From the NCBI GenBank assembly GCA_026706025.1, contig JAPOZO010000012.1, positions 1 through 34,700 on the forward strand: a stretch of DNA of 34,700 nucleotides. The letters are read 5' to 3'. Under the pieces are notes generated by a model. It made no database searches. It was given only the letters and a program-made list of their open reading frames with translations, and was not told where the DNA came from. The DNA comes from Candidatus Poribacteria bacterium. Lineage in GTDB: Bacteria; Poribacteria; WGA-4E; WGA-3G. This document shows, in pieces, positions 1-34,700 of this stretch. How positions within the stretch are numbered: the stretch's first letter is position 1; every line of letters starts with the position of its first letter. The translations under genes and the position numbers were made by a program.

Positions 1-60
1 AGTTTTAAACCCCCTAAATCCCCCTTATCAGGGGGACTTTAAGAGGAAATGCGTAAGTCC
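1..60. repeat. Right end of a GGACTTACGC-type small repeat element (partial)
   Basis: This is the right-hand end of a repeat seen again at 15949-16046. It holds a perfect 7-bp hairpin (TCCCCCT, loop TATC, AGGGGGA, 19-36) and ends in GCGTAAGTCC (51-60), the terminal inverted repeat sequence of the complete copy. The left end lies outside the window. It is about 108 bases downstream of the stop of the first minus-strand gene. Confidence 0.7.
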
Positions 61-124
61 TAACATTATAATGGTTTAATGGTGTGTGCTTGTGGATCTA
101 TTTTTCGTAAAATCGCGAAGCCCT

Positions 125-150
125 GCTCGTAAACGAAGACCACTACGAGC
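125..150 (-). terminator. Weak stem-loop downstream of the 169-864 gene
   Basis: A perfect 7-bp inverted repeat, GCTCGTA (125-131) and TACGAGC (144-150), with a 12-base loop lies just beyond the stop of the minus-strand gene. No clear U-run follows it in the minus direction, so terminator function is only a suggestion. Confidence 0.3.
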
Positions 151-168
151 CCTCTCTTCTCCTTTTGT

Positions 169-864
169 TTAAAATTGCTTTAAACTTGCCCATGTCATCG
201 CGAGTTTTTTTCTCGGTGTTACCGATAATCCACCCATATTTGGAATATCGGGGCCTGTGATCTTGAGATTGTCAAATCTTATTGTATAATTTGCAAGGCC
301 TAACCCAATTCTACCCGTGGGAAACTCAGGAAATCCATGTAGCGGTTTTAAAACTATGGGGTCCAAAACTTGCTTGCCATTTATTGAGAAGGTCAAGTGC
401 TTTCCATGAACACTTAGTTGGAAGGTTGTCCATTTCCGCAATTTCAACAAGTTGTGGGGTTTCTGATCATAGGTCAAAAATAGGTTTCCACGCAAATTGC
501 CACCAAAACATTCCGCTATGGGGCCCGCAAAATCATCAATCCCACATACTATCCCCCATGTCCCTTTAATCCGGGCAGCGATCACAATGGTTCCAGGGCC
601 ATGTTTTTCGAGGGGTTTAACATCAAATTCGATGTCATAATCTTGCCACGTCTCTTCTCCAATTGTAAGTAAACGGGTTATTCCGTCATTACTGCCTTGG
701 AGCTGACCATCAATAATTTCCCAGGAACCGGGGACATCGATGCCAAACATAACTAATTCTTCCCAGTTGACGGGTTCTCCATCATCAAATGTGTCCAAAA
801 ACGTCCCCGCTTGAGCGTCGAAAATAAAGAGAAGAATGCACAACCGAATAATAACGGATTTCAT
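169..864 (-). CDS. Secreted laminin-G-like (DUF1080-type) domain protein
   Basis: A 231-residue exported protein. A signal peptide covers about residues 1-19 (hydrophobic core, then AQA|G). The rest is one concanavalin-type beta sandwich of the kind called DUF1080 or LamG: the opening FLDTFDDG, the middle WQDYDIEFDVKP and the closing IRFDNLKITGP are typical strand signatures. Such domains usually bind carbohydrate or hydrolyse keto-disaccharides, but no catalytic residues can be assigned here. The last 19 residues form a tail (LSVTPRKKLAMTWASLK) shared with the LamG proteins at 4752 and 14701. The start is supported by AAGGAAA about 7 bases upstream of ATG. It lies 89 bases downstream of the ECF sigma gene on the same strand and could be cotranscribed with it. 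The exact ligand is unknown. Confidence 0.75.
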   Translation of the reverse strand: MKSVIIRLCILLFIFDAQAGTFLDTFDDGEPVNWEELVMFGIDVPGSWEIIDGQLQGSNDGITRLLTIGEETWQDYDIEFDVKPLEKHGPGTIVIAARIKGTWGIVCGIDDFAGPIAECFGGNLRGNLFLTYDQKPHNLLKLRKWTTFQLSVHGKHLTFSINGKQVLDPIVLKPLHGFPEFPTGRIGLGLANYTIRFDNLKITGPDIPNMGGLSVTPRKKLAMTWASLKQF

Positions 865-953
865 TTTAATTTCCTTTTATTGAGTGCTAAAATGTTTCGT
901 TGTAGACTTTCGTGAGGTCACGGTTTCTAACATCAAGTTATTAAAACGTCCAT

Positions 954-1577
954 TTAATTTCGTGATTCACTATAATTCTCGGTGAGGTTTACCTGTTCGG
1001 AATCTTCTAATGTTTCTTGGAGCATGGATTCCGATTTCTTTAATCGATGCCGTGCACGATGGAGTTGGCTTTTTACAGTGCATACCGACACACCCAAGAA
1101 CTGGCTAATCTCTTTACAGGTCATTCCTCGGAAGTAGTGGAGTGTAACGGCAGTACGTTCCTTTTCCGGCAAGCGTGAGAGAAGCCTGTGAACAACGTCG
1201 CGTCGTGCTTCAGCTGCAGCGTTCGCCTGCTCCTCAGCGACGTATTGAGAATATGTCATTTTTTCGATCAGTTCGATGCTCGTGTCTTCAAGAGATTGCG
1301 TCCGTATCCTTTTCTTTCTCTGAAACAGGAAGCATTGACGTGCAGCGATCCTATAAAGCCAGCCCTCAAAACAGTGTGGATCCTTCAGCATTGCCAATTT
1401 ATGGTGAACTATTAGAAACGTATCTTGTGTAATTTCTTCAGCAGTGTGGAAATCGGCGATCTTTCGCCATGCAAACGTGTGAACGCTTTTTTGGTATTTT
1501 TTCACTAAGATATCAAACGCCGTATCATCGCCGGATAAAATTTTGTCAATGAGTTGAACATCGTCTAATTTTTCCAT
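954..1577 (-). CDS. RNA polymerase sigma factor, ECF (sigma-70 family)
   Basis: A 207-residue extracytoplasmic-function sigma factor. Sigma region 2 spans about residues 17-88 (AFDILVKKYQ, then AEEITQDTFL in the -10 recognition helix, then WLYRIA). Region 4 spans about 136-182 and ends in a helix-turn-helix (CKEISQFLGVSVCTVKSQLHRAR). A polar tail of about 25 residues (rich in Glu, Ser and Asn) follows region 4, longer than in minimal ECF factors. The start has a strong AGGAGG site. No zinc-finger anti-sigma gene is adjacent: upstream is a membrane-anchored coiled-coil protein (1824-2687) and downstream a secreted DUF1080-like protein. The coiled-coil protein is therefore a candidate partner by position only. 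Confidence 0.93.
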   Translation of the reverse strand: MEKLDDVQLIDKILSGDDTAFDILVKKYQKSVHTFAWRKIADFHTAEEITQDTFLIVHHKLAMLKDPHCFEGWLYRIAARQCFLFQRKKRIRTQSLEDTSIELIEKMTYSQYVAEEQANAAAEARRDVVHRLLSRLPEKERTAVTLHYFRGMTCKEISQFLGVSVCTVKSQLHRARHRLKKSESMLQETLEDSEQVNLTENYSESRN

Positions 1578-1668
1578 AAGGTTTCCTCCTATGTTGGTGT
1601 CCGCCGAGAGACTTAATTTACTGGCACGACTCTTCTACGTGTAACAGGAATCTAAAGCGTTTTAAGCA

Positions 1669-1739
1669 AGGCTTACGCTAATTCCGCGCTTCTGGTGTTT
1701 GCTGAGACAGCCCCAGAGAAGCGTGCGGCGCGTAAGCCT
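1669..1739. repeat. Imperfect long stem-loop with AGGCTTACGC ends
   Basis: Perfect 10-bp outer arms, AGGCTTACGC (1669-1678) and GCGTAAGCCT (1730-1739), enclose a second imperfect pair (CCGCGCTTCTGG against CCAGAGAAGCGTGCGG). The whole 71 bases could fold into one interrupted hairpin. The ends differ by one or two bases from the GGACTTACGC ends of the element at 15872-16046. It sits in the 246-base gap between the sigma gene and the coiled-coil gene. Confidence 0.55.
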
Positions 1740-1823
1740 CACAATGTTGATGGAACAGAATAGCCCAAAAGAGTCTATCACCTTGTCCTATAAAGGAGGG
1801 GACGAAGACCTCTTTCTTACATT

Positions 1824-2687
1824 CTACTTTGGTTTCTCAGGAGGCGTTAGTTCTTGAGGAGGCATCGACTCTTTGAGGTGTTCTAAAGCCTCTTGTACGC
1901 GCGCAAGCTGTTTCCTAACATCCTCAAGTTGTTTCCTAACATCCTCAAACTGTTGTGAATTCAACTTTTTCTTTGCACGTTCGACATCTTTCTTACTCTG
2001 TTCGATCTGCACCTTTGCACGTTCGACTTGTGCCTTACTGCGTTCAATGGTGCGTTCAACCTCCGCTTTGATGCGTTCAATCTCTGGCTTTCTGCGTTCA
2101 ACCTCCGCTTTGGTGCCTTCAATTTCTACCAGCATTTCGATGTAAGCCACTTTATACGTTTCCCAGTCATCTGTCGGTGGAATATCAATAACGCCTGACT
2201 CCCACAGATTCGGATTGTCTTCCAGAAATGCCAAAGCATGCCGGTGTGACAGGTTGGACGCATACTCGTAGAGGTCTCCTATGATGATACCTCTCTCCAA
2301 AAGCAGCTGAAACCACTCCGCCCGTGGATACCTTGCATCTATCTCACTTATTGTAAGGTTACTGCTATAGTTTTCAGTTTCTATACCGTTGTCCTTGCGC
2401 GATAGGCTGACTTCGGTTTTTCCGTGTCCCTTATTGTAATCCGCATCTAACGCCTTCATCAGTTCCTGGGCATTTTGGGGACCGGTATATTTTTCAATGA
2501 CGAGTGGCGTTTTCCAGTCGATTTTAACATGGAACCGCATACCCGGCGATATAATTTCAAGCGGCGATATAATTATTTTAACGCCGTGTGCATATAAATA
2601 GGCACCCCCCGAAAAAATAGCGAATCCCAAAGCGGCCAAGAATGCAAGTCTTAATAGAGTGCCTGCACCGTGAAAAGTCCTTTTCAT
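1824..2687 (-). CDS. Membrane-anchored coiled-coil protein of unknown function
   Basis: I do not recognise the family. The 287 residues start with a basic N-terminus and one hydrophobic segment (about 11-33) that is an uncleaved anchor or signal peptide. A globular part of about 130 residues follows (36-165, containing SNLTISEIDARYPRAEWFQL). From about 185 to 275 it is a long charged helix with near-exact heptads of the type AEVERxK / AQVERAK, then two copies of EDVRKQL, so a parallel coiled coil is very likely. The end is Pro-rich (PPQELTPPEKPK). The start is supported by AAGGAGA upstream of ATG. It lies between an ABC-2 permease gene and an ECF sigma gene on the same strand. A role in sensing or anchoring for either neighbour is possible but unsupported. 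Confidence 0.75.
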   Translation of the reverse strand: MKRTFHGAGTLLRLAFLAALGFAIFSGGAYLYAHGVKIIISPLEIISPGMRFHVKIDWKTPLVIEKYTGPQNAQELMKALDADYNKGHGKTEVSLSRKDNGIETENYSSNLTISEIDARYPRAEWFQLLLERGIIIGDLYEYASNLSHRHALAFLEDNPNLWESGVIDIPPTDDWETYKVAYIEMLVEIEGTKAEVERRKPEIERIKAEVERTIERSKAQVERAKVQIEQSKKDVERAKKKLNSQQFEDVRKQLEDVRKQLARVQEALEHLKESMPPQELTPPEKPK

Positions 2688-2825
2688 TTTCTTTCTCCTT
2701 CAGAGGCGTTATGTTGCCTCGTGTTTGAAGTTTAACTTTTGACAATATGCGTCTATATTCTCAAGACGCGTTTTAAATGTTACCGGTAATTCGGCTATCA
2801 TTAACATACTGAGTCGTACTTGGCA

Positions 2826-4238
2826 TCAAATATCGGAACGGAAGAATTTCAGAAATGCCACGGTTGTTAATACCACAGCAAAGAAGCAGAGCAGCAGCAC
2901 ATCTATCACCGATTGACTGAATATCTCCCCTAAGGTTGTTGTCGCCAATCGTGGCGGTTGTGTAATTTTGACATTATCTTCTGGGCGGTGCACTCTATGA
3001 GAAATATGATCTGAAATTTTAGTAAAGAAATCTGCATGGAGCATCTCATAATAGCGATCACCTGTTTGAAAGTAGTTGCTTCTTTCTACTTTTCCTGTCT
3101 GTGTTAAGTTCGTGGTAAGATAGATTAAGGAAGATGTAGGGGTAATTCGGGAAAACGTCTCACCTAATTGTTCTTGTCGTTCTGTTTCACGTTTATAATC
3201 TCGATCTAATTTGTTCGCACGGTTCTGGAATTTCAGTCGATATTCCTCTTCAATAGATTTCATGCGTTCGTCAATTTTTTTCGCAATTTCCGGACCTATA
3301 ACGCGCGCTCCGTCCTTATTTGGGGGCACCTCCATGAAGAATTTCATTTTTTGATCTTTGAGTTCGGCATCGAAATTATCTCGCATGGCGGTCTTTTCCA
3401 TATAGACGCTCTGCGAAGTTCGTGTTGGGGAAATGATCTTCGCTGTAAGAAAACCGATGCGTGGTGTAATTAGCACAGCGAACACCCAGACAGTAAAGGC
3501 GACAATAAGAGCCGTTTTGGAATTGTCTAAGTAGGTAGAAATCACCGTTCCGATTGCGAAGAACACCGCTATGTAGAGAAGCGAAATAGCAGTCAAACTG
3601 AGCACGCGGGGAAAAATATCGGGTTCGCCCAAGGGAAACCCTTGCCAAACAAGCACGAGTAAGCCCAATAGAAAAGATACCAAGAACGGAACCACGAACA
3701 CAAAGTACCCACCAATCAATTTGCTCCAGAGGAAGAGGTCGCGTGGAAGAGAGTTTGCTAAGTTAATCCGAAGGGTGCCTGCCTCTCTTTCTCCAGCAAC
3801 GGCATCAAATGTGAACAGTAGCGCAAGGAGACTGAAGACAGTCCCTACCACAAATAGAAAATCGAGATGTCCTAAAAGTTGGGAGAGAGGTGCTGAAAAT
3901 GTAGATGGCGGTCCCTGTGTAATTCCATTGCGGGTCATTCCAAGGTAGCTTGGGAGTGAGTCCTCCAATCCTTTTGCGAAGACGCTCAGCGGTGTCGGTT
4001 TGAGAAAAATTTTGGAAACTTCAACTTCCGGTTGCGGCGGCTGCTTCGGATTTACTGTGGTCTCTTCAATGTTTTCGAGTTTAACGGCTTCTTGGTAATC
4101 CACCAAGTTCTGGCGATAATTCCGGTAATTGGTGGAAAGTGTGAGCGGGACGAGAAGCAGGCACATCAAAAGAAGTGCGACAAACCGGACGCTCAGAATA
4201 TGATGCATAACCTCTTTTTGAATCAACGTCATTAACAT
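2826..4238 (-). CDS. ABC-2 type transporter permease (DUF3526-like)
   Basis: A 470-residue integral membrane protein. Hydrophobic segments lie at about 15-35, 125-147, 174-198, 212-235, 243-260 and 443-465. The motif FDAVAGEREAGTLR (about 144-157) is the cytoplasmic signature of ABC-2/NosY/GldF-type permeases involved in export or envelope assembly. Two large polar regions are inserted: about 36-120 after the first segment and 265-440 before the last, the second rich in charged helix (DRDYKRETERQEQ) as in DUF3526 proteins. Such permeases need an ATPase partner. None is encoded in the window, and the nearest upstream sequence is a mobile-element-like repeat. AAAGGGAG precedes the ATG. The substrate is unknown. 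Confidence 0.8.
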   Translation of the reverse strand: MLMTLIQKEVMHHILSVRFVALLLMCLLLVPLTLSTNYRNYRQNLVDYQEAVKLENIEETTVNPKQPPQPEVEVSKIFLKPTPLSVFAKGLEDSLPSYLGMTRNGITQGPPSTFSAPLSQLLGHLDFLFVVGTVFSLLALLFTFDAVAGEREAGTLRINLANSLPRDLFLWSKLIGGYFVFVVPFLVSFLLGLLVLVWQGFPLGEPDIFPRVLSLTAISLLYIAVFFAIGTVISTYLDNSKTALIVAFTVWVFAVLITPRIGFLTAKIISPTRTSQSVYMEKTAMRDNFDAELKDQKMKFFMEVPPNKDGARVIGPEIAKKIDERMKSIEEEYRLKFQNRANKLDRDYKRETERQEQLGETFSRITPTSSLIYLTTNLTQTGKVERSNYFQTGDRYYEMLHADFFTKISDHISHRVHRPEDNVKITQPPRLATTTLGEIFSQSVIDVLLLCFFAVVLTTVAFLKFFRSDI

Positions 4239-4430
4239 ATTGAACTCCCTTTAATTTTTTATTACGATACGGATGCTCTTTCATTTATTGTCCAAGATCA
4301 GATTTTTGTGTAACGAATTTTCGTGTAGGGTATGTGACACGCTTTTATAATTAATGATCCGATTTGAGAATCAAAAGGGTGCATAAAGCGAAAAATTTGG
4401 GATATGGAGAGTGCTATTCCTGATAACAGT

Positions 4431-4633
4431 ATTGACGATTCAGGGTCATTCAATCTTAAGAAATTATTGGATTTTACGTCTTTTTTTTAGGATCCGGTGC
4501 GAAATCCAGCGAAATCCAGCGAAATCCAGCGAAAATTTCTGCGTTTTTTTAAAAACCATAACATATATTAAGTATTAACACCTGCGAAAATAAACACCAA
4601 AAACCTACAATTGAATGACCCTGATTGACGATT
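4431..4633. mobile_element. MITE-like element with 14-bp TIRs and 10-bp target duplication
   Basis: The element body is 4441-4623 (183 bp). Its ends are a perfect 14-bp inverted repeat: CAGGGTCATTCAAT (4441-4454) and ATTGAATGACCCTG (4610-4623). The identical 10-bp direct repeat ATTGACGATT flanks it on both sides (4431-4440 and 4624-4633), as expected for a target-site duplication. No ORF of useful length lies inside. It holds a T-run (about 4481-4488), a 10-bp tandem repeat and A/T-rich sequence. Length, ends and duplication fit a miniature inverted-repeat transposable element moved by a transposase encoded elsewhere. Ends starting CAGGG with 8-10-bp duplications recall the ISAs1 family, but that assignment is from memory. 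Confidence 0.85.
4499..4534. repeat. 10-bp tandem repeat (GAAATCCAGC) inside the MITE
   Basis: GAAATCCAGC occurs three times head to tail (4501-4530), preceded by GC and followed by a partial GAAA. It lies inside the mobile-element-like sequence, so copy number may vary between element copies. Confidence 0.85.
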
Positions 4634-4638
4634 ATACT

Positions 4639-4674
4639 TTGATAGAACACAATATGTATTGTATACTATAGTAT
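4639..4674 (+). promoter_or_regulatory. Sigma-70-type promoter with palindromic -10 region
   Basis: TTGATA (4639-4644), a 17-base spacer, then TATACT (4662-4667) form a near-consensus promoter about 85 bases before the ATG at 4752. The -10 box lies inside a perfect 12-bp palindrome, ATACTATAGTAT (4663-4674), which could be an operator. The -35 box begins five bases after the target duplication of the upstream element. Confidence 0.65.
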
Positions 4675-4751
4675 TGGATTAGGTTTTGAAGAGACACCTG
4701 CACCAACAATTCATCCGCTATTTGCGGTAAGGTCAACCAAAGGAGGAAGAA

Positions 4752-5597
4752 ATGTTTCTATTTGTTATGAACGTCAGAAAAAAAATGGCTCTGAGTTTGG
4801 TTGCTGTTTTAATCACTGGATTGGGCATAGGGATTCCTGTCGCTGCCCGGACAGTTGTCATCGAAGATGGGTTAATCGGATACTGGAGTTTCGATAAAGA
4901 CACTGTAAAAGGCAAAACAGTAGCGGACATCTGGGGCAACCAGGATGCCGAGATCATAGGGGACCTTCAAATCGTAGCGGGTAAGTTTGGAGAGGCGGTG
5001 CAATTGGGCGGTGGCGCGGGTGCTCGTGTCCAAATGACTGATGACATCAAAAAAGCTGAACTGCCCACAGAGGAGATGACTATAGAATTATGGGCGTGGG
5101 ATGAGCAGTTCATCGAATGGGGTGGTTACGTCGTAGCAGTTCAGGACAATGGTGCTTTTGAAAAAGGTTGGCTGCTCGGCACCCGCTGGAAAGCGTTCAG
5201 TTTCGCGCTCTCCTCGGAGGATGCTGATGATGGGGATGGTCTCTTAACTTACCTCAATGCCGCCACCCCGTCCGAGATGAATGAATGGTACCATGTGGTC
5301 GGAACGTATGACGGTAAGGAGATGAAAATCTACGTAAATGGGAAACCTGAGGGCACTTCCGGTGTCCAATCGGGGCCGATCAATTACCCGGATCGCATCT
5401 TCTTCTCCATCGGTGCGTATAAAGATGATAACGAAGACTTTGTGCACAAGGGGATGCTCGACGAAGTGCGTCTCTATGATCGGGCACTCAGTGAAAAAGA
5501 GGTCTTGAACAATATGGAAGCGGAAGGGTTAGCAGTGGAGCCTGCTGGGAAACTGAGTCTCACTTGGGGACAAATCAAGGCTGCTGCGAGCAGATAA
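4752..5597 (+). CDS. Secreted LamG-domain protein
   Basis: A 281-residue exported protein with a signal peptide over about residues 1-32 (VRKKMALSLVAVLITGLGIG...AA). One LamG/concanavalin-like domain fills about 37-255. Typical strands are GLIGYWSFDKDT at the start, MTIELWAWDEQF, then WYHVVGTYDGKEMKIYVNG and LDEVRLYDRALSEKEV, the usual carbohydrate-binding lectin-fold signatures. The C-terminal tail (LAVEPAGKLSLTWGQIK) matches the tails of the proteins at 169 and 14701. The start follows AGGAGGAAGAA. The next gene begins 27 bases after the stop and is probably cotranscribed. The ligand is unknown. Confidence 0.88.
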   Translation: MFLFVMNVRKKMALSLVAVLITGLGIGIPVAARTVVIEDGLIGYWSFDKDTVKGKTVADIWGNQDAEIIGDLQIVAGKFGEAVQLGGGAGARVQMTDDIKKAELPTEEMTIELWAWDEQFIEWGGYVVAVQDNGAFEKGWLLGTRWKAFSFALSSEDADDGDGLLTYLNAATPSEMNEWYHVVGTYDGKEMKIYVNGKPEGTSGVQSGPINYPDRIFFSIGAYKDDNEDFVHKGMLDEVRLYDRALSEKEVLNNMEAEGLAVEPAGKLSLTWGQIKAAASR

Positions 5598-5624
5598 CTC
5601 GCGGCGATTTCGGAGGAAGAAACA

Positions 5625-6560
5625 GTGTGTATTTCTCTCAAGAAGCGAGGGGTTTTCGGTGTGTTTGGAGTTATTTTGCTGGTCGGTTCTCTGTTCTTTG
5701 GTTTCACACTTCAGGCTGTTTCCGAGGTTTTGGGCGTGAAACATGTGGTGATCATTGGGTGTGATGGGATGAGTCCTGACGGTATTCAGAAGGCGAAGAC
5801 ACCAAATATGGATGCCCTCATGCAGCGTGGTGCTTATACGATGCGCGCCCGCGCCGTGATGCCAACTTCCAGCAGTCCGAATTGGGCTTCTATGCTTATG
5901 GGTGCTGGACCTGAACAGCATGGTGTCACGTCCAACGATTGGAGACCCGATAAATTTGCGCTCGCGCCAACGGCAGTGGGGTCGGGCGGCATTTTTCCGA
6001 CGATTTTCAGCGTGCTGCGTGCGCAGCAGCCATCCGCGGTGATTGCCTGCTTCCACGATTGGGGTGGTATCGGACACTTATTTGAACGCGAAGCCTTGGA
6101 CATCATCGAAGATACAGACGGTCCCGTCAACACCACTGAACGTGCTGTCGCCTATTTCAAGGCAAAGCAGCCTGATTTTACATTTATCCATCTCGATCAT
6201 ATTGATCACGCCGGGCATAAGTACGGTTATAGAACGTCTGAGTATTACAAATCCGTTGAAGAGGCGGATCGGCTCATCGGCGAGGCGATTCAGGGACTTG
6301 AAGCGGCGGGGATACTGGCGCAAACGATCCTTATCATTACTTCGGATCATGGCGGTGTCGGAAAAGGGCACGGCGGAGCGACGCTGGCGGAGGTTGAGAT
6401 CCCTTGGATTATCGCCGGACCTGGAGTTGCGCCCGCGAAAGAACTGACTTCTTTCGTGAACATCTACGATACCGCCGCGACAGCCGCCCATATCTTCGGG
6501 TTGACTGCCCCGGACTGCTGGATCGCTGAGCCAGTGTTGGAGGCGTTTGGGTCGCCATAA
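5625..6560 (+). CDS. Alkaline phosphatase-superfamily enzyme (type I phosphodiesterase / nucleotide pyrophosphatase)
   Basis: A 311-residue enzyme of the metal-dependent alkaline phosphatase superfamily. Signal or anchor segment about 10-35. Metal and nucleophile sites are visible: GCDGM (Asp47), the Thr/Ser cluster PTSSSPNWASM (Thr81 and following, the nucleophile position), LDHIDHAGH (Asp191, His195), SDHGG (Asp241, His242) and GHGG (His249). It would hydrolyse phosphodiester or phosphate ester bonds outside the cytoplasm; substrate specificity cannot be read. The start is GTG at 5625, supported by CGGAGGAAG eight bases upstream. At about 310 residues it is a compact member. It lies 27 bases after the LamG gene and 34 bases before a PhyH dioxygenase gene, so the three probably form an operon. 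Confidence 0.88.
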   Translation: MCISLKKRGVFGVFGVILLVGSLFFGFTLQAVSEVLGVKHVVIIGCDGMSPDGIQKAKTPNMDALMQRGAYTMRARAVMPTSSSPNWASMLMGAGPEQHGVTSNDWRPDKFALAPTAVGSGGIFPTIFSVLRAQQPSAVIACFHDWGGIGHLFEREALDIIEDTDGPVNTTERAVAYFKAKQPDFTFIHLDHIDHAGHKYGYRTSEYYKSVEEADRLIGEAIQGLEAAGILAQTILIITSDHGGVGKGHGGATLAEVEIPWIIAGPGVAPAKELTSFVNIYDTAATAAHIFGLTAPDCWIAEPVLEAFGSP

Positions 6561-6594
6561 CTAAAGCACGGGGGTTCCAGGCAGAAAAATTTTA

Positions 6595-7527
6595 ATGACA
6601 TTAAACAGACCGAAAAAAATCCCAACGGGAACACCCTTTGAATTCGGTGAGCATCGTTTTCGTTTTGGTGAGGAGATCGTCGAATTAGTAGATTCCTCCT
6701 CACTTCTCAACAATCCGGGTGCGTTACACAAAAAAATGCGTGAGGATGGGTATCTCTTTATTCGCGGTTTCCATCCGCATGAGCATGCCGAGAAAGCTGC
6801 ACATTGGACATTGCAAGCCATTGCGCAGAGAGACGGGTTAAAGCCGGATACGCCTGTTGAAGAGGGTATCATCGGCACAGCGAATCAGACTTTTAGTTTC
6901 TTTCGACAAACTGAGGTAGCGCATGCCAAACCGATTCTTGATGTTGTCGATAGCCAGCGAACGATGCAATTCTACGAAGAATTCCTCGGGGGTCCCGTCA
7001 TCACGTTTGACAAACGATGGCTTCGCTGCATGGCGAAGGGTGGACACAACCATTTTCACTACGATAGCGTTTACGTTGGGCGCGGTACACAGAACCGGTA
7101 CACGATGTGGAGCGCATTGACGGATATCGGTCTGGAAAATGGACCGCTCGTCATCTGCCTCGGTTCGCATCGGCATGACCGGTTAAAGTCTACATACGGC
7201 GCGACCGATATGGACCGTGATTTGACGGAGGCTGTGTTCAGCACCGATCCACGTGAGATGGTTGAAAAATTCGGATTCACACTGGCAACGGCGCATTTCC
7301 AACCGGGTGACGTTATTATTTTTGGGCTTTATATGATGCACAGTAGTGCACCAAATCGTTCTGACCGCTATCGTATCAGCATTGATACGCGATACCAGCT
7401 CGCTCGCGAAGAGAAGGATGACCGCTTCTTTTTCCGTGAAGACGGCAGTTGGCTCGGTAATTTTTACAACAAAGGTGTGAGTTATAAACCGATAACGGAA
7501 CTCCGCCGGGAGTGGGGATTGGAATAA
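6595..7527 (+). CDS. Phytanoyl-CoA dioxygenase (PhyH) family protein
   Basis: A 310-residue cytoplasmic Fe(II)/2-oxoglutarate-dependent oxygenase. The iron triad is His155, Asp157 (FHYDS) and the distal His249 (MMHSSAP), with Arg258 or Arg260 (RYRISIDTRY) placed to bind 2-oxoglutarate. The jelly-roll context (GPLVICLGSH, QPGDVIIF) is typical of PhyH. Family members hydroxylate small substrates such as lipids, amino acids, ectoine or phosphonate compounds, so the substrate here is open. The adjacent phosphodiesterase gene makes a phosphorus-linked substrate conceivable but not shown. No strong ribosome-binding site precedes the ATG. The N-terminal 50 residues (KKIPTGTPFEFGEHRFRFGE) are an extension before the core. 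Confidence 0.9.
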   Translation: MTLNRPKKIPTGTPFEFGEHRFRFGEEIVELVDSSSLLNNPGALHKKMREDGYLFIRGFHPHEHAEKAAHWTLQAIAQRDGLKPDTPVEEGIIGTANQTFSFFRQTEVAHAKPILDVVDSQRTMQFYEEFLGGPVITFDKRWLRCMAKGGHNHFHYDSVYVGRGTQNRYTMWSALTDIGLENGPLVICLGSHRHDRLKSTYGATDMDRDLTEAVFSTDPREMVEKFGFTLATAHFQPGDVIIFGLYMMHSSAPNRSDRYRISIDTRYQLAREEKDDRFFFREDGSWLGNFYNKGVSYKPITELRREWGLE

Positions 7528-7669
7528 TATCATTAGTTGTGCAACATGCCTACATATTCGATTTTTAGGAATCCAATAGTACGCTGGTAATATTCACGGA
7601 AATGCCAAGGAAATGTTATTACTCCGTAATCCTCGGTATGTCAAATACTATATCTATCAGAAAAAACAG

Positions 7670-7686
7670 CACCTGATGAGCAGGTG
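7670..7686 (+). other. Small hairpin in the leader of the phosphoesterase gene
   Basis: CACCTG (7670-7675), loop ATGAG, CAGGTG (7681-7686) forms a 6-bp stem just upstream of the GGAGGA ribosome site of the gene at 7704. It may influence translation start or be the end of the upstream transcript. The rest of the gap 7528-7703 shows nothing recognisable. Confidence 0.3.
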
Positions 7687-7703
7687 TCAAATGGAGGATT
7701 CGC

Positions 7704-9338
7704 ATGGTTTACAAACAATGGAATTTTGTGATTTTGATCGCCATCTTGGTTTTTTATGCGATTGGAAACAGTGTAGCAGAAAATTCAACCGCAACTGGCA
7801 CTGTATTTCTGGATACAAACGGAAACCAAGTAAAGGACGACAACGAGAAGGGGTTATCCGGGATTCGCGTCTCTAATGGACAGGATATTGTCCAAACCGA
7901 TGCCAACGGACAATACACGCTCGCGGTCACTGATGACACCATTCTCTTTGTGATTAAGCCCCGTGGGTTTATGACACCGGTTGGTGAAAATCAACTCCCG
8001 AAGTTTTATTATGTTCACAAACCGCACGGTTCACCAGAAGGACTGAAGTATGCCGGCATCGCACCGACAGGTCCGTTGCCCGCGTCGATTGATTTTCCGC
8101 TCACTGAACAGCCTGAAGCGGATACCTTCAAGGTACTTGTCTTCGGGGACACACAACCCAATAATATGCAAGATATTGAGTGGTTAGCACACGACGTAAT
8201 TGAAGAAGTTATTGGGAGTGATGCGGCGTTGGGAATCAGCCTCGGCGATTTGGTGGGTGACAACTTAAACTTATTCCATCCACTTAACGAAGTGATCGCT
8301 ACTGTCGGGATCCCGTGGTACAACGTCTACGGTAACCATGATATGAACCGTCTTGCTACCGATGACCAGTATGCCGATGAGACCTTTGAACGTGTTTATG
8401 GACCCACATGCTATTCATTTGATTGGGGACCTGTCCATTTCATCAACATCGACAATGTGCTCTTTTACCGCGACGAAGCAGACAACCCTCGCTACTCGAG
8501 TGAAGTAGGAGAACAGCAGTTGACGTTCATTCGTAACGACCTCGCTTTTGTGCCGAAAGATCAACTTGTTGTTATCTCCTTTCATATTCCGTTAACGGAG
8601 ATGCGCGATGTGAAAAAACTGATGAATCTACTCGGTGATCGACCCCACACGTTGTCCCTGTCAGCGCACACGCACGTCCAACGCGACGACTTCGTTGGGC
8701 CGGATCACGGTTGGCATGGAGACGATCCACATCATCATCACAATCACGCAACCACATCAGGCTCTTGGTGGCAGGGCGCACTTGATGAAGTCGGTATTCC
8801 GCATACAACGATGCGGGATGGTGCCCCCAACGGATATGGCATCTTCACATTCAGTGGAAACCAATATTCAATTCGGTTCAAGGCTGCCCGCCGTCCAGCG
8901 GATTATCAGATGAACATCTGGGCACCTTGGGAAGTTACCCCGACAGAAACTGGCAACACAGATATCATCGTTAACGTTTTTGGAGGTACCAAACGCTCAA
9001 CAGTTGAAATCCGTCTCGGAGAAGATGGGGACTGGAGACCCATGACCTATACACCTCAGCAAGACCCATACTACAAAGCACTCAAGGCACGCGACGATAC
9101 GAACCAACTTGAGCGGAAACTGCATGTTGCGCTTCGCGAAACAATGAAGGCACAGTTGAAGGAAGACAGCGAATTGCCACAAACAGGGAAAGGGATTACC
9201 GGAATTACAAAATCAACGCACATCTGGCAAGCGAAGCTTCCAGCGGATGTTCCCGAAGGAACGCACGTCATCTACGTCCGTACAACGGATATGTTTGGTC
9301 AAACTTTCACAGGACGGCGCATCATCCGAGTGCATTAG
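7704..9338 (+). CDS. Secreted calcineurin-like metallophosphoesterase with N- and C-terminal accessory domains
   Basis: A 544-residue exported protein. Signal peptide about 1-25 (ending SVAEN). Residues 30-130 form an SdrD-B-like / MetallophosN beta domain (TGTVFLDTNGNQVKDDNEKG). The phosphoesterase core has all five motifs: FGDT (Asp149), GDLVGD (Asp182), YGNHD (His212), SFH (His294) and SAHTH (His322, His324). A His-rich stretch HHHHNH followed by GSWWQG (about 343-358) and a C-terminal beta domain complete the MetallophosN-core-MetallophosC layout. It would cleave phosphomonoesters or diesters outside the cell; the substrate is unknown. GGAGGA precedes the ATG. It is 176 bases from the PhyH gene and ends facing the YCF48 gene. 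Confidence 0.92.
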   Translation: MVYKQWNFVILIAILVFYAIGNSVAENSTATGTVFLDTNGNQVKDDNEKGLSGIRVSNGQDIVQTDANGQYTLAVTDDTILFVIKPRGFMTPVGENQLPKFYYVHKPHGSPEGLKYAGIAPTGPLPASIDFPLTEQPEADTFKVLVFGDTQPNNMQDIEWLAHDVIEEVIGSDAALGISLGDLVGDNLNLFHPLNEVIATVGIPWYNVYGNHDMNRLATDDQYADETFERVYGPTCYSFDWGPVHFINIDNVLFYRDEADNPRYSSEVGEQQLTFIRNDLAFVPKDQLVVISFHIPLTEMRDVKKLMNLLGDRPHTLSLSAHTHVQRDDFVGPDHGWHGDDPHHHHNHATTSGSWWQGALDEVGIPHTTMRDGAPNGYGIFTFSGNQYSIRFKAARRPADYQMNIWAPWEVTPTETGNTDIIVNVFGGTKRSTVEIRLGEDGDWRPMTYTPQQDPYYKALKARDDTNQLERKLHVALRETMKAQLKEDSELPQTGKGITGITKSTHIWQAKLPADVPEGTHVIYVRTTDMFGQTFTGRRIIRVH

Positions 9339-9426
9339 TCCAGTAGTAGTGAATTCATTCCCGGTAACCCTTAAATCCTCTTATATGAAGATCAAAATAT
9401 TAATTCGGTGATTTCGTAACAATCCC

Positions 9427-9448
9427 GGTGCGGTTAGGAAACCGCACC
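9427..9448. terminator. 9-bp perfect hairpin in convergent gap
   Basis: GGTGCGGTT (9427-9435), loop AGGA, AACCGCACC (9440-9448), with a weaker outer pair CCCGG/CCGGG (9424-9428 and 9451-9455). It lies between two convergent genes and could end transcription from either side, although no U-run follows. The arm GGTGCGGTTAGGAA recurs at about 22921-22935, so it may be a dispersed palindromic repeat. Confidence 0.5.
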
Positions 9449-9469
9449 TACCGGGCCTGGGTAGAAAAG

Positions 9470-9515
9470 ATATCGTGCGGAGACGCTGTGTATCTCACGG
9501 GTCTCCGCACGATAT
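9470..9515. terminator. 15-bp perfect hairpin in convergent gap
   Basis: ATATCGTGCGGAGAC (9470-9484) and GTCTCCGCACGATAT (9501-9515) are exact reverse complements separated by 16 bases. The hairpin ends 16 bases before the stop of the minus-strand YCF48 gene, so it probably acts as a bidirectional terminator or transcript-stabilising structure for the convergent pair. Confidence 0.6.
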
Positions 9516-9531
9516 TCAAACAGGGTATCCT

Positions 9532-12500
9532 TTAATGTTTCGGACGACGTAGCACAACGCCGCCTTGCCCAACAACCCAGAGTATATCACCGTCTTTGAC
9601 GCGTGCGATAGTATACAGGTCATTGTTAACACCGGTATGTTCCTGTTCCCACGTTTCTCCGCCGTCTGTCGAATGAATGATGGTTCCAGAGGCACCGACA
9701 GCATAGATTTTCTGTTCAGAGAGTGCCAGAATATCGTAAAGCGTTTCCGACATACCGCTCAACTTTGATTCCCAAGTAAATCCACCGTCGGTGGTAGATA
9801 GGATAATCCCGGCGCGTCCGACTGCCCACCCTTTTCGTTTCGTAATAAACGATACGGCGTGAAGATCGTAGCCAACGTGCGTCTCGTGGAACTTCCAATA
9901 TTCACCACCATTGACAGTTCTCTGGATGACACCGTTGGTTCCGACCGCCCAACCGAGCGGTGCGAATTTCATATCAACGCTTGTGAGGGTTTTACCGGTT
10001 GACGTGCGCTGAAATTCCCAAATCGGTCCGCCATCCAGATTGTGAAGAATATCCCCATTTTCACCGACAGCCCATCCTTCAGAAAAATTGCCAAAGGCGA
10101 CCTCATTTATGAATATGTCAAAGTCTGGCGGCAGCTCCTGCCCGTTTTCTGTTGACCAGTCTTCACCGTTCGCGGTGTAAAGCATGCTGCCGTCGCGTTT
10201 CATCGCCCAACCCCATTTCGGATCAAGACTCATAAAATGAACATCAACGATACGGTCGGTGGTACCGCTCTCCAAATGCTCCCAATTTTTTCCACCGTCC
10301 TCTGTTGCCAGTAGGACTCCATTATCTCCGGCAATCCAGCCGTTCTGCTCATCAAGAAACTGCACATCACGGAAGTTATCAAGTTGTTCACCGAGTTGAT
10401 GCTGCCAGGTCTTTCCACCGTCTGTGGTGATGTAAATCTGACCCGTAGATGCGCCTGATTCGTTGGTGCCTCCGATATCAGCTCTGGCGAGTTCCCTGTC
10501 ATGAATCTGTTCTCCAGTGACTACCCAACCGTGACCATCTGGTAGGAGATGCGCGTTGGTAATTCGCATTGAGAATCCAAAGGGACGTTCTTCTACCATT
10601 CTTTCTATCCAACTTTTCGCTTCACCGTTTGCAGGTTCGCTCTCCAATAGGTAATTCGTTGCTTCCCAACGCTTACCTTGGTTTCGGGTCGTCAGAATTG
10701 TATGACCGCCATCAATTGCCCAAGCCTCGGTGTGATTACGGAATTTCACCGTGTGCAGCTGGATATCAAAATTCGTTCCTTTAATCTCGCGTTCTGCTTC
10801 CAGATCCCGCTTCCAGCTTTCCCCGCCATCTGTGGTGAGAAGTGAGGTCCCATTTTCCATGACCACCCAACCTGATTTGGCATTTAGGAAATGGATTCCA
10901 ATACAAGACTGATGTGTTCTGGCTTGGATTTCCCAATAATCACCACCGTTAACCGTGTGTAGAATTAATCCGCCGGTCCGCCGTTGTGGCGCGACTGCCC
11001 ATCCTTCTTGACTGTTGATAAAATGTAGGTGCGTGATCGGTTGCTGGGTTGTCCCTGTTTGCTGAAGCGTCCAGGTTATACCACCATCGTTTGTGCGTAG
11101 GATTTGCCCTCTATCAACGCCGATCCATCCATCTTTCGGATTGACGAAGTGTATCGCACGAATATTACGAAAATTTTTCAACCCTTCGCGGATGACTTGC
11201 CAAGTTTTACCTCTGTTTTCGGTTCTTAGTAGTACACCTTGACCGCTAATCCAACCGTAATTTTCATCAATAAAGACAACCCGTTGTAATTCTTCGGTCA
11301 CGCCACTCTGTTGTGGTTGCCACGTGGTGCCACCGTTTGTAGTGTGTAAAATAGTCCCATTGCCCCCGACTGTCCACCCTTCCTGTGCAGACAGGAAACA
11401 GGTATCGGTGAATTCGGTCTGCCAACTCCCTTGACGGACGATCTCCCAGCGATATTCAATCGCTTCAATGGGTTTCTCATCGGTTTCCATTTCTTGCGCA
11501 GCAGGTGGCAACTCGACAATGAACTGCTCCGTGTCCACAGAATAGCGCATCGCTATGCCACCTTCACCCACAGCGAGGATACCATCCGGAGAAAGCGAGA
11601 AACTATAGAGATCATTGGACGTGCCACTTTTCTGCAATTCCCACGTCACGCCCCCATTGATAGTCGTCAAAATGACCCCTTCATCTCCGACAATTAACCC
11701 GTGGTTCGCGTCGGCAAAATAGACTTTGTTGAGATTCGCCTGCGTCCCACTCCGTTGGAATTTCCACGTTTTTCCACCATCAAGGGTATGTAAAATCTCG
11801 CCGAATTGCCCAACGACCCAACCGATATGCCTGTCGATGAAGTAGGCAGCGTAGAGTTCGTTGTAACTGTTGCTGTTCTGTCGTTTCCACGTCAATCCAC
11901 CGTCTTCAGTGTGAAAGACGATACCGGGCCACCCGACGACCCACCCCTCTGTCTCATTGAGGAAAAAGATGCCTTTGATCATTTCGTGGAAATAGCGTGG
12001 TGCTTGTTGTATCCACGTTTTACCACCGTCTGTTGTATGGAGCACAGTCCCCAAATCTCCAACGATCCAACCCTTTTTCGGATTGATGAAATGGAGTGCA
12101 TTGAGGGTATACCACCATCCGCTGGTTTGTCGTTCCCACGTCTGACCGGCATCGGTTGTGTGGAGGATAAGTCCGCCATCGCCAACCGCCCAGCCTTCCG
12201 TATCGGTGACAAAAGATAAATTACGGATGCGATGCCATGTGTCCATCTCAATATCGGTCCAGGTTTTACCGCTATCGTCACTCGTCGTGATTGTTCCTCT
12301 CTCTCCGACAGCAACCGCACGGTCTGCATCTGCAAACGCGACACTCTGCAGGTCATCGGCTGTGGTGCCGCTTCTCATGTTCCATGTTACCCCGCCGTCG
12401 GTCGAGTGTAGAAGGGTACCATTCCAACCGACTGCCCATGCCTCTTTAGAAGTCGCAAAATGAACGCCCATCAGGTCGTTTTTGGTCTGGTTTTCTGTTA

Positions 12501-13368
12501 ATCTCCAATTTTCTCCGCCATCTTCGGTTCGGATGATAAACCCACCTTGCGAAACCGCCACGCCATAGTCATTATTAATGAAATGGAAATCGTTGACAGT
12601 TGGACGGACATGTCCGTAAATCATCGGAAGGCGACTATCCTGTGAGTGCCATTCTGTGCCGCCATCGGATGTATAGAAAATGGTGCCGTCCGTGCCACCA
12701 CTCCATCCCTTGAGAGGGTTTGTAAAAAATACTGTATGGAGGTTACACACTGTCGTTGTTTGATCTTCCCTCACGAGGTTACTCTGTCTGCGCCACGTCT
12801 GACTGTTGTCCGTGGTGACAAAAATTCGATCATAATCTCCGACGATCCACCCGCGCTGTTTGTCTATGAACCAGATACCCCCAAGTCCAAACGCGCTTGC
12901 TTCTTGATGATGCCATGTTTTCCCACCATTTTTTGTGTATAACAGTCCATTCTGTCCAGTGATCCAGCCGGTCTTTGAATTGAGGAAAAAGACATCCATA
13001 AACAGTGAAGAGACCTCACTATTTTGTAAGCTCCAATGCCGCCCCCCATCGTCAGTAGTCGCAATTAATCCTTTATCGCCGACTGCCCAGCCGTTACGGA
13101 GATTTGTGAAGTAGACCGCTTTGAAATCCTCATTCGTGTTCACCGTCTGTCTTTGCCAATTTACACCACCATCAGCCGTATGGAGAATCCATCCGTGATG
13201 TCCGACAATCCATCCGTGTTTGGCATCGGCAAAGTAGACATCCGTAAAATGGGTTTGCCAGTCTGCTATACGAGTAATCTCCTTTTTTACACAACCAGTG
13301 AACAGGCAAAGAATCCCAAAAAGAGTTGCTATTGAGAAACAAGTGATGTATTGAAAAATCTTTTTCAT
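9532..13368 (-). CDS. Giant YCF48/BNR-type beta-propeller lipoprotein
   Basis: About 1278 residues. The N-terminus KKIFQYITCFSIATLFG...LFTGC is a lipoprotein signal with the cleavage Cys at about residue 26, so it should be anchored in a membrane facing outward. The mature part is made of about 45-residue units with the pattern F-x(5)-GW-x-VG-x-x-G-x-(I/L)-x-x-T-x-DGG-x-x-W of the YCF48 (Ycf48/Hcf136, PSII-assembly-like) and BNR families. I count 13 full units plus a short 14th, a linker of about 30 residues (about 11440-11530), then again 13 full plus a short 14th. The start at 13368 is preferred over the ATG at 13377, because the AAGGAG site touches the latter and lies nine bases from the former. 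Last gene of an operon with Reg_prop and LamG genes. Function is unknown; scaffold or binding roles are likely. Confidence 0.9.
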   Translation of the reverse strand: MKKIFQYITCFSIATLFGILCLFTGCVKKEITRIADWQTHFTDVYFADAKHGWIVGHHGWILHTADGGVNWQRQTVNTNEDFKAVYFTNLRNGWAVGDKGLIATTDDGGRHWSLQNSEVSSLFMDVFFLNSKTGWITGQNGLLYTKNGGKTWHHQEASAFGLGGIWFIDKQRGWIVGDYDRIFVTTDNSQTWRRQSNLVREDQTTTVCNLHTVFFTNPLKGWSGGTDGTIFYTSDGGTEWHSQDSRLPMIYGHVRPTVNDFHFINNDYGVAVSQGGFIIRTEDGGENWRLTENQTKNDLMGVHFATSKEAWAVGWNGTLLHSTDGGVTWNMRSGTTADDLQSVAFADADRAVAVGERGTITTSDDSGKTWTDIEMDTWHRIRNLSFVTDTEGWAVGDGGLILHTTDAGQTWERQTSGWWYTLNALHFINPKKGWIVGDLGTVLHTTDGGKTWIQQAPRYFHEMIKGIFFLNETEGWVVGWPGIVFHTEDGGLTWKRQNSNSYNELYAAYFIDRHIGWVVGQFGEILHTLDGGKTWKFQRSGTQANLNKVYFADANHGLIVGDEGVILTTINGGVTWELQKSGTSNDLYSFSLSPDGILAVGEGGIAMRYSVDTEQFIVELPPAAQEMETDEKPIEAIEYRWEIVRQGSWQTEFTDTCFLSAQEGWTVGGNGTILHTTNGGTTWQPQQSGVTEELQRVVFIDENYGWISGQGVLLRTENRGKTWQVIREGLKNFRNIRAIHFVNPKDGWIGVDRGQILRTNDGGITWTLQQTGTTQQPITHLHFINSQEGWAVAPQRRTGGLILHTVNGGDYWEIQARTHQSCIGIHFLNAKSGWVVMENGTSLLTTDGGESWKRDLEAEREIKGTNFDIQLHTVKFRNHTEAWAIDGGHTILTTRNQGKRWEATNYLLESEPANGEAKSWIERMVEERPFGFSMRITNAHLLPDGHGWVVTGEQIHDRELARADIGGTNESGASTGQIYITTDGGKTWQHQLGEQLDNFRDVQFLDEQNGWIAGDNGVLLATEDGGKNWEHLESGTTDRIVDVHFMSLDPKWGWAMKRDGSMLYTANGEDWSTENGQELPPDFDIFINEVAFGNFSEGWAVGENGDILHNLDGGPIWEFQRTSTGKTLTSVDMKFAPLGWAVGTNGVIQRTVNGGEYWKFHETHVGYDLHAVSFITKRKGWAVGRAGIILSTTDGGFTWESKLSGMSETLYDILALSEQKIYAVGASGTIIHSTDGGETWEQEHTGVNNDLYTIARVKDGDILWVVGQGGVVLRRPKH

Positions 13369-13417
13369 TTGCTTCATCTCCTTATTAGAGAATACTAAAG
13401 GGCTTTCTTGGTATCAA

Positions 13418-14659
13418 TTAATTGCCTACGTTTTGAGATGGAAGATAAACGCCAACTGCGGCACCAGCATCCGTAGCGAACCAGAGTTTACCCTTGCTGT
13501 CTTCAAATACCGACCAGACTCGGTTACTCGGTAAACCGTCGTCTGTGTTGAAGTTTTGGAACCTCTCACCGTTATGGACGCTGACCCCAGTATTAACGAC
13601 ATTGTAAACCATGCTGATACTTTCCTCAGTTTCGTTTAGCGTCGACGGCAGGTTCTTAACACCGGTAAACCAGAGATTGCTGCTGCTATCTTTCATAATG
13701 TTGTCAACGCTATTCATCGGGAGTGCTTCACTTTGTGGAAAGATTGTCAGTTTGTTGCCATTGTATCGACGAATACCGCTGTCTTCCTCGTCCATACCAT
13801 CTCGGCTCATCCAGAGGTTTTCCTTCGCATCGAACTGTAGATCCGTTATGCTTGTATTTGGTGATTGCCCCATCTCTTGGAAAGGAGCGAAATCCGAATC
13901 AACAGCAAAATAACGGAAATGGGACTTTTGAACATTGTAGTAGGTAATGCCGGCTGTGCTGCCAAACCAAAAATTTCCTACTGTATCTTGGGCAATTGCT
14001 GTGATTTGACCCCACCAATCGGGTAGGACATTCATCCCCATAGGTCCGTTCACGGTGATAGCGTTGAATTTTTCACCGTCGTATTGACTTACACCTGACG
14101 ATGTCGCGAACCAAAGCGTGCCTGCTTTGTCCTCAAATATATCCTTGATGGTATCGCGGGCGAGGCCGTCTGCTGTCGTGAAAATTTTGAACGCTTGTCC
14201 ATCATAGCGACTGACACCTTTTAGGGGAACAACTCTCCTTGTTTCTTTCGTTGTCTCGCGATACGGCTGAATATCGAGATCGAGTTCACTCAATGGCGTT
14301 TCCATCCATGACATATCCATAGGCTTCCCTCTTTCCAGAAAATGTGAAAGTACACCGTCAGCGAACCAGAGCATTCCTTGTTGGTCTTCAAAGATGAGTC
14401 CTACCGTGTTCCGTGCGAGTCCATCTTCTGTTGTGAAGGTTCGGAAATTCTCTCCGTCATAACGGGTGACTCCATCAGTCGTTCCAAACCACATCGTGCC
14501 GAGGCTGTCCTCAAAAACGGTGAGCACTGTATTGGATGCTAAGCCGTCTGCTTGGGTTAAAGTCTTTTCGATTTTGAGTTCTGCTGCGTCGGGGATGGAT
14601 ACTATCCAATTTAATGATAAAAACACAACAAACCATATCACATGAAATTGTTTTTGCAT
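13418..14659 (-). CDS. Secreted two-component-regulator-propeller (Reg_prop) protein
   Basis: A 413-residue exported protein. Signal peptide about 1-26 (ending PDAAE). The rest consists of about seven Reg_prop units, recognised by DGLxxNTV...FEDxxGxLWFxTxxGVxxYDGExF, enough for one seven-bladed propeller. In sensor proteins of the hybrid histidine kinase type such propellers are the periplasmic sensing part, but here no transmembrane segment, kinase or GGDEF domain follows, so the propeller stands alone. Unit 2 and unit 6 carry longer inserted loops. The gene sits between LamG (41 bases upstream) and YCF48 (about 50 bases downstream), all three on one strand and all exported. It may bind a ligand or act with the YCF48 protein; neither is shown. 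Confidence 0.87.
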   Translation of the reverse strand: MQKQFHVIWFVVFLSLNWIVSIPDAAELKIEKTLTQADGLASNTVLTVFEDSLGTMWFGTTDGVTRYDGENFRTFTTEDGLARNTVGLIFEDQQGMLWFADGVLSHFLERGKPMDMSWMETPLSELDLDIQPYRETTKETRRVVPLKGVSRYDGQAFKIFTTADGLARDTIKDIFEDKAGTLWFATSSGVSQYDGEKFNAITVNGPMGMNVLPDWWGQITAIAQDTVGNFWFGSTAGITYYNVQKSHFRYFAVDSDFAPFQEMGQSPNTSITDLQFDAKENLWMSRDGMDEEDSGIRRYNGNKLTIFPQSEALPMNSVDNIMKDSSSNLWFTGVKNLPSTLNETEESISMVYNVVNTGVSVHNGERFQNFNTDDGLPSNRVWSVFEDSKGKLWFATDAGAAVGVYLPSQNVGN

Positions 14660-14700
14660 TGAGAACTCCTTCTGTTACAGATAGGCGGACATTCTAACTT

Positions 14701-15516
14701 TTAAAGGGACTCCCTTTTTTTGATATTTGCCCAGGTCGTTGCTATTTTACCGTTCGGTGAAACAGCGAGAAAATTTCCCGACATTGCTTGTTTGATTTCG
14801 GTTCCGTTAAGTGCCCGTTGCCAGACTGCAGCTTCGTCAATAGAGCCATTGACAAATGCGAATTTGTTTTTTGCGCATCCTATCCAGACGCTCGCGATAT
14901 TGTCGCCAGCGAAGTTGAATTCCCTATTTTCTTCGCCCATGACTTCACCGTCTAAATAAACTTTCATCGTTTTTCCGTCGTAGCTTCCGGCGACATGATG
15001 CCACCTTTTTTCCTCCATTTCATGCGGCACGATGAATTCTTGCCGATCCGAAATTCCCCGGTCATCCCGTGCCCCCAAAAACAACCAGATTCCCGGCCCG
15101 GTACCGATGTCAATACTACCGATGCCATAAGAAGCACCCCAATCAACTTCAAACCAATGACAACCTTTATCAATCCAATGCACCTTCTTGCCTTTCCACG
15201 TTTCTTGATAGTGGATCCATGCTGTCATTGTTATTTCACCTGTGACTTTTAACTTCTCGTGGGAAGGGATATTGACGCAATCCTGTCCGTTGTTCGTCAA
15301 ATGAATCGCATCCCCATATTTACCCGTCACAATCTTGGTATTCTCAATGATTTCCGCGTCAAGACCATTGCCGGACGTATCACCAATCGTTTGATTTTTA
15401 ACGTTGTCAAAGTTCAGATAGAAAACAAGCCCCTTATCAAGACCCGCGTTCGCTTCAGTCATCGCTAACAGAATAACAGCACTGAAGAAAATAGTGCTGA
15501 TGGATAATCGTGTCAT
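14701..15516 (-). CDS. Secreted LamG-domain protein
   Basis: A 271-residue exported protein. Signal peptide about 1-24 (ending TEANA|G). A single LamG/concanavalin-like domain (27-245) opens with GLVFYLNFDNVKNQTIGD and has the usual central strands (ITMTAWIHYQE; WHHVAGSYDGKTMKVYLDG) and closing IDEAAVWQRALNGTEI. The C-terminal tail LAVSPNGKIATTWANIKK matches those of the proteins at 169 and 4752. AGGAGGG precedes the ATG. It is the first gene of the LamG-Reg_prop-YCF48 operon, and a sigma-54-type promoter lies about 62 bases upstream of the start. The ligand is probably a glycan, but this is inferred from the fold only. Confidence 0.88.
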   Translation of the reverse strand: MTRLSISTIFFSAVILLAMTEANAGLDKGLVFYLNFDNVKNQTIGDTSGNGLDAEIIENTKIVTGKYGDAIHLTNNGQDCVNIPSHEKLKVTGEITMTAWIHYQETWKGKKVHWIDKGCHWFEVDWGASYGIGSIDIGTGPGIWLFLGARDDRGISDRQEFIVPHEMEEKRWHHVAGSYDGKTMKVYLDGEVMGEENREFNFAGDNIASVWIGCAKNKFAFVNGSIDEAAVWQRALNGTEIKQAMSGNFLAVSPNGKIATTWANIKKRESL

Positions 15517-15576
15517 ATTTCCCTCCTAATATAGGTTTCTCAGGTTTACCTTGAAATAGCAGACATAAAAATAATG

Positions 15577-15593
15577 AGCAATTTATGTGCCAA
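15577..15593 (-). promoter_or_regulatory. Sigma-54 (RpoN) -24/-12 promoter
   Basis: Read on the minus strand the sequence is TTGGCACATAAATTGCT: TGGCAC, five bases, TTGCT, an exact match to the sigma-54 -24/-12 consensus with the required GG-to-GC spacing. It lies about 60 bases upstream of the LamG start at 15516. The predicted transcript would begin near 15566 and run through LamG, Reg_prop and YCF48. An enhancer-binding activator should bind upstream, but I cannot identify its site. Confidence 0.6.
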
Positions 15594-15871
15594 TCCAAGA
15601 AAGATACTATGGTGAGGCGGGAAATGTAGCCTTGATAGTTGGTTGAACACGGAATTAAGCGATTTTTAGAAAATAAAAATATTTAGAGGAACCCTGCACC
15701 AAATGGGGCAGACATTAATGACAAATTGCACGGATTTGTGCAATAACCTCAATGCTGTGTTCTTTGTCTTTCTCAACACCGGAGGCTCGTTTTGTAGTAT
15801 ATAATGACGCGAATTAAGGGAAAAACGGTTGCCTAATTCTGAGAAAGATTGTGGAAATGTAATAAAGGGTA
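15594..15871. other. Intergenic stretch without recognisable gene
   Basis: I see no ORF, RNA gene or clear repeat here. The A/T-rich part at about 15660-15685 could hold activator sites for the sigma-54-type promoter just downstream on the minus strand. Confidence 0.4.
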
Positions 15872-16046
15872 GGACTTACGCAAATCGAATAGAAAACCGG
15901 CATATTCTGCTGAAAATGTCTTGCAGTGAGACTATTGAATTGTATCTAACCCCCTAAATCCCCTTTATCAGGGGGACTTTGAGAGGAAATGCGTACCCGT
16001 TAAATCCCCCTTATCAGGGGGACTTTAAGAGGAAATGCGTAAGTCC
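15872..16046. mobile_element. Small non-coding element with GGACTTACGCA terminal inverted repeats
   Basis: The 175-bp element starts with GGACTTACGCA (15872-15882) and ends with TGCGTAAGTCC (16036-16046), a perfect 11-bp inverted repeat. Inside are two tandem copies of a 46-bp unit. No transposase ORF is present. A clear target duplication is not visible, though AAAGGG occurs near both edges. A truncated copy of the right end lies at 1-60, and a degenerate relative of nearly the same length at 22877-23053. Confidence 0.65.
15955..16046. repeat. Two tandem 46-bp units with CCCCCT/AGGGGG hairpins
   Basis: Unit one (15955-16000) and unit two (16001-16046) both run from TAAATCCCC through AGGGGGACTTT to GAGGAAATGCGTA, with a few mismatches. 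Unit two has a perfect 7-bp stem (TCCCCCT, TATC, AGGGGGA; 16005-16022). The same unit is at 15-60. Confidence 0.8.
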
Positions 16047-16131
16047 GAAAAGGGAATAGATTACGCCTATTTCCTGTGGTGTGTCCTGAAAGGAAAGTAT
16101 GGGATGGGGTGTTCTTAACGAATGAAGCCAT

Positions 16132-16896
16132 TTAGAGTGAGAGAATTCCACCCTCAACAAGCATCGGGGCACCGGTCATGTACCTTGATTCATCGGAGGC
16201 TAAATAGACTGCTGCCCAGGCGATGTCTTCCGGTTCACCGATACCCAATGGATGCATCTCTTTGATTTCTTTGTTGATTGCTCCCGGGTCTGGTTGCTTG
16301 GATAGGAATTCTTGATAGAGTTCGGTGTTAATGGTGCCGGGACAGAGGCTATTGACACGGATGTTGTCCTCAGCATACCGAACCGCCATGCTCCGTGAGA
16401 GGTGTACCACAGCGGCTTTGGAGGAGGTATAGGCGGGGTGCATCGGAAACCCGACGTAGGCGGATTCACTCGCCATATTGATAATCGAACCGCCACCGGC
16501 TGCGCGCATCAGGGGAATGATAGCGCGGGACACGAGGTAGATGCTCTTTACATTGACAGCGTATTGGTGGTCCCAGTCTTCTTCGGAGATATCTTCTAAT
16601 TCACCTACGACAGCGATACCGGCGTTGTTGAACAGGACATTTGGATTGCCAAGTTCGGACGTGACCTGTACGACAGCACTTTCAATCTGCGCGGCATCGG
16701 TTACGTCACACTGGCAGAAAAGGGCGGTTCCACCGGAGGCTTGAATCTGTTGAGCAGTTTTTTCGCCGCGCTCGGCGTTGAGATCCCAGATCGCGACAGC
16801 TGCGCCTTCGCCCGCAAAAAGTTCTGCACTTTTCGCACCGATACCTCGTGCTGCACCCGTGATAATTGCGATTTTGTCCTTAAGTCGGTTAGCCAT
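16132..16896 (-). CDS. Short-chain dehydrogenase/reductase (SDR) family oxidoreductase
   Basis: A 254-residue classical SDR, the usual length. The nucleotide-binding GAARGIG is at 14-20, an acidic residue after the second strand (IWDLN, Asp38) suggests NAD rather than NADP, NNAG is at 90-93, the catalytic Ser is in MASESAYVG, and Tyr156-x-x-x-Lys160 (YTSSK) completes the active site. The C-terminal DESRYMTGAPMLVEGG is typical of the FabG-like branch. It would oxidise an alcohol or reduce a carbonyl; the substrate cannot be told. The start is 10 bases after the dienelactone hydrolase stop, without an obvious ribosome site, so translation is probably coupled. It is the last gene of the sigma-factor operon. 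Confidence 0.93.
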   Translation of the reverse strand: MANRLKDKIAIITGAARGIGAKSAELFAGEGAAVAIWDLNAERGEKTAQQIQASGGTALFCQCDVTDAAQIESAVVQVTSELGNPNVLFNNAGIAVVGELEDISEEDWDHQYAVNVKSIYLVSRAIIPLMRAAGGGSIINMASESAYVGFPMHPAYTSSKAAVVHLSRSMAVRYAEDNIRVNSLCPGTINTELYQEFLSKQPDPGAINKEIKEMHPLGIGEPEDIAWAAVYLASDESRYMTGAPMLVEGGILSL

Positions 16897-16906
16897 GTGT
16901 ATTCTT

Positions 16907-17716
16907 TTAGAGTCCTTGCAAGAGGGATACCCACCGTTCCCATGCGGCTTTAGTGGCAGATTTTTGCGCTTCGTTTGCTTCTTCTCCCATACCGCGTTTC
17001 AGGAAAGCATGACCGACGCCTTCGTAGATAACGGGTTCGTAGGTAACGTTTGCAGCATCTGCCGCTGCTTTCGTTGCATCAATTGTGGCATTGATACGGT
17101 TATCGCTCTCGCCGTAAAAGCCATATATTGGCACTGATATCTTGGGGACATCCTCTGCGGATACAGCACGACCATAGAATACGAAACCCGCAGCGATTGT
17201 ATCGGAATGGACAGCGTAGCTGAACGTTTGGCCACCACCCCAGCAGAACCCGGAAACAGCGACTTTATCGTTCGTTGAAGGGAGGTCTCGGACGTATTTC
17301 TGGACAGCGTCCAAATCTGATGCGACTTGAGAGGCGGGGAGCTCTCGAATAGCCCTTCGGACATCATCACCGGAGTCGAAGCTTTCTGTGCCGCCGCCAT
17401 CGGGTCCCATACCGGAAAGTAGGTCTGGGCAGATTGCGACGAACCCCTCAGCGGCGAGCCTATCCGCTACGAGGCGGATCCAATCGGTGAGTCCAAAAAT
17501 TTCGTGGATGACAATTATAGATGTTGCTGGCTCTTTCACCTCTGGATAAACAACAAACGCATTAATAACACGACCATTGGCGGCTGTGACTTTTACCCAT
17601 TCGCCGTGGCGAGGGGACTTTTCGAGTTCAGCCTTTTCATTGTCAGCACTTACATGACTGGCGAATAATATACCTGTAGCAACAATGCTTAACATGAGGA
17701 TATGGTATATTTGCAT
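16907..17716 (-). CDS. Exported dienelactone hydrolase family protein
   Basis: A 269-residue alpha/beta hydrolase. Signal peptide about 1-24 (LMLSIVATGILFASHVSA|D), so it acts outside the cytoplasm, unlike most dienelactone hydrolases. The catalytic triad is Cys158 in SGFCWGGG, Asp205 in GESDNR and His236 in GVGHAFLK; Glu72 in IHEIFG is the residue that usually interacts with the Cys. Reactions in this family include opening of lactones and ester hydrolysis; the substrate is unknown. It starts 9 bases after the RseB-like gene and ends 10 bases before the SDR gene, so it is inside the sigma-factor operon. Confidence 0.92.
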   Translation of the reverse strand: MQIYHILMLSIVATGILFASHVSADNEKAELEKSPRHGEWVKVTAANGRVINAFVVYPEVKEPATSIIVIHEIFGLTDWIRLVADRLAAEGFVAICPDLLSGMGPDGGGTESFDSGDDVRRAIRELPASQVASDLDAVQKYVRDLPSTNDKVAVSGFCWGGGQTFSYAVHSDTIAAGFVFYGRAVSAEDVPKISVPIYGFYGESDNRINATIDATKAAADAANVTYEPVIYEGVGHAFLKRGMGEEANEAQKSATKAAWERWVSLLQGL

Positions 17717-17725
17717 ACGTTCTCC

Positions 17726-18796
17726 TTACTTTTCTTTTTCTTTATGAATAACGGATTCCACAACCTTCTGCATTTCGGTAGTCGGTATCGCGCCGATTAG
17801 AAAGTAGTGAATTTTTGCGCCCGACCATCTGAAGGCGTCCGCCTCTCTGAACAGGCGTTTATACACAGTTGTCCCCGCAAGTTCAATTTCTTTTTCTTCT
17901 CCGCGATCTCTGTCCCTGATATGCGGTGGATCGCCCGTTTTTTCAAACAGCGTGAAATTTACCAATCCATCTGTATATTCGAGAAGAATTGAGTCGTTCT
18001 TCCTATTTTTAATAATACGAACATCCTTTAACTGGAACCCCGGTGGTAGGTACTCAGGTTGAGCGGGTTTGGTTTTTAACACTTTTTCCGCTTTGGCAAG
18101 TGAAATTGAAGAACTGCGCGGCGGTCGCGGTTTAATCTCCTTTTCAAAGACTTCCCATTTGCGTTGTACGGTGGCAGGATCAAAGCTAATTCGGGTATAA
18201 ACAAACATCTGGCGAAGTACCCCTTCAGCGTCAAGATCCTCCACCCGCAAGATAACGCCGTTTTCGCGTGCAAAGAAGATGCGTTTTGTGGGTCTGTCAG
18301 CAAATTTAGGTGTGATCGTTAGAATGTCGGTTTCATAATTTATTATTTTTTCTGTGGATGGCGATACTTCCAAGTTATAATTTTGGGCAATCAACTGGAT
18401 CTCTTTTTTCGGGAATGGATTTCTAATTTGTCGCCATTCGTTCCGGTCTCGAGTTCTTTCCCGACGGTCTCTGCGATTCTGGTTGTTGTCGTCTTGTCTG
18501 TTGTTGCCTCGGTGCTCGTTTCTGTCTTGCGAACCTTCAAGCGATGTCCGCTCGCCGACTACGGATAGCACCCTCCGATACGAAGCATCTGCAGATTGAT
18601 GAATGACCACCTCTTCAAAAGTGCGTGAGCCTCTTGAAGAACTAAACGTCTTCCAACGAACGCCCACATAACTGACTTTGCGCTCGGCTTCTGCAATGCG
18701 TTCAAGCGTACTGATGTCGGCGAAAAGTGTGTGCGGTGTCCAGAGGAAAAAGGTTAAAACTGCGGAATGAAGAACGAGATATTTATGGATTCGCAT
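17726..18796 (-). CDS. RseB-like sigma-E regulatory / lipoprotein-carrier-fold protein
   Basis: A 356-residue exported protein. Signal peptide about 1-27 (ending HTLFAD). Residues 30-240 resemble the N-terminal MucB/RseB domain, related to lipoprotein carriers (VSYVGVRWKTFSS, then IFFARENGVILRVEDLDAEG). The C-terminal part (about 255-350; YLPPGFQLKDVRIIKN, ILLEYTDGLVNFTLFE) resembles the small RseB C-terminal domain, the region that contacts the anti-sigma factor. In enterobacteria RseB senses lipid or lipopolysaccharide defects and protects RseA. An odd insert of about 35 residues (about 90-125) is almost only Arg, Asp, Asn and Gln and is likely disordered. It starts 31 bases after the anti-sigma gene, exactly where rseB would be expected. 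The start has an AGGTGA site. Confidence 0.82.
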   Translation of the reverse strand: MRIHKYLVLHSAVLTFFLWTPHTLFADISTLERIAEAERKVSYVGVRWKTFSSSRGSRTFEEVVIHQSADASYRRVLSVVGERTSLEGSQDRNEHRGNNRQDDNNQNRRDRRERTRDRNEWRQIRNPFPKKEIQLIAQNYNLEVSPSTEKIINYETDILTITPKFADRPTKRIFFARENGVILRVEDLDAEGVLRQMFVYTRISFDPATVQRKWEVFEKEIKPRPPRSSSISLAKAEKVLKTKPAQPEYLPPGFQLKDVRIIKNRKNDSILLEYTDGLVNFTLFEKTGDPPHIRDRDRGEEKEIELAGTTVYKRLFREADAFRWSGAKIHYFLIGAIPTTEMQKVVESVIHKEKEK

Positions 18797-18827
18797 AAAT
18801 TCACCTATTGGTTGCCTGGTGATTAAT

Positions 18828-19604
18828 TTAATCCCCTACATTTTCGAGATAGAGATCAAGAAACAGGTCAGCATCGTCAACAGTTCCCGTAATTGAGTTA
18901 TCGCCATCCGCTATTAACGTTGAATTGATCGGTTTGACGACATTCGACTTCAAAGGGTTGTCTTCGAGTTGTTCAGTATAAAGTCCGAAGTAGAGATCGA
19001 ATGTTTCTTCATACTGGGGTGCAGTCGGGGAAAAATAGAGTGCCCCCAAAATCAGCGCGAGCGTCAGGATACCGGTAGCCCCTGCTGTAACAGGACGGAA
19101 AAACCAGCGTCCAATATCGGGGAACCAGCGTCCAATATCCGATAACCATCCCGTGGACGTGGATTCCTCTGCCTGTACATCTGCTGTTTGTTGGCGTATT
19201 TTTGCCATCACTGTATCATGAATGGACGCTGGCGCGGGTTGTTCAAGTCTATTAACCTGCTCGCGATTTTCGCGGAACGCTGACAGCATTTCGGAACATT
19301 CGTCGCAGGCGTGGAGATGCGTCTCAATCCGCTGACGCATAGCAGGCGCTAACTCGTCGTCTAAATAGGCTGATAATTCATCTTGGAACTGTGTGTGTAT
19401 TTTTGCCATCACAGCGTCTTTAAGCGTCGAGGGTGCCGGATGCGCGAAGACTGTGATCATCTGGCGATTCTCTTCAAACGCCGACAGCATTTCAGAACAC
19501 TCACTACAGGAACGGAGATGTGTTTCAATCTGTTCGCGTCTGCTTGGCGTTAATTCGTTATCTAAATAGGCTGATAGTTCGTCTTGAATGCGTTTGTGAT
19601 TCAT
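18828..19604 (-). CDS. Anti-sigma factor with two tandem zinc-finger (ZAS) domains
   Basis: A 258-residue single-pass membrane protein. Two near-identical zinc-binding anti-sigma domains follow each other: residues 7-70 with His29, Cys33, Cys36, and residues 74-140 with His96, Cys100, Cys103. Both share QDELSAYLD and CSEMLSAF. A short linker contains DIGRWFPDIGRWFF, a seven-residue duplication. One transmembrane helix lies at about 172-191. The C-terminal part of about 65 residues should be outside and ends with an acidic stretch (DGDNSITGTVDDADLFLDLY). It would hold the ECF sigma factor encoded 31 bases upstream in check until signalled, with the RseB-like protein downstream as a regulator. 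Doubling of the zinc domain is unusual and looks recent. Confidence 0.9.
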   Translation of the reverse strand: MNHKRIQDELSAYLDNELTPSRREQIETHLRSCSECSEMLSAFEENRQMITVFAHPAPSTLKDAVMAKIHTQFQDELSAYLDDELAPAMRQRIETHLHACDECSEMLSAFRENREQVNRLEQPAPASIHDTVMAKIRQQTADVQAEESTSTGWLSDIGRWFPDIGRWFFRPVTAGATGILTLALILGALYFSPTAPQYEETFDLYFGLYTEQLEDNPLKSNVVKPINSTLIADGDNSITGTVDDADLFLDLYLENVGD

Positions 19605-19635
19605 ATCTTTAATCGAGGATAGCGGTAAGGATCGT

Positions 19636-20256
19636 TTACCACTCGACTCGCTCCAGTTCTTTTTTTAACGCTTTCCGTGCTTCATGTAAACGGGATTTGA
19701 CCCGACCAAGTGTGCATCCTAAGATTTCTGCTATTTCTTCATAAGCCATATCTCGCAGTTCTCTTAGCACCAGAATTTCTCTATAACTGGGTTTGAGTTT
19801 TGCGAGAGCGGCGTGGACAATCTCTTTTTCCTCGGTGCGGAGTGCTTCTTCTTCAGGTGTTACCGTGTCCAAAGGCACCCAGGGTTGTGAATCGTCGATC
19901 TCTGTAGGGTCAGTTTTTCGACGTTGGTACTGGTCAATATGGTTAAGACATTTGTTTTTAACGATGCGGTAAAGCCATGTAGAGAATCGGGAACGGAATT
20001 GAAATTTCCCAATATTTTCCCATGCAGAGACAAACGCATCTTGTGCTACATCTTCGGCGTCTTGGTGATGACCGAGCATGCCGTAAGCGATATTATAGAC
20101 CCAATGTTGATATTGAATGATGAGGGTACCCATCGCATCAGCATCGCCATTTTGACAACGCAAAACAATCTCACGTTCTTGTGTGAGATCCAATTCTTCA
20201 GTTTTGCCCATCTCTGAATTGGTTTCCATAGTAGCTGCAGGAGTTGCGAGGGACAT
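19636..20256 (-). CDS. RNA polymerase sigma factor, RpoE-like ECF
   Basis: About 206 residues. Region 2 is about residues 35-105 (GTLIIQYQHWVYNIAYGMLG, AEDVAQDAFVSAW, FSTWLYRIVKN) and region 4 about 150-200 (LKPSYREILVLRELRDMAYE, then EILGCTLGRVKSRLHEARK). This is the pattern of RpoE/SigW-type ECF factors that answer envelope stress. I chose ATG at 20256 because GGAGAG lies just upstream; the alternative TTG at 20268 lacks a ribosome site. It is the first gene of a compact operon: sigma, anti-sigma, RseB-like, dienelactone hydrolase, SDR. Autoregulation is likely by family habit, but I cannot pick out its promoter. Confidence 0.94.
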   Translation of the reverse strand: MSLATPAATMETNSEMGKTEELDLTQEREIVLRCQNGDADAMGTLIIQYQHWVYNIAYGMLGHHQDAEDVAQDAFVSAWENIGKFQFRSRFSTWLYRIVKNKCLNHIDQYQRRKTDPTEIDDSQPWVPLDTVTPEEEALRTEEKEIVHAALAKLKPSYREILVLRELRDMAYEEIAEILGCTLGRVKSRLHEARKALKKELERVEW

Positions 20257-20302
20257 ACTTCTCTCCAAACTACAAAGGTAAAGAAAGTACTTAGTTTAAC
20301 TC

Positions 20303-20371
20303 AGAGCCATTCAATTCTCGGATAATCCTGAAATTTGCTTGAAGGAAGCGGATTCCCAACGAAATGGCTCT
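20303..20371. repeat. Inverted repeat upstream of the sigma gene, possible small element
   Basis: AGAGCCATT (20303-20311) and AATGGCTCT (20363-20371) are perfect 9-bp inverted repeats 51 bases apart. The left end, CAGAGCCATTCAAT, matches the CAGGGTCATTCAAT end of the element at 4441 at 12 of 14 positions. A short degraded relative of that element is possible; alternatively this is an operator-like site for the sigma operon. Confidence 0.4.
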
Positions 20372-20415
20372 CTTACTTAATATAGACATACAACAAAACA
20401 AAAGGTTCGTTAGTT

Positions 20416-22860
20416 TTATTTAAGCACGTTTTCTTTACCGGGTGTAGTTTGGACCGGTTTGAGTTTGCCACTACCATTCGGCGATCTACCGAGCGCAACA
20501 TCCTTCTCCTGTTTTTCAAACGTCACTATATCAAGCACCTGATTGCCACGCGTATCGGTATCAACGAGCATTACAGTTTCACCATTGCGAGACAACTTAA
20601 AGTTGGCATGGAGCCCTGCTTCTGCTTTACCATCTTCATCCAACCACACAAGAAGATAGCCGTGTGCGGGGATCAAGGTGTCCTCTGGGAATGTCCATTT
20701 TTTGATGTTGTCAATTTTATCTGTCAAATACATTCCAGCGAGGTTCACTGTGTTGTCGCTGAGATTGTGGAGTTCAAGCCAGTCTTCGTATTGTCCTTGT
20801 GGGTCAGCGATGCTCTTGGTATTGAATGCCATCAATTCGTTAATGACGACAGGGCTGTCTTTTACAACAGGAACACCGACCTGATATTGTGCGGCTCCCT
20901 GTTCGGCACGTGCTGGTGAAAACGCAGTCGTGCCGTGGGTCTTCACTGCATTTGCTTCAACATAATAGTAGACTGTTGTGTTTGCTGGGAAAGCCGGAAT
21001 CTGTCCAACAAAACTATCCTTTTCCCTTGTCATCATCACCTGATTAAAAACAGCATACCGATCATCATTATAATACAAGAAAACCGCATCAGCTGCAACT
21101 GATTTATCGAGTGTCGCTTTAACCGAGACAGGCTGATTGGCTACAGGTGGAGATCCGGATCCGATTTCGATGGAGATAATTTTGGGAACCGGTCTGTTGA
21201 TCTCTGGATGATTGCGTAGATATTCACGGCGTTCGTTGACAAAACGCTTGAGGTCAGCAGGGGCGCCGGTCACAAATTCTTGGTATCCGTACAACTTCTT
21301 ATCGTCTTGTTGTACTTCTGTATCAATGAGGGTCTGGTATTCTTTGATAATTGGTTCCAACACTTCCCAATCAAGCCATTCATCTACAACGGTCCGGACA
21401 TGTGCGAGATAACGGGCGCGCCACTCTGGGTTTGAGAGCAATCGGTTGATAAGTGGACGCGCAGCATTATCTTCATGCGCGACAGGGGATACCATTCCGT
21501 TTTCCAAATCCCCCCATGACCAACCACCGGGACCTCCGCCACCAGGACCTCCACGCCCCGATCGACCGAATCTTAGGCTTTCATTGTTATCATGCGGTAT
21601 GAGGTAAAACCTGCTGTTGACATCTTGGTAGATAGCGTAATCGCCGCCTTTATGAATGTAGCCATCATCATCCATAAAGACGTTTGAAACAGCGATCTGC
21701 CACGACACCTGATCAATGTTGAGCATGGATGGAAGTTTTTCCATAAGTTCTGCGTCAGAGGTTGTTTCATCAAGCATTTTGCAGAGAGCGATGAGATCTT
21801 CCCAAGGGTTTTCAACGTTGCTGGTTTTGAGTTGATACGTTTCCTGATACGCTGCCGGATCGTCGCCTGCATAGACCAAGGCACCCCCTCTCCCGGGCCC
21901 TACTTTCCAGCGGATACCGTCTTTTGTGCCGAACCACTCGGCAAGGAAATCTTTATTGTATTGTTGAAGATTGATATAGACCCCCCAATTTTCACCGTTG
22001 ATAACGAGTTTCACAAGGTTCGTTTTCATCGCAGGGATGTAGTCGCGCGCGATGCGATTGTAGAGCACTTCACGGAGAAAAGAGCCATCGACATGTCCGT
22101 TCAGGAGGTTAAGGGTTTTGTATCCGTAGAGGCGTTGCCCATCTTCGCCGTAATCGACAGCGATGTTGAACGATTTTTTTTCTGACTGCACCGTAAAGTA
22201 GGAAGAGGTACCGCGAAAGTGGACACCGACATCGGAGTAGACCTTCCCATCAACAATAAGATCGGCAGGCACCTCAACATCCGTGCGGTAAAATGCATTC
22301 ATCTGTTCGGACCAATCTTTATGGTGGAATCGGAGATAGAGGGTACGGAGTGTTTCAGCGTCGTAGAGTGGCGGTGAACCTTCTGGCACAGAAGTGAGGC
22401 TTGTCTGAACATCGCTCTGAACACTGTTGTGCAAATTCTCCTCGTCCAGTGGTGTAATAGTGCCACCGCCGCGAGTCTCCAGGGCGGCTTGTCGTTCAGC
22501 ACCGGTTAATTTTCCGTCTTTATCTGTATCAAACTTATCGACTATTTTTTCAGGGGGTCGCGGTCCACGGCGTCCACCACCAAATGGCGGCATTCCACCG
22601 GGGTTTCTACCAAAGGGGGCGTTGGTTTGCATCTTCTCAATCTCTTCGCGGCTGAATTTGTCCCCTGTAAACGCTTCTAAACCTGTGACTCGGAGTCTGA
22701 GGTCATCTTCTTCATTGCTCAGTTTACCGTCTCCATTGAGGTCAAACCGTTTCTGTTCATCTGTAAGTTTTGACGATTGTTGATTGTCTTGAGCACTGGT
22801 GTGCATCGTCCAACCGATAGCGATTAGCATAAGAAGTATTATTATTTTAAAATGTTTCAT
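20416..22860 (-). CDS. CotH kinase family protein with EF-hands and lamin-tail domain
   Basis: An 814-residue exported protein. Signal peptide about 1-23 (ending TSAQ). Two EF-hand loops lie near the start (FDLNGDGKLSNEE about 39-51; FDTDKDGKLTGAE about 110-122), suggesting calcium binding, separated by a Gly/Pro-rich segment. The CotH core spans about 165-570 with VGVHFRGTSSY, KKSFNI and the characteristic IPHDNNESLRFG; CotH proteins are secreted protein kinases in spore formers and occur in many non-sporulating bacteria. The core contains an extra Gly-rich loop (GRGGPGGGGPGGW). A beta domain (about 570-665) and a lamin-tail domain (about 675-795; VVINELMAFN, YEDWLELHNLSDNTVNLAG) close the protein. 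AAGGAG precedes the ATG. The DUF4956 gene upstream on the same strand is a common neighbour of CotH genes. Confidence 0.93.
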   Translation of the reverse strand: MKHFKIIILLMLIAIGWTMHTSAQDNQQSSKLTDEQKRFDLNGDGKLSNEEDDLRLRVTGLEAFTGDKFSREEIEKMQTNAPFGRNPGGMPPFGGGRRGPRPPEKIVDKFDTDKDGKLTGAERQAALETRGGGTITPLDEENLHNSVQSDVQTSLTSVPEGSPPLYDAETLRTLYLRFHHKDWSEQMNAFYRTDVEVPADLIVDGKVYSDVGVHFRGTSSYFTVQSEKKSFNIAVDYGEDGQRLYGYKTLNLLNGHVDGSFLREVLYNRIARDYIPAMKTNLVKLVINGENWGVYINLQQYNKDFLAEWFGTKDGIRWKVGPGRGGALVYAGDDPAAYQETYQLKTSNVENPWEDLIALCKMLDETTSDAELMEKLPSMLNIDQVSWQIAVSNVFMDDDGYIHKGGDYAIYQDVNSRFYLIPHDNNESLRFGRSGRGGPGGGGPGGWSWGDLENGMVSPVAHEDNAARPLINRLLSNPEWRARYLAHVRTVVDEWLDWEVLEPIIKEYQTLIDTEVQQDDKKLYGYQEFVTGAPADLKRFVNERREYLRNHPEINRPVPKIISIEIGSGSPPVANQPVSVKATLDKSVAADAVFLYYNDDRYAVFNQVMMTREKDSFVGQIPAFPANTTVYYYVEANAVKTHGTTAFSPARAEQGAAQYQVGVPVVKDSPVVINELMAFNTKSIADPQGQYEDWLELHNLSDNTVNLAGMYLTDKIDNIKKWTFPEDTLIPAHGYLLVWLDEDGKAEAGLHANFKLSRNGETVMLVDTDTRGNQVLDIVTFEKQEKDVALGRSPNGSGKLKPVQTTPGKENVLK

Positions 22861-22876
22861 TGTATTCTCCTTTTTG

Positions 22877-23053
22877 GGACTTACGGAAAATTAAGGGATT
22901 ACGTCTATCATCATACGGCGGGTGCGGTTAGGAATTCAGATCGCAAATGTAAAGTATTCTCACTGCGAAGCAACATTTGGTTTTCGCGTGTGGGAACCCA
23001 AATTTGGGTGCGTACACCGCAAAACCTCGCCTACAAGGGAGTTGCGTGAGTCC
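22877..23053. mobile_element. Degenerate small element related to the GGACTTACGC type
   Basis: The 177-bp stretch begins GGACTTACGG (22877-22886) and ends TGCGTGAGTCC (23043-23053), 8 of 10 matching as inverted repeats and close to the ends of the 175-bp element at 15872. The interior is different. It contains a perfect 14-bp palindrome ACCCAAATTTGGGT (22996-23009) and the GGTGCGGTTAGGAA arm also seen at 9427. It fills most of the gap between DUF4956 and CotH and may separate them transcriptionally. Confidence 0.45.
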
Positions 23054-23112
23054 TATTAATCTTAAGACTTGTTTCGTGTAGAGAAGTTCGGATTTTCCGT
23101 GGTGGCTGTGTT

Positions 23113-23772
23113 TTATTCTTTATCCATTTTCACTTCTGTGAGATTTTCAATCTGCGAGAGTTCCTTAAAAAAGGTGAGCCACTCTTGCGGGTTCACTAAT
23201 TTGACCCTGAAGGTCAGTTCAACCACCTGCGATTTTTTGATCCGTTTTTCAACTAAACGTTCGTAAATCAAGTGTTTGTCGAAAACAGGACGGTAGACAG
23301 TTTCAAAGTTCCGATCGGGTGGCAGACAGAATTCTAAACTAAATTCGTTATCGTTCCCAAAGCGTTGATGCCAATGGTACATGCAGAGGATAATGATACC
23401 GATGAGGAATGTTGCCAGAATCGCGACAGATGGATTACCAGCACCGACCGCCATACCAACCGCTAAGGCATAAAAAACAAAACCGATATCCCGGGGGTCT
23501 TGGATAGCAGTACGGAACCGAATAATGGACAGTGCACCGACTAAACTAAACGCCCGTGCGATGCTGTCCCCGATGATCACCATCACGACAGAAATCAACA
23601 TACATAGGATGATGAGTGTGTCGGTAAACGATTTTTGTGGGACTTTAGCGTGTGTCCATTGATAGATGTTGACGATAAAAATGCTCAGTGCGAACGAAAG
23701 TAACAACCTAAGCGCATCAGTACCAAGTGTTACAAGCGGCGGTATCGTTAAAAAATCAAATAATGTGTTCAT
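23113..23772 (-). CDS. DUF4956 domain-containing membrane protein
   Basis: About 219 residues. Three to four hydrophobic segments occupy the first 140 residues (LLLSFALSIFIVNIYQW, LIILCMLISVVMVIIGDSI, FVFYALAVGMAVGAGN, AILATFLIGIIILCMYHW), with the conserved loop SLVGALSIIRFRTAIQDPRDIGF cut by the membrane. A cytoplasmic tail of about 80 residues follows. This is the DUF4956 pattern. Such genes are usually found next to a VTC-type polyphosphate polymerase and CotH; only CotH is present here. The biochemical role is unknown. ATG at 23772 is preferred over TTG at 23784, though neither has a well-spaced ribosome site. Confidence 0.85.
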   Translation of the reverse strand: MNTLFDFLTIPPLVTLGTDALRLLLSFALSIFIVNIYQWTHAKVPQKSFTDTLIILCMLISVVMVIIGDSIARAFSLVGALSIIRFRTAIQDPRDIGFVFYALAVGMAVGAGNPSVAILATFLIGIIILCMYHWHQRFGNDNEFSLEFCLPPDRNFETVYRPVFDKHLIYERLVEKRIKKSQVVELTFRVKLVNPQEWLTFFKELSQIENLTEVKMDKE

Positions 23773-23807
23773 TCCTGTTGCCAATGAGAGATTTGTACAA
23801 GTAGTTT

Positions 23808-23834
23808 ACCACAATTACCACAATTACCACAATT
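23808..23834. repeat. Three tandem copies of ACCACAATT
   Basis: The 9-bp unit is repeated three times exactly (23808-23816, 23817-23825, 23826-23834), just upstream of the DUF4956 gene. Copy-number change here could alter promoter spacing, but no promoter boxes are evident. Confidence 0.85.
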
Positions 23835-23925
23835 AGACAAACTTGTATATAAATTGTTGAAAAATTGTGTTAAAGGTAGATTGATACAGTTGTTCGGGTG
23901 GGTTCCTTGAGGATTCTATCCTATT

Positions 23926-25536
23926 TTATATCTGTTCTTCCTGACGAATCAAGACACCGACAAACACCCCGGAAAAGAGCAGAATCGCGAGTGCATAAGG
24001 TGCTGCTTCAGCGAACATTGCTTCAGTTGTGTAGCTCCAGACATTGAGAGCAAGTGTTTCGTATCCAGCAGGGGATAAGAGGAAAGTCAGAGGGAGTTCT
24101 TTCATTGTTGCCAGGAAAACCAAAGCAGTGGCGGTGAGCATACCGCGCATAAGAATCGGGAAGAGCGTTCTAAAAAACGCTTGTATACGTGGATATCCAA
24201 GCGAGCGCGCTGCCTCCTCTAAGTTCGGTGAGGCTTGGTAGAGCGAACTTCGGACCGGTCCGATCGCCTCCGCAAGAAAGTGTAAAGTACACGCGTAGAT
24301 GAGTACAGGCAGTGTCTTGTAGATAAATGACGCGGTGTGTAAAAGAAAAAAGATGAGTGATAGCGCGAATGCAAGTGGGGGTATAGCGTAAACGACGTAA
24401 CCTACACGCTCTAACGCATCTGAGATGCGTGATGGGTGTCGAACACCTATATAAGCGAACGGCACTGCCAGAAGTGCACACAGAATCCCGGCAGGTATTG
24501 CCACCGATAACGAACCGATGAGCGCGCTTAAAAGTCCTTGCAATGCCTTCGGATCAAAGCCTCTGAATATCCAGAGGAAGATAGCCCCAGCAGGCACAAC
24601 TACAGTTACAAACGCCACGAGGCTGAGGTAAAGATACGCCGGCGTGTGCCACGTGCCGAGTTGAATCTGCGACAATTGACGAGAAGTCCCGCGCCCGGCA
24701 CGGTGGAGTGTCACCCTATTTAACAACTTTGCTTCAAGATAGAGTAGGCAAGCGGTAAAGGCGAGGAGCATCAAAGCAAGCCACGCCGCATAGACATGTT
24801 CAAAGGAGAGTGTGTATTCTGTGTAAAGTGCGTAACTAAAGGTTTCATAGCGCATCAGCGATACAACGCCAAAGTCGCCGAGTACATGTAGGCTAATGAG
24901 GAGTCCGCTTGCATAGAAAGCGGGACGGAGTTGGGGCAGGATAACAAGAAAAAAAGTCTGGTGAGACTTGTAGCCGAGACTCCGAGCGGATTCTTCAAGA
25001 CTCGGATCGAGTCCTAACAAGGCGGTGCGTAGGTTCAGAAAGAGGTAAGGGCTCGTGTATGCGCTGAGTGCGAGGAGCGCGCCCCCGTACCCACTGAGGC
25101 GTGGGATACTTGTGCCGAATAACTGGGCGACAATACCGGTATTTCCACCGAGTGCCAACAACGCATAAGCCATCACATAACCCGGAATGGCGAGCGGTAG
25201 CGCGCACAGCACCGTGAAGAGTCGTCTACCTTTTAGGTTCGCTCGACTTGTTAACCACGCCGCGGGGGTTGCTATGAGTAGGTCAAGCACCAAAACCCCC
25301 ACGGTCAGGAGTAGTGTATTGAGGAACAACCTCGCGTTTCGCCAGCGGAAGACAATTTCGACAAGTGCACTGCCTTCCGCTGAAAACGCTTTGGTCAGTA
25401 GGTAAACCAAAGGGATGAGGCCACCAAAGCCGACCATAACAATCGGAATGCCTGCCACGACAGCAGACATAGAGAAATAACGGTGTGTGTTTTTAACTTG
25501 GGCATTCAATTCCGATAGTCCCAATCCGTCCAGCAA
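23926..25536 (-). CDS. fbpB: Iron(III) ABC transporter permease, FbpB type (fused)
   Basis: A 536-residue inner-membrane protein with about twelve hydrophobic segments. It contains two copies of the binding-protein-dependent permease domain, each with an EAA loop that docks the ATPase: LEESARSLGYKSHQTFFLVI (about 177-196) and LEEAARSLGYPRIQAFF (about 440-456). This internal duplication and length are typical of FbpB/SfuB ferric iron permeases, which pass Fe(III) delivered by the FbpA-like protein encoded 12 bases upstream. The start is TTG at 25536 with no strong ribosome site; translation is probably coupled to the upstream gene. An ATPase gene (FbpC) is not found in the window. Confidence 0.92.
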   Translation of the reverse strand: MLDGLGLSELNAQVKNTHRYFSMSAVVAGIPIVMVGFGGLIPLVYLLTKAFSAEGSALVEIVFRWRNARLFLNTLLLTVGVLVLDLLIATPAAWLTSRANLKGRRLFTVLCALPLAIPGYVMAYALLALGGNTGIVAQLFGTSIPRLSGYGGALLALSAYTSPYLFLNLRTALLGLDPSLEESARSLGYKSHQTFFLVILPQLRPAFYASGLLISLHVLGDFGVVSLMRYETFSYALYTEYTLSFEHVYAAWLALMLLAFTACLLYLEAKLLNRVTLHRAGRGTSRQLSQIQLGTWHTPAYLYLSLVAFVTVVVPAGAIFLWIFRGFDPKALQGLLSALIGSLSVAIPAGILCALLAVPFAYIGVRHPSRISDALERVGYVVYAIPPLAFALSLIFFLLHTASFIYKTLPVLIYACTLHFLAEAIGPVRSSLYQASPNLEEAARSLGYPRIQAFFRTLFPILMRGMLTATALVFLATMKELPLTFLLSPAGYETLALNVWSYTTEAMFAEAAPYALAILLFSGVFVGVLIRQEEQI

Positions 25537-25548
25537 GATTTACCATTT

Positions 25549-26559
25549 CTATAGAATTTCGACGCGCCGCAGTAAATCCAGAGTGCCGTCAAGATCATCC
25601 ATCTCATTCAGGTTGAATGTAGGGGCGAGTTGGAGGAGCTCGGATAACGGTAAGAGATTGGCATTCGGAATTACACCATCAATGACAGGGTATTCAAATA
25701 CGTCGCTGGTAAAGTACTGCTGTGCTTTAGCCGATAACAAAAATTCCACTAATTTCAAGGCTGTATCCTTGTGCTTGCTACTCTTTAGCAATCCAATCCC
25801 TGCAACATTGACGAGGTTCCCAGGGTCATTTGCGTTAAAGAAGGTTTGTGCGGCGGGAAAATTAGAGTTCCCTTTCTTGAAACGGAGGAGGTAATAGTGG
25901 TTCGGCAACCCCAAATCAATTTCGCCTGCAGCGAGTGCCTCTATAATGGGTGTATTTTTGGCGTACTTTTTGGCTCCGTTTGCCTTCATTCCGCGTAGCC
26001 ATTCCTCGGTTTTTTCTTCACCGACTTGCACACGGAGCGCCGTAACAAACGCTTTAAAGGACGCATTTGTTGGTGCCCAACCGATTCTGCCTTTCCACAT
26101 CGGTTGTGTTAAATCGAAAATACTCTTGGGAAGTTCTTCCATTTTAACGCGTTCTGGTGAATACGCGAGGACACGCGCTCTGCCGCTTGTTGCGACCCAG
26201 AAGCCCTCGGCATCTCGGAAATCCGAAGGAACTTTAGTAAGTATAGATTCCGGCAGTTTTTCAAACATCGCCTTTTTACTCACTGCCCCGAGCGCACCAG
26301 CATCTTGCGCCCAAAAGAGTGCGGCGGGACTTTTGTCGCCCTCTGTTAAGAGCGTGGCGGCTAATTGTGTTGTATTGGCGTAACTTACCTTCACTTGGAT
26401 ACCGGTCTCTTTTTCAAACTGCTTGATAATCGGTTCAACGAGGCTCTTGCTGCGTCCAGAATAGACAGTCAGCGTTTCGGCGTGAACTGTCCCGATGGTG
26501 GTGAATAAGAGCAAAATTGGCAAAACGTAATTAAACAAACGCAATCTGTTGTTAAACAT
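25549..26559 (-). CDS. fbpA: Iron(III) ABC transporter substrate-binding protein, FbpA type
   Basis: About 336 residues. Signal peptide about 1-27 (MFNNRLRLFNYVLPILLLFT...VHA|E). The mature start LTVYSGRSKSLVEPIIKQFE is the usual opening of FbpA/FutA iron-binding proteins, and the paired tyrosines in NHYYLLRF match the iron-ligand tyrosines of that family. It would bind ferric iron outside the inner membrane and pass it to the permease encoded 12 bases downstream. I chose ATG at 26559 because AAAGGAGA lies 4-11 bases upstream and a normal signal peptide follows; an upstream in-frame start at 26643 would add 28 residues without such support. The multicopper oxidase gene lies 117 bases upstream on the same strand. 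Confidence 0.93.
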   Translation of the reverse strand: MFNNRLRLFNYVLPILLLFTTIGTVHAETLTVYSGRSKSLVEPIIKQFEKETGIQVKVSYANTTQLAATLLTEGDKSPAALFWAQDAGALGAVSKKAMFEKLPESILTKVPSDFRDAEGFWVATSGRARVLAYSPERVKMEELPKSIFDLTQPMWKGRIGWAPTNASFKAFVTALRVQVGEEKTEEWLRGMKANGAKKYAKNTPIIEALAAGEIDLGLPNHYYLLRFKKGNSNFPAAQTFFNANDPGNLVNVAGIGLLKSSKHKDTALKLVEFLLSAKAQQYFTSDVFEYPVIDGVIPNANLLPLSELLQLAPTFNLNEMDDLDGTLDLLRRVEIL

Positions 26560-26588
26560 TATGTCTCCTTTGATAAACTGAATGGGTG

Positions 26589-26611
26589 TACACCGGATCA
26601 AAACCGGTGTA
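26589..26611 (-). promoter_or_regulatory. 8-bp inverted repeat in front of the iron-binding protein gene
   Basis: TACACCGG (26589-26596) and CCGGTGTA (26604-26611) are perfect inverted repeats around a 7-base loop, 30 bases upstream of the FbpA start. It could be an operator, or a weak terminator/processing hairpin after the oxidase gene. It does not resemble a Fur box. Confidence 0.45.
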
Positions 26612-26676
26612 AATTTTGTCAGATACAGCAGCAAAAAGTTCACTATTATTGCCCAGATACACAGTGTGTTGTGCTG

Positions 26677-27819
26677 TCAACGTTTTGGCACGACTCGCCA
26701 ACGTGTATTCATACCTGCTGTGATATGGTCCGCGACATGGCAATGATAAAGCCAGTTGCCGGGTGTTTTGGCTATCATATCTACAGTAACCATAGTCCCG
26801 GGGAGTAGTTCTACAACATCGGTGCGTTTCCCAGCGTTTAGCACAGTCTGACCGTGCCAGTGCGCGGTGTGCATATCGACTTCAGTGCCTAACCCGATAA
26901 GGTACCACCGGACGCGATCGTGTTGTTCAACTTCCAGACCTCGCAGATTTCCGAAGATAAATCCGTTAATCGCGTGCTTGAGATTCCCCTCTTCCGCTTC
27001 TTCGGGCGACGCATAAGCCTCAGTTTGTCCGCTTTCAACGATTTTTCGGTCATTTTCGTTGAAGATTAGGAACAGGGTCGTGAACGCTTTGTCAATATCT
27101 TTAGGACGCGGATCGTCTGATGCACGCTCCATCCCTTTTTTCGTGACGACAACGGTTCCGATTAAGCCATCATAGACTTCGGTAACGGCATCGACGTGGG
27201 AGTGATAAAGCCAGACGATAGAGGACGGATCGTTCGGACCAGGGGCAGCATCGCTGTCTGCCTCCCAGTGGTAAGTGAACACGCTCCCTGGTTTTACGAA
27301 GGCACCGGATCCTTTCATGTCCGCCCCTTCATTGTTTTCATCGTATTGTAACCCGTGAACGTGAATACTGAGCGGTTTATCGGCGCGATTAAGAAAATGC
27401 ACCTTTAGGCTGTCGCCTTCAACAGCGTGCAATTGCGGTCCGAGAATACCCATCCATACAGGTTGTTCAACTTCGGTCATGTAGGTGCTATCAGTGTATT
27501 GAATGTATCTATATTTTTCATAGACGAGTGCTTTACCCCAAACGCCCAATCCCATATTTTGTCTGATGAGATTTTGCCCGCTCGGTGCGTAGTTCCATTC
27601 AACTTTTTCGGCAGCGATCCAATATTCTCGCGTTGCTGCTTCAGCGGAAACAATAGAAAGGCACAGTATTACACCGATGAGCGTGAGAAATATATGGGGG
27701 GTAAATCGTGGGTTTCCAGTATTAGAGAGGGGAAGTAATTTACGCTTATCCTGTGACAAGCCTGCATTCATGATATTGAGACTCATTTTCAGAAAATAAC
27801 ACTTTAAAGCAAATCTCAT
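26677..27819 (-). CDS. Two-domain multicopper oxidase
   Basis: A 380-residue exported oxidase. The hydrophobic signal core lies at about 42-60 (IFLTLIGVILCLSIVSAEA), after an unusually long N-terminal region, so a later start is possible. Copper motifs: domain 1 has HVHG (His153, His155) and HSH (His206, His208); domain 2 has HTAHWHG (His317, 320, 322) and HCHVADHITAGM (His359, Cys360, His361, His365, Met370). The Cys and axial Met show that the type 1 copper is in domain 2 only, while domain 1 has Ser in the equivalent place, as in type C two-domain (trimeric) oxidases. Placed upstream of ferric transport genes it may oxidise Fe(II) to Fe(III), which is inference. A full-consensus promoter lies about 37 bases upstream of the start. 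Confidence 0.92.
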   Translation of the reverse strand: MRFALKCYFLKMSLNIMNAGLSQDKRKLLPLSNTGNPRFTPHIFLTLIGVILCLSIVSAEAATREYWIAAEKVEWNYAPSGQNLIRQNMGLGVWGKALVYEKYRYIQYTDSTYMTEVEQPVWMGILGPQLHAVEGDSLKVHFLNRADKPLSIHVHGLQYDENNEGADMKGSGAFVKPGSVFTYHWEADSDAAPGPNDPSSIVWLYHSHVDAVTEVYDGLIGTVVVTKKGMERASDDPRPKDIDKAFTTLFLIFNENDRKIVESGQTEAYASPEEAEEGNLKHAINGFIFGNLRGLEVEQHDRVRWYLIGLGTEVDMHTAHWHGQTVLNAGKRTDVVELLPGTMVTVDMIAKTPGNWLYHCHVADHITAGMNTRWRVVPKR

Positions 27820-27855
27820 AAAGAACTAAACCTCAATGGGCTAAATTTGTATTCA

Positions 27856-27884
27856 ATTATACCACACTGGATAGGCGATGTCAA
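27856..27884 (-). promoter_or_regulatory. Full-consensus sigma-70 promoter for the oxidase/iron operon
   Basis: On the minus strand TTGACA (27884-27879), a 17-base spacer, and TATAAT (27861-27856) match the consensus at all 12 positions. The expected start is near 27849, giving a 30-base leader to the ATG at 27819. Such a strong promoter usually needs repression if the operon is iron-regulated, but no Fur-type site is visible. Confidence 0.85.
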
Positions 27885-27943
27885 AAAAATCTCGGCTATC
27901 TAAATCAAATTCCTGTTTCGTGTTCAGTCTGAGTGCGTTTTCT

Positions 27944-28798
27944 TCAATCTATTTGTGGATCTAAGGCATCTCGGAGCGCATCGCCGAGGAGATTGAAGCC
28001 TAAGACGATAAGGAAGATAGCGACACCGGGAGCAGTGACGGCTAAAGGCGCGCGGCGAATAAGATCCCGGTTTTCGTTAAGCATTGCGCCCCATTCAGGT
28101 TCGCCGATTTCTGCGCCGAGTCCTAAGAAACTGAGTCCTGCTGCATCTAAAATGGCTGCGCCAATGCCTAAGGTTGCTTGGACAATCAACGGGGCAATGC
28201 AATTCGGGAGGACAGTGGTAAGAAGGATACGACTGTTGCTTGCACCAATCACCTTCGCGGCGGTAACATAGTCTAATTCGCGAACCTTAAGAACAGCGGC
28301 ACGCAGGATTCGGGCATATTGTGGGATATAGACGATTGATACAGCGATAATTGCATTTGTCAGACTCTGTCCGAGAATCGTCACAATAACCATCGCGAGA
28401 AGGATGCTCGGCATCGCAAGCATCATATCCATTACGCGCATAATCAGATTATCAATTCTTCCACCGTAATAACCAGCGACTGCTCCGAACAGTGTGCCAA
28501 ACCCAACGGAAAAGGTCATCGCAATAAGTCCAACCTTCAGAGAGATACGGGTACCATAGACAATCCTGCTGAAAATATCGCGTCCTACCTTATCGGTACC
28601 GAGGTAGTGAGAAGCGGAACCTCCCTGGAGGCGTTCAACGATATTCGCTTGTCTTGGGTCGTGTGTTGCAATAAGCGGCGCAAAGATGGCGACAAGAACA
28701 AAAAATAGGATAATTGATGCCCCGATAGTGGCGGAACGATGTTTTAAGAGTTTCCGAAAGATATGTTGTTGGCTGCTGGCGGTTATTGAAGTGTTCAT
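27944..28798 (-). CDS. Dipeptide/oligopeptide ABC transporter permease, DppC/OppC type
   Basis: A 284-residue membrane protein. It has an N-terminal cytoplasmic stretch, a first helix (about 24-46, ATIGASIILFFVLVAIFAPL), the OppC N-terminal region with HYLGTDKVGRDIFSRIVYGT, then a five-helix permease core. The EAA loop is VTAAKVIGASNSRILLTTVL (about 180-199). DppC/OppC proteins pair with a DppB/OppB subunit to import peptides, nickel or other small solutes; specificity comes from the binding protein, absent here. The ATG overlaps the stop of the DppB-type gene (ATGA), so the two are translated together. No ATPase genes follow, which is unusual for the family. Confidence 0.94.
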   Translation of the reverse strand: MNTSITASSQQHIFRKLLKHRSATIGASIILFFVLVAIFAPLIATHDPRQANIVERLQGGSASHYLGTDKVGRDIFSRIVYGTRISLKVGLIAMTFSVGFGTLFGAVAGYYGGRIDNLIMRVMDMMLAMPSILLAMVIVTILGQSLTNAIIAVSIVYIPQYARILRAAVLKVRELDYVTAAKVIGASNSRILLTTVLPNCIAPLIVQATLGIGAAILDAAGLSFLGLGAEIGEPEWGAMLNENRDLIRRAPLAVTAPGVAIFLIVLGFNLLGDALRDALDPQID

Positions 28799-29817
28799 TT
28801 CGCTTCGTCTCCTACTCGGATACGCGGGTCGAAATAGGCATACAACATATCCACGATAAGGTTGACGAACATAAAGACTGTAGCAACGAAAAGCACGCCC
28901 CCTTGCACGGCACGGACATCGCGAGCCTCAACGGCGGCACGCAACCATGACCCGAGTCCGGGCCAAGAAAAGATATGTTCGGTTAAAATCGCGCCACCCA
29001 GCAGATAACCGAATTCTAAGCCGATAACCGTCAAGACAGGCACCATACTATTTTTCATGGCGTGTTTGCTGATAACTTTCCACCGCGGTAAACCTTTCGC
29101 ATAAGCCGTCGTAATATACGGCTGATTTAGCACTTCAAGCAGGCTGGAACGGGTCATCCGAGCAATAATCGCTAATGGGATAGTGCCTAATGTAATTGCG
29201 GGGAGGATGAGATGGACAATGGCACTCTTGAAAGCGACGTAGTTTCCTGTCAGAAGTGTATCAATAAGATAAAATCCAGTGCGTGTCTGAACATCTAAAC
29301 CCAAGATGACATCCAACCGGCCACTGCTTGGTAGTATTGGCAGGAAATAGGAAAAAAGGAGAATGAGCATAAGTCCGAGCCAGAAGATTGGCATGGAGAT
29401 GCCAGCCAGGGATACCGACATGGAGAAGTAATCCAAAAACGTTCCACGCGAGATAGCAGCAATAATGCCAGCAGCGATGCCGCATATAATCGAAAATGCC
29501 ATTGCTGCGAGGGTTAATTCAGCCGTTGCCGGGAAATAGCGTTTGATTTCATCGACCACGGGTTGTTTCGTTTTAAAGGAGCGTCCAAAGTCGAGATGTG
29601 CGGCATCCCATAAGAATTTAGCGTATTGGTGGTATAGCGGTTTGTCGAGTCCCATTTCCGTCCGCAATTCGGTGAGTGCTTTTTCGGTGGCACGTTCTCC
29701 CAAAATCGCGACAGCGGCATCGCCCGGGATGAGATGCACCATCAGGAAAACGAGGAGCGATACCGCTAATAGGGACAGACCGATGGAAAGAAAACGCTGG
29801 AGGAGATAAGAGAGCAA
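28795..29817 (-). CDS. Dipeptide/oligopeptide ABC transporter permease, DppB/OppB type
   Basis: A 340-residue membrane protein with about six helices. The N-terminal helix and loop (LLQRFLSIGLSLLAVSLLVF, HLIPGDAA) and the sequence EMGLDKPLYHQYAKFLWDA are characteristic of DppB/OppB/GsiC. The EAA loop is in TAYAKGLPRWKVISKHAMKN (about 240-259). The start is TTG at 29817, supported by GGAAGG (29826-29831) at an eight-base spacing. The downstream DppC-type gene overlaps by four bases. Neither the binding protein nor the ATPases of the system are in this window. Confidence 0.94.
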   Translation of the reverse strand: MLSYLLQRFLSIGLSLLAVSLLVFLMVHLIPGDAAVAILGERATEKALTELRTEMGLDKPLYHQYAKFLWDAAHLDFGRSFKTKQPVVDEIKRYFPATAELTLAAMAFSIICGIAAGIIAAISRGTFLDYFSMSVSLAGISMPIFWLGLMLILLFSYFLPILPSSGRLDVILGLDVQTRTGFYLIDTLLTGNYVAFKSAIVHLILPAITLGTIPLAIIARMTRSSLLEVLNQPYITTAYAKGLPRWKVISKHAMKNSMVPVLTVIGLEFGYLLGGAILTEHIFSWPGLGSWLRAAVEARDVRAVQGGVLFVATVFMFVNLIVDMLYAYFDPRIRVGDEAK

Positions 29818-29885
29818 AAGTTGAACCTTCCGTTAGTGGTGCCACCTACATGCTATTGATAGACCTCATCTTCCTTTTCATTGCG

Positions 29886-29915
29886 AAGTGGGTTAATTTA
29901 CCCGAAAACCCACTT
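29886..29915 (-). terminator. Stem-loop between the HTH-MBL gene and the DppB-type gene
   Basis: AAGTGGGTT (29886-29894) and AACCCACTT (29907-29915) form a perfect 9-bp stem with a 12-base loop, 46 bases beyond the stop of the minus-strand gene at 29961. It may terminate that transcript before the permease genes; a strong U-run is lacking. Confidence 0.45.
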
Positions 29916-29960
29916 TTCGACAGCGATGAAAACGATCTGCGGCGGTCCATGGTTTAAAAA

Positions 29961-30788
29961 TTAGAAAAATGGGTTGTGCAGTTTTTCCTCACCGACGGTG
30001 GTGGAGGGACCGTGTCCCGGAAAGAGCCGAACCGAGTCTGGGAGTGATAATAGGTTGTCCCGAACGCTCTCAATTTCATCCTGATAGGAGATATTAGGGC
30101 CACCAACAGAACCAGCGAAAATGGCATCGCCGACAAATGCTACGTTCTGGGTCAGGAAACTACACCCACCCGGTGTATGTCCGGGTGTATTCACCACGCT
30201 AACCATAAGTTCACCGACAGAAAGGACATCACTGTGTGCTACTTCGCGTAGTTTTTTGTTGCTCCGCGGTTTCGGTTCGTTTTGATGGATGTAAGTCTCA
30301 CATCCGGTTTCGGTTTGAAGCTGCGGTAATCCATCAGTATGGTCGCTATGGGCGTGTGTTAGGAGTATCGTCGTCGGATTCACAGGCCGGGCATCGAGCT
30401 GTTCCAAGATGAGGTCTGGATGCGCGGCGGTGTCAATAATCGCGGCATCATCGGTGGCTTTGCAGATCAAAAGATAGGCGTTGACGGGCCACCCTCCGAC
30501 GGGCGCGCTAATTGTGATAACCTCAAGACTTGTGTCGTCAGTCTGTTGGGGGGGTTCGGGTTCCCACTGTTCTGTCGCAATATCGAGCAACTTGGCACCG
30601 TCCAAATTCAGTATTTCTGCGAGCCGAAAAACTTGCGTTTCTGTCGGTTTTAAGGTATACTGTTCCATACGAGCAAGTTCTGCTTCTGTGATACCCGCGG
30701 CAGTTGCGATTTCGCTTTGAGATAGGTTTTGCCCGCGTCGGGCTTTACCGATAATGTCACCAAATTCATCTTCAAGTGCATAAGCCAT
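29961..30788 (-). CDS. XRE-type helix-turn-helix fused to metallo-beta-lactamase-fold hydrolase
   Basis: A 275-residue cytoplasmic protein with two parts. Residues about 10-70 are an XRE/Cro-type DNA-binding domain (GQNLSQSEIATAAGITEAEL, VFRLAEILNLDGAKLLD). Residues about 88-270 are a metallo-beta-lactamase fold of the glyoxalase II-like branch: HAHSDH (His145, His147, Asp149, His150), TPGHTPGG (His204), FVGDAIF (Asp221) and PGHG (His259), so two metal ions can be bound. The hydrolase part is complete for this branch and the usual GHTPG is intact, so activity is expected; the substrate is unknown. The DNA-binding part suggests regulation by the hydrolase ligand or a DNA-tethered enzyme. AAGGAGAA precedes the ATG. 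A good promoter is at 30824-30852. Confidence 0.9.
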   Translation of the reverse strand: MAYALEDEFGDIIGKARRGQNLSQSEIATAAGITEAELARMEQYTLKPTETQVFRLAEILNLDGAKLLDIATEQWEPEPPQQTDDTSLEVITISAPVGGWPVNAYLLICKATDDAAIIDTAAHPDLILEQLDARPVNPTTILLTHAHSDHTDGLPQLQTETGCETYIHQNEPKPRSNKKLREVAHSDVLSVGELMVSVVNTPGHTPGGCSFLTQNVAFVGDAIFAGSVGGPNISYQDEIESVRDNLLSLPDSVRLFPGHGPSTTVGEEKLHNPFF

Positions 30789-30823
30789 AATAGTGTTCTC
30801 CTTACTTTATTGGTTTAAGAAAC

Positions 30824-30852
30824 ATTATAACAAAAAACGCAGTGTGATGCAA
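30824..30852 (-). promoter_or_regulatory. Sigma-70 promoter for the HTH-MBL gene
   Basis: On the minus strand TTGCAT (30852-30847), a 17-base spacer with a T-run, and TATAAT (30829-30824). It lies in the 99-base divergent gap to the Uma2 gene, about 36 bases upstream of the ATG. The HTH protein may bind here to control itself, but no clear palindrome is seen. Confidence 0.7.
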
Positions 30853-30887
30853 TTGAAATAGGTCGCATCAAAAACGGAGGAATTCTG

Positions 30888-31460
30888 ATGGGCATTCCGA
30901 AAAATGGATATGAACAAGCGGCAATATCCCTCGCGCCGCTGGAGACTGATATGACGTTGGATGAGTTTCTTGAGAGCGATTTAGAGGGATATGAATATGT
31001 GAAAGGAGAATTAATACGGATGCCAGCTGCGTCATGGGAACATGGACTGATCAGTGCGAAGGTCTTTTTGCGTTTAGGGACGTACGTTGAAGAAAACCAA
31101 CTCGGCGCGGTGGTTACGCCGGACACGGGTTTTCAAGTCGGCGAGCGCGTCTTGAAACCAGACGTTGCCTTCCTTTCAACAGTGCATCTGCCTGATGATC
31201 CGAGCAGGGCATGTCCAGTGCCACCAGACCTTGCCGTGGAGGTCGTGTCACCATCCGATGTTTTTCGGCGTGTGATTGAAAAAGCGTTCGCTTATCTTGA
31301 AGCTGGTACACAGATGGTATGGATTGTCGAACCCACTTCACAAACAGTACGAGTTTATCGAGCCGAAACGCCTATCAGGGTGTTAGGAATTGACGACACG
31401 CTCACGGGTGAAGATATTGTTGAAGGCTTTTCGTGTCAAGTCGCACAACTTTTTGAATAG
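30888..31460 (+). CDS. Uma2 family (DUF820) restriction-endonuclease-fold protein
   Basis: A 190-residue protein of the Uma2/DUF820 family, which has the PD-(D/E)xK nuclease fold. The expected pattern is visible: GEL (Glu41), KPDVAFLS (Asp92), DLAVEVVSP (Glu118) and an active-site Lys in VIEKAFAYLEAG (Lys132). Members are common in Cyanobacteria, Chloroflexi and Planctomycetes and often present in many copies; cellular function is unsettled. GGAGGAATTCTG places a ribosome site before the ATG. It stops 9 bases before the sugar isomerase gene, so they are probably cotranscribed, although a functional link is not evident. Confidence 0.92.
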   Translation: MGIPKNGYEQAAISLAPLETDMTLDEFLESDLEGYEYVKGELIRMPAASWEHGLISAKVFLRLGTYVEENQLGAVVTPDTGFQVGERVLKPDVAFLSTVHLPDDPSRACPVPPDLAVEVVSPSDVFRRVIEKAFAYLEAGTQMVWIVEPTSQTVRVYRAETPIRVLGIDDTLTGEDIVEGFSCQVAQLFE

Positions 31461-31469
31461 GGAGATTTT

Positions 31470-32228
31470 ATGAAGCTTGGTTTAGTTACGTATAATATGG
31501 CGAAAGATTGGGATATTCCCACGATCATTGAAAAATGTGTAGAGACAGGATTTGCGGGTGTGGAATTGCGGACAACGCATGCCCACGGTGTTGAAGTCGA
31601 ACTCTCCGCAAGCGAACGCGCAGCAGTAAAACAACAATTCGACGATTCCCCGATTGAAATCGCTGGCTTGGGTTCTGCTTTTGACTATCATTCTGTAGAT
31701 CAAACTGTTGTTCGCGAAAATATAGAAGGGACAAAAACATATTCCCAACTGGCGGCAGATGTCGGGGCACCCGGTGTGAAAGTGCGTCCGAATGGGCTGC
31801 CGAGTGAAGTGCCTGTTGAGAAAACCCTCGAACAGATCGGATTGGCACTGCGTGAGTGTGGCGAATTCGCTGCCGACCTCGGCGTACAAATTCGGTTGGA
31901 GGTACACGGTGGCGGCACCTCCGAACTCCGACATATCCGTACAATTATTGATGTTGCTGATCACGACAACGTCTACGTCTGCTGGAATTCTAATTTCGGT
32001 GAAGTGGAAAACGGAACCATTAAAAACAACTTTGACCTCGTCAAAGGGAAAATCGGCTTAGTACATATTACGGAGCTCCATCGCCGTGAGTATCCGTGGC
32101 GGGAACTCTTTACATCGTTGAAGGAATCCGGTTATACGGGGTACACCCTTGCCGAAATCGCTGGTAGTTCCGATCCTGTGCGCGTGATGAATTTTTATCG
32201 GGCGTTGTGGGAAGAGCTCTCAAACTAA
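31470..32228 (+). CDS. Sugar phosphate isomerase/epimerase (xylose isomerase-like TIM barrel)
   Basis: A 252-residue single-domain TIM barrel of the AP-endonuclease-2 / IolE-like superfamily. Likely metal ligands are Glu32 (VELRTTHAHG), Glu144 and His146 (RLEVHGGG), His199 (LVHITEL) and Glu229 (TLAEIAG) near the barrel mouth; the usual fourth ligand region reads CWNSN. It would interconvert ketoses, or act in inositol or other sugar catabolism; the substrate is not determined. AGGGAGA precedes the ATG. It lies between a Uma2 gene (9 bases upstream) and a secreted glycoside hydrolase gene (61 bases downstream), so it may process sugars freed by the latter. Confidence 0.9.
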   Translation: MKLGLVTYNMAKDWDIPTIIEKCVETGFAGVELRTTHAHGVEVELSASERAAVKQQFDDSPIEIAGLGSAFDYHSVDQTVVRENIEGTKTYSQLAADVGAPGVKVRPNGLPSEVPVEKTLEQIGLALRECGEFAADLGVQIRLEVHGGGTSELRHIRTIIDVADHDNVYVCWNSNFGEVENGTIKNNFDLVKGKIGLVHITELHRREYPWRELFTSLKESGYTGYTLAEIAGSSDPVRVMNFYRALWEELSN

Positions 32229-32243
32229 GTGTTTGTGGATATG

Positions 32244-32262
32244 GGCGCGTTCCAAGCGCGCC
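32244..32262. terminator. GC-rich hairpin after the isomerase gene
   Basis: GGCGCG (32244-32249), a 7-base loop, and CGCGCC (32257-32262) form a stem 15 bases past the isomerase stop, followed by TTCTC. It resembles a weak intrinsic terminator or a dispersed palindromic repeat. Confidence 0.45.
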
Positions 32263-32289
32263 TTCTCACCGCTGTTACGAATAAGGTAA

Positions 32290-34626
32290 ATGGAGAGAAA
32301 CCTGTTGTTCAAGCCGCAATTTTACTTTTTAGTTATAACGATATTATTCCTGTTGACCTCTATTGGAATAAGTGCAGCATCTGAAACCGTCCGTCTTAGC
32401 AATGATGTGTGGACAGTTGACATCGCGACGCAATCCCTCGCCGTAAAGGCATACCCTGTAGAGTCCGAAATAGCAGTGCCTATTTCGGCGGCACAACCCG
32501 GATTCGGCGATGTCGCGGAATTCACCCAAAACGACAATACTGTCAGTTGGCGGATTGCAGATCGGTTTCTCACTGTGCGCTTTGAACTGATAGGCGAATC
32601 GCTATCTGTTGAATTTATTCAGGATAAACGGACAAATGAGGCGTTAAATTTAACATGGCCCGTTATTGAAGATTTCGAGTCTCTCCGTGGCTATATTTTG
32701 CCCCTTTTTGAGGGGAGTTATGTTCCCAAAAATGACATTAAATGGCAAGATTTCTTATCCGAACGTGGACCGATAAACACGACCGCGGGTCTCTCAATGC
32801 CGTTTTGGGGTTTGGACCTCACTGACCGTACGCTTACCTACATTTTAACCAATCCATTTAACAACCAAATCCGGTTCAATAAAACAGCAGCCCCGTCGTT
32901 AGGTATGGAGGTATCGCACACCTTCACATCGAATTGGGAACAGAGAAGATATGGATTGCATATCTCACTCGGTGCAGCATCGCCAATCGCGCCTGCCAAA
33001 CAGTATCGACACTGGTTACAACAGAACGCTGAATTCGTTTCTTTCGCTGAGAAAATTGAGAAAACGCCTGCTGCAGAGAAGTTACTCGGTGCTGCGCATG
33101 TCTATCTCTGGGGTGGTAAACTCCTCAGTCAATATGATGTAACGGATTGGCAAACGTTTGCAACACGGCTAAGTGGTGATAGCGGCGTTGCGAGGCAGAT
33201 GTGGGCGCGACTGAATGCAGAGGCACAGAAAGCAATTCGTGAAATCGCGCAATCGGCACATCCATCTAAATATGTCCGGCGGGTTGTAAGTCGTGCAATA
33301 AGTGAACAACTCGAAAAGCCTGATTTTTACAACCCAAACCTTTGGACAGAAATTCCCCTTACATCAGAGACAGAAACGTTAATCTCACGAGACGCCCCCA
33401 CGCTATCGCTCACGGAAGTGTATCGCCGCAATTGTCTACTGTTCTACGCCGCGTTTTCCGACACGCTACGGCATCCAGACGAGTGGGGTGACGGTCTCTC
33501 TGTAAAGCTGCTGGAACAATTTGCTGAAAACGGATTGGACAGGCTCTGGCTTGGTGCTGACTCGTGGCAGGACGGCTTTCGACACCCGACCGCTGTCGCG
33601 AAGGCGAAAGAACTCGGCTATCTCGTGGGACCCTACGATTCCTATCACAGTATCCATCATCCCAACGAAAAGGATACGTGGGAGACTGCACAGTTTGATC
33701 TCTCGCTTTATGAGTCCGGCGCAATTGTCAATGCTGATGGCACGAAGAGTCGGGGGTTTAAAAAGAAGGGGTATCACTTAAGCCCGCTCGTGGCACAACC
33801 TTATGTCGAAAATCGCGTCAACGGTATCGTTGAACAGATGCCATCAGACTTTAATACGTGGTTTATTGATTGTGATGCTTACGGCGAACTCTACGACGAT
33901 TATTCGGCATCGCATCCGGCAACACAGTTAGACGATATGCGCGCACGCTTGGCGCGGATTTCATGGATTCGAGATACGCACAACATGGTCGTCGGTTCAG
34001 AGGGCGGTGCTGCGTATTCAGCAGCAACGCTCCACTTTGCACACGGCATGACGCTCCCTGTCATCGGATGGGGAGACCCAGACATGAAGTCTAAAACCTC
34101 GTCTTACTATGTTGGCGGGTACTGGCCCCCCGAGGGTCCGGCGATTCACATAAAGCAGGTGCCGCTCAAACCGAACTATCTTTATCACTACTACGATCCG
34201 CGTTTTCGCTTACCGCTCTATCAGATTGTGTTCCACGATTCAGTGATAACGACGCATCATTGGGGTTCCGGGAGTCTCAAATTTAAGAACGCGATCGGAA
34301 CGTTGGCACTGTTGGAGCAACTCTACAACGTCCCGCCGTTATATCATCTGAATATGGCGGAGTTTTCAAAGCATAAAGCGTGGATCAAGCGGCACTATGC
34401 ATTCTTTTCGCCGTTGCATCGTCAGATCGGCGGACAGGCGATGACAGATTTTGAGTGGCTAACTTCTGATAGACAAGTCCAACGCACCGAGTTTGGCGAT
34501 ACGGTTGAAATATTCGCAAACTTCCGGACGGATGCGTTTGAATATGAAGGCATAAAGATTCCGACGAGAAGTGTGGTTGCACGATGGATCGGCACAGGTA
34601 AAATCGAGGTGTTTTCTGTGGAATAA
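32290..34626 (+). CDS. Secreted glycoside hydrolase, GH101/GH129-like
   Basis: A 778-residue exported protein. Signal peptide about 1-30 (FYFLVITILFLLTSIGISAA). An N-terminal beta-sandwich (about 31-250) precedes a barrel-like region (about 380-640) and a C-terminal beta part. Within the barrel, WFIDCDAYGELYDDY (Asp527 and Asp529) followed about 42 residues later by VVGSEGG (Glu571) matches the nucleophile/acid-base arrangement of endo- or exo-alpha-N-acetylgalactosaminidases of families GH101 and GH129. GPYDSYHSIHH and HHWGSGSLKF are further conserved-looking blocks. It would remove O-linked GalNAc-type sugars, though another substrate is possible. The ATG at 32290 has a close AAGGTAA; TTG at 32305 with GGAGAG at a better spacing is an alternative start. 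The gene is complete. Confidence 0.75.
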   Translation: MERNLLFKPQFYFLVITILFLLTSIGISAASETVRLSNDVWTVDIATQSLAVKAYPVESEIAVPISAAQPGFGDVAEFTQNDNTVSWRIADRFLTVRFELIGESLSVEFIQDKRTNEALNLTWPVIEDFESLRGYILPLFEGSYVPKNDIKWQDFLSERGPINTTAGLSMPFWGLDLTDRTLTYILTNPFNNQIRFNKTAAPSLGMEVSHTFTSNWEQRRYGLHISLGAASPIAPAKQYRHWLQQNAEFVSFAEKIEKTPAAEKLLGAAHVYLWGGKLLSQYDVTDWQTFATRLSGDSGVARQMWARLNAEAQKAIREIAQSAHPSKYVRRVVSRAISEQLEKPDFYNPNLWTEIPLTSETETLISRDAPTLSLTEVYRRNCLLFYAAFSDTLRHPDEWGDGLSVKLLEQFAENGLDRLWLGADSWQDGFRHPTAVAKAKELGYLVGPYDSYHSIHHPNEKDTWETAQFDLSLYESGAIVNADGTKSRGFKKKGYHLSPLVAQPYVENRVNGIVEQMPSDFNTWFIDCDAYGELYDDYSASHPATQLDDMRARLARISWIRDTHNMVVGSEGGAAYSAATLHFAHGMTLPVIGWGDPDMKSKTSSYYVGGYWPPEGPAIHIKQVPLKPNYLYHYYDPRFRLPLYQIVFHDSVITTHHWGSGSLKFKNAIGTLALLEQLYNVPPLYHLNMAEFSKHKAWIKRHYAFFSPLHRQIGGQAMTDFEWLTSDRQVQRTEFGDTVEIFANFRTDAFEYEGIKIPTRSVVARWIGTGKIEVFSVE

Positions 34627-34700
34627 TTTAAGTCTCAGGACTATTTATGGTGTATCCTATAATTAAGTATACACTTGAATAATGTCATGCAGTGTCATTT

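Follow-up and report, generated by a model that had tools for sequence, protein, structure and literature searches.

A 183-bp MITE related to ISAs1-family insertion sequences in a Candidatus Poribacteria genome

The window analysed here, i.e., the whole stretch of 34,700 nucleotides, contains a short transposable element, almost certainly a non-autonomous type I MITE that arose by internal deletion from an ISAs1-family insertion sequence (IS) resident in the genus and was moved in trans. According to the proposed mechanism, the common 14-bp ends would be bound by a DDE transposase of the ISAs1 family, provided in trans, which would move the MITE and give rise to a 10-bp staggered target duplication. 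The element would in this way have landed in the intergenic region of a divergent gene pair, with a promoter-like sequence starting 5 bp further downstream. The existence of the MITE is well documented; in kind it is ordinary and already known. Its interest lies in how cleanly the derivation of a MITE from an IS can be traced in an uncultured lineage associated with sponges, through identical ends, empty sites and an internal transposase remnant, and in a genome that shows no intact parent IS but retains many MITE copies. A literature search, necessarily incomplete, returned no description of this MITE family.

Structure of the element and its copies

The element and its immediate surroundings comprise the following features (window coordinates):

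2826 to 4238, minus strand: left neighbour, a gene for an ABC-2 family transporter membrane protein that runs divergently from the right neighbour
4431 to 4440: left target-site duplication, ATTGACGATT
4441 to 4623, plus strand: 183-bp MITE, ISAs1-derived, without coding capacity
4441 to 4454, plus strand: left terminal inverted repeat, CAGGGTCATTCAAT, the same as the ends of the autonomous IS
4499 to 4534: 10-bp tandem repeat of GCGAAATCCA, 3.6 copies, 100% matching
4610 to 4623, minus strand: right terminal inverted repeat, ATTGAATGACCCTG
4624 to 4633: right target-site duplication, ATTGACGATT
4639 to 4667, plus strand: sigma-70-like promoter TTGATA-17-TATACT (a consensus match only), starting 5 bp past the right duplication
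4752 to 5597, plus strand: right neighbour, LamG/concanavalin-like (Laminin_G_3) protein gene

The sequence-only reading had described perfect 14-bp ends, a perfect 10-bp target duplication and an internal 10-bp tandem repeat. All three are exact, the inverted repeats matching at 14 of 14 positions and the flanking 10-bp direct repeats being perfect. No ORF of at least 60 aa lies inside 4441-4623, in agreement with the proposal that the element has no transposase of its own and depends on an outside source. It thus combines the short length, terminal inverted repeats and missing transposase gene that characterize a MITE. When the window was scanned for 10-bp direct repeats with an inverted repeat just inside, the only match besides the MITE site (14/14) paired at 10 of 14 positions, and the same scan of 100 base-shuffled windows gave no match, which rules out a chance pairing of repeats at the MITE site. 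Indeed, the MITE lies far beyond chance because dozens of copies exist.

These copies were searched for in the host genome to which the window belongs (G000; 6.27 Mb, 103 contigs), and the copy counts given here rest on the matches listed. Among these, the 183-bp body is related to about 40 distinct places, dispersed on dozens of contigs. The 14-bp end, with at most one mismatch, occurs at 42 sites in the host genome vs one for a reversed-pattern control, and paired ends delimit elements mostly of 131-192 bp. Further copies with different 10-bp flanks, a check proposed in the sequence-only reading, were found: at least ten besides the window MITE carry perfect duplications of 9-11 bp, all of differing sequence, as known for MITEs. 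Of 60 genomes, 36 belong to the same genus, and 34 of these carry the family; the 24 from outside the genus all lack it. The tandem repeat varies among family members in both unit number and unit sequence, its units often being alike within a MITE copy and differing between copies.

Several other arrangements were met in or near the family. Neighbouring MITEs at C9:44040-44482 of the host genome (L008) are split by a common CCACTGCCCC-like target, as if by repeated insertion at one site or by tandem duplication. A 68-bp element (C63:373590-373657, L047) consists almost entirely of 34 bp of the IS right end and 32 bp of the left end, with no visible duplication. A REP-like palindrome, GGTTCGGTTAGGAAACCGAACC, lies at window positions 9427-9448; in its variant GGTGCGG...CCGCACC the changes are paired in both arms, and variant included it is found 98 times in the host genome vs 0 for the control. 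This palindrome was apparently captured by a subfamily of the MITEs, because the 131-bp MITE at C14:21015-21145 holds one copy and three further matches (C9:44095, C31:79885 and C50:44832) adjoin MITE left-end segments. Besides, a second repeat family has the ends GGACTTACGCA...TGCGTAAGTCC and the core CCCCCTTATCAGGGGG (window 15873-16047 and 20-60; L006 1672-1794), and one of its copies appears nested in an ISAs1 MITE at C8:5627-5940.

Relation to ISAs1-family elements and source of the transposase

ISAs1-family elements have ends starting with CAGGG and 8-10-bp duplications (ISfinder features). The ISAs1-associated domain PF13808 was detected in 17 of the 38 genomes of the genus. Complete elements of 1339-1345 bp, with a transposase gene, identical 14-bp ends and perfect 10-bp duplications, are present in G018, G019 and G005, and a comparable complete ISAs1 element in G061 has a perfect 10-bp duplication and one mismatch in its terminal inverted repeats. 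In G018, 15 of the 18 loci examined show a perfect 10-bp duplication. The IS transposase matches the NCBIfam ISAs1 model NF033564 at 4.4e-61 (206.8 bits, cut-off 70) and PF13808 at 6.7e-18. The partner element therefore unites an ISAs1-type transposase, CAGGGTCATTCAAT ends and 10-bp duplications, and the link to ISAs1, which the sequence-only reading had put forward, is borne out. The 10-bp duplication GTGTTTACAT flanks two distant ISAs1 copies of OX638352.1 (L157 and L169); the target may lie on a repeat, or the flank may have been duplicated.

Three segments of the MITE have counterparts in these IS elements:

4441 to 4478, minus strand: homologous to the IS right end; identity to L101 is 79% over 38 bp, and the outermost 21 bp are 95% identical to L103
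4486 to 4505, minus strand: homology to the IS transposase gene at its 3' end, with the C-terminal ...LAAKP... codons (85-90% over 20 bp to L101/L099)
4564 to 4623, minus strand: homologous to IS nt 1-62, the left end ahead of the transposase; identity is 85% to L103 and, for the outermost 50 bp, 92% to L101

Because the right 60 bp of the MITE correspond to the IS left end and its left part to the IS right end, the element is an internal-deletion derivative of an ISAs1-family IS. The hairpin region that follows IS nt 62 is lost at the deletion join. The transposase-end remnant occupies MITE positions 46-65, and the 10-bp tandem repeat, which starts inside it, most likely arose by slippage in this remnant. 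Between this repeat and the IS-left-end segment lie approximately 45 bp for which the examined IS elements gave no match.

A PF13808 search of the host genome gave no match, and tblastn and DNA searches with the G018 element returned IS-end matches, which belong to MITEs and to the 68-bp element, and one relic but no intact ISAs1 transposase. An autonomous element with the same ends, expected in the sequence-only reading, therefore exists in congeners but not intact in the host assembly; its presence in the same genome is not required of a MITE. Hence, the transposase that moved the window MITE is not seen in this assembly. The lineage nevertheless once held ISAs1, as follows from a decayed relic at C93:18241-18453 that retains the left end, the start codon and N-terminal codons. 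Multicopy IS elements can drop out of short-read assemblies. Loss of an intact ISAs1 copy from the host assembly is possible, since the transposase was found in four of five congeners assembled in 1-3 contigs vs 13 of the 33 others. As for IS copies collapsed at contig ends, no IS-end match listed in the host genome lies near a contig end.

The missing intact ISAs1 transposase would also fit mobilisation by a transposase from a different family, with CAGGG ends and 10-bp duplications shared by chance, and the host genome does contain three weak matches to PF01609 (DDE_Tnp_1). However, these three loci are without a matching pair of ends and were rejected as the source of the MITE. Moreover, its ends are identical over 14 bp to those of the same-genus ISAs1 elements, with the same duplication length, the likeness reaches 50-62 bp inward, and the relic attests to ISAs1 in the host genome itself. 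Such a chance resemblance is thus largely refuted and can be regarded as extremely improbable. We infer instead that the MITE was mobilised in trans by an ISAs1 transposase.

Empty sites, age of the insertion and possible regulatory effect

The sequence-only reading had proposed a comparison with a relative lacking the insertion. For this purpose, the two flanks were joined with one target copy and matched to congeners. The site is empty, with one target copy, in four of them. Matches run continuously across the joined flanks in G032 (87%) and G014 (85%), which both have ATTGACGATT once, and over the junction in G027 (90%), with a single target copy, while a contig end of G029 reads ATTGCCGATTATACTTTGATAG without the insert, its target being ATTGCCGATT. 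The simplest reading of these comparisons is that the MITE would have inserted in this lineage after its split from G014, G032, G027 and G029. In the sister genome G015, which is 97% identical over the left neighbour, contigs end on both sides of the MITE site.

The insertion had also been called recent. It is recent only in the sense of being lineage-specific, as it is absent from four congeners; the nearest sibling in the host genome, among the matches listed, is 89% identical over the full length and 91% over 153 bp. The ends and duplications are perfect over 48 bp; this agrees with a young insertion, although the sample is small. The closest pair of MITE copies in the host genome, among the matches listed, is about 95% identical; since no two copies exceed this value, the data do not suggest a current burst.

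A putative regulatory effect of the MITE on the neighbouring genes is possible. Its intergenic position 5 bp upstream of the promoter-like TTGATA-17-TATACT and the homogeneous 10-bp repeats inside it could indicate a domesticated regulatory element, selected between the divergent genes, e.g., as an altered LamG promoter or a repeat-based binding array. This explanation is nevertheless very unlikely: the four congeners with an empty site keep the promoter-like sequence where the contig is readable, and a neutral insertion would equally put a MITE beside promoters. Besides, RNA folding of the MITE was no better than shuffles on either strand (z = 0.42 and -0.28) and no terminator-like site was found at the element, so that a role as RNA structure or terminator is unsupported. 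It is highly improbable that the 10-bp repeat is maintained for a function, as an array bound by proteins or as a regulatory cassette that the MITE spreads, so that the family would rewire promoters across this sponge-associated genus. The element is best described as a MITE derived from an ISAs1-family IS.

Comparison with known systems

The closest system is the ISAs1-family IS of Candidatus Poribacteria itself (NF033564; PF13808 and PF01609), e.g., the 1339-bp element in OX638352.1 (L103/L156). The MITE shares with it the 14-bp ends, the 10-bp duplication and the subterminal sequence at both ends, whereas it is without the transposase and the left-end hairpin region and alone has the 10-bp tandem repeat and the unmatched stretch of about 45 bp. 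Among bacterial MITEs, MITEPye1 is a type I element of IS1182 (PMC11578231). Both are short and non-coding, with IS-shared ends and direct repeats, are presumed to be mobilised in trans and are mostly intergenic. However, MITEPye1 occurs in 1-3 chromosomal copies, whereas the window MITE is of the ISAs1 family, with about 40 copies among the matches listed. BrickBuilt of Porphyromonas gingivalis, whose ends resemble ISPg1/ISPg9, is likewise a MITE holding a variable-number tandem repeat, in that case a 23-nt repeat in up to 22.8 copies (PMC4596501). BrickBuilt has no transposase remnant inside, whereas the 10-nt unit of the window MITE begins in such a remnant.
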